Shown here: one piece after another, positions 1-64,000 of the stretch
Position numbering within the stretch: the first letter of the stretch is position 1
How the letters are laid out: each line of letters starts with the position of its first letter
Assembly (NCBI RefSeq): GCF_001654835.1
Contig: NZ_LXEP01000007.1
Location: 124,001-188,000, forward strand
Source: Buttiauxella gaviniae ATCC 51604
GTDB taxonomy: Bacteria; Pseudomonadota; Gammaproteobacteria; Enterobacterales; Enterobacteriaceae
DNA length: 64,000 nucleotides
Direction of reading: 5' to 3'
Made by a program: the position numbers and the translations under genes
The notes under the pieces: generated by a model
What the model was told of the DNA's origin: nothing
Database searches by the model: none
The model's input: the letters and a program-made list of their open reading frames with translations, nothing else

Positions 1-2
1 TT

Positions 3-707
3 GCCTACGATCGCCCTATCCCCGCAAAACCTGCCGATTTTTATATTTCGTTTGATAACGAAGGAATCGGATATGCCATTTCCAAATCGCTGGTTGAGCA
101 CATGAAAACATCCGGCGTTCCCGCAGGCGCAGGCGTGCTTGAAATCAACGGTTCGCCGACGGATGCCGCGGCGGGTCTGATTCGCGATGGTATTCATCGT
201 GGGCTTAAAGACTCGGGCTATAAAACACTGGCAGAATTTGACACGCCAGAGTGGGCTCCGCCAAAAGCGCAGGAGTGGACCGCAGGCCAAATCACGCGTT
301 TTAGTGACCAGATTAAAGGCGTTGTGGCGGCAAACGACGGCACTGGCGGCGGTGCCATTGCCGCATTCAAAGCGGGTGGCGTGCAGCCGATTCCACCGGT
401 TACCGGTAATGATGCGACCATTGCCGCACTACAGTTAATTATCGCAGGCGATCAATACAACACTATTTCTAAACCATCGGAAATTGTCGCCGCGGCTGCC
501 GCCAATGTTGCCGTGCAATTAATTAACGGGCAGACACCGAAAGCGACTTCGACTCTCTATAACACGCCTTCGCAGCTATTTGTCCCGGCAGTTATTACGT
601 CCAAAAATATCAAAGCAGAAATTTTTGATAAGAAAATCCAGACCCCGGAACAGGTTTGTACGGGTGAATATCAAGAGGCCTGTAAGAAATTAGGTATTAC
701 TCACTAA
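3..707 (+). CDS. Sugar ABC transporter periplasmic binding protein, C-terminal part
   Basis: The reading frame is open from the first bases of the window, so the N-terminus and signal peptide lie outside. About 234 residues remain. They look like the second lobe and hinge of a periplasmic binding protein of the XylF/RbsB class: a segment about YDRPIPAKPADFYISFDN at the lobe junction, then GTGGGAIAAFKAGG and IPPVTGNDATIAALQLI, which are typical of D-xylose-type binding proteins. It would capture a sugar or polyol in the periplasm and hand it to the permease encoded two genes downstream. The ATPase gene follows after a 62-base gap holding a strong hairpin. The substrate is not known. The neighbouring pentitol genes make a pentose or pentitol likely, which is inference. 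Confidence 0.85.
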   Translation, partial: AYDRPIPAKPADFYISFDNEGIGYAISKSLVEHMKTSGVPAGAGVLEINGSPTDAAAGLIRDGIHRGLKDSGYKTLAEFDTPEWAPPKAQEWTAGQITRFSDQIKGVVAANDGTGGGAIAAFKAGGVQPIPPVTGNDATIAALQLIIAGDQYNTISKPSEIVAAAAANVAVQLINGQTPKATSTLYNTPSQLFVPAVITSKNIKAEIFDKKIQTPEQVCTGEYQEACKKLGITH

Positions 708-718
708 GTCACGACTCA

Positions 719-746
719 TGCGTCCGTAAATCTTCTTACGGACGCA
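719..746 (+). terminator. Intercistronic hairpin between binding-protein and ATPase genes
   Basis: TGCGTCCGTAA (719-729) and TTACGGACGCA (736-746) form an 11-bp perfect stem with a 6-base loop. There is no T-run after it, so it is more likely a 3' stabiliser or partial attenuator than a full terminator. Such hairpins commonly keep the binding protein more abundant than the membrane parts. Confidence 0.6.
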
Positions 747-769
747 CTGACGATATTAAGGTTCTGGCT

Positions 770-1582
770 ATGTTAATTGAAAATGACCTCGCGCCTCGCA
801 CTGATAAGCCGCTGCTTAAATTAAGTAAAATCTCTAAAAACTTTGGTGCAGTTTCTGCGCTAACCGATATTGATCTTGATGTTTACGCCGGGGAAGTCGT
901 CGCCCTGGTGGGTGATAACGGCGCGGGAAAATCAACGCTAGTAAAAATATTAGCGGGGGTTCATCAACCCACTTCCGGCACGGTTGAATTCGAGGGGGAA
1001 TTAATCTCTCTCGATACGCCAGGAAAGGCGCTGGAATATGGTATTTCAACCGTCTTTCAGGATTTGGCGTTATGTGAAAATTTAGATGTGGTGGCGAATT
1101 TGTTTCTCGGGCACGAATTATCGGCCTGGCAGCTTGATGAAGTGACGATGGAAGTCCGCGCCTGGACGCTTTTAAAAGAGCTGGCTGCGCGCATTCCTTC
1201 GGTACGCGAGCCGGTCGCTTCGTTGTCCGGCGGCCAGCGCCAAACTGTGGCGATTGCCCGTTCGCTTCTGCTTAACCCGAAAATCATCATGCTGGATGAA
1301 CCAACTGCGGCACTTGGCGTGGCGCAAACAGCCGAAGTACTTAACCTGATTGAACGCGTTCGCGAGCGCGGTCTGGGGGTCATTATCATCAGTCATAATA
1401 TGGAAGATGTGCGGGCCGTCGCAGACAGAATTGTCGTATTACGTCTGGGCCGCAATAAAGGCATTTTCACACCCGAATCTACCAATCAGGAATTAGTGGC
1501 GGCCATTACCGGAGCGACAGAAAATTCCGTCTCACGTCGGGTGGAAAGAAAAACAACCGAACATACGTTGGGGGCGAATTAA
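770..1582 (+). CDS. Sugar ABC transporter ATP-binding protein, single nucleotide-binding domain
   Basis: This 270-residue ATPase powers the importer. Walker A GDNGAGKST is at about residues 48-56, the signature LSGGQ at 152-156, Walker B IIMLDE at 172-177 and the switch histidine in IISHN near 209. Unlike RbsA, XylG or AraG, which carry two fused ATPase domains in about 500 residues, this protein has one domain and should work as a homodimer. That form is known in some sugar ABC systems but differs from the classical enterobacterial pentose importers. The permease gene begins 3 bases after the stop, which indicates one transcript and coupled translation. Confidence 0.9.
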   Translation: MLIENDLAPRTDKPLLKLSKISKNFGAVSALTDIDLDVYAGEVVALVGDNGAGKSTLVKILAGVHQPTSGTVEFEGELISLDTPGKALEYGISTVFQDLALCENLDVVANLFLGHELSAWQLDEVTMEVRAWTLLKELAARIPSVREPVASLSGGQRQTVAIARSLLLNPKIIMLDEPTAALGVAQTAEVLNLIERVRERGLGVIIISHNMEDVRAVADRIVVLRLGRNKGIFTPESTNQELVAAITGATENSVSRRVERKTTEHTLGAN

Positions 1583-1585
1583 GCG

Positions 1586-2839
1586 ATGACGACCAATAAA
1601 CCACTGCTTCCCGAAACCCGGTTAGATCGCAGCGATGAGCGCGTCGACCATCAGGATAATATCTTTGGCTTGCTGCGCGCTTATATTACCCGGATTAAAA
1701 CGGGCGATTTAGGGATGATTCCCGTGGTGCTAGGGCTGATTATAATTTCGATTGTTTTCACCCTTCTCAACCCGATTTATATGGCCCCGAATAATCTCGT
1801 TAATATGTTATTTGACTGTGCGACCGTCGGGTTTATTTCGCTGGGGATTGTTTGTGTATTGCTGTTAGGTGAGATCGATCTCTCGGTCGGTTCGATGAGC
1901 GGCCTGGCGTCGGCAATTATTGGCGTGCTGTGGGTGAATCAGGGTTGGTCCGTAGTTGGCGCTATCGCCGTTGCACTCGCGGTTGGCGCAGTGGTTGGCC
2001 TGATTTATGCCGAGCTTTACAGCCGTTTAGGGATGCCGAGTTTTGTGGCGACGTTGGCCGGGCTTCTGGCGCTGCTCGGGATGCAACTTTATATTCTCGG
2101 GCCATCAGGCAGTATCAACCTCCCCTATGTTTCGCCGCTGGTGCGTTTCGGCCAGGTCTTAGTTATGCCCGGCTGGATGGCGCATATTTTTGCGCTGTTA
2201 CCCGGTATCGTGATGCTCGCCCAGGGTTTTCGCACCCGCACACGCCGTGCCGCAGCAAATTTGTCTTGCGAACCGCTCAGCTCTTTGTGGGCTCGCAGTC
2301 TGTTTATGACCGCTGTTTTTGAATTTATGGTGTTTTATCTCAACATCGGTCGCGGTGTGCCATGGGTTTTCGGCTTGTTTATCCTCGTGGTCGTCGTGCT
2401 TAACTACGCGCTCAAAAGAACAAAATGGGGCCGGTCGATGTTTGCCGTGGGTGGCAACCGTGAAGCCGCTCGCCGTTCAGGTATTAACGTGCGCGGTATT
2501 TATATTAGTGCATTTATGATTTGCTCTGTGCTGGCAACCACCGGCGGCATTCTTGCCGCATCACGCCTGGCGTCCGCCAGCCAACAAGCCGGTACCGGAG
2601 ATGTCAATTTAAACGCCATTGCGGCGGCGGTTATTGGCGGTACGAGTCTGTTTGGCGGCCGAGGAAGCGCCTATTCCGCCCTGCTGGGTATTATTGTTAT
2701 TCAGTGTATTTCTAACGGGCTGACGCTACTTAATTTGCCTTCGTCGCTGCGATATATGATTACAGGCGGCGTACTTGCGATTGCCGTCATCGTCGACTCC
2801 GTGGCCAGACGTTCACGCGTAACCCATGGGCGCGCCTGA
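1586..2839 (+). CDS. Sugar ABC transporter permease, XylH/RbsC-like
   Basis: This 417-residue integral membrane protein has about ten hydrophobic segments. It carries the features of the RbsC/XylH branched family: GEIDLSVGSMSGLASAIIG near residue 95, the stretch GGNREAARRSGINV near 290 and GGTSLFGGRGSAYSALLG near 350. The hydrophilic N-terminal 50 residues and the length match XylH rather than the shorter RbsC. It forms the channel for the substrate delivered by the upstream binding protein. It is the last gene of the importer. The convergent dal operon ends about 90 bases away across a large inverted repeat. Confidence 0.88.
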   Translation: MTTNKPLLPETRLDRSDERVDHQDNIFGLLRAYITRIKTGDLGMIPVVLGLIIISIVFTLLNPIYMAPNNLVNMLFDCATVGFISLGIVCVLLLGEIDLSVGSMSGLASAIIGVLWVNQGWSVVGAIAVALAVGAVVGLIYAELYSRLGMPSFVATLAGLLALLGMQLYILGPSGSINLPYVSPLVRFGQVLVMPGWMAHIFALLPGIVMLAQGFRTRTRRAAANLSCEPLSSLWARSLFMTAVFEFMVFYLNIGRGVPWVFGLFILVVVVLNYALKRTKWGRSMFAVGGNREAARRSGINVRGIYISAFMICSVLATTGGILAASRLASASQQAGTGDVNLNAIAAAVIGGTSLFGGRGSAYSALLGIIVIQCISNGLTLLNLPSSLRYMITGGVLAIAVIVDSVARRSRVTHGRA

Positions 2840-2864
2840 CAGACGTTAGATTAAGAAAGTTAAA

Positions 2865-2923
2865 GGAAGCGCAGAAACCAGGATGTCAGACCGTTCACTC
2901 CCCTGGATGATTTCTGCGCTTCC
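2865..2923. repeat. Long inverted repeat between convergent operons
   Basis: GGAAGCGCAGAAA (2865-2877) and TTTCTGCGCTTCC (2911-2923) are perfect 13-bp arms. An inner CCAGG (2878-2882) and CCTGG (2902-2906) extend the stem after a 4-base bulge. It lies in the 91 bases between the ABC permease stop and the phosphatase stop. It probably ends or stabilises both converging transcripts. No T-run follows on either strand, so an intrinsic terminator is not proven. Confidence 0.6.
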
Positions 2924-2930
2924 GTATTAG

Positions 2931-3605
2931 TCAGCAACTGGCTCTTAGCGCCGGTTCGCTGTGAAGATTTAGAGCATGACTAAGTTCAGTTAGCGTTGAG
3001 TAATGCCCAGCTGCCGAAGCGAATTTTGGTTCATGGCAATCAGGGGCAACAACAAAGGTTTTAATCTCAGCCCGCCGGGCGGCGGTAAAGCCATTAAGGC
3101 TGTCTTCAATGACCCGACATTGAGCGGCTTGCAGGCCCAGTTTTCGCATTACGGTCAGGTAAACGGCGGGATGCGGTTTACCAAAGCTCTCTTCATCAGC
3201 GCTACAAATCACGCCAAACCATTGCCAGAGATCTAATTTATCAAATACAGCCTCGATAACTTCCGGGCTGGATGACGTTGCCAGCGCAAGGCGATAACCC
3301 TTGCGATGAAAACATTCTAACACCTGATATAACCCATTCATTGCCATCCCTTTTTCCCGAATAGCATTACAGACTCGCGCAATGATTTGTTTCTCAAGCC
3401 ATTGTGGTTCAACCGTCAGAAATTGCTTTTCACACCAGATGCGCGCAATTTCATCAATGCGCTTTCCTTTGGTGAGTTCTTCGCATTCTGCGGCGGTTAT
3501 AGCAACGCCCTGGTCTGCCAGCATTTCGATTTGCGCATCCTGCCAAAAACCTTCGGAATCAATAATGACGCCATCCATATCAAAAATAATCGCTTGCAAG
3601 CTCAT
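2931..3605 (-). CDS. HAD-superfamily sugar/polyol phosphatase, HxpB (YniC)-like
   Basis: This is a phosphatase of about 224 residues. The catalytic motif FDMDGVIIDSE is at the N-terminus with nucleophile Asp and general acid Asp. Motif II is LATSSS, the lysine motif is FGKPHP and motif IV is IEDSLNG. A helical cap follows motif I, as in beta-phosphoglucomutase-like phosphatases. I chose the ATG at 3605 because it places motif I five residues from the start; an in-frame start at 3638 would overlap dalT by position. It is the last gene of dalD-dalK-dalT on the minus strand, 48 bases after dalT. E. coli HxpB removes phosphate from hexitol phosphates, so a role in clearing pentitol phosphates made by the kinase is a reasonable inference. 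Confidence 0.85.
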   Translation of the reverse strand: MSLQAIIFDMDGVIIDSEGFWQDAQIEMLADQGVAITAAECEELTKGKRIDEIARIWCEKQFLTVEPQWLEKQIIARVCNAIREKGMAMNGLYQVLECFHRKGYRLALATSSSPEVIEAVFDKLDLWQWFGVICSADEESFGKPHPAVYLTVMRKLGLQAAQCRVIEDSLNGFTAARRAEIKTFVVAPDCHEPKFASAAGHYSTLTELSHALNLHSEPALRASC

Positions 3606-3653
3606 TGCTGTTCCATTTGGATTAGGCTGGCGCAGCACGCCAGCCGTAATGTA

Positions 3654-4934
3654 TTAAGATGCCCTTACCGTCACGTCATCAGCGACGCGAACCGCGCTTT
3701 CAAAGCCTGGCTGTTCGACACGGATAAAGTGGCAAAGGAAGAAGGCGATAATATAAAGCGTGGTATACGCAATAACGACGCCGATAGTGCTGAAGTAAGG
3801 CAGCAGCACCACCGCAATGGCCGGAGCCAGAAAGTTGGACAAGCCCGCAGAGAGGTTGTAAACCGAAATCGCTGCCCCTTTGTGGCGAGGCTCCAGCGCC
3901 GGGAATACCGCCGCCATTGGCACAAACGCTGCCACAAAAATACCTAAAGCAATTGCCGGGATCAGCGCCATACCGAAGTTATGGCCAAAGTATTGCGGTA
4001 CGTAGTAAAACGCCAGGCTTGATGCCGCCATACCCAGACATCCAAACCAACGCACCACGCGCATCCAACCTAGCTTTTCCGCGACGATACCCCAGAAAAT
4101 ATTGGAGAAAATGGTGGTAAAGAAAAACGCCGCCCATATCTGTAACCATTCAGATGTCGTAAAGCCCAGCTCGTCCACAAACATCAGCGGCATAATCACG
4201 GCAAAACCGAATAAAGAAAGAGTGTTGATGATACGAACCATGCTCGAATACATAATGCTGCGGTTGGTATAGAGCAAAGTGATTGCACGACCTAGCTCAT
4301 TGAACTTCTCTTTGGTGGTCAGGTTATGCATGTGCGTTGGGGTCTGTACCTTACGCAGCGAAATCATCGCTATCAACCCGCCAGCCAGGCAGAAGAACAG
4401 CGCCATCCATAACGTCCCTAACTCCCCAACAAGTGGAATAGTAAAACTTGGAATATAGCTACCCGCTACACCGATGCCGATGGAATATACTGCCCAGTAC
4501 CAGCCAAGTGCTGAACTGGCATTTTCACTCTTAACGTTATGAATAATCACCACAATGAAAGAGTAAAGGAACAGTGGGTAAGCAAACCCACGGATTCCGT
4601 AAAACAGCAGGATCAGCGGATAGTTTGCGTGCCCCAGACCAAAAACCAGGAAAAGGACATGGAATACGCACCACAGCACAAAACCGATAAACATGGTTTT
4701 CTGCGGTGTAATAATTTCAGCAACTACGCCAGATACCCACGCAGACAGTGCTGCGGCAAGGCCATAAAGCGTAAAGGCAAAAGAGGCTTGAGCGGGAGAG
4801 AATCCCAACTCTTTGATGTAGTGGGATAAGAATGCCAGCTCAAAACCGTCTCCGGTCATAAACACAGCAATAGCGATGTAACCCCACAGCAGGTGTAGCG
4901 GTAACCCAAACCACTGTTTATTAGTAATAGACAT
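3654..4934 (-). CDS. dalT: D-arabinitol transporter, MFS family
   Basis: This 426-residue inner-membrane carrier has 12 predicted membrane segments. The N-terminus (KQWFGLPLHLLWGYIAIAVF) and the segment GDGFELAFLSHYIKELGFSP closely resemble my memory of Klebsiella DalT, the D-arabinitol/H+ symporter, and RbtT-type relatives. It brings D-arabinitol into the cytoplasm for DalD. It lies 66 bases after dalK and before the HAD phosphatase on the minus strand, separated from dalK by a GC-rich hairpin. Specificity for D-arabinitol rather than ribitol rests on similarity and position. Confidence 0.92.
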   Translation of the reverse strand: MSITNKQWFGLPLHLLWGYIAIAVFMTGDGFELAFLSHYIKELGFSPAQASFAFTLYGLAAALSAWVSGVVAEIITPQKTMFIGFVLWCVFHVLFLVFGLGHANYPLILLFYGIRGFAYPLFLYSFIVVIIHNVKSENASSALGWYWAVYSIGIGVAGSYIPSFTIPLVGELGTLWMALFFCLAGGLIAMISLRKVQTPTHMHNLTTKEKFNELGRAITLLYTNRSIMYSSMVRIINTLSLFGFAVIMPLMFVDELGFTTSEWLQIWAAFFFTTIFSNIFWGIVAEKLGWMRVVRWFGCLGMAASSLAFYYVPQYFGHNFGMALIPAIALGIFVAAFVPMAAVFPALEPRHKGAAISVYNLSAGLSNFLAPAIAVVLLPYFSTIGVVIAYTTLYIIAFFLCHFIRVEQPGFESAVRVADDVTVRAS

Positions 4935-4963
4935 AGTGACCTCATTTTTGTGTACAGGGTATC

Positions 4964-4990
4964 CCCCGGCCTTCGCCGGGGTGTTTTTTT
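4964..4990 (+). terminator. Intercistronic hairpin with plus-strand T-run between dalK and dalT
   Basis: CCCCGGC (4964-4970) and GCCGGGG (4975-4981) form a 7-bp stem with a 4-base loop, followed on the plus strand by TGTTTTTTT. It has the form of an intrinsic terminator for plus-strand (antisense) transcription. On the minus strand, where dalK and dalT are read, it is only a hairpin in the operon mRNA. Confidence 0.6.
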
Positions 4991-5000
4991 ATTATAAAAA

Positions 5001-6464
5001 TCAGTGAGTTCTAAAATGCAGATCGTTCAGATATAGAGACTTAAATTGTGTGTATCTTTTCATCAAACTCGTGTGTTGCTCAGGGCGAGCAATCCATGTC
5101 TGGTAGATTTCTGGTTTCTTGCAAACCGTTTCCAAATCTTTACCTGTAGCCAGGCATGCCAGCCGGGCAGCACCGAGTGCACCACCCGTTTCCCCTCCCT
5201 TATGTGTCACGACGGGCATATTGAGGACATCCGCCAGTAACTGTGCCCAAAGCGGGCTACGCGCACCGCCACCTACTAAAGAACATTGGTCGATATGGGT
5301 GCCACTTTCCTGCAACACACGCAGACCATCGGCGAGACCAAAACTGACACCTTCCAGCACGGCATAGCCCATAGTGGCGCGATTGCTGGCATGGGTCAGA
5401 CCGTGGAACATTCCTCTTGCATTCGGGTCGTTATGGGGCGTTCGTTCGCCAGACAGATAAGGTAAAAACATCGGCGCGTTAGCTTTTTCGCTGTCGCTTA
5501 ATTGCGCCACTTCTTCCAGTAATGCCAATTCAGTTACGCCCACCAGTCGGCAGAACCATTGCAGGCAACTTGCAGCACTGAGCATCACGCTCATCTGGTG
5601 CCAGCGTTCAGGCAAAACGTGGCAAAATGCGTGTACGGCAGAAGCTGGTGCCGGGCGATAAGCCTCATTCACCACAAATAAAACCCCGGAAGTACCGAGA
5701 GAAATAAACGCATCACCTGGGCTTACAGCCCCTACGCCAATAGCACTGACTGCGTTATCACCCCCACCACCGGCTACGACTACCGACGGGTTTAATCCCC
5801 AGCGTTTCGCTATTTCTGGAGCAAGCGTTGCGGATACTTCGCAGCCTTCAACCAGCGCAGGCATGTTGCGTCTTGAAAGCCCACATTTTTCCAGCAGGGC
5901 GTCGGACCAGTCGCGTTTCGCCACATCAAGCCAGAGCGTGCCTGCGGAGTCAGACATGTCAGAGATTTTTTTATCTGTCATGCGAAAGCGCAGGTAATCT
6001 TTCGGCAGTAGAACCGTGTCGATACGTTTGAAATTCTCAGGTTCATGGCGGCGAACCCACAACAGTTTCGGTGCGGTGAAACCAGGCATGGCGAGGTTCC
6101 CGGCGATCGAATGTAGTTCTGGAGCGATCTCTTCCAGCTCAGCACATTCAAGTGCGCTGCGGGTGTCGTTCCATAAAATCGCCGGACGGATGACCACGCC
6201 CGCAGCGTCGAGCAACACTGCGCCGTGCATTTGCCCAGAAAGACCGACCGCTTTGATCGCAGACCAATGCTTTTCACATTTGTCTTTAAGCGTGGTCATC
6301 AAATAATCGGTGGCATCCCACCATGCCTGAGGGCTTTGTTCTGACCAGTGTGGATGAGGCCGCTGAATGGTCAGCGGCACGCTGTGGCTAGTGACTATCT
6401 CGCCATCTTCATTGATAACCAGCGCCTTAACTTCAGAAGTTCCAAGATCGATGCCTAAAAACAT
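5001..6464 (-). CDS. dalK: D-xylulose kinase of the arabinitol operon
   Basis: This 487-residue FGGY-family kinase phosphorylates D-xylulose to D-xylulose 5-phosphate. The N-terminal phosphate-binding motif FLGIDLGTSEVKA is at residues 2-14. GQMHGAVLLD near 80 and WNDTRS near 100 match xylulokinases. The second ATPase motif VVAGGGGDNAVSAIG lies near 230, and VGGGARSPLWAQLLAD near 395 is the C-terminal FGGY signature. The length equals XylB/DalK. It sits 10 bases after dalD, clearly in the same operon. The alternative name xylB is ruled less likely by the dalD/dalT context. Confidence 0.93.
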   Translation of the reverse strand: MFLGIDLGTSEVKALVINEDGEIVTSHSVPLTIQRPHPHWSEQSPQAWWDATDYLMTTLKDKCEKHWSAIKAVGLSGQMHGAVLLDAAGVVIRPAILWNDTRSALECAELEEIAPELHSIAGNLAMPGFTAPKLLWVRRHEPENFKRIDTVLLPKDYLRFRMTDKKISDMSDSAGTLWLDVAKRDWSDALLEKCGLSRRNMPALVEGCEVSATLAPEIAKRWGLNPSVVVAGGGGDNAVSAIGVGAVSPGDAFISLGTSGVLFVVNEAYRPAPASAVHAFCHVLPERWHQMSVMLSAASCLQWFCRLVGVTELALLEEVAQLSDSEKANAPMFLPYLSGERTPHNDPNARGMFHGLTHASNRATMGYAVLEGVSFGLADGLRVLQESGTHIDQCSLVGGGARSPLWAQLLADVLNMPVVTHKGGETGGALGAARLACLATGKDLETVCKKPEIYQTWIARPEQHTSLMKRYTQFKSLYLNDLHFRTH

Positions 6465-6474
6465 GGTTCACCTC

Positions 6475-7842
6475 TTAGCGAATCAGTGTGTAAACAGCCT
6501 GAATTTTTTCACGCAGCAGCGCGGCGAAATCATCACGAGTCGCTAATTCCCCAAACAGGGCTTTGTCGCTGGCAAAAAGCGCAATCGGGTCTTCGGCGTT
6601 AAACATGGCATGAACCGCGTCGGCATCCAGAATGCCGTCCTGGTATTCATAAGGCAGTTGGCCTTTGTGCCACTGTTCCATATAGACAAAGAACAGCGCA
6701 GGCAACATTGCCGTGGCATGCGGGACGGCACCGCGCTGGTAGCATTCAAGCATCGTTGGGGTAATCATCGCCGGGATTTTGGAGAAACCATCGGCGGCGA
6801 CGCGCTGGTTGGTATCTTCGATATACGGGTTGGTGAAGCGCTTGAGCACCACGTCACGGTATGTCGGTAAATCGATGCCGTTATTCCCAAGGCTTGGGAT
6901 CACATCTTCGGTGACATAGCGGTCAGCAATAGCGTAGATAGCGTCGGTCAGGGTGCTTTCATGGATAAACTGTTTACCCATCAGTGTTCCGGCCCAGGCA
7001 ATGCAGCTGTGGGAGGCGTTAAGAATGCGGATTTTTGCCTCTTCGTAAGGAATAACCGATTCGACCATCTCCACGCCGACCGCTTCCAGATCGGGGCGCA
7101 CATCGCGGAAATTGTCTTCGACGACCCACTGAATAAAGGTTTCACCCATCACCGGAGCTTTGTCGTCAGTACCGGTTTTCTCTTTAATACGCGCCGGCAA
7201 ATCTGCCGCCGGGCGTGGAGTGATACGGTCCACCATGGTATTCGGGCAAGTAGCATTGGCCTTCAGCCATTCAATTACCGCCTGCTTTCCGGTCAGAGTC
7301 AGGAACTCAACAAGACCATCATGGAAGCGTTCGCCGTTGTGACGCACGTTATCGCAGTTGAGCAGCGTTAACGGTCCGGCATTGTTGGCCATGCGTTGCT
7401 CAAGAATGCGGGTAATCACGCCGTAAATCGTTTTATTACCACCCTGCAAATCACAGGCTAAATCTGCGTTATTCACTTCTAATTGATGAGTGGTATTCAG
7501 GTAGTAACCCCCTTCCGTGACGGTAAAGGCGATCACTTTCGTTTCAGGCTTCGCGCCCTCTGTAATCAGCGGTTGTAAATCAGCCTGCCATGGCAACAAC
7601 TTCTGAATAGATGTTATTTCTTCGTATACACGCTCACCTTCTGGGCTGACGGTTTCTAACACGTAGCGGCCCTTTTGCGCGGTGAGTGCGGCAACCACAT
7701 GTTCTGCATCATTACGGATGTTACCTGCGGCGATATGCCAGCGAGCATCACCCTGCGCAATCAAGCGGTGTAAGTACCAGGCCTGATGAGCGCGGTGAAA
7801 AGATCCCAGACCAATGTGTAACCAGGTATTTTGCGTAGCCAT
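6475..7842 (-). CDS. dalD: D-arabinitol 4-dehydrogenase
   Basis: This 455-residue NAD-dependent polyol dehydrogenase of the long-chain mannitol dehydrogenase family oxidises D-arabinitol to D-xylulose in the cytoplasm. The N-terminal nucleotide-binding stretch is [16 protein letters not shown]. The catalytic pattern K-x-R-x-L-N-x-x-H appears as [10 protein letters not shown] in the middle of the C-terminal domain. The ATG at 7842 is preferred over an upstream frame reaching 7989, because GGAGAG stands just upstream and the product then has the usual DalD length. It is the first gene of dalD-dalK-dalT-phosphatase and is divergent from dalR. Confidence 0.95.
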
Positions 7843-8044
7843 AACGTTGCTCTCCATTTCAGTTTGTGGTGAAGAATGTAATGGAACAATTAACCAAATT
7901 AAGAGCTTTACGTCACAAAAGAGCAAATGACCGTAAAAATTACAAATGACCACAAACAAATAAAATAGAGTTGCCTGCATCGCCTGCACACGCCAAAATG
8001 CAGGGATTCGCTGGGGGTATTAAACATCTCCGTAAAAACTTAAG
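7843..8044. promoter_or_regulatory. Divergent dalD/dalR control region with direct repeats
   Basis: This 202-base, AT-rich gap must hold the promoters for dalD (minus) and dalR (plus). CAAATGACC occurs twice, at 7924-7932 and 7943-7951, spaced 19 bases apart. This is a candidate binding site for DalR. A perfect half CRP site (TGTGA on the minus strand, 7913-7917) has a poor second half. These are sequence observations only. Confidence 0.4.
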
Positions 8045-8998
8045 GTGCTGAATAAATTGATAACTGAAGAAGATATACGGTTGGATCAGAAAGTTCGCGC
8101 CGCGTGGATGTACTACATTGCCGGGCAAAACCAGAGCGAGATAGCCACCCAACTTGGTACTTCACGCCCGGTCGTTCAGCGCCTGCTAGCGGCTGCAAAA
8201 GAAGAAGGCATCGTTTCTATTGGGTTGAATCACCCTGTCGCCACTTGCCTGAATTACGCCCAGATGCTGAAAGAAAAATACGGCCTGATTGAATGCAATG
8301 TGGTACCCGCCTTTACCAGCGATATGACGCTCGACAGCGTTTCCTTCGGCTGTTATCAGCTGATGGAGAAATACCTGCGCAGCGATAACGAAAAAGTTAT
8401 CGGCATCGGCTCAGGGCTTACGTTGAAAAAGACCATCAAGCGGATTGATTTCGACAGCCCGAACACGCGCTGCGTGGCGTTAATCAGCGCCATGGATGCA
8501 GACGGGAAATGTAACTATTACGACGATGTGCCTTTGCTATTGGCAAGTAAAATCCAGGCCAATTATTACCAATGGCCCGCGCCACGCTACGCACAAACGT
8601 CCCTTGAGCACCAGATGTGGTGTTCGAATCGCCTATTTAATAATGTTTCAAATGTCGCCCTGCAAGCGGACGTTATTTTTGTCGGCATCGGCGCGCTCAA
8701 CCAGGAAAGCCCGATTTTCAAAGATGGGTTTATTACTTTTGAGCAGCTCGAAATGCTGACGCGGCAAGGTGCTATCGGCGAAGTTTTGGGGCGTTTTATT
8801 GATGAGAACGGCGATGTTGTCGAGAGCGATATAAACAATCTCATCACCAGCTATGATATTCGTCGCAGCGATTGCCCGCGCATTGCAGCGGCCTGTGGTG
8901 AAGATAAGCGCCCGGCGATTTTTTCAGCGCTCAAGGGCAAATGGATTAACGGCCTGGTCACCGATGAACACACTGCCCGCTGGCTGCTGACCCGCTAA
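8045..8998 (+). CDS. dalR: SorC/DeoR-type regulator of the arabinitol operon
   Basis: This 317-residue regulator has an N-terminal helix-turn-helix (QSEIATQLGTSRPVVQRLLA, about residues 30-49) and a C-terminal SorC-type sugar-binding domain (IGIGSGLTLKKTIKRI near 120; VGIGALNQESPIF near 220). The architecture matches DalR and other SorC-family pentitol regulators. It likely controls the divergent dalD operon in response to arabinitol or xylulose. The start is GTG at 8045 with a poor Shine-Dalgarno sequence, so the exact start is uncertain. Its stop lies 8 bases from the stop of the convergent rbtR gene, with no clear terminator between them. Confidence 0.88.
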   Translation: MLNKLITEEDIRLDQKVRAAWMYYIAGQNQSEIATQLGTSRPVVQRLLAAAKEEGIVSIGLNHPVATCLNYAQMLKEKYGLIECNVVPAFTSDMTLDSVSFGCYQLMEKYLRSDNEKVIGIGSGLTLKKTIKRIDFDSPNTRCVALISAMDADGKCNYYDDVPLLLASKIQANYYQWPAPRYAQTSLEHQMWCSNRLFNNVSNVALQADVIFVGIGALNQESPIFKDGFITFEQLEMLTRQGAIGEVLGRFIDENGDVVESDINNLITSYDIRRSDCPRIAAACGEDKRPAIFSALKGKWINGLVTDEHTARWLLTR

Positions 8999-9006
8999 TT
9001 AGGCGG

Positions 9007-10029
9007 TTACAATGGTGTTCCGCAACTAAGCGTGGGCGGAATTTCGATACATTGAATCTTCGTGTCGCCCGAATCAATGATTGAAAAAGCCGCTTCCAGC
9101 ATGGCCGGAACATCCTGCCTGATCATATCAATATCATGCCCAAGCAGCGGCACAAACGGGTCCCAGTCAAAACATCCCATCGGCGGCTGTCTCTCGCCTG
9201 TTTGTCCTCGCGCAGACAGCCACTGGACGACACCTTCCAGTGAAATGGTGGAGTTAACGAACAAACCGTAGAGGCCATCTTCTGGCGGCGTAAATTCCGC
9301 AAGCGTCTCCTGAACATGTTTTGGCGAATAACCATCGATATAAATGTTCTTCGCTGACACCACCAGCCCCGCTTCCTGATGGGCATCTCTAAACCCACGC
9401 AGGCGTTCACGTGTGTTGTGATCGTTGCGCCGCCCACCAACAAACGTCAGCGAAATTTTTTGCCCAAGGCGTTTTTCCGCATTGAGCAAAATACGCTCGG
9501 TAAGTAGCTTTGCGCCGCCATAGTTATCAGAAATAACCGACGGAGCCAGCGTGCCAGGTAAGTCGAGGTTTAAGGTATGGACGCCTGCCTGAGAGCATAG
9601 CTCGGAGATTTCATCAGGCCGGGTCGCCCCGGTGGCAATCACCCATTCCACCTGCCACGAAAGCATGGTGCGCACGGCGTCAATTTCCAGTTCTGGGTTA
9701 CGACGGGTGCAGGTAATGATCGGGAAAAGACCGCGTTCACGGGCCATCTCTTCAAATTTTTCAACGATTGAACCGAAATAACGGTTGTCGTATTTCGGCA
9801 CAATCATGCCAATAACCCGCGATTTTTCTTTGCGCAGCAAACTGGCCTGCCGGTTCACGGCGTAGCCCTGCTCCTGCGCGACTTGAGTGACCTTTTCCGC
9901 CAGTTTTGCGCTGATCCGGCGCTTCTTCCAGTTGCCGTTCAGAATTGCGCTTACCGCACTCGCTGAAACGCCTGTCAGTTCCGCCAAATCGTAAATGGTA
10001 ATTTTCTTCGTTTTCCTGGCGCGTATCAC
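9007..10029 (-). CDS. rbtR: LacI-family repressor of the ribitol operon
   Basis: This 340-residue repressor has the LacI helix-turn-helix and hinge at the N-terminus (TIYDLAELTGVSASAVSAIL, about residues 11-30) and a periplasmic-binding-protein-like effector domain (VIGMIVPKYDNRYFGSIVEK near 72). It is divergent from rbtD-rbtK with 122 bases between the starts, and a palindrome with a central CG lies in that gap. Klebsiella ribitol genes are controlled by a LacI-type RbtR, so the symbol is assigned by family and position. The inducer is expected to be ribulose or ribitol, by analogy. Confidence 0.85.
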   Translation of the reverse strand: MIRARKTKKITIYDLAELTGVSASAVSAILNGNWKKRRISAKLAEKVTQVAQEQGYAVNRQASLLRKEKSRVIGMIVPKYDNRYFGSIVEKFEEMARERGLFPIITCTRRNPELEIDAVRTMLSWQVEWVIATGATRPDEISELCSQAGVHTLNLDLPGTLAPSVISDNYGGAKLLTERILLNAEKRLGQKISLTFVGGRRNDHNTRERLRGFRDAHQEAGLVVSAKNIYIDGYSPKHVQETLAEFTPPEDGLYGLFVNSTISLEGVVQWLSARGQTGERQPPMGCFDWDPFVPLLGHDIDMIRQDVPAMLEAAFSIIDSGDTKIQCIEIPPTLSCGTPL

Positions 10030-10086
10030 AAATTTTTCTCTCCGTTTTTAATCATGCTTGCTGCAAATTTCATCTGGTGCTAAATC

Positions 10087-10104
10087 TGCTCTATCGATTG
10101 AGCA
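10087..10104. promoter_or_regulatory. Candidate RbtR operator
   Basis: TGCTCTATCGATTGAGCA is an 18-bp palindrome with a central CG and one mismatched pair. Its centre symmetry is that of LacI-family operators. It lies 48 bases before the rbtD start and between the two divergent genes, where a repressor could control both. Binding is inferred. Confidence 0.55.
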
Positions 10105-10151
10105 AAAATGATTACATCCCAAAATTCTGACCCACTGAAAAGGATTATAAA

Positions 10152-10901
10152 ATGAAAAACGCCGTACCCTCTATGAATAGCTCTCTTGACGGAAAAGTTG
10201 CTGCGATTACCGGTGCCGCTTCTGGTATTGGTCTTGAGTGTGCCAGAACTTTACTGGCTGCTGGCGCGAAAGTTGTGCTGATTGACCGCGACGGCGAAAA
10301 GCTGCAAAAACTGACCGCTGAAATGGGTGAAAATGCCTTTCCGCTGGTGGTCGATTTAATGCAACCACAGCAGGTCGACAATATTCTCGACGGCATTTTG
10401 AAACTCGCCGGGCGCCTGGATATCTTCCATGCCAACGCCGGGGCATATATTGGCGGCCCAATAGCTGAGGGCGATCCGGATGTCTGGGATCGCGTCCTCA
10501 ATCTCAATATTAATGCCGCATTCCGCAGTGTTCGCGCAGTTCTGCCTCATCTTATCGCACAGAAATCGGGTGATATCATCTTCACCAGTTCGATTGCAGG
10601 CGTGGTGCCTGTGATTTGGGAGCCGATTTATACCGCCTCAAAATTTGCCGTGCAGGCATTTGTTCACTCAACGCGTCGCCAGGTTGCGCAATATGGTGTG
10701 CGTGTGGGCGCAGTGTTGCCAGGCCCGGTGGTTACCGCTCTGCTCGATGACTGGCCGAAAGAAAAAATGGAAGAAGCGCTGGCAAACGGTAGCCTGATGC
10801 AGCCGATTGAAGTCGCTGAGTCCGTGCTGTTTATGGTCACCCGCAATAAAAATGTGACCGTCCGTGATTTGGTCATTCTGCCAAACAGCGTGGATTTGTA
10901 A
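10152..10901 (+). CDS. rbtD: Ribitol 2-dehydrogenase, SDR family
   Basis: This 249-residue short-chain dehydrogenase oxidises ribitol to D-ribulose with NAD. The cofactor motif [10 protein letters not shown] is near residue 20, [10 protein letters not shown] near 97, the catalytic Ser in FTSSIAG near 142 and the catalytic pair YTASK near 157. The C-terminal stretch [14 protein letters not shown] and the ending ILPNSVDL agree with remembered Klebsiella RbtD, as does the whole-length similarity. A GGAT ribosome binding site precedes the ATG. rbtK begins 14 bases downstream. One classical member of the ribitol gene set, rbtT, is missing here. Confidence 0.95.
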
Positions 10902-10915
10902 TCCCAGGGGAACGG

Positions 10916-12544
10916 GTGACAAAGATGAGAAATGAAACTGTAGAGAAAAATACCATTATCGGCGTGGATGTCGGATCCGGAAGCGTGCGCGCCGGGATTT
11001 TCGATCTTTCAGGCCATTTACTTGCCCATGCGACGCAACCGATCACCACGTTTCGAAGCTCCGGTAAAAAAGTTGAGCAGTCGAGCAATGAAATCTGGCG
11101 GGCCGTGTGTCAGACCATTCGTGAAGTAGTAAGCGCTGCGGGTGTATTGCCTACGAGCGTCAGCGGCATTGGCTTTGATGCGACCTGTTCGTTAGTGGTG
11201 TTGGGGAAAGATGGCGCGCCGCTGCCCGTAAATGATGCGAACGAAGCCGAACGCAATATTATTGTCTGGATGGATCACCGCGCCACCGAACAGGCCGAAC
11301 GCATTAACCAGACGCAGCATCCAGTTTTACAGTACGTCGGCGGCAAAATTTCACCGGAAATGGAAACGCCAAAAATCCTCTGGCTGAAAGAGAATCGTCG
11401 GGAGATTTACGACAACGCCTGGCAATTCTTTGATCTGGCGGATTTTCTTACCTGGCGTTCCACGGGCGATCTGGCACGATCGACCTGCACCGTGACCTGC
11501 AAATGGACCTATCTGTCCCATGAAAAACGTTGGGATCCAGATTATTTCCGCACCATTGGGCTTGATGAACTGGCACAGGAAGATTTTTTACGAATCGGCC
11601 AGGAGATCAAAGAACCGGGCACGCCATGCGGCCAAGGCCTAAGTGCCGCAGCAGCGGACGAGATGGGTTTACTGGTTGGGACACCTGTTGCTATCGGCAT
11701 GATTGACGCCCACGCCGGGGGCATCGGAACTGCGGGTGTCGACAAAGGCGCTTTGCATAATCTGGCGTGGGTGTTTGGTACTTCCGCCTGCACGATGACT
11801 TCCACGCAAGATCCCGTTTACATTCCAGGCGTCTGGGGGCCGTACTACAGTGCAATGGTTCCGGGAATGTGGCTAAGCGAAGGCGGCCAAAGTGCTGCGG
11901 GTGCGGCAATCGATCAGCTTGTCACTTTCCATCCTGCGGCGGCGGAAGCCAAAAAACAGGCGCAAGCGCTTGATGTGCCGCTACCGGTTTACCTTGCGGA
12001 TTTGGCGCTGGCTAAAATCACCGATCCTTCCCGCGCGATAGAAATGGCTCGCGGCCTGCATGTGGTGCCAGAGTTTTTAGGCAACCGCGCGCCGTTTGCC
12101 GATCCGCAAGCTAAAGCTGTTATTGCCGGGTTAGGTATGGAGCGTGACCTGGATAACCTGATTGCCCTGTATGTCGCCGGGCTGTGCGGGATTGGCTATG
12201 GCCTGCGCCAAATTGTTGATGCGCAGCGTCAGCAAGGCGTAAAGACCGATAAAATTGTGATTAGCGGTGGCGCAGGCCAGCACCCGCTGGTGCGTCAGTT
12301 GCTGGCAGATGCCTGCGATTTGCCGATCATCACCACAAAATGCAGCGAGCCGGTACTGCTGGGGTCAGCCATTCTGGGAGCCGTTGCCGGAAAAGTGGCG
12401 TCAACCGTACAAGAGGCCATGGCCTCCATGACGCAATTAGACAGGCAATTTGAACCGCAAGAGGCGTATCGCCAGACACACCACGCCCGCTATGAAAGTT
12501 ATAAACTTTTGCAGCAGACCGCTAAGGCGATTCGGGATAACTGA
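10916..12544 (+). CDS. rbtK: D-ribulokinase of the ribitol operon
   Basis: This 542-residue FGGY kinase phosphorylates D-ribulose to D-ribulose 5-phosphate. IIGVDVGSGSVRAGIFDLSG at the N-terminus is the phosphate-1 motif. VWMDHRATEQAERIN, GGKISPEMETPKILWLKEN and the FGTSACTM segment belong to the ribulokinase branch (FGGY-AI/RbtK type) rather than xylulokinase. The C-terminal ISGGAGQHPLVRQLLADAC is the FGGY signature. The start is GTG at 10916 behind AGGGGAA; an in-frame ATG at 10925 is the alternative. It follows rbtD by 14 bases and ends the pentitol island before a strong hairpin. Confidence 0.93.
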   Translation: MTKMRNETVEKNTIIGVDVGSGSVRAGIFDLSGHLLAHATQPITTFRSSGKKVEQSSNEIWRAVCQTIREVVSAAGVLPTSVSGIGFDATCSLVVLGKDGAPLPVNDANEAERNIIVWMDHRATEQAERINQTQHPVLQYVGGKISPEMETPKILWLKENRREIYDNAWQFFDLADFLTWRSTGDLARSTCTVTCKWTYLSHEKRWDPDYFRTIGLDELAQEDFLRIGQEIKEPGTPCGQGLSAAAADEMGLLVGTPVAIGMIDAHAGGIGTAGVDKGALHNLAWVFGTSACTMTSTQDPVYIPGVWGPYYSAMVPGMWLSEGGQSAAGAAIDQLVTFHPAAAEAKKQAQALDVPLPVYLADLALAKITDPSRAIEMARGLHVVPEFLGNRAPFADPQAKAVIAGLGMERDLDNLIALYVAGLCGIGYGLRQIVDAQRQQGVKTDKIVISGGAGQHPLVRQLLADACDLPIITTKCSEPVLLGSAILGAVAGKVASTVQEAMASMTQLDRQFEPQEAYRQTHHARYESYKLLQQTAKAIRDN

Positions 12545-12568
12545 TTGAGTGCTGATTTAGTACAGATA

Positions 12569-12599
12569 CCCGCCCCGGATAAACATTCTCCGGGGCGGG
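12569..12599. terminator. Strong hairpin between convergent rbtK and yfcD
   Basis: CCCGCCCCGGA (12569-12579) and TCCGGGGCGGG (12589-12599) form an 11-bp GC-rich stem with a 9-base loop. It lies between the rbtK and yfcD stops. No T-run follows on either strand, so it may work as a transcript-end stabiliser. Confidence 0.55.
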
Positions 12600-12614
12600 C
12601 TGACGCGAGATGAA

Positions 12615-13160
12615 TTACTCAGTCGCAGCAGCGTGCTGAGATTCATTCTTCGCATTGCGGGTCATCCACAACGCCAGTGCTTTAAGAGAGTCCGGCGTAA
12701 AGTCGTCACAGCGAGCTGTAATCTCTTCTGGCGACATCCAGCATACTTCGCTGACTTCTTCTTCCTGCAACGCAAACGGGCCATGAGAAACGCAGCTAAA
12801 CAGGCTTCCCCATACGCGGCAGTTGGTGTCCTCAAAGTAGAACTGACCATGCTCGGCAAATGGCACACCGGCAATACCCAACTCCTCTTCAGCTTCACGA
12901 CGTGCTGAGTCCAGCAGTTGTTCATCCGCCTGGACTACGCCACCAGCGGTAGCATCCAGCATGCCCGGCATAAAATCTTTGGTTTCGGTACGACGCTGCA
13001 CCAAAATCTTCCCCATACCATCATGCACAACGATATAAGTCGCGCGATGGCGCAAACGCTGCGCGCGCATTTGCTCGCGGCTTGCTTGCGCGATTACTTC
13101 ATTGTCTTCATTGACAATATCTACCCATTCCATGCCAACAAAATGACTCTGTTCCGCCAT
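12615..13160 (-). CDS. yfcD: Nudix hydrolase YfcD
   Basis: This 181-residue hydrolase has an IPP-isomerase-like Nudix fold. The Nudix box fits GX5EX7REUXEEXGU exactly, beginning GVVQADE and ending REAEEELGI, near residues 85-107. Its role in E. coli is not well defined; a diphosphate substrate is expected. The ATG at 13160 matches the E. coli start region (then EWVDIVNE). Longer in-frame starts upstream would run into the yfcE end. It is the first backbone gene after the pentitol island, and yfcE lies 55 bases upstream in the same direction. Confidence 0.92.
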
Positions 13161-13215
13161 TGGGGAAACCTTATTCAGGGCGCTCTTTGGCGCGTTATGT
13201 TCAACAAGCGGTAAG

Positions 13216-13767
13216 TTACGGGGTAATCTCGACCTGTGCAATAACCCCAGCGTTATTCAGTGCGTGAACGCTCAGAACACCGTCGTTTAGCATGCCGTAA
13301 CTCGCTTCAAAGCCGCCTTTAGGGATACTCACCGAGCCCGGATTAAAGAGATAGACAGTGTCTTGCTTCTCAGCCAGTGGAAGATGAGTATGACCAAAAA
13401 CCAAAACATCGTTTTCTGCCAGTGGTGGCAATTTATCCGGGTTATACAGGTGACCGTGCGTCACAAATAAACGCTGGTCCTCCATCAATATTTGTTGCCA
13501 GGGTGCAGTAATCGGAAAATGAAGCAGCATCTGGTCAACTTCACTGTCACAGTTACCACGAACCGCGATAATTCTGTCTGCAATGCTGTTGAAGCACTCT
13601 GCAACAGCGCCAGGATTGTAGCCCACCGGTAGCGCATTTCGCGGCCCATGATTCAGCACATCACCCAGCAATATTAACCATTTAGCACCACTGCGCTCAA
13701 AATGCGTCAGCACCTGCTCTGTTGCGGGTAACGATCCGTGAATATCCGAGGCAAACATCAGCTTCAT
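13216..13767 (-). CDS. yfcE: Phosphodiesterase YfcE
   Basis: This 183-residue calcineurin-like metallophosphoesterase carries the metal ligands ASDIHG near residue 6, [12 protein letters not shown] near 35, RGNCDSEVD near 73 and FGHTHLP near 125. E. coli YfcE is a manganese-dependent phosphodiesterase active on model substrates, and its natural substrate is unknown. The length equals the E. coli protein. It is followed by yfcD on the minus strand. Confidence 0.94.
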
Positions 13768-13823
13768 AAAGCCCTATTCCTGTTAATGGTAAGCGGAATT
13801 ATCATAGCGAATTATGGGGCTAA

Positions 13824-14495
<672 letters not shown>

Positions 14496-14619
14496 CTATT
14501 GAACATATAGCGGAAAATGGCAACTGTCACCTGAGCAAACCTCATCTACGAAGCACTTTTTCCAAAAAGTCTATACTCCATAGGTTTAAGAAAAATACTG
14601 ATATCAGGATGGGAATGAC

Positions 14620-15249
14620 ATGATTGACCTCTACTACGCACCGACACCAAACGGCCATAAAATCACGCTATTTCTGGAAGAGACGGGCCTGGACTACGCC
14701 ATTCATCGTATTGATATTGGCAAAGGAGATCAGTTTCAGCCTGCCTTTTTAGCAATTTCTCCGAACAATAAAATTCCGGCGATTATCGACAACCACCCTT
14801 TGGATGGCGGCGGCCCACTAAGCTTGTTTGAATCCGGTGAAATCCTGCTGTATTTAGCGGAAAAGACCAACGAGCTATTAAGCAAAGACCTGCGCGAACG
14901 TGTCCACACCCTGCAATGGCTATTCTGGCAAGTGGGTGGCTTTGGCCCAATGCTTGGTCAGAATCATCACTTTAACCACTTCGCCCCACAGCCCGTACCC
15001 TACGCCATTGAGCGTTACCAGGTTGAAACCCAACGCTTGTACGGCGTTCTGAATAAGCAGCTTGAGAAAACTCCATGGCTGGGCGGTAACGAATACAGCA
15101 TTGCTGATATTGCGACTTATCCATGGACGGTTTCCCATGAACGCCAACGCATCAATCTGGCGCACTTCCCTGCCGTTCAAAATTGGTTTGAGCGTATCCG
15201 CTCGCGCCCGGCAACCGAACGCGCCTATGAGAAAGCGCAGCAAAACTAA
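14620..15249 (+). CDS. yfcG: Disulfide-bond oxidoreductase / glutathione transferase YfcG
   Basis: This 209-residue Nu-class glutathione transferase begins IDLYYAPTPNGHKITLFLEE. The Thr/Asn residues at positions 8-10 replace the usual catalytic Tyr or Ser of other classes, as in E. coli YfcG. FESGEILLYLAEK is the glutathione-binding segment. E. coli YfcG reduces disulfides with bound glutathione. AGGATGGGAATGAC precedes the ATG. The gene is divergent from yfcF, with about 150 bases of control region between them. Confidence 0.94.
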   Translation: MIDLYYAPTPNGHKITLFLEETGLDYAIHRIDIGKGDQFQPAFLAISPNNKIPAIIDNHPLDGGGPLSLFESGEILLYLAEKTNELLSKDLRERVHTLQWLFWQVGGFGPMLGQNHHFNHFAPQPVPYAIERYQVETQRLYGVLNKQLEKTPWLGGNEYSIADIATYPWTVSHERQRINLAHFPAVQNWFERIRSRPATERAYEKAQQN

Positions 15250-15341
15250 ACCCTGCGCGCCCGACATGGCGCGCAATTTTTTTCCTCATCTAATTTGGGT
15301 ATAGTCTGCGATGGAAAATAACTACATGGAGCACACCTGCA

Positions 15342-15707
15342 ATGTCCCCACAACCAGACGCGATTATTCGAATCAAAAATTTACGCCTGCGCACTTTCAT
15401 TGGGATCAAAGAAGAAGAAATTGCCAATCGCCAGGATATTGTCATTAACGTCGCCATTCATTACCCAGCGGACAAAGCCCGCGCCAGTGAAGATATCAAC
15501 GACGCGCTGAATTACCGCACTATCACTAAACAAATCATCCAGTTGGTCGAGAACCATCGCTTCTCATTATTGGAAAAATTAACTCAGGATGTGCTCGACA
15601 TCGCATGCGACCATCCGTGGGTATCTTATGCTGAAGTAGAAATCGATAAACTTCACGCGCTGCGGTATGCCGACTCGGTATCAATGACCATGAGTTGGTG
15701 CAAGTAA
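15342..15707 (+). CDS. folX: Dihydroneopterin triphosphate 2'-epimerase
   Basis: This 121-residue tunnelling-fold enzyme converts 7,8-dihydroneopterin triphosphate to the monapterin form, for tetrahydromonapterin synthesis. The N-terminal [18 protein letters not shown] and [15 protein letters not shown], with the conserved catalytic Tyr and Glu/Lys region ([19 protein letters not shown]), match FolX rather than FolB. yfcH follows 22 bases downstream on the same transcript. Confidence 0.94.
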
Positions 15708-15729
15708 GCGCAATCAACTGGAGACGAGC

Positions 15730-16623
15730 ATGCAGATACTGATTACCGGCGGAACCGGTTTGATTGGCAGCCATCTGGTACCACGCTTGCTGGAAGTAGG
15801 GCATGATGTCACGGTCGTCACCAGAAATCCCGACAAAGCGCGAACGCTTTTTGACCCCAAAGTCACATTCTGGAAAAGGTTGAACGACCATCAGAATCTT
15901 GATGGATTCGATGCGGTGATCAATCTTGCAGGCGAACCGATTGCCGATAAACGCTGGACCGAGTCGCAAAAACAGCGCTTGTGCCAAAGCCGCTGGCAAA
16001 TCACCGAACGCCTGGTTGAGATGTTTAAAGCAAGTCAGACGCCGCCATCGGTGTTTATTTCCGGTTCTGCCGCAGGGTATTACGGCGATCTCGGTGAAGT
16101 GGTGATTAACGAAGATGAACCGCCACACAACGAATTTACCCATAAGCTGTGTGCCCGTTGGGAGCAAATTGCCTGTGGTGCGCAGAGCGAGCACACGCGA
16201 GTCTGCCTGCTGCGTACCGGCGTAGTGTTAGCCCCCAAAGGCGGGATTCTGGCAAAACTGCTGCCGATATTTCGTTTAGGTTTGGGTGGGCCAATGGGTG
16301 ATGGGCGGCAATATCTGGCGTGGATTCATATCGACGATATGGTGAACGGCATTTTGTGGCTGTTGGATAACGACCTGCGCGGGCCGTTTAACTTGGTTTC
16401 GCCCTATCCGGTTCGTAACGAACAGTTCTCTCATGCTCTCGGCCATGTACTGAATCGCCCGGCATTTATACGCGCACCTGCAACAGCCGTCAGAATGATG
16501 ATGGGTGAATCGTCGGTGTTGGTATTAGGCGGGCAACGCGCGTTGCCAAAGCGGCTCGAAGAATCCGGGTTTGGCTTCCGTTGGTATGATCTGGAAGAGG
16601 CACTGGGGGATGTAGTGCGTTAA
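15730..16623 (+). CDS. yfcH: Epimerase-like SDR protein YfcH
   Basis: This 297-residue atypical short-chain dehydrogenase begins with the nucleotide-binding motif [32 protein letters not shown] near residue 67 and [13 protein letters not shown] near 114 mark the TIGR01777 group; the usual YxxxK pair is not conserved in the classic form. Its biochemical role is unknown. It shares a transcript with folX and ends at a terminator facing hisP. Confidence 0.93.
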
Positions 16624-16628
16624 TATTC

Positions 16629-16653
16629 AAGTCCCGCCGCAACGGCGGGACTT
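16629..16653. terminator. Bidirectional terminator between yfcH and hisP
   Basis: AAGTCCCGCCG (16629-16639) and CGGCGGGACTT (16643-16653) form an 11-bp stem with a 3-base loop. It lies between two convergent stops. A short T/A-rich flank is present on both sides. Confidence 0.7.
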
Positions 16654-16659
16654 TCAGTA

Positions 16660-17433
16660 TTATTTCAACGAGCCCGACAAAAACTGCTGCAAACGGGCGC
16701 TTTTCGGGTTCCCGAATAACTCCTCCGGCGTCCCCTCTTCCTCGATTAAGCCCTGATGCAAGAAAATTACATGGTTGGAAACGTGGCGCGCAAAATCCAT
16801 CTCGTGCGTGACCACTACCATCGTTTTCCCCTCTTCGGCCAGTTTCTGCATAATACGCAGCACTTCGCCTACCAGTTCAGGATCAAGCGCAGAAGTCGGT
16901 TCATCGAACAACAACACTTCAGGTTCCATCGCCAGTGCGCGGGCGATAGAAACACGCTGCTGCTGGCCGCCGGAAAGATGCACCGGGTATTTAATCTGCT
17001 GGCGCTCGTCGATACCCACTTTCGCCAGATACTTAATCGCACGCTCTTTCGCTTCTTGCTTGCTCAGACCCAGCACCTGAATCGGCGCTTCCATGACGTT
17101 TTCCAGCACCGTCATGTGGCTCCACAAGTTGAAATGTTGGAACACCATCGTCAGGCGTGTACGTAGCAAACGGAGTTGATTTTTATCGGCAACTTTCAGC
17201 TGCCCATCGGTATCGCGCACCAGGTTAATATTCTGGTTATTGACAACAATCGTCCCTTCACTCGGTTTTTCGAGGAAGTTAATGCAACGCAAAAAGGTAC
17301 TTTTTCCTGAGCCCGATGAACCAATGATGCTTATCACATCACCAGCATTAGCCTGTAAAGAAACGCCTTTGAGCACTTCATGTTGGCCATAGCGCTTGTG
17401 CAGGTCGGTAACGCTTAATTTTTTATCAGTCAT
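16660..17433 (-). CDS. hisP: Histidine/lysine/arginine/ornithine ABC transporter ATPase
   Basis: This 257-residue ATPase of the HisQMP2 importer has Walker [11 protein letters not shown] near residue 37, signature LSGGQQQR near 154, Walker [15 protein letters not shown] near 175 and the switch histidine in VVTHEMDF. It powers uptake of amino acids delivered by HisJ or ArgT. The gene begins 10 bases after hisM and is the last of hisJQMP. Confidence 0.97.
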
Positions 17434-17443
17434 CGTTGAACAC

Positions 17444-18160
17444 TCAATGTGTTGAGCTTGGTTTAATATGCTGCAACCAGCGTTGCTCAGCCTTACGGAA
17501 CAATCTAATCAGCACATAAGAAATACACAGATACAGCACTGCTGCAATCCCAAAAGCGGTAAACGGCTGGTAGGTTGCGGAGTTGATATCGCGGGCGATT
17601 TTCAGCAAATCCGGCACCGTGGCGGTAAACGCCAGTGCTGTGGAGTGCAGCATCAAAATCACTTCGTTGCTGTATGCAGGCAGCGCGATACGCAGCGCAG
17701 AAGGCAAAATAATGCAGCGGTACATTTTGAATGGCGAGAAGCCATATGCGCGCCCGGCTTCAATTTCACCATGCGGTACAGCACGGATAGCCCCGGCAAA
17801 GATTTCGGTGGTGTACGCACAAGTATTCAGCGTCAGCGCCAGCACCGTACAGTTCAGGCCGCTGCGGAAAAACTCATTGAGCAGCACAGTGCCTTTCACC
17901 ACTTCCAGTGTGTACATGCCGGAGTAGAACACCAGCAACTGCACATACAGCGGTGTGCCACGGAAAATGTAGGTGAACAGCCAGATTGGGAAGGCGATAA
18001 ATTTGTTGCTTGAGACGCGGCCAATGGCCAGAAACAGCGCCATAATCCCGCCCATCACCACCGAGGAAATCAACAACCACAGCGTAATGGCAACCCCTGT
18101 AAACCGATAGCCATCAGTCCACAGCAGCGCCTTCCAATATTCGTGGAAAATATCCATCAT
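17444..18160 (-). CDS. hisM: Histidine transport permease HisM
   Basis: This 238-residue inner-membrane permease subunit has about five membrane segments. It pairs with HisQ and two HisP. The cytoplasmic coupling loop [20 protein letters not shown] is the EAA motif typical of amino-acid ABC permeases. Its start overlaps the hisQ stop by 4 bases (ATGA), which implies coupled translation. Confidence 0.96.
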
Positions 18161-18843
18161 AGCTCAGCCCTCTTCACGCCAACCGAGTAACGGCGTTCAA
18201 GCCAGAGCAACACACCATTCGATACCGTGGTAAAGAACAGGTAAATGATCCCGGCAACAATCGCAAAGTAGAACGGCTGCCAGGTGCTTTTCCCGGCAAG
18301 CTGCGTGGCTTTCACCACATCTTCCAGCCCTAACAAAGAGACCAGCGCGGTAGCTTTTAAAATAACCTGCCAGTTGTTACCAATGCCCGGTAGCGCGTAG
18401 CGCATCATGGCCGGGAAGAGAATGCGGCGGAAAGTTTGCGAACCGGTAAAACCAAAAGCAGTTGCCGCTTCAATGTGCCCTCTCGGAACAGCCATAAAAG
18501 CACCGCGGAAAGTTTCGGTAAAATAGGCACCGTAGATAAAACCGAGCGTAATGATACCGGCAACCATGGGGTCAATATCAAACTGAGCAACGCCAAGCGA
18601 GTCGGTTAACACATTGAGCGCCATTTGCAGGCCATAGAAAATCAGCAGCATCAGCACAAGATCGGGCACGCCGCGAATCAGCGTGGTGTAGCCTTCAAAC
18701 AGAATGGCTAACGGGCGATTTTTGGACAACTTGGCACCAGCTCCCGCCAGGCCAATAATAACGGCGAGGATAACGGAGCTTAGCGCCAGTTCCAGCGTGA
18801 CGACAGCCCCTTTAAAAATGACTTCTGAAAAACCGTACAGCAT
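18157..18843 (-). CDS. hisQ: Histidine transport permease HisQ
   Basis: This 228-residue membrane subunit has five predicted membrane helices and the EAA loop EAATAFGFTGSQTFRRILFP near residue 140. It forms the translocation path with HisM. It is separated from hisJ by 74 bases containing a GC-rich hairpin, which fits the known lower expression of membrane subunits relative to the binding protein. Confidence 0.96.
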   Translation of the reverse strand: MLYGFSEVIFKGAVVTLELALSSVILAVIIGLAGAGAKLSKNRPLAILFEGYTTLIRGVPDLVLMLLIFYGLQMALNVLTDSLGVAQFDIDPMVAGIITLGFIYGAYFTETFRGAFMAVPRGHIEAATAFGFTGSQTFRRILFPAMMRYALPGIGNNWQVILKATALVSLLGLEDVVKATQLAGKSTWQPFYFAIVAGIIYLFFTTVSNGVLLWLERRYSVGVKRAEL

Positions 18844-18878
18844 GGTGCGTATCCTGTCGTCAGTGTCTGCACAAACTT

Positions 18879-18901
18879 AACCTGCCCGTGTCGGGCAGGT
18901 T
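18879..18901 (-). repeat. REP-like hairpin between hisJ and hisQ
   Basis: AACCTGCCCG (18879-18888) and CGGGCAGGTT (18892-18901) form a 10-bp stem with a 3-base loop. A REP element at this same hisJ-hisQ junction is well known in Salmonella. This hairpin is shorter than a full REP and may be a functional equivalent that protects the hisJ mRNA end. Confidence 0.6.
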
Positions 18902-18917
18902 TAACCACTGGTGACTG

Positions 18918-19700
18918 TTAACCACCGTAAACATCGAAGTCGAAGTATTTCTTCGCTAACTTCTCGTAAGTTCCGTCTTTGCGCATTTCAGCAAATGCTT
19001 TGTTCAGTGCTTCACGCAGCTCGGTATCGTCTTTACGCAAACCCATACCGGTGCCAACACCAAACAGTTTGTCGTCTTTAACTGATGGGCCACCGAACTG
19101 GTAATTAGCGCCTACCGGTTGTTTCAGGAAGCCTTCGCTTGCGGCCACTTCATCCTGGAATGCGGCGTCAATTCGGCCTGCCGTCAGGTCAGCGTAAATA
19201 GAGTCCTGGCCTTGGTAAGAGACAATTTCGATGCCTTTCGGTGCCCAGTGCTCATTACCGTAGGTTTCTTGCGTAGTACCTTGCAGCACACCGACACGCT
19301 TACCTTTCAGAGACTGAAGAGTGGGTTGAATCGGCGAACCTTTCGCGACCACTAAACGCGAGTCTGCAGCGTACAGTTTGTCAGTGAAGGCGATTTCTTG
19401 CTGGCGTTTTTCAGTAATAGAAAGCGACGACATAATCGCGTCGATTTTTTTCGCTTTCAACGAGGGGATCAACGCATCCAGTGGGTTTTCCACGAAGGTA
19501 CAATTAGTTTCGATGCGTTTGCAGAGCTCTTTTGCCAAATCGATATCAAAACCGACTAATTCCCCTTGAGCGTTTTTCGACTCAAACGGTGCGTAAGTTG
19601 GGTCAGTACCAATACGTACATTTTTAGGAATTGCGGCGAAAGCTGTGGAAACACTGGAAAATACCAGTACCAAAGAAAGAGCGATGATCTGCTTGTTCAT
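18918..19700 (-). CDS. hisJ: Histidine-binding periplasmic protein
   Basis: This 260-residue binding protein has a Sec signal peptide ([16 protein letters not shown], cleavage after AFA). The mature part begins with the family stretch [19 protein letters not shown], which includes the ligand-binding residues. It delivers L-histidine to HisQMP2. The ATG at 19700 has GAGGAT seven bases upstream and puts the signal peptide at the N-terminus; an in-frame extension to 19787 is rejected. A sigma-54 type promoter and three NtrC-like sites lie just upstream. Confidence 0.96.
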
Positions 19701-19756
19701 AATTATCCTCGAGTAGACCGTATATTTTGCGCGATTGCTTTTTAACCGGATAAAAT

Positions 19757-19772
19757 TGCATGTTTCATGCCA
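19757..19772 (-). promoter_or_regulatory. Sigma-54 promoter for hisJ
   Basis: On the minus strand this reads TGGCATGAAACATGCA. It has the invariant GG and GC with exactly 10 bases between them, as in the -24/-12 consensus TGGCACG-N4-TTGC. The -12 element lies about 57 bases before the hisJ ATG. Three NtrC-like sites lie upstream of it. Confidence 0.7.
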
Positions 19773-19851
19773 ATTTATGCATACCAATATAGTGTTTTTT
19801 CAAGCGGATGGCGCGCCCTGTTTCAGGAGAACTTTCACTTGAAAAGCATGC

Positions 19852-19919
19852 CGCACCAATAGGATGCAAGTAAAACACCATTTTGGTGCATCAGCAATAA
19901 TTTGCACTAACGGAGTGCA
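19852..19919. promoter_or_regulatory. Three NtrC-like enhancer sites upstream of hisJ
   Basis: Three 17-bp matches to TGCACYA-N4-GGTGCA stand at 19852-19868 (CGCACCAATAGGATGCA), 19874-19890 (AACACCATTTTGGTGCA) and 19903-19919 (TGCACTAACGGAGTGCA). Each differs from the consensus by one or two conserved bases. Their centres are about 100, 122 and 151 bases upstream of the sigma-54 -12 element. This is the usual layout for nitrogen-starvation activation. Confidence 0.65.
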
Positions 19920-19997
19920 AGCAGCTTCAGGTTAGATTGCAATTCTATTCAGCCCGACTATGAAAGCCATAACCGGGCTACAGACTACGGGATAAGG

Positions 19998-20780
19998 TTA
20001 TTCACCGTAAACATTAAAATCGAAGTACTTCTTAGCAAATTTGTCGTAAGTACCGTCTTTCCGCATTTCTGCCAGCGCTTTATCGAAGGCCGCTTTCAGC
20101 TCTACGTCATCTTTACGCAAACCAATACCAGTACCGTCACCAAAGTACTGTTTGTTTTTCACAGATGGGCCAGCAAACTGATAGCCTTTACCCGCAGGCA
20201 GTTTCAGGAAGCCTTCGCTCGCAGCAGTTTCATCCTGGAATGCCGCATCAAGGCGGCCAGCAGCCAGGTCGGAATAGATCAGATCCTGGTTAGCGTAAGG
20301 CACCACATCAATACCTTTGCTACGCCATTCAGCGTTGGCATATGCTTCTTGTGTAGAGCCTTGCAACACACCAATGTGCTTGCCCTTGAGTGACTCAAGA
20401 GTTGGCTGAACCGGAGAGCCTTTAACGGCAATCAGGCGTGAATCAGCAGCGTAAAGTTTGTCTGAAAAGGCAATCTCTTTCTGGCGCTTTTCAGTAATGG
20501 AAAGCGAGGAGATGATACCGTCGATTTTCTTCGCTTTAAGCGATGGGATCAGTGCATCAAAATCGCTTCCTACCCACGTACATTTAGTATTGATGCGTTT
20601 ACACAACTCATTGCCGAGATCGATATCGAAACCAACAAAATCCCCTTTCGCGTCTTTAGATGAGAACGGTGCATATGTGGTGTCCGTACCAAGACGAATG
20701 CTCTGCGGAATGGCTGCGAAGACACTTGCGGTGGCACTCAGGCCAAGCAGTAATGACAGAGCGAGAACTTGCTTTTTCAT
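19998..20780 (-). CDS. argT: Lysine/arginine/ornithine-binding periplasmic protein
   Basis: This 260-residue binding protein has a signal peptide ([20 protein letters not shown], cleavage after VFA) and the mature start [20 protein letters not shown]. It is a clear paralogue of the adjacent HisJ at the same length and feeds the shared HisQMP2 permease with Lys, Arg and Ornithine. The ligand-specifying region ([18 protein letters not shown]) fits ArgT. The gene is read toward hisJ and has its own sigma-54 type promoter upstream. Confidence 0.95.
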
Positions 20781-20853
20781 ACATAACCCTCAGGTGGCTG
20801 ATCTTATTATGTGTAACGTCGTGTTGTGTTTGCTTTGTGTTGCAGACCAGAGT

Positions 20854-20869
20854 TGCAGTTCCCATGCCA
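20854..20869 (-). promoter_or_regulatory. Sigma-54 promoter for argT
   Basis: On the minus strand this reads TGGCATGGGAACTGCA, with GG-N10-GC spacing, about 75 bases before the argT ATG. The Salmonella argT promoter is a known sigma-54/NtrC promoter, so a conserved site is expected here. Confidence 0.75.
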
Positions 20870-21054
20870 CTTTTTCTTGCGTGGAAGAAAGTGCGCGGTT
20901 TTGTGTTAAATAAAAGTTACAACTCTGTCACGAGAATGAAAGATAGCAGGTCTGGTATGAGGGAAAAGCATTAACGGTGGAAAATAGCGGATAAATGTTC
21001 TGGAAGTGATCGGGGTTACAAAATCGCCCCATTTTGAGGCGAAGGGTTTTGTGA

Positions 21055-21071
21055 TGCACCACACTGGCGCA
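21055..21071. promoter_or_regulatory. NtrC-like site upstream of argT
   Basis: TGCACCACACTGGCGCA matches the 17-bp NtrC consensus with one weak position. It lies about 195 bases upstream of the argT -12 element and 5 bases from the end of ubiX. That distance is acceptable for an enhancer. Confidence 0.6.
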
Positions 21072-21075
21072 ATAT

Positions 21076-21645
21076 TTATGCGCCGTTCCAGCGGGTGAAC
21101 AAGTCCTGTGGTAGCTCAATATCAAACTGGTCGAGTACCCGATTGACCGTCTGGTCGATGATGTCCTGCACGCTTTGCGGGCGATGATAAAACGCCGGCA
21201 TTGGCGGCATAATCACAGCACCTAATTCGGCGGCCTGAGTCATTAAACGCAAATGACCAAGATGCAGCGGCGTTTCGCGCACGCAAAGCACCAGCGGGCG
21301 GCGCTCTTTCAGCACCACATCTGCCGCACGCGTCAGCAGGCCATCGGTATAGCTGTGGACAATGCCAGAAAGGGTTTTAATCGAACAAGGTAATATCACC
21401 ATGCCGTGGGTCTTAAAAGAGCCTGAAGAGAGGCTGGCGGCGATATCACGGGCGTCATGAACCACATCAGCCAGAGCCTGAACTTCGCGCAGGGAAATAT
21501 CGGTTTCTAAGGCAAGAGTCTGGCGAGCAGCGTTACTCAGAATGAGATGAGTTTCGATATCGGGTAATTGTTGCAGTACCTGAAGTAGTCGCACACCGTA
21601 GATTGCACCACTGGCACCTGAAATTCCAACAATTAACCGTTTCAT
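21076..21645 (-). CDS. ubiX: Flavin prenyltransferase UbiX
   Basis: This 189-residue enzyme makes prenylated FMN, the cofactor of the UbiD decarboxylase in ubiquinone synthesis. RLIVGISGASGAIYGVRLLQ at the N-terminus is the flavin-binding loop. LPCSIKTLSGIVHSYTDGLL and RETPLHLGHLRLMTQAAELG are hallmark motifs of the family. The length is that of E. coli UbiX. It lies downstream of purF in the same direction across a 110-base gap that holds a repeat. Confidence 0.96.
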   Translation of the reverse strand: MKRLIVGISGASGAIYGVRLLQVLQQLPDIETHLILSNAARQTLALETDISLREVQALADVVHDARDIAASLSSGSFKTHGMVILPCSIKTLSGIVHSYTDGLLTRAADVVLKERRPLVLCVRETPLHLGHLRLMTQAAELGAVIMPPMPAFYHRPQSVQDIIDQTVNRVLDQFDIELPQDLFTRWNGA

Positions 21646-21715
21646 ATTTTAGTTCGCCCGAGGAGTTTATCTGGGCTGACTTTGCCGCAAGATGGGCAGG
21701 GATGCAAGAAATGGT

Positions 21716-21749
21716 AACCCTCTCCTTCCGGGAGAGGGTTAAGGTGAGG
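21716..21749. repeat. Enterobacterial interspersed hairpin repeat after purF
   Basis: AACCCTCTCC (21716-21725) and GGAGAGGGTT (21731-21740) form a 10-bp stem, followed by AAGGTGAGG. Read on the minus strand it resembles the common enterobacterial intergenic repeat beginning CCCTCACCCTAACCCTCTCC. The similar hairpin at 36804-36825 is probably the same family. It sits between purF and ubiX. Confidence 0.65.
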
Positions 21750-21755
21750 ATGGCT

Positions 21756-23273
21756 TTAACCCTCGTTGTGCATCTCTAAGTTTTCCACTTCGTTCTGACG
21801 GGCAATCGCTTGTGAATCGTCATTACGCAGTGACTCAAGATATTCAAGGTATTCGTGATCCACATCTTTGGTCACATAGATACCGTTGAACACCGAGCAT
21901 TCAAACTGCGTGATATCCGGATTCTCAACGCGTACAGCCTCAATCAGATCGTTCAGATCCTGGAAAATAAGACCATCGGCGCCAATCAACTGACGGATCT
22001 CGTCAACTTCACGGCCGTGAGCAATCAGTTCGTTAGCACTTGGCATGTCGATGCCGTATACGTTCGGGAAACGAATTTCCGGTGCCGCTGACGCGAGGTA
22101 AACTTTCTTCGCACCGGCTTCACGTGCCATTTCGATAATTTGCTCAGAAGTGGTACCACGCACGATGGAGTCATCCACCAGCAGAACGTTCTTATCGCGG
22201 AACTCAGCACGGTTAGCGTTGAGTTTACGACGTACAGATTTACGACGCAGCTGCTGGCCCGGCATGATAAAAGTACGGCCAACGTAGCGGTTCTTCACGA
22301 AGCCCTGGCGATATGGCTTGTCGAGAATACGCGCGATTTCGAGCGCGATATCGCAGGATGTTTCTGGAATCGGGATAACCACATCGATATCCAGATCTTC
22401 CCACTCGCGGGCAATTTTCTCACCGAGTTTTTTGCCCATCTCAACGCGTGCGCTGTAAACGGAAATCTTGTCGATAAAGGAGTCCGGACGCGCGAAGTAG
22501 ACGTATTCGAATAGGCAAGGGTTGCTGGTTGGGTTATCAGCACACTGGCGGGTGAACAACTGCCCTTTCTCAGTGATGTATACCGCTTCACCCGGTGCGA
22601 TATCACGCAGGAATTCGAAGCCCAGGGTATCAAGCGCAACGCTTTCGGAAGCCACCATATATTCAGTGCGACCGTCGTTCAAATCACGCTTGCCCATTAC
22701 GAGTGGGCGGATGCCGTTTGGATCGCGGAAGGCAACCATACCGTGGCCGATAATCATCGCAACACAGGCATAAGCACCACGAATCTGGCGGTTAGTCGCG
22801 GCAATGGCGGCAAAAATGTTGTCTGCTTCCAGAGGATAGTTGCGGAAGTTATCCAGCTCACTGGCGAAAATATTCAGCAGGATTTCAGAATCGGAAGTGG
22901 TGTTAATGTGACGACGCTTTTCTTCGAACAGCTTCTGGCGCAGTTCGTGGGCGTTAGTCAGGTTACCGTTGTGTGCAAGGGTAATGCCGTACGGAGAGTT
23001 AACATAGAAAGGCTGGGCTTCAGAAGCGCTGGAACTACCCGCTGTAGGGTATCGCACATGACCAATGCCCATGTTTCCTTGTAAGCGTTGCATGTGAATG
23101 GCACCAAATACATCACTCACCAGTCCATTAGCTTTGCGTAGACGAAAACAGTTTAAAGCATCAATGGTGACGATGCCTGCGGCATCTTGTCCACGATGCT
23201 GAAGCACCGTTAACGCATCATAGATAGACTGGTTTACCGGCATGAAACCGGCGATACCGACAATACCGCACAT
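21756..23273 (-). CDS. purF: Amidophosphoribosyltransferase
   Basis: This 505-residue enzyme makes 5-phosphoribosylamine from PRPP and glutamine, the first committed step of purine synthesis. Cys2 of [10 protein letters not shown] is the glutaminase nucleophile. The PRPP-binding motif [18 protein letters not shown] lies near residue 365 in the C-terminal phosphoribosyltransferase domain. The length matches E. coli PurF. It follows cvpA and is expected to share the PurR-controlled promoter. Confidence 0.98.
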
Positions 23274-23364
23274 GTTGTCTTTTCCTCATCGTGAGTCTGT
23301 TTTTCTGGCGTTAATTGAAAATAAAATAGCCAGAAAAATCAGACTCTAAGCCATAACCCCCGCC

Positions 23365-23853
23365 CTAAGGCCGAGGCAAGAAACTTGACGAGCTTTGCAG
23401 ATAGTCAAAGAACCATCTGATGATGAAACTGAATTGCGGGATAAGCTGCGACTTTTGCCAGTCGTCACTCTTCGAAAAACCAGTAAACGTATCAAGAAAG
23501 AACAGAATGGCGGCGACGATCAATGCTCCACGTAAAGCACCGAAACAGATCCCCAACACCCTGTCTGTACCCGACAGGCCGGTTTTCTCAACCAATGCGC
23601 TAATCACATAATTGACTATCGCACCGACAATGAGTGTCGCGATAAAGAGTATCGCGATAGCTATTCCATTACGTACCAGTTCGTCTTCAAAGCCTGTGAA
23701 CCAGACTGACAGGTAAGTGTAGTAATGACTGGCGACAAAGAAAGCACAACCCCAGGTCACCAGCGATAACGCTTCACGCACAAACCCACGAATAACACTA
23801 ATCAGAGCCGAAAAACCGATGACTGCAATAATGGCGTAATCTATCCAGACCAT
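23365..23853 (-). CDS. cvpA: Colicin V production membrane protein CvpA
   Basis: This 162-residue inner-membrane protein has four hydrophobic segments. It is needed for colicin V export in E. coli and is linked to envelope stress tolerance. The ATG at 23853 (MVWIDYAIIAVIGFS) gives the E. coli length; the frame can extend two residues to 23859. It heads the cvpA-purF operon behind a PurR box. Confidence 0.95.
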   Translation of the reverse strand: MVWIDYAIIAVIGFSALISVIRGFVREALSLVTWGCAFFVASHYYTYLSVWFTGFEDELVRNGIAIAILFIATLIVGAIVNYVISALVEKTGLSGTDRVLGICFGALRGALIVAAILFFLDTFTGFSKSDDWQKSQLIPQFSFIIRWFFDYLQSSSSFLPRP

Positions 23854-23898
23854 GAACAAATCTCACGACAAATCGCCCTGACGTCCAGTTCGGGGCGC

Positions 23899-23927
23899 AT
23901 TCTAACAGAAAAAGAAAACGTTTGCGT
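23899..23927 (-). promoter_or_regulatory. PurR box and -10 element of cvpA-purF
   Basis: On the minus strand, 23927-23912 reads ACGCAAACGTTTTCTT. This is the classic PurR operator. TAGAAT at 23904-23899 serves as the -10 element just downstream. The same arrangement is known for the E. coli cvpA-purF operon, where guanine or hypoxanthine with PurR represses transcription. Confidence 0.88.
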
Positions 23928-23956
23928 AGGGATTTCCTTCCCTCGCGTAAATAAAT

Positions 23957-23986
23957 AATGGCGTTGAAAAAATGCTCAACGCCATT
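23957..23986 (-). terminator. Terminator after dedD
   Basis: AATGGCGTTGA (23957-23967) and TCAACGCCATT (23976-23986) form an 11-bp stem with an A-rich loop. On the minus strand it is followed by ATTTATTT, giving an intrinsic terminator for the folC-dedD transcript just before the cvpA promoter. Confidence 0.75.
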
Positions 23987-24020
23987 AAAAACTTGCCCTA
24001 AATCCCGCCGCTCTGCGGGT

Positions 24021-24749
24021 TTATCTGGCCGTGTAAGTCATGACCACACCGTTCAGCCCGGAAAGCGAATTCAGCTCGCCCAAAGACGACTTAAGTTTGT
24101 CTTTCGAAGCGTCCGGTCCCACCAAAATACGGGTAACTTTCCCCTGCACTGGTGTCGACGGTGACGTGTAAGCACGGAACCCAGCGCCGCGTAGTTTACC
24201 AACAATTTCATTCACTTTGTCGGCATTCTTTAATGCACCTAGTTGCACGACGTAAGCTTTGCCGGTTGGCGCTTGTTCGGTCGTTTCTTGCTTCGCAGGT
24301 TTCTCAGGTGCTGGCGGTTCTTCGTTCATCATCGCCAGACGTTCTGCCGTTTGATCAATCTCAGCCTTACTCTGCGGTTTTTCGACCTGCTTAGGTTTCG
24401 GCTTTTCAACGACAGGTTGCGGTTTTGGTTGAGCACGGGCGACCGGAACTTCATCAATACCCGCACCACCATCACTTGGCAGTGAGGCGATATCTAATCC
24501 TGGTGCTGCTGCCGTACCCGCTCTCACCTCTTCTGCGGCACCTTCAGGTGGCTGAGAAGGGAGTGCCTGAGTTGCGACAGGCAACATATCCGGCTCAGCG
24601 GTATCCCCTGGTTTTGGAACCAGAGGAATGGCTGCGAATTCATCCTGATAATGCTTTTTCTGACCATCGAGCAGCCCTGGCAGGATAATGACCCCCAGTG
24701 CGACCAAAATGATGGTCCCTACTAATCGATTTTGAAACTTACTCGCCAC
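24021..24749 (-). CDS. dedD: Cell division protein DedD, SPOR domain
   Basis: This 242-residue septal protein has one membrane segment near the N-terminus (NRLVGTIILVALGVIILPGL), a long Pro/Lys/Glu-rich periplasmic linker, and a C-terminal SPOR domain (YVVQLGALKNADKVNEIV, then a second SPOR repeat ILVGPDASKDKL). SPOR domains bind glycan strands denuded by amidases at the septum. The linker makes the protein somewhat longer than the E. coli one. The gene overlaps the end of folC by 11 bases. Confidence 0.95.
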   Translation of the reverse strand: MASKFQNRLVGTIILVALGVIILPGLLDGQKKHYQDEFAAIPLVPKPGDTAEPDMLPVATQALPSQPPEGAAEEVRAGTAAAPGLDIASLPSDGGAGIDEVPVARAQPKPQPVVEKPKPKQVEKPQSKAEIDQTAERLAMMNEEPPAPEKPAKQETTEQAPTGKAYVVQLGALKNADKVNEIVGKLRGAGFRAYTSPSTPVQGKVTRILVGPDASKDKLKSSLGELNSLSGLNGVVMTYTAR

Positions 24750-26007
24750 CTGTTTTCTCCGCGTCCAGCGCTTCCATTACGTGGGCTACTGTATGAAATG
24801 AACCACACACCAGCACGGTATCATCCTCTGTTGCTGCACTCATCGCAGCATTCCAGGCTTGCGCCACTGTGCCGTAGACTTCACCCTGGCCCAGATGCTC
24901 AATCAGTTGCTCGGCCGTCGCACCGCGTGGCCCTTCCAGAGGAGCACAATACCAGCTATCAACTTGATGAGACAAATTTGCCAGCGTACCGGCGATGTCT
25001 TTGTCATGGAGCATGCCAATTACCGCCAACACTCGCCCACGCTTGGGTAGCTGCGCAAGGCGCCCGGCAAGATAGGCCGCCGCATGGGGATTATGCGCCA
25101 CATCGAGAATAACCAAAGGGGCCTGCGAAATAATCTGGAAACGGCCCGGTAGTGCCGCCTCTTTAATCCCTTGAATAATAGCTTCAACACTGACATTTAG
25201 CTGGCTTGCACGCAACGCGGCCAATGCGGTCGCCGCATTTGGCTGTGGGACTAACGACATAGGCAGCTCGTTGAGTTCACCCTGTGCGTCTTTAAAGCTC
25301 CAGCTGTTCTCACCCACTTGATAAGACCAGTCGACATCACGGCGCAGCAGATGAGCACCCTTTTCAGCCGCTACATCAGCAATAGTGTGTGGCATATCTG
25401 GCTCGCCCACCACAGCAGGTTTACCACCACGGAAGACCCCAGCTTTTTCACGTCCGATACTTTCACGGTCTGGCCCCAGCCAGTCTGTGTGATCAAGGGC
25501 GATACTGGTGACAACGGCTACATCGGCATCGACAATATTGGTCGCATCCAGGCGACCACCCAGGCCGACTTCAAGAATCACCACGTCCACAGCCAGTTGC
25601 TTAAACAACAATAGCGCTGACAAGGTGCTGTATTCAAAATAGGTCAACGATGTTTCGCCACGCGCGGCTTCAATTTGTGCAAATGCCGCCGTGTGGTATG
25701 CCTCGTCCAGCTCTTCACTTTGTACGCGCACGCGCTCGGTGTAACGCACCAGATGCGGTGAACTGTAGACACCAACGCTATATCCCGCCGCCATCAACAC
25801 CTTTTCCAGGGTGCGACAAGTAGTGCCTTTGCCATTGGTTCCAGCCACGGTAAACACCGTCGGTGCAGGTTTTAAGACATCAAGCGTCGCTGCAACTTTT
25901 TTTACGCGGTCAAGACCAAGCTCGATAGTTTTTGAGTGGAGATTTTCCAGATAACAAAGCCACGTGGCCAGAGGCGACGTGGCTTGAGGAGTTTGAATTT
26001 TTTCCAT
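24739..26007 (-). CDS. folC: Dihydrofolate/folylpolyglutamate synthase
   Basis: This 422-residue bifunctional enzyme adds glutamate to dihydropteroate and polyglutamate tails to folates. The ATP-binding P-loop VAGTNGKGTTCRTLE lies near residue 60. LTYFEYSTLSALLLF and VVILEVGLGGRLDATN are Mur-ligase-type motifs, and a C-terminal domain starts at about LDVAHNPHAAAYLA. It lies between accD and dedD, as in E. coli. Confidence 0.97.
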   Translation of the reverse strand: MEKIQTPQATSPLATWLCYLENLHSKTIELGLDRVKKVAATLDVLKPAPTVFTVAGTNGKGTTCRTLEKVLMAAGYSVGVYSSPHLVRYTERVRVQSEELDEAYHTAAFAQIEAARGETSLTYFEYSTLSALLLFKQLAVDVVILEVGLGGRLDATNIVDADVAVVTSIALDHTDWLGPDRESIGREKAGVFRGGKPAVVGEPDMPHTIADVAAEKGAHLLRRDVDWSYQVGENSWSFKDAQGELNELPMSLVPQPNAATALAALRASQLNVSVEAIIQGIKEAALPGRFQIISQAPLVILDVAHNPHAAAYLAGRLAQLPKRGRVLAVIGMLHDKDIAGTLANLSHQVDSWYCAPLEGPRGATAEQLIEHLGQGEVYGTVAQAWNAAMSAATEDDTVLVCGSFHTVAHVMEALDAEKTGGE

Positions 26008-26047
26008 GATGCCCGTTCTACTTACCGAGAGGATCGGTTCAAGAAAA

Positions 26048-26075
26048 AAGGCAGTTCCGCGAGCGGCCCTGCCTT
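26048..26075 (-). terminator. Terminator after accD
   Basis: AAGGCAG (26048-26054) and CTGCCTT (26069-26075) bracket a GC-rich loop that can pair further. On the minus strand the stem is followed by a T-run, so accD transcription probably ends partly here before folC. Confidence 0.65.
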
Positions 26076-26084
26076 TATTGACTA

Positions 26085-27005
26085 TCAGGCCTCGTGACCT
26101 TCTTCCGGTGCTGCCGGAACCACAATCGGTTCACGCGGCGCTTCAGGATTCGGCGCGGGCTGATTTGTCAGCTTTGCCAGAACGCTTGCCAGTTTGAGGC
26201 GCATTTCTGGACGACGGACGATCATGTCGATCGCCCCTTTTTCTATCAGGAACTCACTGCGCTGGAAGCCCGGCGGCAATTTTTCGCGAACGGTTTGCTC
26301 GATAACACGAGGGCCAGCAAAGCCGATCAATGCTTTTGGCTCAGCGATGTTGAGATCACCTAACATTGCGAAGCTTGCAGACACGCCACCCATTGTTGGG
26401 TCAGTCAGAACCGAGATATACGGCAGACCGCGTTCCTGCATTTTTGCCAGCGCCGCACTGGTTTTCGCCATCTGCATCAGCGACATCAGCGCTTCTTGCA
26501 TACGTGCGCCACCGGAAGCGGAGAAACAGATCATCGGGCAGTTATCTTCCAGAGCCTGTTCCACAGCACGAACAAAACGCGCGCCGACAACAGAGCCCAT
26601 AGAACCGCCCATAAAGGCAAACTCAAACGCCACAGCGACAACTGGCATGTTATAGAGCGTGCCTTTCATGACCACCAGCGCGTCTTTCTCGCCGGTTTCT
26701 TTCTGGGCAGATGCCAGACGGTCTTTGTATTTTTTAGAGTCTTTAAACTTGAGTATATCTTTTGGCTCAAGCTCACTACCCAATTCAAACATCGAGCCTT
26801 CATCTAACAGGCTGTGCAAGCGATCGCGCGCGGACATACGCATGTGGTGATCGCATTTTGGGCAGACTTCGAGATTGCGTTCCAGCTCGGCACGGTACAG
26901 AACCTGGCCACAGCTATCGCACTTCGTCCACACCCCTTCAGGGATACTCGCCTTACGGGTAGGGGTGATATTGCTCTTATTGAGAATTCGTTCAATCCAG
27001 CTCAT
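26085..27005 (-). CDS. accD: Acetyl-CoA carboxylase carboxyltransferase beta subunit
   Basis: This 306-residue protein transfers the carboxyl group from carboxybiotin to acetyl-CoA with AccA. The N-terminal zinc ribbon has CDSCG, then VCPKCDHH (C-X2-C, 18 residues, C-X2-C). The crotonase-fold motif [18 protein letters not shown] is near residue 160. It is the first committed step of fatty acid synthesis. dedA lies upstream with a 138-base gap. Confidence 0.98.
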
Positions 27006-27143
27006 TGATGACCTTTCTGCTTGAACCTGGTCGATGCCAGTTTTTCTGTGGCAGAACTAGCTGCCCCAGACCATAAATGGTGCTCATTAAAACATAACGG
27101 CCCGCGACTTTGGATAAAAAAGTGGTCGAACCGCGCGATGGGG

Positions 27144-27803
27144 TTACTTTTGCAGGCGTTTGGCCGCGCGTTTGTGGCGAATAATTTCAACCACACCAGG
27201 CAAGACCGACAACACGATTATCGCCACAATCAGTAATTTCAGGTTTTCCTGCACAATTGGCAAATCGCCGAACAGGTAGCCTGCGTAGGTAAATAACAAT
27301 ACCCACAGCAACGCACCGGCAACGTTATACATCGCAAAATGGCGATAGGACATATGCCCCATCCCGGCGACAAACGGTGCGAAAGTTCGCACAATCGGTA
27401 CGAAGCGCGCGAGGATAATCGTTTTTCCACCATGACGCTCGTAAAAAGCGTGTGTTTTATCAAGATAACTACGGCGGAAGATTTTTGAATTCGGGTTACT
27501 GAACAGCTTTTCACCAAACAGCCGCCCAATAGTGTAGTTCACCGCATCCCCAACAATAGCCGCGATGATCATTAAAATCACCATGGTATGAACGTTCAGA
27601 TCGTTAGTCGGCAATGCCGCCAGCGCACCGGCAACAAACAGCAGTGAATCACCCGGCAGGAACGGCGTCACCACCAACCCTGTCTCGCAAAACAGAATCA
27701 AAAACAGAATGGCATAAACCCAGACGCCATACTGCGCGACCAACTCCGCTAAGTGCACATCAATGTGCAAAATAAAATCAATAATAAAGCGGATAAATTC
27801 CAT
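27144..27803 (-). CDS. dedA: DedA-family membrane protein
   Basis: This 219-residue inner-membrane protein is of the DedA/TMEM41 (VTT) family. The hallmark motif [20 protein letters not shown] is near residue 40, and [16 protein letters not shown] holds the conserved arginines near 130. Family members act as lipid scramblases or undecaprenyl phosphate flippases and support proton-motive force. It begins 25 bases after truA ends. Confidence 0.95.
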
Positions 27804-27828
27804 AGTTATCTACCTTTCTCGACTGGCG

Positions 27829-28644
27829 TCAGTCTGCCAAAAAAAGAGGCCCCATCGGGGGTTTAGGCAACGCAAAATGTTCAGGGTAATCAACAGAAAC
27901 TAAGTACAAGCCTTCTGCTTTTCCGGTCGCCGCTGCAAGCTTGCGATCTTTCGCAGCCAGCAATTGGGCCATCCAGTTCTCTTCTTGATTGCCACAACCG
28001 ATTTCCATCAGGCTGCCGACAATGTTTCGCACCATGTGATGCACAAACGCATTGGCTTTGATATCCACCACCACGTATGAGCCATAACGCGTGACGTTGA
28101 TGTGCATCAGATTGCGCCACGGGGTGCGCGACTGGCATTGCACAGCACGGAACGACGTAAAATCGTTCTCACCCAGCAAACATTGCGCTGCACGGTGCAT
28201 GCGTTCAGCATCAAGCGGGTGATAAAAATGCGTCACCCCCTGCCCCATCACCGCAGGACGCAGCCGCTCGTTATAGATGACATAACGATAACGACGCGCC
28301 GTCGCGCTGAAGCGTGCGTGAAAATCATCGGGCACAGCTTTAACCCAACGCACCGCAATGTCACCAGGTAAATTCGCATTTGCACCAAGCGTCCATGCTG
28401 CATCTTTACGCTGCGCGCGCGTTTCAAAGTGCACAACCTGGCCGGTGGCGTGTACGCCTGCATCGGTACGCCCGGCGCAGAATACATTTATTGGCTCATC
28501 AGCCACTTTAGAGAGCGCTTTTTCAAGCTTCTCTTGCACGCTGCGCACTTCATTCTGGCGCTGCCAGCCGTAATATTTGCTGCCGTCGTATTCAATGCCG
28601 AGTGCAATCTTGTTGAGTGGTGTTTGGTGCAACTCGTCGGACAT
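27829..28644 (-). CDS. truA: tRNA pseudouridine(38-40) synthase
   Basis: This 271-residue enzyme modifies uridines in the tRNA anticodon arm. The N-terminal [14 protein letters not shown] and the catalytic Asp in [15 protein letters not shown] near residue 62 are diagnostic, as is [17 protein letters not shown]. The start codon overlaps the usg stop by one base (TAATG), so translation is coupled. Confidence 0.98.
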
Positions 28645-29657
28645 TAGTACATATACTCCTGCACTAATTTCTCAGCCGTTTTCACCGCCATCAATGCACC
28701 ACCGAAACGAACGTTATCGGCAACTGACCAGAATTGAATCTGCTCAGGCATTCCGTAATCGTTATGGATACAACCGATGGAAAGATGCGCACTGCCAGAG
28801 GCGTCAGCAACCTGAGTCGGGAAGTCCCCTTCTTCGGAAAGCGCGATATCTTCAAATTGGCCAAACGCATCACGCGCTTCTTCAGCAGCCAGCGGTCGCA
28901 TTGCTTCAAAGTTGACCATTTGCGCATGCCCGTAAAACACCGGAGCCTGAACCATGCTGGCAGAGATCATCACACCTTCATCCTGCAACACTTTACGCAC
29001 TTCGTTCACCAGGCGACGCTCTGCAATAACGCTACCTTCAGCATCAGGCACCAGTGGCAGCATGTTGAATGCTAATTGGCGACCAAACAGATCCGCGTCT
29101 TCAATTGGCAAACCATTAAGCAAACGTGCACTTTGACCGGCCAGCGCGTCTACCGCACTTTTGCCACGGCCAGAGGCTGCCAGTAAATTGGTGACCTGAA
29201 TGCGTGATAAACCACCTTGTTCGATAAGCGGCTTCAGGGCTGTCAGGAGTTGGCTGGTCAGGCTATCAGCAACAGCAACCAGGTTACGATTACGGTATTC
29301 ACCCAACACAAAAGGATTCACGTCAGGTACTACCAGCGGGACATCGTGTTCCATGGCGAACAGGCCACTGGAGTCGATAACCAGGCAACCGGCATTCGTG
29401 GCTTCTTCAACATAACGCGCAGAAGCTTCAACACCCGCAACGAAGAACGCCAACTGAACCTGAGTCCAGTCAAATGATTCAGCATCCTGAACCATCACGT
29501 TTTTGCCTTCATAACGAATATTTTCACCGGCGCTTTCATTGCGCGCCAGGGCATACAATTCACCAACCGGGAACTGGCGCTCGGCAAGCAGTTCAATCAC
29601 AGCTGCGCCTACGGCACCCGTGGCACCTAAAACGGCAATATTCCAGCCTTCAGACAT
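28644..29657 (-). CDS. usg: Semialdehyde dehydrogenase-like protein Usg
   Basis: This 337-residue protein resembles aspartate semialdehyde dehydrogenase. The N-terminal [20 protein letters not shown] binds nucleotide, followed by a catalytic-like domain. The Cys of the usual SASGxNC-type active site is replaced by [17 protein letters not shown], so classical activity is doubtful. Its function in E. coli is not established. It lies between pdxB and truA as in E. coli. Confidence 0.93.
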
Positions 29658-29686
29658 GTTGGTTTACTCCAGACTTAAATAGCAGT

Positions 29687-29713
29687 ATCTCCCCGGTGTA
29701 ACGCCGGGGAGAT
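29687..29713. terminator. Hairpin between pdxB and usg
   Basis: ATCTCCCCGG (29687-29696) and CCGGGGAGAT (29704-29713) form a 10-bp stem with a 7-base loop. No T-run follows on the minus strand, so it may act as a partial terminator or mRNA stabiliser within the pdxB-usg-truA-dedA transcript. Confidence 0.55.
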
Positions 29714-29725
29714 GAGAAGGATTTT

Positions 29726-30862
29726 TTAACGCGCAGTGTGATAGGTGGCGCTAAAGCCTAGCTTTTGCAGCATTGTCGCTGCCGCTTCATCATCACACTG
29801 GATATACAGCGATGACCATTCACGGCGTTCCTGATAATTTTTGCGCAACTTGTCAAACTCACCAGGAATTCCCGCCACTTTACGCAGCGGGGCATCATCG
29901 CGGCGCACATCATACACCAGATGAACCAGTCTTTTGAGTGTTGCCTGATCAAGCGGGCCATGAAGGGTAATACGACCAAATTCTGGGGCAGGAAGCAGAG
30001 TGTCTAATGCCACCTGTTGTTTCTGACCAATAAACTCGCTAAATGCTTCAAACACTTGCGTGGTGCCACGCGCTTTACCTTCCAGCGTATAGCCCGCGAT
30101 ATGAGCGGTACCGATATCAACTTTCTCGAGCAGAGCTACATTTAGTGCAGGCTCCGGCTCCCAGACATCAAGTACCACGCTCAGATGCTGACCATTCTCC
30201 AGACATTTAAGCAACGCCACGTTATCCACAACTGGGCCACGGCAGGCGTTGATCAAAATGGAGCCAGGTTTGAGGCTTGAAATCAGTTTCTCGTCAGCAA
30301 GATGCAGCGATTTGTACGCACCGTCTTTAAACAATGGCGTATGGAACGTCAGAACGTCCGCTTCGCGCACCAATTGTTCCAGTGAAACAAAATCACCTTT
30401 ATCACCGCGGTCGGCACGAGGTGGGTCACAAAGCAGCGTACGAACGCCAAAAGCTTCGAGACGCGCCTGCAAACGCGAGCCTACATTACCGACACCAACA
30501 ATACCTACGGTGCGGTCGGTAAGCTTGAAACCGTCGCGTTCTGCAAGCATTAACAGTGAGGAGAAGACATACTCAACTACCGCAATGGCGTTACAACCGG
30601 GAGCGGCCGAAAATGCGATACCCGCGCGCTCAAGGTAGTTTTCGTCAACATGGTCAGTGCCAGCCGTTGCCGTACCGACAAACTTTATCCCTTTGTCATC
30701 GAGTAAATCAGCATTCACTTTGGTGACTGAACGCACCATTAACGCATCGGCATCAGCCAGTTCGGATACGGGAATTGGGCGGCCAGGAACAGCGGTTACG
30801 TCGCCAAGGCGACTGAACAATTCACGTGCATAGGGCATGTTTTCGTCAACGAGGATTTTCAC
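29726..30862 (-). CDS. pdxB: Erythronate-4-phosphate dehydrogenase
   Basis: This 378-residue NAD-dependent enzyme acts in pyridoxal phosphate synthesis. The substrate and cofactor domain has [13 protein letters not shown] near residue 64 and the Rossmann motif [17 protein letters not shown] near 116. The catalytic His sits in [16 protein letters not shown] chose the GTG at 30862 ([16 protein letters not shown]), which gives exactly the E. coli length. Longer in-frame ATG starts upstream would enter the divergent flk region. Confidence 0.95.
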
Positions 30863-30965
30863 GTTAGCTACCTGTTCGGTTAATCGTCGAGAATAAGCCC
30901 GATAGTGTGCCATAATCTGGCGTCCTGGCATACTTGAGCCAGGGATCGACAAAGGATTTAAGCCT

Positions 30966-31970
30966 ATGCAACCCATTCAGGGGGCGACAGCACGTCCTCC
31001 GGGGGAACCACCCTCCCCAACTTCAGCGGCAGGTGAGTTTCCGCTTTCTACACAGCAACGTACCGTTCTGGAACGTTTGATTACACGTCTTGTTGCGCTT
31101 AACCAGCAACAAAGTGCCGAAGTGTGGGCGGGATTAAAACATGACCTCGGGCTAAAAGGTGAAACGCCATTGTTATCGCGTCACTTCCCCGCGGCTGAAC
31201 AAAATCTGAATCAGCGTCTCAATAATGCTCAAACAACCCATGCCACGCGTCAGGTTGTGCAACAGCTCAGCGAATTGCTATCACAGGGCAATAATCGCCA
31301 GGCTGTGAGTGATTACATTCGCCAACAGTTTGGGCAAACGGCCCTTAGCCAGCTCACGCCAGAACAATTAAAAAGCGTACTGACGTTATTGCAAAATAAC
31401 CAGTTGGCTATCCCGCAGCCACAGCAGCGCCAGGCGACAGACCGCCCGTTGTTGCCTGCAGAACATAACACTTTAAATAAACAAGTCGCCAAACTCACAG
31501 CTGCAACGGGTGAGTCAGGAAAACTTATCTGGCAATCAATGCTTGAGCTTTCGGGGGTGAAAACAGGTGAGTTGATTCCTGCAAAACATTTCACGCTGCT
31601 GAGCACCTGGTTACAGGCAAGGCAAACCCTGAGCCAACAGCAAACTCCTACGCTGCATACCATCCAGGCCGCGCTAAAGCAGCCTCTGGAACCAGCAGAA
31701 TGGAAAGAGATTACCGATTATTCTCAGCAACGTTTTCAGGCCTCACCGCAGTCGTTACTGACTACTGCGCAAGTGCAGGATATTTTGAACCAGATCTTTT
31801 TGAAGCGAGCAGAACGGCAACCGGCCTCGCCTGAAGTGCAAAATATTCAGCCCATCGCCAGCCCAATTTGGGCGCCATTTATTGAACCGATGAAGGTAAT
31901 AAGTGCCCGCCCAGGCCTGGCACTTATCGCACTGATTGTGGTGATGGTTTTGTTCTGGATAGTGATTTAA
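30966..31970 (+). CDS. flk: Flagellar assembly regulator Flk
   Basis: This 334-residue tail-anchored protein has one hydrophobic C-terminal segment ([18 protein letters not shown]). The long cytoplasmic part is Gln-rich and helical, with [16 protein letters not shown] and [20 protein letters not shown] matching remembered E. coli Flk. Flk influences the switch from rod-hook to filament export and blocks premature FlgM secretion. It is divergent from pdxB by about 100 bases. Confidence 0.93.
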
Positions 31971-32001
31971 ACGTTAGCCACCCAGCCTCGGGTGGCTATT
32001 G

Positions 32002-33183
32002 TTACTTGCGAAAGGCGATGAGTGTAACCACAATCCCGACTACCGCAGAAATTGCTCCAGCTAAAAACACTGACGGATAACCCATCGAGGTTGCCAACAA
32101 TCCGGTCAGCGGCCCTGCGACACCGTACGAGATATCCTGAAACGCCGCATAGCCACCAAGCGCCGTACCGCGTACCTGAGCTGGTACACGTTTCACTACT
32201 TCAACACCCAGTGCAGGGAAGATTAACGAGCAGCCACAACCCGTCAACGCAGCACCGATTAGCGCAACGCCTGCTCCCGGTGCCTGCCAGAGTAAAACCA
32301 AACCGGCAGTTTCAATCGCCAACGAGACCAGTGCCACTCTTACACCACCAAATCTGTCGGGCATCCAACCAAACAGCACACGCATCAGCACAAAAGCGCC
32401 ACCAAAAGCGGTCAGCGTAAAGCCTGCCCAAGCCCAGCCGTTCGATGCAAAGTAAAGTGAGACAAAAGTGCCGATCACGGCAAAACCCACGCCTTGTAGT
32501 GCAAGACCCATCCCCGGTTTCCAGATAAGGCCAATCACAGTAAACAGCGATGGGCGCTCGCCTTTATGCGCAGGCACCGCACGAACGCGGCCATTAAACG
32601 CCCAGGCAACCAGCGGCAGTGCTATCGTCGATACACCCAACGCGACAAACCCCCAGTGGCTATTGAGCAGCAACCCAAGCGGTGCACCCGCTGCCAGTGC
32701 GCCATAAATCGCCATCCCGTTCCAGGACATTACTTTGCCGGAACGTGCCGGGCCAACCAGGCCCAGTCCCCAGGTAAGGTTACCGGTAAGCAACTGGCTT
32801 TCACCGAAACCGAGAATCAAACGGCCAACAATCAACAGGCCGAATTTCGCCAGCGGCTCAACGGGCAATAGCGCCGCCAGCAGATAAGCGACGCCAGCAA
32901 ATGCGCATGCGCACATCCCCTGTAACGTCGAACGCTTCGCTCCTTGCTGGTCGGCCAGACGCCCGGCATAACCGCGGGTTAACACTGTTGCCAGGAACTG
33001 AATGCCTACGGCAATCCCTACCATGGTGTTACCAAACCCAAGCTCATGGTGAACAAAAAGCGGAATAACAGGCAACGGCAAGCCAACCGTCATATAGGTG
33101 AGAAACACCGCGAAGGTAATGCTGAATAAGGACTTATTTTCGGATTTGCTATTTTTAAGCTGAGAATCAATCAATGCAGACAT
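32002..33183 (-). CDS. yfcJ: MFS transporter YfcJ
   Basis: This 393-residue major facilitator protein has 12 membrane segments. [20 protein letters not shown] and the loop [16 protein letters not shown] are characteristic. The E. coli protein is a putative arabinose or drug efflux carrier and its substrate is unproven. The ATG at 33183 is behind GGAG (seven bases away) and gives the E. coli length; a longer frame to 33225 is disfavoured. It is convergent with flk. Confidence 0.93.
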
Positions 33184-33287
33184 GCTGCTTACTCCATTTA
33201 TCGCAGAGTAAGGCGAGGTAACCACCCACGCCCTTTCCCTCTGAACGTTCAGATTAAGGGTGCGTTGGTTGACGTTGAACGCTTACG

Positions 33288-33306
33288 CATTATCAGAACG
33301 ATAATG
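33288..33306. promoter_or_regulatory. Palindrome upstream of yfcJ
   Basis: CATTATCAGAACGATAATG has 7-bp perfect arms with a 5-base spacer. It lies about 105 bases before the yfcJ ATG and would overlap a GATAAT -10-like element on the minus strand. It is a candidate operator; the protein is unknown. Confidence 0.45.
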
Positions 33307-33360
33307 TTATTGCGCGAATAGTGCCTTCAGCCATTGATGCTGTCAATAATTGTGAACAGC

Positions 33361-33391
33361 AAAAAAAACGGGGCGCCATAGGCACCCCGTT
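33361..33391 (-). terminator. Terminator after fabB
   Basis: On the minus strand, a stem AACGGGGTGCC / GGCGCCCCGTT (33391-33367, one mismatch, 3-base loop) is followed by eight T residues. This is a strong intrinsic terminator 26 bases after the fabB stop. Confidence 0.9.
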
Positions 33392-33416
33392 CGTCATTCT
33401 CACTGTTAGTGATGAA

Positions 33417-34634
33417 TTAAGCTTTAACTTTACGCATCACAAGTGTTGCGTTAGTCCCACCGAAACCGAAGCTGTTAGACATAACAGTATTCAGTTGACG
33501 CTCGGTAGTTTCAGTCACGATGTTCAGGCCAGCAGCCTGCTCATCCAGCTGTTCAATGTTAATGCTTGGCGCGATGAAACCGTGCTCCAGCATCAGCAGA
33601 GAGTAGATAGCTTCCTGAACGCCTGCGGCACCCAGAGAGTGACCGGTCATCGCTTTGGTCGCAGACATTGCTGGTGAGTTGTTACCGAAGACTTCTTTGA
33701 TTGCGCCCAGTTCTTTCACATCGCCAACCGGCGTAGAAGTCCCGTGGGTGTTCAGGTAGTCAATCGGGGTATCAACACCGTGCATTGCCATCTTCATGCA
33801 ACGCACAGCACCTTCACCAGATGGAGCAACCATATCTGCGCCATCAGACGTTGCGCCGTAACCAACGATTTCAGCGTAGATGTGCGCGCCACGAGCCAGA
33901 GCGTGCTCCAGTTCTTCAACCACAACCATACCGCCGCCGCCTGCGATAACGAAACCGTCACGGCTCGCATCATAGGTTCGGGACGCTTTGTCCGGCGTTT
34001 CGTTATATTTGGTAGACAGTGCGCCCATTGCATCGAACTCACAGGCCATTTCCCAGCACAGCTCTTCGCCGCCGCCAGCAAATACGATGTCCTGTTTGCC
34101 CAGTTGAATTTGCTCAACAGCATTACCGATACAGTGCGCAGAAGTCGCACATGCGGAGCTGATTGAGTAGTTCACACCGTGAATTTTGAACGGAGTAGCG
34201 AGACATGCGGAAACCGCAGAACCCATCGCTTTGGTCACAACATAAGGACCAACCGCTTTCAGGCCGCGCGGGCTACGCATTGCGTCTGCACCGAACACCT
34301 GAGATTTAGAAGAACCACCGGAACCTGCAATCAGGCCCACACGAGGGTTGCTTTGATAAACTTCTTCTTTCAAACCAGCATCTTCAATAGCTTGCTGCAT
34401 TGAAAGGTAAGCATAGACAGAGGCATCGTTCATGAAACGGACGACTTTACGGTCAATCAGGCCGGTGGTGTCCAGTTTAACGTTACCCCACACGTGGCTG
34501 CGCATTCCAGAATCTTTGAATTCTTGAGAGAAAGTGATCCCCGGGCGACCTTCACGCAGAGATGCCAGGACTTCCTGCTGGTTGTTACCGATGCTGGAAA
34601 CAATGCCCAGACCAGTAATCACTGCACGTTTCAT
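33417..34634 (-). CDS. fabB: 3-oxoacyl-ACP synthase I
   Basis: This 405-residue beta-ketoacyl-ACP synthase elongates and is needed for unsaturated fatty acids. The nucleophile Cys lies in [18 protein letters not shown] near residue 163. The catalytic histidines are in [11 protein letters not shown] near 298 and [10 protein letters not shown] near 333. A C-terminal [14 protein letters not shown] completes the fold. It is divergent from mnmC with FabR and FadR type sites between them. Confidence 0.98.
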
Positions 34635-34679
34635 TCAATACCTCTTCTACTGCACTATTAGGATTTCGACAGGCACAAT

Positions 34680-34697
34680 AGCGTACACTTGTACGCC
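34680..34697. promoter_or_regulatory. FabR operator of fabB
   Basis: AGCGTACACTTGTACGCC is the FabR palindrome as known at E. coli fabB. FabR represses fabB in response to unsaturated acyl chains. It lies 46 bases upstream of the fabB start. Confidence 0.85.
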
Positions 34698-34698
34698 G

Positions 34699-34715
34699 AA
34701 CAAGTCCGATCAGCC
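34699..34715 (-). promoter_or_regulatory. FadR activator site of fabB
   Basis: On the minus strand this reads GGCTGATCGGACTTGTT. It matches nine of the conserved positions of the FadR site, in the position where FadR activates fabB in E. coli, next to the FabR site. Confidence 0.6.
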
Positions 34716-34790
34716 AAATCAGTCTGAAATTTGCACCGCTTCGCACACATCGTTATGATCGTTACACTGCCTGCCAGACGAGTAACTTAC

Positions 34791-36791
34791 GTGAAACACT
34801 CCCCAATACAATCTGCAAACCTGGACTTTAATGAAGAGGGTACACCTGTATCCCGAGAGTTCGACGACGTGTACTTCTCTAATGATAATGGACTGGAGGA
34901 AACTCGTTATGTATTTCTGGGAGGAAACCGTCTAAATGAGCGTTTTGCTACCCATGAGCGTTCGCTGTTTGTAGTCGGTGAAAGTGGTTTCGGCACCGGT
35001 CTTAACTTTTTGACTTTATGGCAAGCTTTTGAAGATTTTTGCAAAAATCAGCCTCAAGCCACCCTCAAACGCCTGCACTTTATTAGCTTTGAAAAATTCC
35101 CTCTGACCGTAAAAGATTTACGTGCAGCTCATGCCCATTGGCCTGAACTTGCCGATTTTGCGCAGCAATTACAGCAACAATGGCCGCTGCCAATCGCAGG
35201 CTGCCACCGCATTTTGCTGGCGGAAGGCCGCGTTACTCTCGACCTTTGGTTCGGTGATATCAATGAACTGATACCGCAATTAGATGACACTTTAAATAAT
35301 CAGGTAGACGCCTGGTTCCTTGATGGTTTCGCTCCGTCAAAAAATCCGGATATGTGGACGCCACAGTTGTTCAACGCGATGGCGAAATTGGCGCGCACGG
35401 GCAGCACGCTGGCGACATTTACCTGCGCCGGGTTTGTACGCCGTGGCTTAATTGATGCCGGTTTCGCGATGACCAAAACCAAGGGTTTTGGCCGCAAACG
35501 CGAAATGCTGGTTGGGGTAATTGAACGTGCGATCGAAACGCCAGCACGCACGCCCTGGTACGCGCGCCCTTCGTCACAAGCAAAAGAGGTTGCCATTATT
35601 GGCGGTGGCGTTGCCAGCGCCCTGCTGTCTCTCGCTTTGCTGCGTCGCGGCTGGCAGGTCACGCTCTACTGCGAGGATGCTGCTCCGGCGCTCGGTGCCT
35701 CCGGCAACCGCCAGGGTGCGCTTTATCCATTGCTCAATACACACAGCGCAACTCTGACAAACTTTTTCAGTGCCGCATTTACATTTGCCCGCCGCGTGTA
35801 TGACTCATTGCCCGTCGATTTTGATCATGACTGGTGTGGCGTTACGCAACTTGGCTGGGACGAAAAGAGTCAGCATAAAATCGACCAGATGCTGAGCCTG
35901 GAATTTCCCGATGCTCTCGTTCATGCCGTCGACGCAGAAACGGCGACAAAACTTTGCGGTTTAGAAACCGGCCATGGTGGAGCAACCTACCCTCTTGGTG
36001 GTTGGCTGTGCCCGGCACAACTGACAGCCGGTGCACTTGGGATGGCCGAAAATTTGGGACTAAAAACACATTATCAGCATCGCGTTGAAGGACTCACCCA
36101 AACGCCTGACGGATGGGATTTATCAATTGCCGAGCAGGAAACAAAACGGCATGCGGCAGTAGTCTTAGCCAACGGTTTTAAAGTCAGCAAATTCATGCAA
36201 ACCGAAAAATTGCCATTCTCAGCTGTGGGTGGTCAGGTCAGCCATATTCCCACCAGTTCGTCACTTTCAAAATTACGCCAGGTGTTGTGCTACGACGGCT
36301 ATCTGACGCCGCAAAACCCGAATAATCAGCAGCATTGCATCGGCGCAAGTTACCATCGTGGCGTGGAAGATATGCGCTATAACACTGAAGATCAGCTGCA
36401 TAACCGCCAGCGTTTGCTTAACTGCCTGCCGGATATGGAGTGGCCACACGAAGTGGATGTTAGCGCCACTGAAGCACGCTGTGGCGTGCGTTGTGCCACG
36501 CGCGACCATATGCCGCTTGTAGGAAGTGTCCCTCGCTACGATGACACGCTCGAAACCTACGCAACACTTGTTGAAAACCATGACAACGCCGAAACCGCTC
36601 CGGTTTATGACAATCTTTTTATGTTGGCGGCTCTGGGTTCAAGGGGATTATGCAGCGCGCCATTGGCGGCAGAAATTCTGGCAGCTCAAATGAGCGATGA
36701 ACCGGTTCCGATGGATGCTGAAACGCTTGCGGCGCTCAATCCGAATCGATTTTGGGTGCGCAGGTTACTGAGAGGAAGAGAAGTTAAATAG
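34791..36791 (+). CDS. mnmC: Bifunctional tRNA mnm5s2U methyltransferase/oxidoreductase
   Basis: This 666-residue protein completes the mnm5s2U34 tRNA modification. The N-terminal SAM-dependent methyltransferase domain holds [19 protein letters not shown] near residue 63. The C-terminal FAD oxidoreductase holds the dinucleotide motif [20 protein letters not shown] near 265. The GTG at 34791 starts the sequence [19 protein letters not shown] and gives nearly the E. coli length. The frame runs upstream to an ATG at 34731, which I reject because it lies in the fabB control region. Confidence 0.95.
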
Positions 36792-36803
36792 ATTTGAGAT
36801 TAA

Positions 36804-36825
36804 GCCCTCTCCCAAAGGAGAGGGC
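36804..36825. terminator. Hairpin between mnmC and yfcL
   Basis: GCCCTCTCC (36804-36812) and GGAGAGGGC (36817-36825) form a 9-bp stem with a 4-base loop. It lies between the convergent stops of mnmC and yfcL and resembles the repeat at 21716. Confidence 0.65.
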
Positions 36826-36832
36826 AAAAGAC

Positions 36833-37108
36833 TTAGAACTTAGCCTTCTGGTACAAATTGTCCCACATGCTCAATACTAAAGACTGATCACGCGGTGAAA
36901 GCTCACCTGCCTGAATCGCTTTTTCCAGACTACCTGATACCGCAGTATTAAGTGCTTCAGGGCTATGGTCTTCACCATGCTCCAGATCAGCTACCGCTAG
37001 AGTCAGATGGCCACGCAGATAACCGCTGGCAAACAGCTCGTCATCACTGGCCGTCTCAACCATTTCATCAATTAGCGCCAGAATGCGTGTCTCAAATTCA
37101 GCGATCAT
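36833..37108 (-). CDS. yfcL: Conserved protein YfcL
   Basis: This 91-residue, acidic, helical protein belongs to the YfcL family. It has no known function. [20 protein letters not shown] is the conserved central part. It follows epmC by 27 bases at the end of aroC-mepA-yfcA-epmC-yfcL. The length agrees with the E. coli protein. Confidence 0.9.
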
Positions 37109-37135
37109 CGTACTTCCTCTTCAATATGCAGGTTT

Positions 37136-37705
37136 TTAGTTTAGGTCTTCCGGCCACGGAAAATGCTCTGCAGCCAGCGCTGGAGTTTTGTAATATTCCC
37201 GCAGCGCTTCAATCAGTTTTGCCGTACGAGCCGGGATACCTTCTTGCAGGTAAATCATCACCTGCGCATGCACACGGCGCTGGAACGCGATTCTGTCCGG
37301 GTCAACATCGCCGCTCAGGTTATCGCAGCTCACATTGAACGGGAAATTTGCTGCCACGCACAGTAACCATTCCTGCGCCTGCGGCTTCACTTCCACATCC
37401 TCAAATTTGCTTTGTGTTTCGGCATCACGCCCATCCGGGCAATACCAATAACCGAAATCCACCAGTTCACGGCGCGCTTTGCCCGCAATAAGCCAGTGAG
37501 AAATCTCATGCATTCCGCTGGCGTAATAGCCGTGAGCAAACACCACGCGGTGATAAGGAATTTCTTCATCTGCTGGAAGATAGATCGGTTCGTCGTCGCC
37601 TTTAATCAGACGTGTATTAAATTCGTCTTTAAAGCAGTTATCGAAAATATCGATAAGTTCCTGATAATGGTGTTCTGTCGTTATTGTCATATTTGCTGTC
37701 GTCAT
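37136..37705 (-). CDS. epmC: Elongation factor P hydroxylase
   Basis: This 189-residue iron-dependent hydroxylase (YfcM) acts on the beta-lysyl-lysine of EF-P, as the third step after EpmA and EpmB. The metal ligands lie in the segment SGMHEISHWLIAGKARRELV (H-E-x-x-H like pattern). VDFGYWYCPDGRD and VSCDNLSGDVDPDRIAFQRR are conserved. The first ATG is one base from the yfcA stop, supporting coupled translation; an internal ATG at 37690 would give the E. coli-like length. Confidence 0.93.
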   Translation of the reverse strand: MTTANMTITTEHHYQELIDIFDNCFKDEFNTRLIKGDDEPIYLPADEEIPYHRVVFAHGYYASGMHEISHWLIAGKARRELVDFGYWYCPDGRDAETQSKFEDVEVKPQAQEWLLCVAANFPFNVSCDNLSGDVDPDRIAFQRRVHAQVMIYLQEGIPARTAKLIEALREYYKTPALAAEHFPWPEDLN

Positions 37706-37706
37706 C

Positions 37707-38504
37707 TTAAGCTACCCCCAACCAATGGAGGATCTCCGGTCCGTGGCTATCAAATAAGAGTTTGGCGCTCATCACCGCCGACACGATAACTATCATCGGA
37801 CGGATCAGTTTTTGCCCTTTACTCAACACGAGGCGTGATCCCATTCGCGCCCCTAAGAACTGCCCGGCCATCATTACAAAACCGGTTCCCCAAATCACTT
37901 TCCCGCCAATGATAAACAAAAGCAGGCCGCCGAGGTTTGATGTAGCGTTTAATACTTTGGCGTGAGCCGTAGATTTTGCGAGGTTAAAGCCACACAGCGT
38001 GACGAACGCCAATGCATAAAAAGAGCCCGCACCAGGGCCAAAGAAACCATCGTAGAAACCGACGCAACCACCTGCAACCAGCGCAAATGGCAGGCCGTAT
38101 AAACGGCGCTGCCTGTCTTCTTCACCGAGTTTTGGCATCAGTAAAAAGTACAGACCAATGCAGATCACCAGCAGCGGCAAGATTTGGCGCAGCACGTCTG
38201 ATTTGACGTATTGAACCAGCAATGCCCCGGTTGTTGAGCCGATAAAGGTCATCATAATATTAAGTTTCTGATCTTTCAGGCTCACCACTTTGCGGCGAAT
38301 AAAATAAATTGAGGAAGAAACTGAACCACCACACGCCTGAAGCTTATTCGTTGCCAGTACATGTGCGGGTGACATTCCCGTCGCCAATAATGCAGGGACA
38401 GTAATCAAACCGCCGCCGCCCGCCAGTGAATCAATAAACCCTGCAAGCATGGCGACAAAAAACAGCACCACCAGCGTCAGGGGGGACACCATAAACCATT
38501 CCAT
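37707..38504 (-). CDS. yfcA: TauE/SafE-family membrane protein YfcA
   Basis: This 265-residue inner-membrane protein has eight or nine hydrophobic segments. The N-terminal half carries AMLAGFIDSLAGGGGLITVP and the repeat-like GFYDGFFGPGAGSFYALAF, both typical of the TauE/SafE family of sulfite/organic anion exporters. The substrate is not known. It begins 11 bases after mepA ends. Confidence 0.93.
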   Translation of the reverse strand: MEWFMVSPLTLVVLFFVAMLAGFIDSLAGGGGLITVPALLATGMSPAHVLATNKLQACGGSVSSSIYFIRRKVVSLKDQKLNIMMTFIGSTTGALLVQYVKSDVLRQILPLLVICIGLYFLLMPKLGEEDRQRRLYGLPFALVAGGCVGFYDGFFGPGAGSFYALAFVTLCGFNLAKSTAHAKVLNATSNLGGLLLFIIGGKVIWGTGFVMMAGQFLGARMGSRLVLSKGQKLIRPMIVIVSAVMSAKLLFDSHGPEILHWLGVA

Positions 38505-38515
38505 GAACTTATCCG

Positions 38516-39340
38516 TTAGAGAACGTGCTCATCCAGCAAAGCCTTACAAGAGGCCGGTAAAGGGGGCGGAGTTTTCTTTTTCGGCACACTGCTGCCTGGA
38601 GGTGGTGGCGCAAACCAGCTTTGCAGTTCAGCACCACAGCCGTCGCCTGGCGGCGGTAATGGCTGATCTTCACACTCGAGGCTATCTGCCGGGCAACGCA
38701 AGCGAACATGCATATGCGCACGATGCGCAAACCACGGGCGCACTTTACGCAGCCAGTCGCGATCGGCACCCGCATCCAGACACAATTGTTGCTTGATAGC
38801 CGGATTGACAAAGATCCGCGTCACGTCGTTATCTTTGGCTGCAAGTTTAATCAGGCTGCTGATTTCTGGCTGCCACAAACGCGGCACCACATGCTGATTA
38901 TCACTGGCGACTAAGTCCAGCGCTTGCGGTTTAAGAAGCTGAGCCGAGGTCCAGCGAGCTTTGGGGAGTTGCAAAAAAATATCAACATCCAGGCCGCTTT
39001 GGTGGCTGGCATGGCCCGAGCTAAAACGCCCACCCGCTGCCATTCCCATATCACCTATCAGCAACGTGCCAAGGCCCAGTTGTGTTGACTGGTTGCTGAG
39101 GCGCTGAATAAACATCACTAAATCAGGATGGCCGAAATAGCGACGTTGGTCCTGTCTCATCACCTGATAGCGAGGATCGTTGAGCGGCAACTCGTGGGCA
39201 CCCACAATGCAGCCGTTAGAGAATGCACCAATAGATTGCGGGCTTCCCGCAATCGGATGACTAATTTTCTGCCACGGCGTCGCGGCGAAAGTAGCGGTAC
39301 TGGCAAGTAATGCCAGCAGCCCCACGAGTGTTTTTTTCAT
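38516..39340 (-). CDS. mepA: Penicillin-insensitive murein endopeptidase
   Basis: This 274-residue periplasmic peptidase has a signal peptide ([20 protein letters not shown]). The LAS-type zinc ligands are in [14 protein letters not shown] near residue 113 (H-x6-D) and [10 protein letters not shown] near 210. It cleaves D-Ala-meso-DAP crosslinks in peptidoglycan. Six conserved cysteines, including [10 protein letters not shown] and [10 protein letters not shown]-like segments, fit the disulfide-rich fold. It lies 4 bases after aroC. Confidence 0.96.
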
Positions 39341-39344
39341 CGCA

Positions 39345-40430
39345 TTACCAGCGCGGCAAAGGGAAAGTCACGTCACCGTTTTGAGCACGCTGACGCAGCA
39401 TATGATCCATCAATACAATCGCTACCATGGCTTCGGCAATCGGAACCGCACGAATACCCACACAAGGATCATGGCGACCACGCGTGACCATCTCAACTTC
39501 TTCGCCTTCGCGGTTGATGGTGCGGCCTGGGACCATAATGCTGGAAGTCGGTTTCAGCGCCATGTTAGCCACTATCTGCTGGCCGCTGCTGATGCCACCC
39601 AGAATGCCGCCAGCATGGTTGCTCTGGAAACCTTCTTTGGTGATTTCGTCGCGGTTCTGGCTACCTCGCAGATTTACCACGCCAAAGCCTTCGCCAATTT
39701 CCACGCCTTTCACAGCGTTAATGCTCATCAGCGCATGGGCGATATCAGCATCTAAGCGGTCAAATACAGGTTCGCCAAGGCCTGGCGGCACGTTATCCGC
39801 GACCACGGTAACTTTCGCACCAATGGAGTCGCCTTCTTTTTTCAGCGCACGCATCAGCTCATCAAGCGTTTCAATCTTGTCTGGATCAGGGCAGAAGAAC
39901 GGGTTCTGCTCGACTTGATCCCAATCTTTGATTTCTAACGGCACGTCGCCCATTTGCGTCAGGCAACCACGAATAATAATGCCGTATTTATGCGCCAGGT
40001 ATTTTTTAGCAATCGCCCCAGCCGCAACACGCATCGCGGTTTCACGTGCTGAAGAACGGCCACCGCCACGATAATCGCGCAGGCCATATTTTTGTTCGTA
40101 GGTGTAATCTGCATGCCCCGGACGGAACACGTCTTTGATAGCGCTGTAATCTTGCGAGCGCTGATCGGTATTTTCAATCAACAAACCGATGCTGGTGCCG
40201 GTAGTGACACCTTCAAATACACCGGAAAGGATCTTAACCTGATCGGGTTCGCGGCGTTGCGTGGTGTAGCGTGAAGTCCCCGGGCGGCGGCGGTCGAGAT
40301 CGTGTTGTAAATCGGCTTCGGTCAGCGGGATGCCTGGCGGCACACCATCAACGATACAACCCAGTGCGACACCGTGGGATTCACCAAATGTCGTTACGCG
40401 AAATACTTGTCCGATAGAATTTCCTGCCAT
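39345..40430 (-). CDS. aroC: Chorismate synthase
   Basis: This 361-residue flavin-dependent enzyme makes chorismate from EPSP. The signatures are [18 protein letters not shown] near residue 13, [14 protein letters not shown] near 103 and [20 protein letters not shown] near 125. The length is exactly that of E. coli AroC. It is the first gene after prmB, with a hairpin between them. Confidence 0.98.
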
Positions 40431-40480
40431 TTGTCACGGCTCCTTACCGTTGTCATTTTCATTGTGTTGTCAGCAAAAGA

Positions 40481-40502
40481 AGACGGGCCATAAGGCCCGT
40501 CT
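40481..40502 (-). terminator. Hairpin after prmB
   Basis: AGACGGGCC (40481-40489) and GGCCCGTCT (40494-40502) form a 9-bp stem with an ATAA loop. On the minus strand it is followed by TTTTGCTG, a short T-run. It may partly end prmB transcription before aroC. Confidence 0.65.
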
Positions 40503-40509
40503 GCGCAGA

Positions 40510-41442
40510 TTAATCTTTGTAAATGCTGAAGTGTTCACGCGCATCAATAAGCTGCGATTTGGTCAGCATAAACACACCGTCACCGCCGTTATCGAACTCA
40601 AGCCAGGTGAACGGCACATCAGGGTACTGGTCCATCAGATGTACCATGCTGTTCCCGACTTCACAAATCAGGATACCGCCATCGGCGAGGTAGTCAGGCG
40701 CACAAGCCAGAATACGTCGTGCCAGTTTCAGGCCATCTGTACCGGCAGCTAAACCTAATTCAGGCTCGAAGTGGAACTCACCCGGCAGGTCAGACATATC
40801 TTCTGCATCCACATACGGTGGATTAGTCACGATAATGTCGTACTGCACTTTTGGCAGGTCACGGAACAGGTCGGAGCGAATTGGCGTAACCTGGTTTTCC
40901 AGGCCGTGCTCGGCGATGTTTTGCTCAGCCACTGCCAGCGCATCAAGAGAAATATCAACCGCATCCACTTCTGCATTGTGGAATTCGTAAGCACAGGCGA
41001 TAGCGATACAGCCGCTGCCAGTACACATATCCAGAATGTGAAGAGGTTCGTCGTTGAAAAGACCCGCGAAACGATTGGTGATCAGTTCACCAATTGGGGA
41101 ACGCGGCACCAGCACACGCTCATCAACATAAAACTCATGGCCACAGAACCAGGCTTTATTGGTCAGGTAAGCCACCGGGATACGCTCGTTAACGCGGCGA
41201 ATCACACGCTCAACGATGCGATGACGCTCGCTTGGTGTCAGGCGTGCGGTACGCATATCTTCAGGAATATCCAGCGGCAGATAGAGACTTGGCAGCACTA
41301 ACTGAACGGCTTCGTCCCACGGGTTATCCGTGCCGTGGCCATACCAGACGTTGGCGGCGCTAAAACGACTAACTGCCCAGCGCAGCATATCCTGAATGGT
41401 GTGCAGCTCATTAACTGCCTCATCGACGAAAATTTTATCCAC
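40510..41442 (-). CDS. prmB: Ribosomal protein L3 glutamine methyltransferase
   Basis: This 310-residue SAM-dependent methyltransferase modifies the glutamine in ribosomal protein L3. The SAM-binding motif [18 protein letters not shown] is near residue 135, and the catalytic NPPY appears in [14 protein letters not shown] near 205. It is a paralogue of PrmC. It is divergent from smrB, with 185 bases of control region between them. Confidence 0.96.
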
Positions 41443-41627
41443 GTTGCCCTCCGCAGGCCGTTCGCGCTAGTTCAATAATCGGCTAGTTTGCCATGAAGAC
41501 CACGACAAATCAGCATTTCAATAGCTGTCACAGCGGCTAAAATTGCGTTTTATTTAGTGATGGACGGCAAACCAGGTAAACTGACCGCAATACAGGTGCG
41601 AGACGATAAAGTCGAGACGAGAAATAG

Positions 41628-42179
41628 ATGAAAAAGAAAACTCCGCTCAGCGTTGATGATCAGAACCTTTTCCGTGATTTGATGAGCGGCACAAAAAAAT
41701 TGGCTCAGGACACGATTGTTCACCGTCCGATGCGTAAGAAAGTGCAGGAAGTGCCGGTGAAACGGCTATTGCAGGAACAGGTTGATGCCAGCCATTATTT
41801 TTCTGATGAATTCCAACCGCGCCTGGCAACAGAAGGCCCCACGCGTTACGTGCGCGAAGATGTCAGTCATTTCGAACTGAAAAAAATTCGCCGGGGTGAT
41901 TATTCGCCAGAATTATTCCTCGATTTGCATGGCCTGACACAGATGCAGGCAAAACAGGAATTAGGCGCGTTGATTGCGGCATGTCGGCGTGAGCACGTAT
42001 TTTGCGCCTGCGTGATGCACGGGCATGGTAAGCACGTGTTGAAGCAGCAAACGCCTCTGTGGCTGGCACAGCACCCGCACATTATGGCATTCCACCAGGC
42101 ACCGAAAGAGTACGGTGGTGACGCAGCGTTGTTGGTGTTGATTGAAATCGAAGAGTGGCTGCCGCCGGAGTTGCCATAA
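41628..42179 (+). CDS. smrB: Ribosome rescue factor SmrB
   Basis: This 183-residue endonuclease has a C-terminal Smr domain. [18 protein letters not shown] near residue 100 and [20 protein letters not shown] near 130 are the two Smr motifs. In E. coli SmrB cleaves mRNA at collided ribosomes, feeding tmRNA rescue. The N-terminal basic helix binds the ribosome. The length matches E. coli. Confidence 0.96.
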
Positions 42180-42211
42180 TCCTGAGTCCGCATCCCGGGC
42201 TTCAGAAATAC

Positions 42212-42243
42212 AAAGAGCCGCTATATATAGCGGCTCTTTTTTT
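42212..42243. terminator. Bidirectional terminator between smrB and sixA
   Basis: AAAGAGCCGCTA (42212-42223) and TAGCGGCTCTTT (42228-42239) form a 12-bp stem followed by T7 on the plus strand. This is a strong intrinsic terminator between convergent genes. Confidence 0.92.
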
Positions 42244-42257
42244 CATGCTTACGGCAA

Positions 42258-42746
42258 TCAGATAGCTTTAGCTACCTTCAAATTACACGGACTCATCTGC
42301 CAGTTGAACACGCCTTTCCCGGTTTCAGGATCAAGTGTGACATTGGCAATAGCCGAAGTACTGAACATCGGTGGTGTTTCCTCTGGGCACAGCTCAGACA
42401 CCAAATAACCGACTAGCGGTAGGTGAGAAATCACCAGCGCCGACTCAACCCCTTCATTGGCCAGGGCTTGCAAATAGCAGCTCACCAGACCTACATCGCC
42501 GCACGGCGTCAATTCCGGCAGAATGTCTTCTTTACCTGGAAGAGTCAGTGCTTCCCGCACAACATCCAGGGTTTGTTCGGCTCGCAGATAAGGGCTCACC
42601 AGAACACGTTCGATATCCACAACCTGACCTTTCAACCAGGTCGCCATTACTCGGGATTCATCACAACCACACTGGGTGAGTGGACGTACCGAGTCACTGG
42701 CGGCATCGAGAGCTGCGTCGCCGTGACGCATGATAAAAACTTGCAT
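42258..42746 (-). CDS. sixA: Phosphohistidine phosphatase SixA
   Basis: This 162-residue phosphatase of the RHG family has the catalytic motif MQVFIMRHGDAA at the N-terminus, with His8 as nucleophile. Further conserved parts are SPYLRAEQTLDVV near 52 and VISHLPLVGYLV near 108. SixA dephosphorylates PtsN/Npr-type phosphohistidines of the nitrogen PTS. The length matches E. coli. Confidence 0.96.
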   Translation of the reverse strand: MQVFIMRHGDAALDAASDSVRPLTQCGCDESRVMATWLKGQVVDIERVLVSPYLRAEQTLDVVREALTLPGKEDILPELTPCGDVGLVSCYLQALANEGVESALVISHLPLVGYLVSELCPEETPPMFSTSAIANVTLDPETGKGVFNWQMSPCNLKVAKAI

Positions 42747-42933
42747 ATTGCACCGCTTTTGTTAACCAGGAATGCTTGAATTCCCCTAAAACTTCGAAGG
42801 TGAAATTCAGCAGCCGGGCATTGTGCCTTATCCGTACATCGAATGAAACGCTGTTTTTTACCTCAATGGTGCAAGTATAGTCAATCACTGTTCGTTAAGT
42901 GAGCGACCAGCATCCATTCACCGAACCATATAA

Positions 42934-45093
42934 TCATGATTCTTTGACTACATTTCCTTCACCAGGGTTCACTTTTCCCCAGAAATTTCGTTGCTCTTCC
43001 ACCATTTGTAAAAGTCTTTCACAGGGAGTAAAACGCTCCCCGTACTGACTGGCCAGGCGTTGCAGTTGTGCGACGACTTCACCCGCTCCCAGGGTATCCA
43101 TATAGCGGAACGGGCCACCGAGGAACGGTGGAAAACCAATACCAAACACGCCACCGATGTCACCATCGCGGGCACTGCGAACAACACCTTCATCTACGCA
43201 ACGAACCGCCTCATTAAGCATCATCATCACGCAGCGTTGTGCGATTTCTTTTTCTGCCAGTTGCCCTTTAGGTGAAACACCAAGCAGGGTATAGATTGCA
43301 GGGTCAACCTGCTTTTTGCTTCTACTCCCTTTCCCTGAATAAAGATAGAAACCACGCCCGTTTTTTCTACCTTTGCGATCGTCATTCAATATTGCTGCAA
43401 TTTCTGCCGGTGCGGCAAAACGATCTCCGTAAGCTTGCTGAAGTATAGGACTAATTTTAGTCCCCACATCAATTCCCACCTCATCCAAAAGTTGGATTGG
43501 GCCGACAGGAAAACCAAACGCCACCAGCGCATTATCAATCTTATCGACAGGCTCCCCTTCCACGAGGCAACGCATCGCTTCGTTAACATACGGTGCCAGA
43601 ATACGGTTGACGTAAAACCCGGCGCTGTCGCCAACGACAATCGGTGTTTTGCCCTGTTTTTTGGCAAGCTGAACAGTTGTGGAAATGGTTTCCGCACTGG
43701 TTCGGGCATGCGGGATCACTTCGACCAGCGGCATTTTATCGACCGGGCTGAAATAGTGCAGACCAATCACTTGCTCCGGACGTGCGGCATTAGCCGCAAT
43801 ATCAGCAATCGGCAGCGAAGAAGTGTTGGACGCGAAAATGGTATGCGGCGCAGCGTTCTGTTCAATTTCCGCGACCATCTTTTGCTTGAGAGCGAGATCT
43901 TCAAAAACCGCTTCCACAACGATGTCTCGATTGTGGAAACCGTGATAATCGGTACCACCGGAGATACGCGCCATTTCACGCTGGCGCTCAGCCGCTTTCA
44001 TATGTCGGCGGCGTACCTTTTTATCCAGCAAGTCCCAGCTATATTTCAACGCATGGTTAATACCATCGTTATTAATGTCTTTGATACGTACGGGCAATTT
44101 GCCTTTAGTCGCGGTGACAAAAGCAATCCCACCGCCCATCAAACCACCACCGAGCACACCCACGGCTTTAATCGGACGCGGTGGTGCATCAGCGCCGTGC
44201 TCTTTTTTAAGCTCCGTGCTAGCAAAAAATAACCCGCGTAATGCCGCAGATTGCGGACTCATCGCCAGCTCGCCAAACGCTTTCGCCTCTGATTCGTAAC
44301 CGCTGAAACTCCCCTGCCCCAGACCGATTTTAATGACATCAATAATGCGCTGCGTAGCAGGGTAATTACCGCGAGTTTTTTGCTCAGTTTTCTTACTCAC
44401 CATGCTGAACAATAAAGAACGCCCAAGCGGACCGGCTAAAATACGTTCACGAACCGGCAATGTGCGCGATGCCTGACGGCCTTTGCCCACCAGCTCAACT
44501 GCTGCCGTGAGCAGAATTGACTGCGGCACAACTTCATCCACCAGCCCCAGTTTCAGTGCCTGGCGCGGGCGTAATTGTTTGCCGGTCAGAATCATATCGA
44601 GGGCGTGACTGACGCCAATCAAACGCGGCAGGCGCTGCGTACCGCCAGAACCCGGCAGTAGACCGAGCTGCACTTCCGGAAGCCCCAGTTTTGTTTTCTC
44701 ATCATCGGTACAAATTCGCGAATGACATGCCAGCGCCAGCTCCAGCCCACCGCCGAGACACGCACCGTGAATCGCAGCGACGACTGGGATCGGCAACGCG
44801 GCAATTTCCGCCATGATTTGCTGTCCCTGGTGTGCCAGTGCCTGCGCTTCTTGTGCACTCTTGCAGCTTGCAATCATGTTTATGTCAGCACCCGCAATAA
44901 AGTTATCCGGCTTGCCAGAGATAAATATCAACCCCTGCAATGCAGTGTTATCGCGAACCTGTTTGATGATGTTGTGCACTTGCGGGCCGAACGACGCTTT
45001 TAGCGTGTTCATCTTTTCGTCCGGCACGTCAATTGTCACCACCGCGATATTGTCGAGGCGGATATGTAAGTTGAAAGCAGAAACCTGTTCCAT
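42934..45093 (-). CDS. fadJ: Bifunctional fatty acid oxidation protein, alpha subunit
   Basis: This 719-residue protein has an N-terminal crotonase domain (enoyl-CoA hydratase; [18 protein letters not shown] near residue 110) and C-terminal 3-hydroxyacyl-CoA dehydrogenase domains ([20 protein letters not shown] near 312, then the catalytic ISEL-type [14 protein letters not shown]). It works with FadI in the anaerobic-type beta-oxidation complex. The start overlaps the fadI stop by one base (TAATG), so translation is coupled. Confidence 0.97.
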
Positions 45094-46403
45094 TATTCGG
45101 CCTCCAGAACCATTGCCGCACCCAAACCACCTGCCGCGCAGGCGGTGACCAGGCCAAATCCACCACCACGGCGGCGCAATTCATGCAAGGTTTGAGTGAT
45201 CATACGCGCGCCCGTTGCAGCAAACGGATGGCCGTAAGCAATCGAGCCACCGAGTACGTTAAATTTAGAGTCGTCGACTTCGCCAGTAGCGTGAGCGCGG
45301 CCTAATACATCGCGAGCAAAACGTTCGCTGGCGAGCATTTGTAAGTTTGCCAGCGTTTGCGCGGCAAAGGCTTCGTGCATATCGAAAAGCGTCAGGTCAT
45401 TGAGCGTGATGCCCGCGCGCTCAAGCGCCAGCGGAGTGGCCCACGCCGGCCCAAGCAGCATATCTTTCCAGACATCCACGGCGGTGAACGCATAGCTGCG
45501 TAAATAGCCCAATGGCTTCAGGCCCAACTCTTTGGCGCGCGATTCCGTCATCAAGATAATAGCAGCCGCACCATCGGTTAATGGCGTGCTGTTTGCCGCG
45601 GTAACTGTGCCGTGTTTACGGTCAAAAGCCGGACGTAGCTTCGCGTAATCAGCAATTGAGGAGTTTTGGCGAACGTTGTTATCTTCGTTGAAAGGCTGGC
45701 GATATGGCGGAATGAAGGCGGTCATCACTTCATCCGCCAGTTTCCCTTCCTTCCAGGCAATAGCGGCTTTAGTGTGGGAGCGATGCGCCAGCGCATCTTG
45801 TTGCTCACGCGTAATCCCGTGAGTTTTCGCCATTTGCTCGGCGGTGTCACCCATGCGTAAGCCCGTTGAATATTCAGCAACCGCAGGCGGCACCGGCAAC
45901 AAATCACGCGGGCGTAAACGAGAGAATAATTTCAGGCGCTGGCCCAAAGTACGCGCCTTGTTCACATCCACTAAAGTGCGGCCTAACTTTTTGCTGACGC
46001 CAATCGGCAGCACCGACGAAGAATCAGCACCGCCGGCAATACCTGCACGAATAGTGCCCGCCATTAAACTCTCAGCGACATTTGCCACAGCCTGGAAGCT
46101 GGTCGCACAGGCACGGCTAACGCTGTAGGCATCGGTATGCACACTCATTCCGGTGCCGAGGACAATCTCGCGGGCGATGTTTGGCGCTTCTGGCATCTGG
46201 ACAACCTGGCCGAAAACCAGCTGTTCAATCATTTCCGGGGGAATTTCGCTGCGTGCCAGCAGTTCGCTGACCACCATATTGCCGAGATCGACAGCAGGTA
46301 TGCCGTGAAACGCGGTAGCCTGGCGGGCAAATGGGGTGCGTAACCCACTGATAATAGCAATACGGTCGCCCTGACGGGTTACCAGCGGAAGTGCCTGACT
46401 CAT
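45093..46403 (-). CDS. fadI: 3-ketoacyl-CoA thiolase FadI
   Basis: This 436-residue thiolase cleaves 3-ketoacyl-CoA to acetyl-CoA and a shortened acyl-CoA. The catalytic Cys is in [18 protein letters not shown] near residue 99. The His and second Cys are in [17 protein letters not shown] and [18 protein letters not shown] at the C-terminus. The length matches E. coli FadI. It heads the fadI-fadJ operon, with a FadR site upstream. Confidence 0.97.
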
Positions 46404-46492
46404 AAAACTCCCCTGTTCTTCCCGGCGTCTATGAATCTACAGCGATGTTGCTGTAACTGCATATTTCTGGGAATAAAATTGTAAACGACCAA

Positions 46493-46509
46493 TAGTGGTC
46501 TGACCTGAT
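46493..46509. promoter_or_regulatory. FadR operator of fadIJ
   Basis: TAGTGGTCTGACCTGAT matches the FadR consensus core TGGTnnGACC. It lies about 90 bases upstream of the fadI start. FadR represses fadIJ in E. coli in the absence of long-chain acyl-CoA. Confidence 0.75.
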
Positions 46510-46594
46510 CACAGTTTTAACTAAAAAGTTACAATCAGCCAACCGGGGGACTAAAAAATTGGGAGGGGGAACACGCTTTAAGAGAGGAAAATGA

Positions 46595-46614
46595 CGCTCT
46601 CGGGGACGAGAGCG
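46595..46614 (-). terminator. Terminator after yfcZ
   Basis: CGCTCTCG (46595-46602) and CGAGAGCG (46607-46614) form an 8-bp stem with a 4-base loop. On the minus strand it is followed by TCATTTTCC. It lies 10 bases past the yfcZ stop. Confidence 0.7.
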
Positions 46615-46624
46615 CCAGGAAATA

Positions 46625-46909
46625 TTAACGCAGGCCGAGCTGGAAGATCATGGTTTCAGCCTGGCAGCTGAAAGTGAAATCGATATCCAGACGAACGCCA
46701 TCAGCTTCTTCGGTGTAACGCGGAACAATCTGGCAAGGTTCTGATTCTGCGGCACGTGCTTTCTCGGTCAGCGCAGCCAGAGTTTCGTCAGCTTCAGCGC
46801 GGGTCGCGAACACGCGGCTGTATGTTGCTGTGCAGTCGGTGTTGTCGATGATAGAGCCGACATCAATACAGCAGCAAACCGGGGTTTCATCAGCAGTGTT
46901 CTTACTCAT
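46625..46909 (-). CDS. yfcZ: Conserved protein YfcZ, DUF406 family
   Basis: This 94-residue protein is of unknown function. A CCCCIDVGS segment of adjacent cysteines follows the N-terminus, and the C-terminus VRLDIDFTFSCQAETMIF is conserved. I chose the ATG at 46909 (MSKNTADETPVCC), which equals the E. coli start; the frame extends to 46939. It lies between fadI and fadL, as in E. coli, and reads away from fadL. Confidence 0.93.
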   Translation of the reverse strand: MSKNTADETPVCCCIDVGSIIDNTDCTATYSRVFATRAEADETLAALTEKARAAESEPCQIVPRYTEEADGVRLDIDFTFSCQAETMIFQLGLR

Positions 46910-47279
46910 TTTATGATTTCCTCTGTATTTAAAAGGCAAAATGTTTTCAACGAATCTTGTCTATTTTACGCTCCCTGTTGAAGCGACTCCAGTCGTTAAT
47001 CTTGTCAAAATCCGTAAGTGACCCAAATCACACTTAAAAATGATCTAAAACAAGATTCACCCATTTTGCTTAGTGACGAAGAACCCGATTTTGCCAGGCA
47101 GATCTCGTTTCGACGATCAAATTTGAAAATTCTTAGATACAAACTTGCAACATCCTATCTGGTCAGACCTATACTCTCGCCACTGGTCTGCTTTCTATGT
47201 AACAGAACAGACCCTACTATTCGCGCTCCTGTTACGGTATGTAACATTGTTTGTATAAAAATAAATCCATTATGAGGTT
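46910..47279. promoter_or_regulatory. yfcZ/fadL divergent control region with two FadR sites
   Basis: In this 370-base gene-free stretch, two FadR sites are clear on the plus strand: ATCTGGTCAGACCTATA (47157-47173) and CACTGGTCTGCTTTCTA (47181-47197). They match the two FadR operators of E. coli fadL in sequence and order. TATACT (47170-47175) within the first site is the likely -10 element. FadR bound here would repress fadL. The rest of the stretch shows nothing else I can name. Confidence 0.85.
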
Positions 47280-48572
47280 TTGGTCATGAGCCAGAAAAAC
47301 CTGTTTACAAAGTCAGCCCTAGCGGTTGCAGTGGCAATTGTCTCATCGCAGGCCTACTCAGCCGGCTTTCAATTAAACGAGTTCTCTTCCTCAGGCCTAG
47401 GCCGAGCTTATTCAGGGGAAGGTGCAGTTGCGGATAATGCGGGTTCTGCAAGCCGTAACCCTGCAACTATCATGATGTTTGACCGCCCTTCCTTCTCCGG
47501 CGGTGCAGTGTTTATAGATCCAGACGTTAATATTTCTGGTAGCTCACCCTATACCGGACGTAGCACCGCAGCCGATAACATCGCGCCAACTGCGTGGGTA
47601 CCTAACCTGCACTTTGTTGCGCCAATCAATGAGCAGTTTGGTTGGGGGGCTTCAGTTACCTCAAACTACGGCCTCGCTACCGAATTTAACAACGATTACA
47701 TCGCTGGCGAATACGGCGGTAAAACCGATCTGACCACGCTGAACCTGAACCTGAGCGGTGCATATCGTTTAAATAACAACTGGAGCTTCGGCCTTGGTTT
47801 TGATGCAGTTTATGCAAAAGCCAAAATCGAGCGTTATGCAGGTGAACAAACTGCTGGAGCAGGTCTGGCAACCCCTGGAACACAAATAGCTCGCATGAAA
47901 GGTGATGAGTGGGGCTACGGCTGGAACGCCGGTATTCTTTATGAAATCGATAAAGATAATCGCTACGGCTTTACCTACCGTTCCGAGGTAAAAATTGACT
48001 TCGATGGCGATTACAAGAGCAATATCAATAGCGCATTCAACCGCGTACCAGGTGCTGGAACCAAGTTCCCATGGGGAACCAGCGGCCAGACTGTCCCTGG
48101 TTCTCTGACGCTGAACTTGCCAGAAATGTGGGAATTGTCTGGCTATAACAAAGTGGATCCACAGTGGGCAATTCACTACAGCATCGCATATACCAGCTGG
48201 AGCCAGTTCCAGGAGCTGAAAGCGACCGGCACCAACGGCCAGACGCTGTTCTATAAAGATGAAAGCTTTAAAGATGCGTACCGTATTGCTTTAGGTACGA
48301 CTTATTACATGGATAAGAATTGGACCTTCCGTACCGGTATCGCATTTGATGATAGCCCGGTTCCAGCTGACAAACGTTCCATCTCCATTCCTGACCAGGA
48401 TCGTTTCTGGATCAGCGCCGGTACCACTTACGCGTTTAACGATGATGCGTCTGTAGACCTGGGTGTTTCCTACATGCACGGCCAGCATGTTGAGATAAAA
48501 GAAGACAAGTATACCTTCCAGTCTGAAGGCAAAGCCTGGCTGTACGGTATGAACTTTAACTACGCATTCTAA
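47280..48572 (+). CDS. fadL: Long-chain fatty acid outer-membrane transporter
   Basis: This 430-residue beta-barrel has a signal peptide ([20 protein letters not shown], cleavage after AYSA). The mature N-terminus [19 protein letters not shown] forms the hatch. The C-terminal Phe (MNFNYAF) is the outer-membrane assembly signal. It moves long-chain fatty acids into the cell. It is about 16 residues shorter than E. coli FadL, mainly by a reduced segment after [12 protein letters not shown], an extracellular-loop region. A predicted terminator follows. Confidence 0.96.
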
Positions 48573-48587
48573 TAGTTAACGGATACA

Positions 48588-48619
48588 AAAAAGGCGAAAC
48601 CGAGGTTTCGCCTTTTTTT
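48588..48619. terminator. Bidirectional terminator between fadL and mlaA
   Basis: GGCGAAAC (48593-48600) and GTTTCGCC (48605-48612) form an 8-bp stem flanked by an A-run and T7. This is an intrinsic terminator for fadL on the plus strand and for mlaA on the minus strand. Confidence 0.92.
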
Positions 48620-48639
48620 ATGTCTCACACCCGGAATAA

Positions 48640-49398
48640 TTACTGCGAGTCGATATCTTTCAGATCATCCTGAATAGCAGATGCATTTGGATTCTCTTGC
48701 GGCGACAACTTGCCACCGTTAGCAATAAAGTCGTGGCTCTGGAAGTAAGCTTCACGAACCAAAATGTACGGATCGGATGACTGCTTGAGCAAACCGTCAG
48801 AATCCAGCAATTGAGCACGTGTTTCGATGCCTTCAATCGTCCATTTGCCGATAGACATCGGCCAGGTCAGCCAGGACAGCAGCGGATAGAGTGTATCGAC
48901 ATAATCGCCGCCATCTTCACGTAGCGTGAAACTGCCATAGAACGGCAACTGCACGTACGGGCCGTAACCGACGCCATAATGACCTAGCGTAGAACCAAAG
49001 CGGTGCGGCTCTTCACGCTGCAGTTTCGGGTTCGCCATGCCAGCAACGTCAATGAAACCACCCATACCCAACAATGAGTTCAGGAAGAAGCGCGTGAAGT
49101 GCACCATCCCCTGATACGGATTACCCTGAATGAAGTAGTTCACCATTACGGCGGGCTCTTCCAGGTTGCTGGTGAAATTGCTAATCCCATTACGCGCGGG
49201 TTGCGGCACATAATCACGCCACACCACAGCCACCGGGCGGACAACATACGGATCCAACACATTAAAGTTGAAGTTGTACATTGAACGGTTGAACCCTTCA
49301 AATGGGTCCGAGCGCCCCTGTGGCTCTTGATCGGCAGAGCTGGCGCACCCGACTAAAAGTGTCGTGGCCAGCGCCAGTCCGGTCAGGCGGAAATTCAT
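48640..49398 (-). CDS. mlaA: Outer-membrane lipid asymmetry lipoprotein MlaA (VacJ)
   Basis: This 252-residue lipoprotein has a lipobox LLVGC after the hydrophobic N-terminus, so the Cys is lipidated. GRSDPFEGFNRSMYNFNFNV and RNGISNFTSNLEEPAVMVNY are family hallmarks. It removes phospholipids from the outer leaflet with OmpC/F and the MlaFEDB pathway. The ATG at 49398 has AGGGAG upstream. It begins 16 bases after the ccmH stop in the same direction, so part of its transcription may come from the ccm operon. Confidence 0.96.
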   Translation of the reverse strand: MNFRLTGLALATTLLVGCASSADQEPQGRSDPFEGFNRSMYNFNFNVLDPYVVRPVAVVWRDYVPQPARNGISNFTSNLEEPAVMVNYFIQGNPYQGMVHFTRFFLNSLLGMGGFIDVAGMANPKLQREEPHRFGSTLGHYGVGYGPYVQLPFYGSFTLREDGGDYVDTLYPLLSWLTWPMSIGKWTIEGIETRAQLLDSDGLLKQSSDPYILVREAYFQSHDFIANGGKLSPQENPNASAIQDDLKDIDSQ

Positions 49399-49414
49399 AT
49401 GTGTCTCCCTGTTA

Positions 49415-50494
49415 TTATTTGTCTGCGCTCTCAGGTTTGGTGCTGTCCATACCAGCTTGTGCAACCTGCGCCTGCTCGATGCTTCTTTGCACCACAGCCC
49501 GGCGCTGGTCATTTGCCGGTAATACATTAAGCATGACTTGCCATGCACCAATTGCCTCGCGGTAATTTTGTTGTTCGAAAGCGCTAAATGCCAGCAGGCT
49601 GAGCACGCGAACATTTGTATGGTCCGTTTTAATGAGCTCTCGCAGCAGATTACCACCCAGTTGGTTATCTTGCGGCGAGCCACTACGGGTCAATACTTCA
49701 GCATAGCCCAGCTTTACATTACTGTTAGTGGGCGACAGTTTATACGCATGTGCAAAAGCTTGTGTAGCGGTACTTGCGTTATTCAGAACCATACCAATTC
49801 GCCCCAGCATCATCCACCCCTCAATATTGTCAGGTTCGTGCTGCAACCGGGTGCGTAACCCAAGACCGAGATCGGCCATTTCAGCCATGTTCAGCGGCTC
49901 GGCTTCTGGGTCTAATGCGCGCTGTAACAATTGCGGTGTCTGATTTGTGACATTCTGCCAGGCTCGCACCTGCTTCCAGTCAGACGTTTTCAGATAAACG
50001 CCAACACTTACCACGATCAACACCACAGCACCGGGTGCGAAAAACCAGAAGTGGGCTTTCCTGGCTGCGGTTTGCAGCTGCGCACTTTCAGGTTCATCAC
50101 TAAAATGGACCCGCCGTTTGCGGCTGCGCATCACAATCACACCCGCGCCACCAAGAATAAACAGCAATGGCAGCACCCATAAGACGATAGTGGCAGGCGT
50201 AAACGGCGGTTCGTATGTCACGAAATTGCCGTAGCGCTCAACCATGTAATCAATAATCTGCTGCTTCGTTTTGCCCTGCTGCATCAACTCATAAACTTTC
50301 AGACGCATGTCAGAGGCAATCATGGCATTGGAATCCGCAATGCTGTTGTTCTGGCATTTCGGGCAACGCAATTGCTCGGTAAGCTGGCGGAACTGCTGTT
50401 CTTGCGCTTCGTCTTTGAACTGGAAAGTGTCTATCGCCGCAAACACATTAAACGAGAACAGGAATGCGATGATAATTAGCCATCCACGCTTCAT
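49415..50494 (-). CDS. ccmH: Cytochrome c maturation protein CcmH (CcmH-CcmI fusion)
   Basis: This 359-residue protein has a signal peptide and a thiol domain with QLRCPKCQNNSIADSNA, the LRCxxC motif that reduces apocytochrome. A membrane segment (VLWVLPLLFILGGAGVIVM) and then a second one lead to a long TPR-rich C-terminal part (IEGWMMLGRIGMVLNNASTA). This CcmI-like half is fused as in E. coli. It holds apocytochrome at the haem ligation site. It overlaps ccmG by 4 bases. Confidence 0.95.
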   Translation of the reverse strand: MKRGWLIIIAFLFSFNVFAAIDTFQFKDEAQEQQFRQLTEQLRCPKCQNNSIADSNAMIASDMRLKVYELMQQGKTKQQIIDYMVERYGNFVTYEPPFTPATIVLWVLPLLFILGGAGVIVMRSRKRRVHFSDEPESAQLQTAARKAHFWFFAPGAVVLIVVSVGVYLKTSDWKQVRAWQNVTNQTPQLLQRALDPEAEPLNMAEMADLGLGLRTRLQHEPDNIEGWMMLGRIGMVLNNASTATQAFAHAYKLSPTNSNVKLGYAEVLTRSGSPQDNQLGGNLLRELIKTDHTNVRVLSLLAFSAFEQQNYREAIGAWQVMLNVLPANDQRRAVVQRSIEQAQVAQAGMDSTKPESADK

Positions 50495-51048
50495 GCGCCT
50501 GCCTCCTTGTTGTATTTATCCCACAACGGTTTTAATTCCTGCAGCCAGACGCGATCGTTAAGATCGCCCGCATGGCGATAACGAATGATCCCTTTTCCGT
50601 CGATCAAAAACGTTTCTGGTGCACCATAAACGCCCAGATCTAACCCCAGCATGCCGTTGCCATCAAACAGGCTTAGCGCGTACGGGTTGCCTAATTCATT
50701 CAGCCAAGTAATCGCTTTGCGGCGGTCATCTTTATAATTCATACCCACCACACGAACGCCCTGCGCTTTCAGGCCGTTGAGATATTGATGCTCTGCACGG
50801 CAAGTTGGGCACCAGGTCGCCCAGACATTTAGCAACAAGGGTTTGCCGTCTGTCAGCACTGCCTGGTCATAAGTTTTGCCGGGGTTTTCCAGCGACTCCA
50901 GGCGAAATACCGGAACAGATTTCCCCACCAGCGCCGATTCAAGATTCGTCGGATCATCACCCTGCGCATTGCGTGCCAGCTGCCACAGTAGCATTGCCGC
51001 CAATAACAAAAACAAAACGAGCGGGATAAATAATATTTTGCGGTTCAT
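50491..51048 (-). CDS. ccmG: Periplasmic thiol:disulfide protein CcmG/DsbE
   Basis: This 185-residue membrane-anchored thioredoxin has an N-terminal anchor (ILFIPLVLFLLLAAMLLWQL). The active site is LNVWATWCPTCRAEHQYL near residue 78 (WCPTC). VYGAPETFLIDGKGIIRYRH holds the cis-proline region. It keeps apocytochrome cysteines reduced for haem attachment. It overlaps ccmF and ccmH by 4 bases each. Confidence 0.96.
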   Translation of the reverse strand: MNRKILFIPLVLFLLLAAMLLWQLARNAQGDDPTNLESALVGKSVPVFRLESLENPGKTYDQAVLTDGKPLLLNVWATWCPTCRAEHQYLNGLKAQGVRVVGMNYKDDRRKAITWLNELGNPYALSLFDGNGMLGLDLGVYGAPETFLIDGKGIIRYRHAGDLNDRVWLQELKPLWDKYNKEAGA

Positions 51049-52997
51049 GCGGCCTCCGGCATGTTTTTACGCTGGCGGTAACGCGGGTCAAATAAACAGA
51101 ACAGCCCACCGATCGTCATTAATATTCCGCCCATCCAAATCCAGCGCACAAAAGGTTTGTAATAGAGGCGCACCGCCCAACTGCCGTCGTCTAACTCTTC
51201 ACCGAGTGCCGCGTACAGGTCGCGCGTCACGCCGCCGTCAATGGCCGCTTCGGTCATCATGGCACGGTTGCTGTTGTAGAAACGCTTTTCGGCATGCAGC
51301 GTGGCTTCAGGTTTGCCATTGCGCGTCACGTCGATAATCCCCACGCCACCCCGATAGTTCGGGCCAGTGAGCTCATGCACATCGCGGAACACAAAGTGGT
51401 ACTGGTGAATGTCGATGCTGTCGCCTGCTTTCATGCGCACATCACGCTCAATACTGTAATTCTGGCTAAAGGCGATACCCACCACCGTGACCGCCAGCCC
51501 CAGATGCCCGAACACCATGCCCCAGTGGCTGCGTGGTAATTTCCACAACCCTTTCAGCAAGCCGTAACGGTGTGTGGCGCGGTCATAAACTTCGGTTAAG
51601 GCCAGCACAAACACCCACACCGCCATCAGTAAACCAACCACCGTCATGGCTTCAATGCGATCTTGCATCAGCCATGGCAAAATCAAAGCCAGCGCGACGG
51701 TCACCACCACGGCAACCACCAGGCGTTTAACCAGCTTTTGCGGTTCATCACGACGCCAGCGTACCAATGGGCCAATCCCGAGCATCAGCGCTAACGGTGC
51801 CATTAACGCGGTAAACATGGTGTTGAAGAATGGCTCGCCAATCGAAATGCTCCCCAGCCCAAGCTGTTTATGCACCAGCGGCAGTAACGTCCCCAGCAAC
51901 ACCACCAGCATCGCGGCAATCAGCAACACGTTATTACCGAGCAAAAATGATTCCCGCGACCACAAACTGTTGCCGACGCGCGAACGGACTTTGCTGCCTT
52001 TTACCGCATACAACAGCAGCGAACCGCCAATCACAATCACCAGGAACGCGAGGATAAACATGCCGCGCGCCGGGTCAGAGGCAAATGAGTGCACCGAAAC
52101 CAGCACGCCCGAACGCACCAGGAAGGTGCCGAGCAAGCACAGCGAGAATGCGGTAATCGCGAGCAGCACCGTCCAGGCTTTAAAGCTGCCGCGTTTTTCC
52201 GTCACCGAAAGCGAGTGGATTAACGCAGTGCCTGCGAGCCACGGCATAAACGAAGCATTTTCTACCGGGTCCCAGAACCACCAGCCTCCCCAGCCCAGCT
52301 CGTAGTAAGCCCAGGCCGAACCTAAAACAATGCCGATGGTTAAAAATGACCAGGCAGCCAGCGTCCACGGGCGAGTCCAACGCGCCCAGGCAGAATCGAG
52401 TTTCCCGGCCATCAATGCAGCAATAGAGAACGCAAAAGCCACGGAGAAACCGACATAACCCATGTACAGCAACGGAGGGTGGAAGATCAGCCCGATATCC
52501 TGCAACAGCGGGTTCAGGTCGCGCCCTTCGACAGGGAAGTCAGGCAGCGTGCGGGTAAACGGGTTTGAGGTGAAAATGATAAACAGTAAGAAGCCGAAAT
52601 TAATCATCCCCATTACCGCCAGCACGCGGGCAACGGCATCTTGCGGCATGCTACGGCTAAACAGCGCGACGGCAAATGTCCATGCACTTAGCAACAATAC
52701 CCAAAGCAGCAATGAGCCTTCATGCGCGCCCCAGGTGGCAGCAACGCGATACCAGACCGGTAGCTCGCTGTTGGAGTTATTCGCCACATACAGCACGGTA
52801 AAATCGTTCACCACAAACGCATTCACCAACACCAGGAAGCAAGCACACAGTGTGATAAACAGCGCCCACGCTAAAGGGCGTGCAGAAGCCATCAACCGTG
52901 AATCATTTCGCGTCACGCCCCACAGCGGGTAAACACTGAGTAACAATGACCAGCCGAGTGCCAGGCAAAGCAAAAAACTGCCAATTTCTGGCATCAT
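51045..52997 (-). CDS. ccmF: Haem lyase subunit CcmF
   Basis: This 650-residue inner-membrane protein has about 15 membrane segments. The WWD haem-binding motif appears in [20 protein letters not shown] near residue 236. [20 protein letters not shown] is another signature. It takes haem from holo-CcmE and attaches it to apocytochrome with CcmH. It overlaps ccmE by 4 bases. Confidence 0.97.
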
Positions 52998-53473
52998 GAG
53001 GCGTTATCCTTGTAGGCCTGTGGAGCGCGTTGGTGATTTTTTTCCATCGCTTCTTTTACTTCCGGCGGGGTGTAATTTTCGTCATGCTTCGCCAGCACTT
53101 CTTTCGCTTCAACCCTGTTACCGGCTTCAAACACACCTTGTGCGACCACGCCTTGCCCTTCGCGGAACAGGTCCGGCAAAATGCCAACATAGCTGACATC
53201 CACCACCCCGCTGGCATCGTAGAGTTTGAATGTCACTTTCAGCGTTTGGTTATCACGCTTCACGCTGCCAGGTTGAACCATACCGCCAACGCGCAAACGC
53301 TGCCCCACTTCTGGCAACTGGTGGCTTTCACCTTTGCCATACAGGATTTCGCTCGGCGTATAGAAGAGATCGATATTGCTGCGTAATGCGTACAACACCA
53401 GCGTGATCGTTAACCCCAACCCCACCAGCACAGAAAGCGCCAGATATAATCGATTTTTGCGACGCGTATTCAT
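52994..53473 (-). CDS. ccmE: Haem chaperone CcmE
   Basis: This 159-residue periplasmic chaperone is anchored by an N-terminal membrane segment. The haem-binding His is in [17 protein letters not shown] near residue 130, the HxxxY motif. It carries haem from CcmABCD to CcmFH. It overlaps ccmD by 4 bases. Confidence 0.97.
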
Positions 53474-53682
53474 TCAATTCCCTCTGCCTGACGTGCTGCC
53501 TGAATCCGTTTTTCTCGTGCCTGTTGGCGCGTGACTGAATTTAGAATGGTGCGGTGCTGCAAACGGGTATGCACCACCAATACCAGCAATGGGATGAAGG
53601 TTAGCGCGACAGCAAGCCAGACATAAAACGCATAGCCCCCCATGGCAAAAAAATCTGTCCAGTTTAAAAATGCGCTGGTCAT
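53470..53682 (-). CDS. ccmD: Haem exporter subunit CcmD
   Basis: This 70-residue small membrane protein has one membrane segment ([20 protein letters not shown]) and a basic C-terminal tail. It helps to release holo-CcmE from CcmABC. The length and position between ccmC and ccmE are as in E. coli. Confidence 0.95.
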
Positions 53683-54416
53683 ACGCTTCTCCTTTTATTC
53701 GCCAGTTCCATTACCCACGGGCGACGCTGCTCCTGAAGCAAGATGAGGTTGCGCAGGCGCATTAATGTCAGCGTGGCAAACAGCATCAGAAAACCGAAGA
53801 TAGTCAGGCGTAACGGAGTGCGCATTGATGGGTCAATACTTTGCTGCATATTGGTCGAGCCCTGGTGCAGCGTGTTCCACCACTCCACCGAAAAATGGAT
53901 AATCGGTAAATTCACCACACCGACCAACACCAAAATACCAGCCGCACGCCCGGCGAGGCGGCGGTCGTCAAAGGCGTTATACAGCGCAATCACGCCGATA
54001 TAGAGAAACAGCAACACCAATTCGGAAGTCAGACGTGCATCCCACACCCACCAGGTTCCCCACATTGGTTTGCCCCAAGCGGAACCGGTAACCAGCGCAA
54101 TAAAAGTAAATACCGCGCCCACTGGTGCCATCGCCGCCACAGCGAGGTCAGACATTTTCATCTGCCACACCAGGCCGATAAACGCAGCCACTGCCATCGA
54201 GCCATAGATACCCATCGACCAAATTGCCGCAGGCACGTGAAGATACATAATGCGATAGCTCTGGCCTTGTTGATAATCCGCAGGAGCGAAACCAAAACCC
54301 CAGACACAACCGACCACTAACAACACCGTACTGATAAGCGCAAACCACGGCACCATGCGCCCGCAAAGCTGAAAAAGCCGCTCGGGTTTAGCGAGTTGAT
54401 GTAACCATTTCCACAT
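53679..54416 (-). CDS. ccmC: Haem handling protein CcmC
   Basis: This 245-residue inner-membrane protein has six segments. Its WWD motif lies in MWGTWWVWDARLTSELVLLF near residue 120. It binds haem with two periplasmic histidines and attaches it to CcmE. It is separated from ccmB by an unusual 107-base gap with a repeat, unlike the other tightly overlapping genes of the operon. Confidence 0.97.
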   Translation of the reverse strand: MWKWLHQLAKPERLFQLCGRMVPWFALISTVLLVVGCVWGFGFAPADYQQGQSYRIMYLHVPAAIWSMGIYGSMAVAAFIGLVWQMKMSDLAVAAMAPVGAVFTFIALVTGSAWGKPMWGTWWVWDARLTSELVLLFLYIGVIALYNAFDDRRLAGRAAGILVLVGVVNLPIIHFSVEWWNTLHQGSTNMQQSIDPSMRTPLRLTIFGFLMLFATLTLMRLRNLILLQEQRRPWVMELANKRRSV

Positions 54417-54440
54417 AATCGTTGCTCACAAAAAAGTTGC

Positions 54441-54475
54441 TTTGGTGGATGACGCTTCGCTTATCCACCCTACAA
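54441..54475. repeat. Interspersed hairpin repeat between ccmC and ccmB
   Basis: GGTGGAT (54444-54450) and ATCCACC (54463-54469) form the stem of a hairpin with a GACGCTTCGCTT-type loop. The flanking CCCTACAAAA suggests a common enterobacterial intergenic repeat of the form GTAGGGTGGATAAGCG. It lies inside an operon whose other genes overlap. Confidence 0.6.
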
Positions 54476-54523
54476 AATATTGATACATCATCTTTTGCTT
54501 TTATATTTCATCCAACAAAACTG

Positions 54524-55183
54524 TTATTGCACGCTAATGCGCAGTGCCGCTGCCGTGGCAAACGGGCTTAGCGTAGCGCTTGATGCCAGAAGCGCACCAA
54601 GGATGGCCATGTAACCGTCAACCGGAAGATGCATGGAAGCTGCGTCCATTGCGGCGGTGGCGAAAATTAACAATGGGATAGTCAGTGGTAACACCAGCAG
54701 ACTCAACAACACGCCACTACGTCGCAAACCTACAGTTAAACCCACGCCTGGCGCACCAAGAAAACTCAGCGTCGGAGTTCCAAGCAGCAACGTCAAAGCC
54801 ATGACTTTCCAGGCGTAAAAATCTAACCCTAACAGCAAAGCAGCGAGCGGCGAAAGAATTAGCAGGGGCAAACCCGTCACCACCCAGTGAGCGGTCACTT
54901 TCGCTAACACCACCATCGGCAAAGGGATTGGCAACAGCATCAGTTGCTCAAGCGAACCATCCTGAAAGTCATCGCGAAACAGCCGGTCCATCGCCAGCAA
55001 CGATGCCAACAGCGCTGCAACCCAAATCACGCCCGGCGCAATGCGCGCCAGGAGTTGTGGCTCAGGGCCAATTCCAAGCGGAAACAAGGTAATAACAATC
55101 AGAAAGAACCACAGCGGGTTGGCTATTTCCGCACCTTTGCGGAACACCACACGCAGCTCATGCAGAAAAATTCGGCGCATCAT
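54524..55183 (-). CDS. ccmB: Haem exporter permease CcmB
   Basis: This 219-residue permease of the CcmABCD ABC complex has six membrane segments and the family motif [20 protein letters not shown] near residue 70. It works with two CcmA ATPases to release holo-CcmE from CcmCD. Its start overlaps the ccmA stop by 4 bases. Confidence 0.95.
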
Positions 55184-55788
55184 GCCCGTTTCTCCTGCAA
55201 ATGGATCTGGCGCACATTGCTGACTGCCAGTGGCTGATGCGTGGTGAGAATAACGATGCCGCCTTGTTCGGTATGCAGCTTCAACTGCCGGGTAAGTTTT
55301 TCCACACCCGTAACATCAATGGCGGTAAAAGGCTCATCAAGAATCCAGAACTTTTGCGAGCTCAGCCATAATCGGGCCAGCGCCACCCGGCGTTGTTGCC
55401 CTGCAGAAAGTTGATTAACAGGAACATCTTCAAATCCAAGTAAACCAACCTCAGTAAGTGCTTGCCAACGTAGGCTTTCCGCACTGTTTGCGTGGTAGAA
55501 GCTGAGATTTTCAAAGGCGGTAAGAACTGTTTTGATTCCCGGCTGATGCCCGAGCCACAACAAATCCTGATGATATTGATAGCGCGCACGAGACAGCCCT
55601 TCCCCTTGCCACCTCACTTCGCCATTCTCAGACTGTGCAAGGCCCGCCAGAATCCGTAAAAGCGACGTTTTCCCTGCGCCATTTTTCCCGGCGATTTGCA
55701 CCATTTCACCTGGTTGTACGGTGAAAGACAACTCGCTAAATAACACGCGGTCGTCACGTACGCAGGTTAGGTTAATGGCATCAAGCAT
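55180..55788 (-). CDS. ccmA: Haem exporter ATPase CcmA
   Basis: This 202-residue ABC ATPase has Walker [20 protein letters not shown] near residue 32, signature [17 protein letters not shown] near 125 and Walker [16 protein letters not shown] near 149. The ATG at 55788 ([14 protein letters not shown]) fits the family start. An in-frame start at 55824 is not supported by family length. It heads the ccm operon, transcribed away from yfdC. Confidence 0.94.
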
Positions 55789-55992
55789 TTGAGGAACACT
55801 CCTTGTCTCGGGAAACAAAATCATAACACATCATAGGCTTTGCTCCAGATGGGCGGCCCCATCAGCGGTACTCCAAAAGAGGTAATCATCACACCTAAGA
55901 TCAAAATTAAGTCAAATTCACCGCTGTTACAGGGAATAAAGCCAAAAGCCGCTACGCTTAAAAGAACAGTTAACGCGTGAGTGGCCTGAAAA

Positions 55993-56958
55993 ATGGATGA
56001 ATTAAAAGAAGACAAAATCGACAAATCCACCGATGAGATCGAAGTCGAAAGTGACGAAAAAGACCATGGTGAAAAGATAGAAGTCGACGAAGAACAGCTG
56101 CCGTCACGGGCAATGGCTATTCACGAACATATCCGTCAGGACGGGGAGAAAGAGCTGGAACGTGACGCGATGGCATTGCTGTGGTCAGCGATTGCGGCGG
56201 GCTTATCAATGGGCGCATCGCTACTGGCCAAAGGGGTATTTCACGTCAATCTTGAGGGAGTCCCCGGCAGTTTTTTGCTGGAAAACCTTGGCTATACCTT
56301 CGGCTTTATCATCGTCATTATGGCGCGCCAACAGTTGTTTACTGAGAACACCGTCACCGCCGTGCTGCCGGTGATGCAAAAACCTACCGGCTCAAATTTT
56401 CTTCTATTACTACGGCTATGGGGCATGGTGCTGCTGGGTAATATGATTGGCACCGGACTTGCCGCTTACGCGTTTGAATATATGCCAATATTTGACGAAC
56501 AAACGCGAGATGCTTTTGTCTCGATAGGTATGGACGTGATGCACAACACGCCGGGGGAAATGTTTGCCAACGCCATTATTTCCGGCTGGATAATCGCCAC
56601 CATGGTGTGGATGTTCCCTTCTGCGGGTTCGGCAAAAATATTTGTCATCATCATAATGACCTGGCTGGTCGCGCTGGGGGATTTAACCCATATCGTGGTC
56701 GGCTCCGTGGAAATTCTCTACCTGGTATTTAACGGTACCATCCACTGGAGTGAATTCTTCTGGCCGTTTGCCTTGCCAACGCTCGCAGGCAACATCTGCG
56801 GCGGCACATTTATCTTCGCACTGATTAGCCACGCACAAATCCGTAACGATATGAGCAACAAGAAAAAAGCAGAGGCGAAGGCTAAAGCAAAGCGCAAACA
56901 GGAAGTTGAGAACGGCGAAGACGCCGGCAAGGGCGAAAAGCAGATGCGAAGAACGTGA
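55993..56958 (+). CDS. yfdC: Formate/nitrite-transporter-family membrane protein YfdC
   Basis: This 321-residue inner-membrane protein has six membrane segments between an acidic N-terminus (about 55 residues) and a lysine-rich C-terminal tail (about 40 residues). It belongs to the FocA/NirC fold. QLFTENTVTAVLPVMQKPTG near residue 115 is a conserved part. The substrate is unproven. In E. coli it lies next to mlaA and tRNA-Arg (argW); here ccm separates it from mlaA. Confidence 0.93.
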   Translation: MDELKEDKIDKSTDEIEVESDEKDHGEKIEVDEEQLPSRAMAIHEHIRQDGEKELERDAMALLWSAIAAGLSMGASLLAKGVFHVNLEGVPGSFLLENLGYTFGFIIVIMARQQLFTENTVTAVLPVMQKPTGSNFLLLLRLWGMVLLGNMIGTGLAAYAFEYMPIFDEQTRDAFVSIGMDVMHNTPGEMFANAIISGWIIATMVWMFPSAGSAKIFVIIIMTWLVALGDLTHIVVGSVEILYLVFNGTIHWSEFFWPFALPTLAGNICGGTFIFALISHAQIRNDMSNKKKAEAKAKAKRKQEVENGEDAGKGEKQMRRT

Positions 56959-56995
56959 AACTGGTTACGATTCAGGCAATCAGCAGGCGTGCCCC

Positions 56996-57023
56996 TTAAC
57001 TCAGACCTAAAAGCGGGTATACT
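56996..57023 (+). promoter_or_regulatory. Likely promoter of tRNA-Arg
   Basis: TTAACT (56996-57001) and TATACT (57018-57023) with 16 bases between them give a good -35/-10 pair. It is followed by a GC-rich GTGCCGCGC discriminator, as for stringently controlled tRNA promoters. The tRNA itself begins about 138 bases later, because a palindromic element lies between. Confidence 0.6.
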
Positions 57024-57032
57024 GTGCCGCGC

Positions 57033-57158
57033 AATGCCCTAAATAGTTCGAATTGTGGATAGGCGGCAAAAGAACAAATCTCCAGGAGCTTACTTGAGTA
57101 AGTGACTGGAATTTGTGAATGCAGCCAACACCCCACAATTTGAAGTATGAAGGGCATT
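57033..57158. repeat. 126-bp palindromic miniature element in the tRNA leader
   Basis: The outer arms 57033-57058 and 57133-57158 are 26 bases each and pair with only about four mismatches: AATGCCCT...AATTGTGG against CCACAATT...AGGGCATT. Inside, CTCCAGGAGCTTACT is followed by AGTAAG and ACTGG, which form a second nested hairpin (CCAG...CTGG around CTTACT/AGTAAG). The whole can fold into one long RNA or DNA hairpin. The pattern resembles the palindromic miniature repeats of enterobacteria such as Yersinia YPAL; I make that link from memory. Confidence 0.7.
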
Positions 57159-57160
57159 AG

Positions 57161-57235
57161 GTCCTCTTAGTTAAATGGATATAACAAGCCCCTCCTAAGG
57201 GCTAGTTGCAGGTTCGATTCCTGCAGGGGACACCA
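57161..57235 (+). tRNA. argW: tRNA-Arg (CCT anticodon)
   Basis: This 75-nt tRNA pairs GTCCTCT with its acceptor partner AGGGGAC, then ACCA is encoded. The D-arm holds AGTTAAATGGATATAAC. The anticodon stem AGCCC/GGGCT encloses loop CTCCTAA with anticodon CCT at 57194-57196, which reads AGG codons. The T-arm has GGTTCGATTCC. It corresponds to E. coli argW, a known prophage integration site, and the following segment looks accessory. Confidence 0.96.
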
Positions 57236-57379
57236 TTAACACCCATTTCTATTCATTCCCCCAATGAAATCAGCAGCATGTAAGACTAAATCCCTAGTTT
57301 CATCTTCGTATCACCCTATCAAAAACACTTACAGCGTCAAAACTAACCGAGAGTTTGCAGATACTGCGATTCTTACGCT

Positions 57380-57469
57380 CTAGGGGAAACGCTGTCGACG
57401 GGCAAGCAGAATGGCGCTACCCGACACATCGGGCAGCGTATCCATCAAGTAAGGCAGAGTTTGCTGCAT
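57380..57469 (-). pseudogene. Short coding-like remnant after the tRNA
   Basis: A 29-codon open frame on the minus strand (start MQQTLPYLMDTLPDVSGSAI, end RRQRFP) has protein-like composition, but a stop lies three codons upstream of its ATG. The surrounding 57236-57508 has no intact gene. It may be the stub of a gene cut by integration or deletion at the tRNA. I do not recognise the family. Confidence 0.3.
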
Positions 57470-57508
57470 GGGTACTCACACTAAATACATGAATCGTTTT
57501 TTGTAGCA

Positions 57509-58681
57509 TTAGACATTATTTCTGTTCTTATACGCCTCTTTTAATCTCCTCATTGATTCCACGAGTACTGAGCGCGGGCATCCAACGTTTAATCTCATAT
57601 GTCCCTCTCCGCCAGGACCATATTGAATACCAGGCGAAAGACCGAGCTTAGCTTCATGTACAAAAAATGAATTTAGATTCTCATCACTGAGTTTCATTTT
57701 TTCTGCATTAAGGAAAAGCAAATAGGATGCGCCGCCATAAACAACTGATATTAACGGGCAGTTTGTTTCTATCTCTTTTTTTACATACTCAACATTATCA
57801 GATAAATAAGTCAGTAACCTTTGATGCCATTCATCACAGTTGGTATATGCAGAATAAATTGCTGCCTGTTGTAGCGAGTTTGTTTCAGCCAGGTAACAGT
57901 TATCCAAAAAACCATAGAACTTGTTGCGCAAGTCGTTATTTTTAATAATAACCACCCCACCTTGTATAGCCGGGGTATTAAATGTCTTGCTGATAGAGGT
58001 AAGCACTATCGATTGGCTATCCAGCATCTCATTTACCGTAAAAAATGGTATATGTTGCTTGCCCGGCAATGTTAAATCGCAATGAACCTCATCTGATACA
58101 ACAATGACCCCTGCACGATGGCAGTATCTATTTACCTTCTCAATTGTTTCACGGTCCCATACCATCCCGCCAGGATTATGAGGTGAAGAAAAAAGGAACA
58201 TCTTGCAAGTTTTTAGCTTTTCTTTGAAGTCACTCCAATCAAAATAATAACATCCACCTTTCTCGATTAATCCTGTTTGTATCAACTTCCTGCCACTTGT
58301 CTTTATAAAATTTGGATAAGGATCATATATTGGGGTGCATGTTAATATATTATCGCCAGGTTTTGTTAAGGACATTAAAGACAATACTATTGTTCTTATT
58401 ACACCAGGGACAAAATGCAACCAACCTTCCTGGACATCGAAACCATACCGTTTCTTATACCATTCGGTAACCGACTTCTTCCACTGTGGGTGTTCTAGAT
58501 TATATCCTTGCACCGGTTGAGTTACGACAGAATGTAGCGTATTGATAATAGGCTCTGGTGTTCTGAAATCCATATCAGCAATCCAAAGAGGCAATACATC
58601 TTCAGTACCAAACATTTCTTGTAACTGCCCATATTTACGACAACTAGCATCTCTTGCTACTACACAATCAAACAGAGACAT
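57509..58681 (-). CDS. MalY/PatB-type PLP enzyme, copy 1
   Basis: This 390-residue fold-type I aminotransferase-like protein resembles cystathionine beta-lyase MalY/PatB. LPLWIADMDFRTPEPIINTL near residue 35 is the MalY N-terminal signature. SSPHNPGGMVWDRETIEKV and VVSDEVHCDLTLPG are conserved. The PLP lysine is in TSISKTFNTPAIQG near 235, and MRLNVGCPRSVLVESM is near the C-terminus. It would cleave C-S bonds of cysteine conjugates or act as an aminotransferase. I chose the ATG at 58681 because CAGGAG stands six bases upstream. The gene is visibly AT-richer than the backbone. Confidence 0.88.
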   Translation of the reverse strand: MSLFDCVVARDASCRKYGQLQEMFGTEDVLPLWIADMDFRTPEPIINTLHSVVTQPVQGYNLEHPQWKKSVTEWYKKRYGFDVQEGWLHFVPGVIRTIVLSLMSLTKPGDNILTCTPIYDPYPNFIKTSGRKLIQTGLIEKGGCYYFDWSDFKEKLKTCKMFLFSSPHNPGGMVWDRETIEKVNRYCHRAGVIVVSDEVHCDLTLPGKQHIPFFTVNEMLDSQSIVLTSISKTFNTPAIQGGVVIIKNNDLRNKFYGFLDNCYLAETNSLQQAAIYSAYTNCDEWHQRLLTYLSDNVEYVKKEIETNCPLISVVYGGASYLLFLNAEKMKLSDENLNSFFVHEAKLGLSPGIQYGPGGEGHMRLNVGCPRSVLVESMRRLKEAYKNRNNV

Positions 58682-58846
58682 TACACACTCCTGGATCATC
58701 ACCTGAAAAGCTAAGGTGATTTAAAATACAAACTGAATAACACGCATAAAAATTTCATCCGTAGAATATTTCTGCTACAGCATGCGTAACTTAGATAAAT
58801 TAATTCGTATTTTTCGAGTAAATATGAAACTCAATTCACTCTAACA

Positions 58847-60313
58847 TTATAGTTGATGCTCAACGATATTCTCAGTGGCGTCACTCGGTTCACATTTAGC
58901 GATACCGATACCCGTTGCAGCCCAAAGTAATGCAAACATAACTCCGCTGTAGCACAAAATTGCCCACGGTAAATAGTCTAGTGTTGATACGCCCAGCATA
59001 GTGGCGCAATAAACACCTGACGCAGACCAGGGAATAATAGGTTCGACTACCGTCCCTGCGTCCTCAGTTGTCCTGGAGAGATTTTTTGCCGCAAGACCTC
59101 TTCTTTTGTATTCATCTTTAAAAGCATCACCGCATAGCAATAATGGCAAAGTACCGTTTGCTGTACATGCACAGATGGTAAAAGTTGTAATAATCGTTGT
59201 GAGGACCAAACGAAATGTTGATTTGACACCTTTCGTGAGAGCATGAATAACCGTATGCAGCGAGCCCGTTGCGCTCATCGCGCCAGCAAAGCTGAATGCA
59301 CTGAAAACAGTAACAAAGCTACTAAACATAGATATTGCACCACCCCGCTCCAGCAAGCGAGATACATCAGAAGAAAGCGCAGATACATTACTACCCTCGA
59401 TCATAGAGAGCTTAAAGCCACTCACAACCGATTCTCCTACCGATGACGCAGAGAAACCCTGAAAAACTAATGCGAGAATCATGGATATTAATGTAGACAG
59501 GAATAACATAGGAATTGGCGGTTTCTTTGAAAGAGAACCATACAATACAATAATCGGTGGTAATAATAGGAAAATATTAAAATGATAAACACTACCAATT
59601 GACGCCATCAATTTTATAATATTCTCTGGTGTACTAATAGAGGCCTCAATACCCATACCCATACCCATATAACTATATACAATGCTACATAAAATAAACC
59701 CGGGGCCAGTTGTCCACAAAAGATGGCCTATATGCGAGTATAGATTTACACCAGCAGCCAGCGCGGCCATGTTTGTTGAATCAGAGACTGGAGAAAGTTT
59801 ATCACCGAACCAACAACCTGAAACAATAGCCCCGGCAGCAATTGGAAGTGATACATTCAATCCAATGGCAACACCAATCATCGCAATACCAACTGTACCG
59901 ATAGAGCCCCAAGAGGTACCGGTACAAACAGAAATTAATGCTCCAAGAAGAAATGCGGAAATATAGAAATACTGAGGATTAATTAACTTTAAACCATAGT
60001 AAATCATCATCGGTATTGTACCTGAGACCATCCATGCTCCAATTAAGAAACCAATACTCGCTACAATCAGTATTACGGGTAAAGCCTCAGATATTTTTTC
60101 GCAAATGGATTTTAGAATGTCATCCCACGTAAAACCATGAGCTATAGCTATAAATGAAGCAGTAGCTGTCCCCATCAAAATCATGGGCTCCGCACGGATG
60201 TTAAAAACAAAATACCCAATACTAATTCCGCCTAGCATTACGACCATAGGCAAAACAGACCAAAAAAAAGATAATTCCCTTCTACTTTTTGAAGTATAGC
60301 TATTCAATTGCAT
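58847..60313 (-). CDS. NhaC-family Na+/H+ antiporter-type transporter, copy 1
   Basis: This 488-residue inner-membrane protein has about 12 membrane segments. GTSWGSIGTVGIAMIGVAIG, GCWFGDKLSPVSDSTNMAAL and NLSRTTEDAGTVVEPIIPWS are NhaC/ArsB-like signatures. Members exchange Na+ for H+ or for organic anions such as malate/lactate. The gene precedes malY copy 1 by 165 bases in the same direction, suggesting uptake of the MalY substrate. An in-frame TTG at 60325 is the alternative start; the ATG at 60313 has a GGATGGG upstream. It is AT-rich. Confidence 0.88.
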   Translation of the reverse strand: MQLNSYTSKSRRELSFFWSVLPMVVMLGGISIGYFVFNIRAEPMILMGTATASFIAIAHGFTWDDILKSICEKISEALPVILIVASIGFLIGAWMVSGTIPMMIYYGLKLINPQYFYISAFLLGALISVCTGTSWGSIGTVGIAMIGVAIGLNVSLPIAAGAIVSGCWFGDKLSPVSDSTNMAALAAGVNLYSHIGHLLWTTGPGFILCSIVYSYMGMGMGIEASISTPENIIKLMASIGSVYHFNIFLLLPPIIVLYGSLSKKPPIPMLFLSTLISMILALVFQGFSASSVGESVVSGFKLSMIEGSNVSALSSDVSRLLERGGAISMFSSFVTVFSAFSFAGAMSATGSLHTVIHALTKGVKSTFRLVLTTIITTFTICACTANGTLPLLLCGDAFKDEYKRRGLAAKNLSRTTEDAGTVVEPIIPWSASGVYCATMLGVSTLDYLPWAILCYSGVMFALLWAATGIGIAKCEPSDATENIVEHQL

Positions 60314-60485
60314 AATCCCATCCAATAGTTAGTGGTTTGTATTTGAACAGATAAGAAAAACGCCTATGATATTTAACCTTACATTAAAATGGCCAACCCA
60401 ATTATTTTCATGGAAATCACATACTTTCAATACCAATATAATGGAATTTATTTCAACACAATACTACTACGGGCTTTCTTAATAA

Positions 60486-61424
60486 TTATCCCTCCACGTA
60501 GAGTTGGTGATTTATTCGTTGTTGACTCAATTTACGATACTGCTGCGGTGGCATACCGACGTATTTATTAAATGTACTATAAAAACGGCTACTAGAACGA
60601 AACCCTGCAATAATAGCTATATCTAGAATAGTCTTATCGGTGTCGCTTAGTAGTGCTCTCACATGGTTAATACGCATTGCAGTAATATATTGCTTCATAG
60701 TCAGTTGCATAACTCTCTGGAAAATACCCATGGCATAGTTTGGGTTCAGTTTCACATATTCCGCGATAGCGTTAACTGTCAAAATTTTGTCACAGTGTGT
60801 GGCAATAAACTCAAGCATTTGGCTAACATAAAACTGTGAGTGCCGCGAAAGACTATTTTTCTGAGTGCGTGACGTTTTATTAACCAGCACAGGCTGCCAG
60901 CCAGATAGACTAAAGCGCTTTAGCATTAAGGCAATTTCATCGATTGCTAACTGGCGAACCTGCTCATTAGTACTATTCAGTTCATGTTGCCAACGCTGAA
61001 CTTCAAAAATGCTGAGTTGCTGTGCTGATAAGGATTTAATCACCATTCCATGAGTCACGTGATTAATCAATTCGCGATCCAGCGGCCAGGATAAAAATAA
61101 ATGCATTGGTAAGTTGAATATTGCCATTTGTTTGCAATGGCCTGGATTTGTAAGCTGATGTGGGGTACAAGCCCAAAACAGGGTGATATAACCTTGCTTG
61201 ACTCGCACCAATTCATCATTAATCAGATATTCCACATCCCCGTCAAATGGCACATTAACTTCAACCTGACCATGCCAGTGGCTGTAGCTCATTGCCAATG
61301 GCGCCCGCAGCTCGACATCCATACGCTGATACTCTGAATAGAGTGCAAGTGGGCTACGAGTCTTTTTTTCATAACTGCGGCACATATGGGGATCATGCGG
61401 CAGTCGCGGAGTACTGTTTTCCAT
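60486..61424 (-). CDS. melR: AraC-family regulator MelR, without melAB beside it
   Basis: This 312-residue regulator is close to E. coli MelR over nearly its whole length, with an N-terminal cupin (VEVNVPFDGDVEYLINDE, ITLFWACTPHQLT) and two C-terminal helix-turn-helices (IFQRVMQLTMKQYITAMRIN; DIAIIAGFRSSSRFYSTF). In E. coli MelR with melibiose activates melAB and is divergent from it. Here no melA or melB lies beside it: an apparently non-coding 414-base stretch and then yaiL are upstream, and the NhaC gene is downstream. It may now serve other targets. Confidence 0.92.
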   Translation of the reverse strand: MENSTPRLPHDPHMCRSYEKKTRSPLALYSEYQRMDVELRAPLAMSYSHWHGQVEVNVPFDGDVEYLINDELVRVKQGYITLFWACTPHQLTNPGHCKQMAIFNLPMHLFLSWPLDRELINHVTHGMVIKSLSAQQLSIFEVQRWQHELNSTNEQVRQLAIDEIALMLKRFSLSGWQPVLVNKTSRTQKNSLSRHSQFYVSQMLEFIATHCDKILTVNAIAEYVKLNPNYAMGIFQRVMQLTMKQYITAMRINHVRALLSDTDKTILDIAIIAGFRSSSRFYSTFNKYVGMPPQQYRKLSQQRINHQLYVEG

Positions 61425-61838
61425 TATAGGTTGAGTTCCTGGACCATGAATCTGACCGAGATGTCATATCAAAACATGGTTACAGCTTAACCGAAAAAAA
61501 CCTCCGTTTTATCTCCATTTTCGCGAAATCATTCCCAGAAACTCAGATTTTATGTTTATCAATTGCAGATCTGAGTTATCGGGAATATGGAATCTTATGC
61601 AGTAAGTGATGTCACTCGATCATTTTTTATCGCTAAGAACAAACGTCATTCCAAGTTCGCTGAGGTGGACGCCATAGTCCATTGAGATAATTCCAGTTCT
61701 TGTCTCCCCTATAACCCATCCCGGTTTTGTACTTATCTTTGAATCTGCTAAGCCATAGAGCGTTGCCTGCAAAAAAACAACAACACTACCTCTGGTATGA
61801 AAGGTATAATCTTGCCCACGATTTGATTTTTTTAGACC
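61425..61838. other. Upstream stretch between melR and yaiL
   Basis: This is 414 bases without an annotated gene. CTCAGAT (around 61550) and ATCTGAG (around 61575) give an inverted repeat near the melR promoter side. The part from 61620 to 61859 carries a minus-strand open frame without a start codon, listed separately. I found no convincing CRP or MelR binding site and no remains of melA. Confidence 0.4.
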
Positions 61839-61859
61839 ATGAACATGACAAAACTCACA
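61620..61859 (-). pseudogene. Start-less open frame, possible gene remnant
   Basis: From 61859 to the stop at 61620-61622 the minus strand is open for 79 codons but has no ATG in a plausible place. The translated end runs LYGLADSKISTKPGWVIGET, then ISMDYGVHLSELGMTFVLS, which reads like real protein. It overlaps the start of yaiL by about 20 bases. It could be the 3' end of a lost gene, or a gene with a rare start. I do not recognise the family. Confidence 0.35.
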
Positions 61860-62384
61860 TTACAAGAGCAGATGCTTAAAGCTGGCTTAGTTAGCAGCAA
61901 AAAAATGGCCAAAGTTCAGAGAACGGCCAAAAAATCACGAGTTCAGGCTCGTGAGGCGCGCGAGGCAGTGGAAGAGAATAAAAAGGCGCAAATTGAGCGT
62001 GATAAAGAGCTGGTTGAACAACAAAAGCAGGCTGCTTTATCAAAAGAATATAAGGCTCAAATTAAACAGCTTATTGAAATGAATAGAATTGTTATTTCAA
62101 AAGGCGATATTGGCTATAACTTCACAGATAACAATTTAATTAAAAAAATCTATGTTGATAAGGTTACTCAGACTCAATTAACCAATGGCCGTCTCGCTAT
62201 TGCTCGTTTGATGACAGATAAAAATCCTGAAGGTGAATACGCGATTATCCCAGCAAGTGTTGCCGATAAAATTGCGCAGCGTGATGCGAGCTATATCGTA
62301 TTAAACAGTACGCTGAGCCAGGAAGCTCAAGACGAAGAAGACCCGTATGCTGACTTTGTCGTGCCTGATGATTTGATGTGGTAG
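61839..62384 (+). CDS. yaiL: YaiL nucleoprotein/polynucleotide-associated protein, DUF2058
   Basis: This 181-residue protein matches E. coli YaiL closely (LTLQEQMLKAGLVSSKKMAK, then a coiled-coil rich in Lys/Arg/Glu, and a C-terminal globular DUF2058 domain with PDDLMW at the end). Its function is uncertain; it has been linked to RNA or nucleoid association. The first ATG at 61839 or the next at 61845 may start it. In E. coli yaiL is elsewhere, so its place beside melR and malY here is a rearrangement or insertion. Confidence 0.9.
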   Translation: MNMTKLTLQEQMLKAGLVSSKKMAKVQRTAKKSRVQAREAREAVEENKKAQIERDKELVEQQKQAALSKEYKAQIKQLIEMNRIVISKGDIGYNFTDNNLIKKIYVDKVTQTQLTNGRLAIARLMTDKNPEGEYAIIPASVADKIAQRDASYIVLNSTLSQEAQDEEDPYADFVVPDDLMW

Positions 62385-62408
62385 GGAAAGTTTCCAGAGC
62401 CCCTTTGA

Positions 62409-62446
62409 AATACGCCCCTCAGCCAAGGCTGGCTGAGGGGCGTATT
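62409..62446. terminator. Bidirectional terminator between yaiL and malY copy 2
   Basis: AATACGCCCCTCAGCCA (62409-62425) and TGGCTGAGGGGCGTATT (62430-62446) form a perfect 17-bp stem with a 4-base loop. It lies between convergent stops. A/T-rich flanks support termination both ways. Confidence 0.85.
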
Positions 62447-62459
62447 ATTGTGTTTGAAG

Positions 62460-63641
62460 TTACTGCGCGCCAATACGCTGTAGCCCTTTGATGGCTTGCT
62501 CAAGATAACTGCGCGGGCAACCGAGGTTCAGTCGTATAAAGCCAGAGCCTGCTGGGCCAAAACCACTTCCCATAGAAGGAGCAATACCGGCTATCTCAGT
62601 CATCACGCTCTTTAACTCATTATCGTTCAAGCCCAATGCTCGGCAATCTATCCATATCAAATAGGTACCTTGTGCCGGAACAACACGTAACCACGGCAAA
62701 TAGTTCTCTATCTGCGACACAAACCAATCACGATTTGCCGCGAGATAATCAAGCAATTCGTCCAGCCACTTTTCGGAACCATTATATGCCGCAGTAGCAG
62801 CTTCCATCGAAAGCGCATTGAATACGTCCAGACCGTGCGCATTTAAACGCTCGATAAATCGCGCCTTTAACCCAGCATCAGGAATAAGGAAGTTAGAGAT
62901 CCGCAGGGATGAAAGTCCAAAGGTTTTACTTGCTGATGTGGCAGCAATTACCCTTGAATGCCAGCGAGACTCAAGATGCAAAACAGAGGTAAACGTTGAT
63001 CCTGGCAGCAGTAGATCAGCCCAGATTTCGTCTGAAAGCACCGTCACATCGTATTTTTCACATAGCGTCAAAAGTTTGGTTAACTCATCTTTGCTCCAGC
63101 AACGCCCGGTAGGGTTATGCGGGTTACACAGAATGAACAGTGGCGGGCGATATTTGCTAAACAATTCCTCTAGCTGCTCAAGATCCATCACATATCCCAC
63201 ATCGGGATCTTCTTGCAGCGGATTCTCAACAAGGTTGCGCTGGTTAAGCGTAATAATCTTGGCAAATGATCCGTAGTACGGCCCCTGAACCACAACGCTA
63301 TCACCCACCTGGCTTAGCATTTGTACCAGCAGTGAAAGACCCGGCACTACCCCTTCAATACTGCAAACCCATTCAGGGTGAATCAGGAGTTGATGACGAC
63401 GCTCAAACCAGTTAGTCAGCGCCGTGTAGTAATTTTCATCACGCTCGCTATAGCCAAATACACCATGTTCAACACGCCGATGAAGCGCCTCCAACACATT
63501 TGGCGGGCAGGCAAAATCATAATCAGAAACCCACATTGGGAGTAAATTGTCGGTTTGCATATTCTGATAACGATCGATGAAATCCCATTTCACTGAACCC
63601 GTAGCATGGCGATTAATCACCTGCTCAAAATTGTTTTTCAT
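62460..63641 (-). CDS. MalY/PatB-type PLP enzyme, copy 2
   Basis: This 393-residue PLP enzyme has LPMWVSDYDFACPPNVLEAL near residue 35, CNPHNPTGRCWSKDELTKL near 172, VLSDEIWADLLLPG near 202 and the PLP lysine in ATSASKTFGLSSLRIS near 237. RLNLGCPRSYLEQAI is at the C-terminus. It is clearly homologous to the copy at 57509 but only moderately similar, and has backbone-like base composition. Its start overlaps the upstream antiporter stop by 4 bases (ATGA), giving tight coupling. Confidence 0.88.
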   Translation of the reverse strand: MKNNFEQVINRHATGSVKWDFIDRYQNMQTDNLLPMWVSDYDFACPPNVLEALHRRVEHGVFGYSERDENYYTALTNWFERRHQLLIHPEWVCSIEGVVPGLSLLVQMLSQVGDSVVVQGPYYGSFAKIITLNQRNLVENPLQEDPDVGYVMDLEQLEELFSKYRPPLFILCNPHNPTGRCWSKDELTKLLTLCEKYDVTVLSDEIWADLLLPGSTFTSVLHLESRWHSRVIAATSASKTFGLSSLRISNFLIPDAGLKARFIERLNAHGLDVFNALSMEAATAAYNGSEKWLDELLDYLAANRDWFVSQIENYLPWLRVVPAQGTYLIWIDCRALGLNDNELKSVMTEIAGIAPSMGSGFGPAGSGFIRLNLGCPRSYLEQAIKGLQRIGAQ

Positions 63642-64000
63642 GATGTAGCCTCCTGCTTTGAATTCTCCATTGGAGTAGTGACCTTAATCGGTGCTTTAGC
63701 GATACCAAACCCGGTAAAACCATAAATCAAAGCAAAGAAAATAGCGGAGTAACACTGTACGGCCCAGGGTAAGAAATCCAGAGTGCTTACGCCCAGTGTT
63801 GTCGCCATATAGACGCCCGCTGCGGTCCATGGAATAAGAGGCTCAATCACAGTTCCCGCATCTTCAATGGTGCGGGAAAGATTTTTAGTATCTAAACCCA
63901 TGCGGCGATACGCATCCTGATAAAGCTCGGCCGGAACCAGCAGCGCCAGTTTGCCGTCGCTGGTAGCAGCCGTAACCAGAATAGTCGTGCCGATAGTGGC
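63638..64000 (-). CDS. NhaC-family antiporter-type transporter, copy 2, C-terminal part
   Basis: The open frame continues to the window edge, so only the last 120 residues are seen. They include LLVPAELYQDAYRRMGLDTK, NLSRTIEDAGTVIEPLIPWT and GVYMATTLGVSTLDFLPWA, matching the corresponding C-terminus of copy 1 almost position by position. It is translationally coupled to malY copy 2. The N-terminus and upstream regulators lie outside. Confidence 0.88.
   Translation of the reverse strand, partial: ATIGTTILVTAATSDGKLALLVPAELYQDAYRRMGLDTKNLSRTIEDAGTVIEPLIPWTAAGVYMATTLGVSTLDFLPWAVQCYSAIFFALIYGFTGFGIAKAPIKVTTPMENSKQEATS

Follow-up and report, generated by a model that had tools for sequence, protein, structure and literature searches.

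Two NhaC–PatB/MalY gene pairs of Buttiauxella gaviniae as candidate units for the catabolism of sugar–amino acid conjugates

What could an NhaC-family transporter and a PatB/MalY-type pyridoxal phosphate (PLP) lyase do together, and why does their gene pair occur twice in one stretch of the Buttiauxella gaviniae genome? We addressed this question in a window of 64,000 nucleotides (contig NZ_LXEP01000007.1, positions 124,001 to 188,000). Both pairs lie on the minus strand and flank yaiL, which is a backbone gene. In module 1, malY1 (57509–58702; the open reading frame begins with GTG at 58702, ATG at 58681 being the likelier start) scored 397 bits against the PatB profile TIGR04350 (cut-off 340), and nhaC1 (58847–60325; start at TTG 60325 or, as is likely, ATG 60313) scored 483 bits against the NhaC profile TIGR00931 (cut-off 370). 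The PatB/MalY-family gene malY2 (62460–63641; 396 bits) and nhaC2 (518 bits) of module 2 exceeded the same cut-offs. The 3′ part of nhaC2 (63638–64000) ends the window; its open reading frame extends to L004:9219, with a probable ATG at L004:9105 (window position equals L004 position plus 55999), and its product is 98% identical to that of the nearest named locus, in B. noackiae.

The two copies differ in the way first described. The 165-base gap of copy 1 was reproduced with the ATG start of MalY1, and copy 1 is AT-rich (G+C 0.37–0.42 in 1-kb steps, versus 0.48 over copy 2), whereas the genes of copy 2 overlap by 4 bases. NhaC1 and NhaC2 are 48–49% identical and fall into different clades, and MalY1 and MalY2 share 28–29% identity. 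A recent duplication of one module was therefore rejected, in agreement with the first-pass annotation.

That annotation had also read the recurrent pairing as a sign of a functional unit, and this view gained support: NhaC–MalY neighbours were found in several phyla and with either gene first, the order being reversed in Actinomycetes and in xyl loci. Among 295 sampled genomes of the host family, 31 of 52 NhaC places were lyase-paired. The pair was rarer in Actinomycetes and Clostridia, surveyed with seeds from Mobiluncus (L096/L320) and G305 (L068), respectively; because of shared descent, the survey rows do not count as independent observations. Three of 34 distinct Actinomycete places were lyase-linked (20 examined with wide flanks; the other 14, with 1.5-kb flanks, gave no lyase match). 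For Clostridia, 62 of 67 listed places and one unlisted place were examined, leaving out G305, itself lyase-linked, as well as G948, G1088, G967:C9 and G990:C218; L385, with MalY two genes from NhaC, was not scored as linked. Another set, of 79 loci, is biased because paired NhaCs served as the query; nine of these loci (L037, L041, L049, L062, L064, L083, L091, L092 and L095) had no lyase ORF, and L060 and L080 had lyase fragments only. NhaC2 and the GalR-like regulator discussed below occurred with no lyase detectable by tblastn in L037, L041, L049 (a short contig), L062, L095, L209 and L212, and a stop codon breaks the lyase frame in L195. At least one lyase partner has been exchanged, as an AU test spoke against MalY1 following the relatives of NhaC1 (p = 0.00013).

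The AlphaFold model of NhaC1 (pLDDT 83) found its best match in the PDB library in the MleN model 9a59 (E = 7e-27), followed by sialic-acid TRAP carriers; the best matches were carriers of the MleN, TRAP, ArsB and DASS types, and the top 50 of 801 included no NhaA entry. The predicted fold thus leans towards an organic substrate, without deciding against Na+/H+ antiport. MalY1 and MalY2 are members of the PatB C–S lyase family with predicted C–S β-elimination activity. MalY1 retains the PLP lysine and active-site residues, a lysine occupies the column of E. coli MalY K233 in all 24 paired lyases and two references, and 12 columns were invariant in the lyase alignment (A4; 28 rows). A RidA gene adjoins some pairs; RidA acts on 2-aminoacrylate, and its presence fits a β-elimination.

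These features bear on the idea that NhaC works as a genuine Na+/H+ antiporter, balancing Na+ during sugar uptake, with MalY serving as a sugar-regulon regulator, as E. coli MalY does on MalT. The family name, the sugar-operon context described below and the annotation of E. coli MalY as a negative regulator of MalT would suit such roles, and two archaeal NhaC proteins are reported, in the portion of that study available, as Na+(K+, Li+)/H+ antiporters (PMC10342064). The fold matches argue against it, as do the retained lyase residues and the RidA companions, which suggest catalysis. Moreover, the module regulators come from different families (AraC, LacI, XylR and ROK), which makes a single protein–protein target for MalY unlikely. 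We consider this explanation improbable.

The regulators themselves point towards sugars. The gene melR2 (60486–61424, minus strand) scored 564 bits against the MelR model NF007693 (cut-off 253), and its product is 81% identical to E. coli MelR. We did not find melAB in the genome, so that melR2 is not divergent from these genes; the genome's five GH4 genes reach at most 27% identity to E. coli MelA or show no match to it. In the MelR tree, one change splits 15 NhaC-linked from 33 melA-linked MelRs, and all 15 rows on the melR2 side adjoin NhaC; genomes G033, G177 and G260 contain both types. Given its side of the tree and the missing MelA orthologue, melR2 was filed as a paralogue rather than as the melibiose regulator. 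Earlier noted as a gene between the modules, it is no bystander according to this split and the locus comparison, and is tied to copy 1 as its predicted regulator. Upstream of melR2 lies a predicted inverted pair of MelR-type operator sites (61532–61549 and 61568–61585) that match the E. coli melR–melA site at 17 of 18 and 14 of 18 positions. Their 36-base offset equals the E. coli spacing, and they are the two best MelR-site places in the whole window; neither the melR2–nhaC1 interval of the window nor Budvicia yielded a good one. Relative to MelR–melAB, the regulator and operator pair are kept, whereas the linked genes are nhaC1–malY1.

In module 2, a gene for a GalR-like regulator lies past the window end (L004:9256–10323). 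At 20 effector-pocket sites, chosen from what we take to be the LacI contacts, its product matches GalR/GalS at 18, compared with 4 for PurR, 6 for RbsR, 7 for CytR, 7 for MalI and 4 for LacI; 13 module regulators carry GalR/GalS-type residues at 15–18 of these sites. Core identity in the GalR/GalS comparison is 40%, and the scores of 311 and 310 bits fall under the GalR and GalS equivalog cut-offs of 557 and 555. A palindrome before nhaC2 (L004:9183–9200) is kept in 13 of 16 copy-2 loci, whereas L044 and L055 lack it and L197 has a degenerate form; a palindrome scan within the window found none because the site lies past the window end. CRP-like sites (at least 8/10), counted with no shuffle control in 13 of 16 copy-2 intergenic regions, are only suggestive. 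Further up from the regulator gene lies a lipoprotein racemase gene, which among annotated loci occurs only in Buttiauxella (this genome, L021, L218 and L221) and is absent from L219 and L220 of the same genus; it was accordingly left out of the system.

How general is the sugar connection? Of 35 lyase-linked NhaCs, 9 had XylA no more than 6 kb away, compared with 0 of 98 other NhaCs, with three changes on the tree sufficient to explain the xyl-linked NhaCs, and four of the five previously unknown survey pairs in Actinomycetes and Clostridia sit in xylA/xylB operons. The order MalY > NhaC > XylA > XylB occurs beside XylR (68–81% identical to E. coli XylR) in L192–L194 and beside XylF in L191. 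The operon XylA is the only one found in each of these four genomes, and no XylF scored above cut-off in those of L192–L194. Beside a ROK-type regulator, the order is GalM-like > MalY > NhaC > XylA > XylB in L336 and L341 and MalY > NhaC > sugar ABC > XylA > XylB in L350 (all Clostridia), and XylA > MalY > NhaC > XylB in L312 and XylA > XylB > MalY > NhaC in Mobiluncus L096 (both Actinomycetales). Mutarotase is a common member of xylose operons, so its presence beside xylA was counted as weak evidence. Budvicia has a melA-like GH4 gene ahead of NhaC1 and MalY1, and a MelB-like gene adjoins the pair in L066. The searched sugar-operon genes were absent around the RidA/YheO type of Lachnospiraceae (including L068/G305), Levilactobacillus and Succinivibrionaceae, and around L081, L093, L094, L311 and one E. 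coli plasmid record. One Citrobacter pair follows malEFG; we know of no natural glycosyl amino acid that would suit this context.

This context might be taken to mean that free sugars or simple glycosides are what this NhaC clade transports, with the lyase as a hitch-hiker. Some NhaCs without a lyase would fit: one has an α-L-fucosidase with fucI/fucK/fucA for neighbours (L216), another a fucosidase (L322), and that of L064 adjoins GalM and a sugar ABC system. In the family survey, however, lyase pairing is far above any sugar enzyme in frequency, and other family members are predicted, in the available parts of the reports, to carry methionine, tyrosine or arginine/ornithine (PMC2940859, PMC2494555, PMC6615313), which renders free-sugar transport highly improbable. 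With these carriers, MleN and the archaeal antiporters, the module transporters share family and predicted fold, but differ in being paired with PatB lyases and sugar-type regulators.

The stronger competitor is the substrate class originally proposed, in which NhaC would import cystathionine, lanthionine, S-alkylcysteine or a similar thioether and MalY would yield a thiol, pyruvate and ammonia. The sugar regulators would then have been captured because the compound serves as a carbon source under the same conditions. PatB is a C–S lyase family, and RidA-linked operons occur without xylose genes; another NhaC lineage adjoins PLP enzymes of cysteine/methionine metabolism in both Enterobacterales and Actinomycetes, assigned through PF01053 in L174 and by similarity elsewhere, and the clostridial NhaC of L385 stands with a PALP-family enzyme and MalY. 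The CyuP–CyuA proteins of E. coli belong to families unrelated to those of the NhaC/PatB modules and come without a sugar regulator. This system resembles the modules in that an importer, for cysteine, is coupled to a desulfidase; the sulfur amino acid reportedly ends up as pyruvate and ammonium (PMC9040844). Plain thioether scavenging would not lead one to expect xylA/xylB operon insertion in three bacterial classes, a GalR-type pocket or a MelR paralogue, and we hold it to be possible but doubtful. The first-pass interpretation is supported in part; the sugar-type regulators and operons of part of the modules speak against a plain thioether. An Rfam search of 10 Firmicute loci for a riboswitch clue to the substrate gave one tRNA only.

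The MelR paralogue, the GalR-like regulator, XylR, ROK, xylA/xylB and the melA-like gene instead led us to favour a sugar-bearing amino acid. We tentatively propose, at somewhat less than even confidence, that the modules are catabolic units for glycosyl amino acids, galactosyl here and xylosyl elsewhere. Each would combine a sugar-type regulator with an NhaC-family importer of the ion-transporter superfamily and a PatB-type PLP β-lyase. The importer would take up sugar-X-CH2-CH(NH2)-COOH, X being the oxygen of serine or the sulfur of cysteine, and the lyase would eliminate the sugar-bearing group to give the sugar (or 1-thiosugar) and 2-aminoacrylate, which would decay to pyruvate and ammonia. 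For the modules of the window the sugar would most likely be galactose, as suggested by the GalR-like regulator for module 2 and by the MelR paralogue, of α-galactoside type, for module 1; for relatives in xylA/xylB operons it would be xylose. The direction of transport, the reaction and the choice between oxygen and sulfur are likewise predictions. We know of no PatB-family enzyme that acts on glycosyl-serine.

A narrower version, which we judge rather unlikely, is that glycoprotein remnants are eaten without a glycosidase, the PLP β-lyase splitting O-glycosyl-serine after import by NhaC. The substrate would be galactosyl-serine of the kind present in plant extensin for the window and xylosyl-serine of the kind present in animal proteoglycans for the xyl-operon type; free sugar, pyruvate and ammonia would result, and the module would be plugged into whichever regulon uses the sugar.

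Precedents exist for separate parts of the proposal. Extensin is reported to carry α-galactose on serine (PMC5371791). LmbF of lincomycin biosynthesis is reported to perform a PLP-dependent β-elimination of an S-glycosyl-L-cysteine, a likeness that concerns the reaction; unlike the proposed route it is biosynthetic and handles an octose conjugate (PMC11794154). Lactobacillus casei uses a glycoamino acid, fucosyl-GlcNAc-asparagine, through alf-2, a dedicated uptake and breakdown system for an amino-acid-bound sugar; it differs in having an MFS permease, a fucosidase and a glycosylasparaginase, with no β-lyase named in the text available (PMC6960285). E. coli malI–malX–malY likewise joins a PatB/MalY lyase to a repressor and a sugar permease, but its transporter is a PTS permease, and in the lyase tree its MalY stands apart on a long branch of its own. 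In the accessible open-licence literature we found no description of an NhaC–MalY/PatB or NhaC–xylA/xylB module, no title on bacterial uptake of glycosyl-serine and nothing on β-elimination of galactosyl-serine by a pyridoxal lyase; S-glycosyl-cysteine returned lincosamide and proteomics work only.

If correct, the proposal would assign a role to many genes that currently bear the name ‘Na+/H+ antiporter NhaC’, as well as to PatB lyases that lack an assigned substrate, and would correct the naming of the MelR paralogue. It would also bear on the role of MalY in E. coli malI–malXY, and would provide gut, plant and insect-associated bacteria with a route to use sugar–amino acid conjugates.

Both NhaC–MalY pairs lie where the first-pass annotation had placed them, and two regulators, melR2, which it had set apart, and a GalR-like gene, belong to the modules. 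Module 1 comprises melR2, a MelR paralogue (60486–61424), nhaC1 (58847–60325) and malY1 (57509–58681/58702), and module 2 comprises malY2 (62460–63641), nhaC2, which crosses the window end (L004:7639–9219, on the extended contig), and the GalR-like regulator beyond it (L004:9256–10323), all on the minus strand. The DUF2058 gene yaiL (61839–62384) is common to relatives without module 1; three such loci (L021, L218 and L221) align to the window only from a point just upstream of it (61767–61784), apart from faint similarity of one NhaC type to the other in L021 and L221. Window 57528–61586, which spans melR2–nhaC1–malY1 and an operator pair, has an 80% match in another Buttiauxella genome (L217), where the adjoining genes are presumably nap genes, recognized from their protein starts. 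Because yaiL is shared by relatives lacking module 1 and the L217 match has other neighbours, module 1 looks like a cassette. Its low G+C content agrees with horizontal gain, and tRNA-Arg(CCT) (57161–57235), approximately 270 bases from its 3′ end, is a possible integration site. Upstream of the GalR-like gene are a lipoprotein of the alanine racemase family (L004:10468–11703; NF009879, 469 bits), seen among annotated loci in Buttiauxella only (this genome, L021, L218 and L221), and a large, repeat-rich protein that carries an Ig-like domain (NF012196; L004:11887–13965) and extends to the contig end.

NhaC was above the cut-off in 5 of 12 genomes of the genus, with module 2 in four and module 1 in two, both modules occurring together in the genome of this window; a sixth has a truncated nhaC2 beside malY2 and no other NhaC. 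By distant blastn, none of 5,426 E. coli genomes reached 80% coverage of module 1, the best 12 matches listed aligning at melR only, and none matched module 2. A protein search found NhaC1 relatives on 58 plasmid records, including 21 from E. coli and 20 from Serratia. Among the nine for which gene orders were taken, the order was LacI-type regulator, NhaC, MalY in Klebsiella and Serratia (L391, L393 and L399) and Vibrio (L395); MalY, NhaC in E. coli (L394) and in a 425-kb Citrobacter record with chromosome-like genes (L396); and PAS, MalY, NhaC, RidA in Paenibacillus (L392). The Cetobacterium record (L397) has NhaC with no lyase among the listed genes, and the Proteus record (L398) lists no genes.

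The pairing recurs in other genomes, as the first-pass annotation had anticipated. In a family survey of 295 genomes (NhaC at E ≤ 1e-60), MalY adjoins 31 of 52 NhaC places (29/50 within 600 bases, plus L220 and L221). Lyase-linked places are rarer in Actinomycetes (3/34 distinct places: 3/20, and none within 1.5 kb at the other 14) and in Clostridia (3/63, with the lyase-linked survey seed G305 outside the 63). The order is NhaC, MalY in both modules and their relatives, but MalY, NhaC in L081, L093, L094, L096, L311, L312 and the xyl loci. Such repeated assembly argues for a common function. The identity matrices of 24 pairs are correlated (Mantel r = 0.76, 0/5,000 permutations). Even so, the partners are not simply co-inherited: NhaC1 clusters with Succinivibrionaceae NhaCs (support 100), and a MalY tree placing MalY1 with the lyases of that family was rejected (AU p = 0.00013).

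In a quick NhaC tree of 85 rows, one 40-row half (SH-aLRT 99) holds the NhaCs linked to lyases, fucosidases, Cys/Met enzymes or amidohydrolases, with the exception of L385; L179, L321 and L092 in this half have none of these neighbours. A separate NhaC lineage in enterobacterial and actinomycete genomes (L174–L177, L190, L250, L252 and L327–L329) adjoins Cys/Met-metabolism PLP enzymes (PF01053 confirmed in L174, the rest assigned by similarity), a further lyase family paired with NhaC. NhaC recurrently adjoins an amidohydrolase (like L083:8495–9637) in Firmicutes and Actinomycetes (L083, L091, L313–L319, L337, L352, L379 and L388). In Photorhabdus (L060, L080, L063 and L170, the last being the same place as L063), NhaC2 modules are duplicated or rearranged, showing either gene fragments on the two strands or a pair of NhaCs in tandem.

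Both regulators resemble those of sugar operons. In a quick tree of 53 MelR-family proteins (33 beside melA, 15 beside NhaC and 5 others), a single change splits the 48 labelled rows (melA side support 100); six long branches were flagged, one of them NhaC-linked (L211). Both MelR types co-occur in G033, G177 and G260, and G002, another Buttiauxella genome, has melR–melAB without NhaC. Upstream of melR2 is an inverted site pair resembling the E. coli melR–melA region, with an identical 36-base offset; both arms score at least 13/18 in 8 of 10 loci (L090 scores 16 and 11, and L210 has one arm only), compared with a top single site of 13–15 in 300 letter shuffles per locus. The GalR-like regulator has 40% core identity to GalR; of 20 chosen pocket sites, it shares 18 with GalR or GalS, whereas PurR, RbsR, CytR, MalI and LacI match at 4–7. 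Where GalR and GalS agree, it matches at 16/17 pocket sites versus 68/127 elsewhere (Fisher p = 0.0008). As LacI site 248 is valine in 13/13 module regulators, serine in GalR and asparagine in GalS, the ligand may be something other than plain galactose. Of 16 loci, 13 have a palindrome between the regulator gene and nhaC2 (L004:9183–9200 here; shuffle mean 0).

Sugar genes also surround the pair elsewhere. Four family genomes (L191–L194) carry MalY, NhaC, XylA and XylB as one run that includes the only XylA found, divergent from XylF in L191 and from XylR in L192–L194 (68–81% to E. coli XylR; PF22177 in L192), whose genomes have no XylF above the cut-off. In a fifth (L195), XylR adjoins NhaC and a MalY broken by one stop, with XylA approximately 16 kb off. 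All three lyase-linked Clostridial places (L336, L341 and L350) lie in xylose operons that have a ROK-type regulator, as do two of the three Actinomycete ones (L312 and L320); excluding Mobiluncus (L320), known beforehand, leaves 4/5 survey pairs. XylA lies within 6 kb of 9/35 lyase-linked NhaCs, Mobiluncus counted, versus 0/98 others (Fisher p = 3e-6, uncorrected for kinship; the xyl label changes three times on the NhaC tree). In Budvicia, a melA-like GH4 gene (51% to E. coli MelA) immediately precedes NhaC1 and MalY1, and one Citrobacter pair follows malEFG. Lyase-free NhaCs overlap or adjoin α-L-fucosidases (59% identical to each other) in one enterobacterial and one actinomycete genome (L216:1909–10176, with FucI, FucK and FucA also present, and L322:2177–5382), and another accompanies GalM and a sugar ABC system (L064). 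In a biased sample, lyase-linked places in Lachnospiraceae (L068–L072 and L077) and Actinomycetes (L081, L093 and L094) had no xylA or xylB among listed neighbours. Scavenging of plain thioethers is a somewhat less likely alternative, and would apply above all to RidA-type pairs.

Our tentative prediction is instead that the substrate carries a sugar. The NhaC1 model (pLDDT 83, pTM 0.81) is closest to MleN (9a59, itself an integrative model), then to TRAP carriers for sialic acid and isethionate and to DASS carriers, a predicted fold of the type seen in carriers of carboxylate substrates. In the lyases, the PLP lysine and the residues next to it are conserved. A PLP lyase requires a free α-amino acid and a sugar operon requires a sugar; the simplest compound would therefore be glycosyl-serine or glycosyl-cysteine. 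Xylosyl-serine, which occurs in proteoglycans, is a candidate natural source, as is α-galactosyl-serine, which is reported from extensin (PMC5371791). LmbF offers a precedent for the chemistry (PMC11794154) and glycoamino acid use by L. casei one for the pathway (PMC6960285). We are highly confident that the importer–lyase module is a real, recurrent and regulated functional unit; within it, NhaC would import glycosyl-serine or glycosyl-cysteine and MalY would release the sugar.
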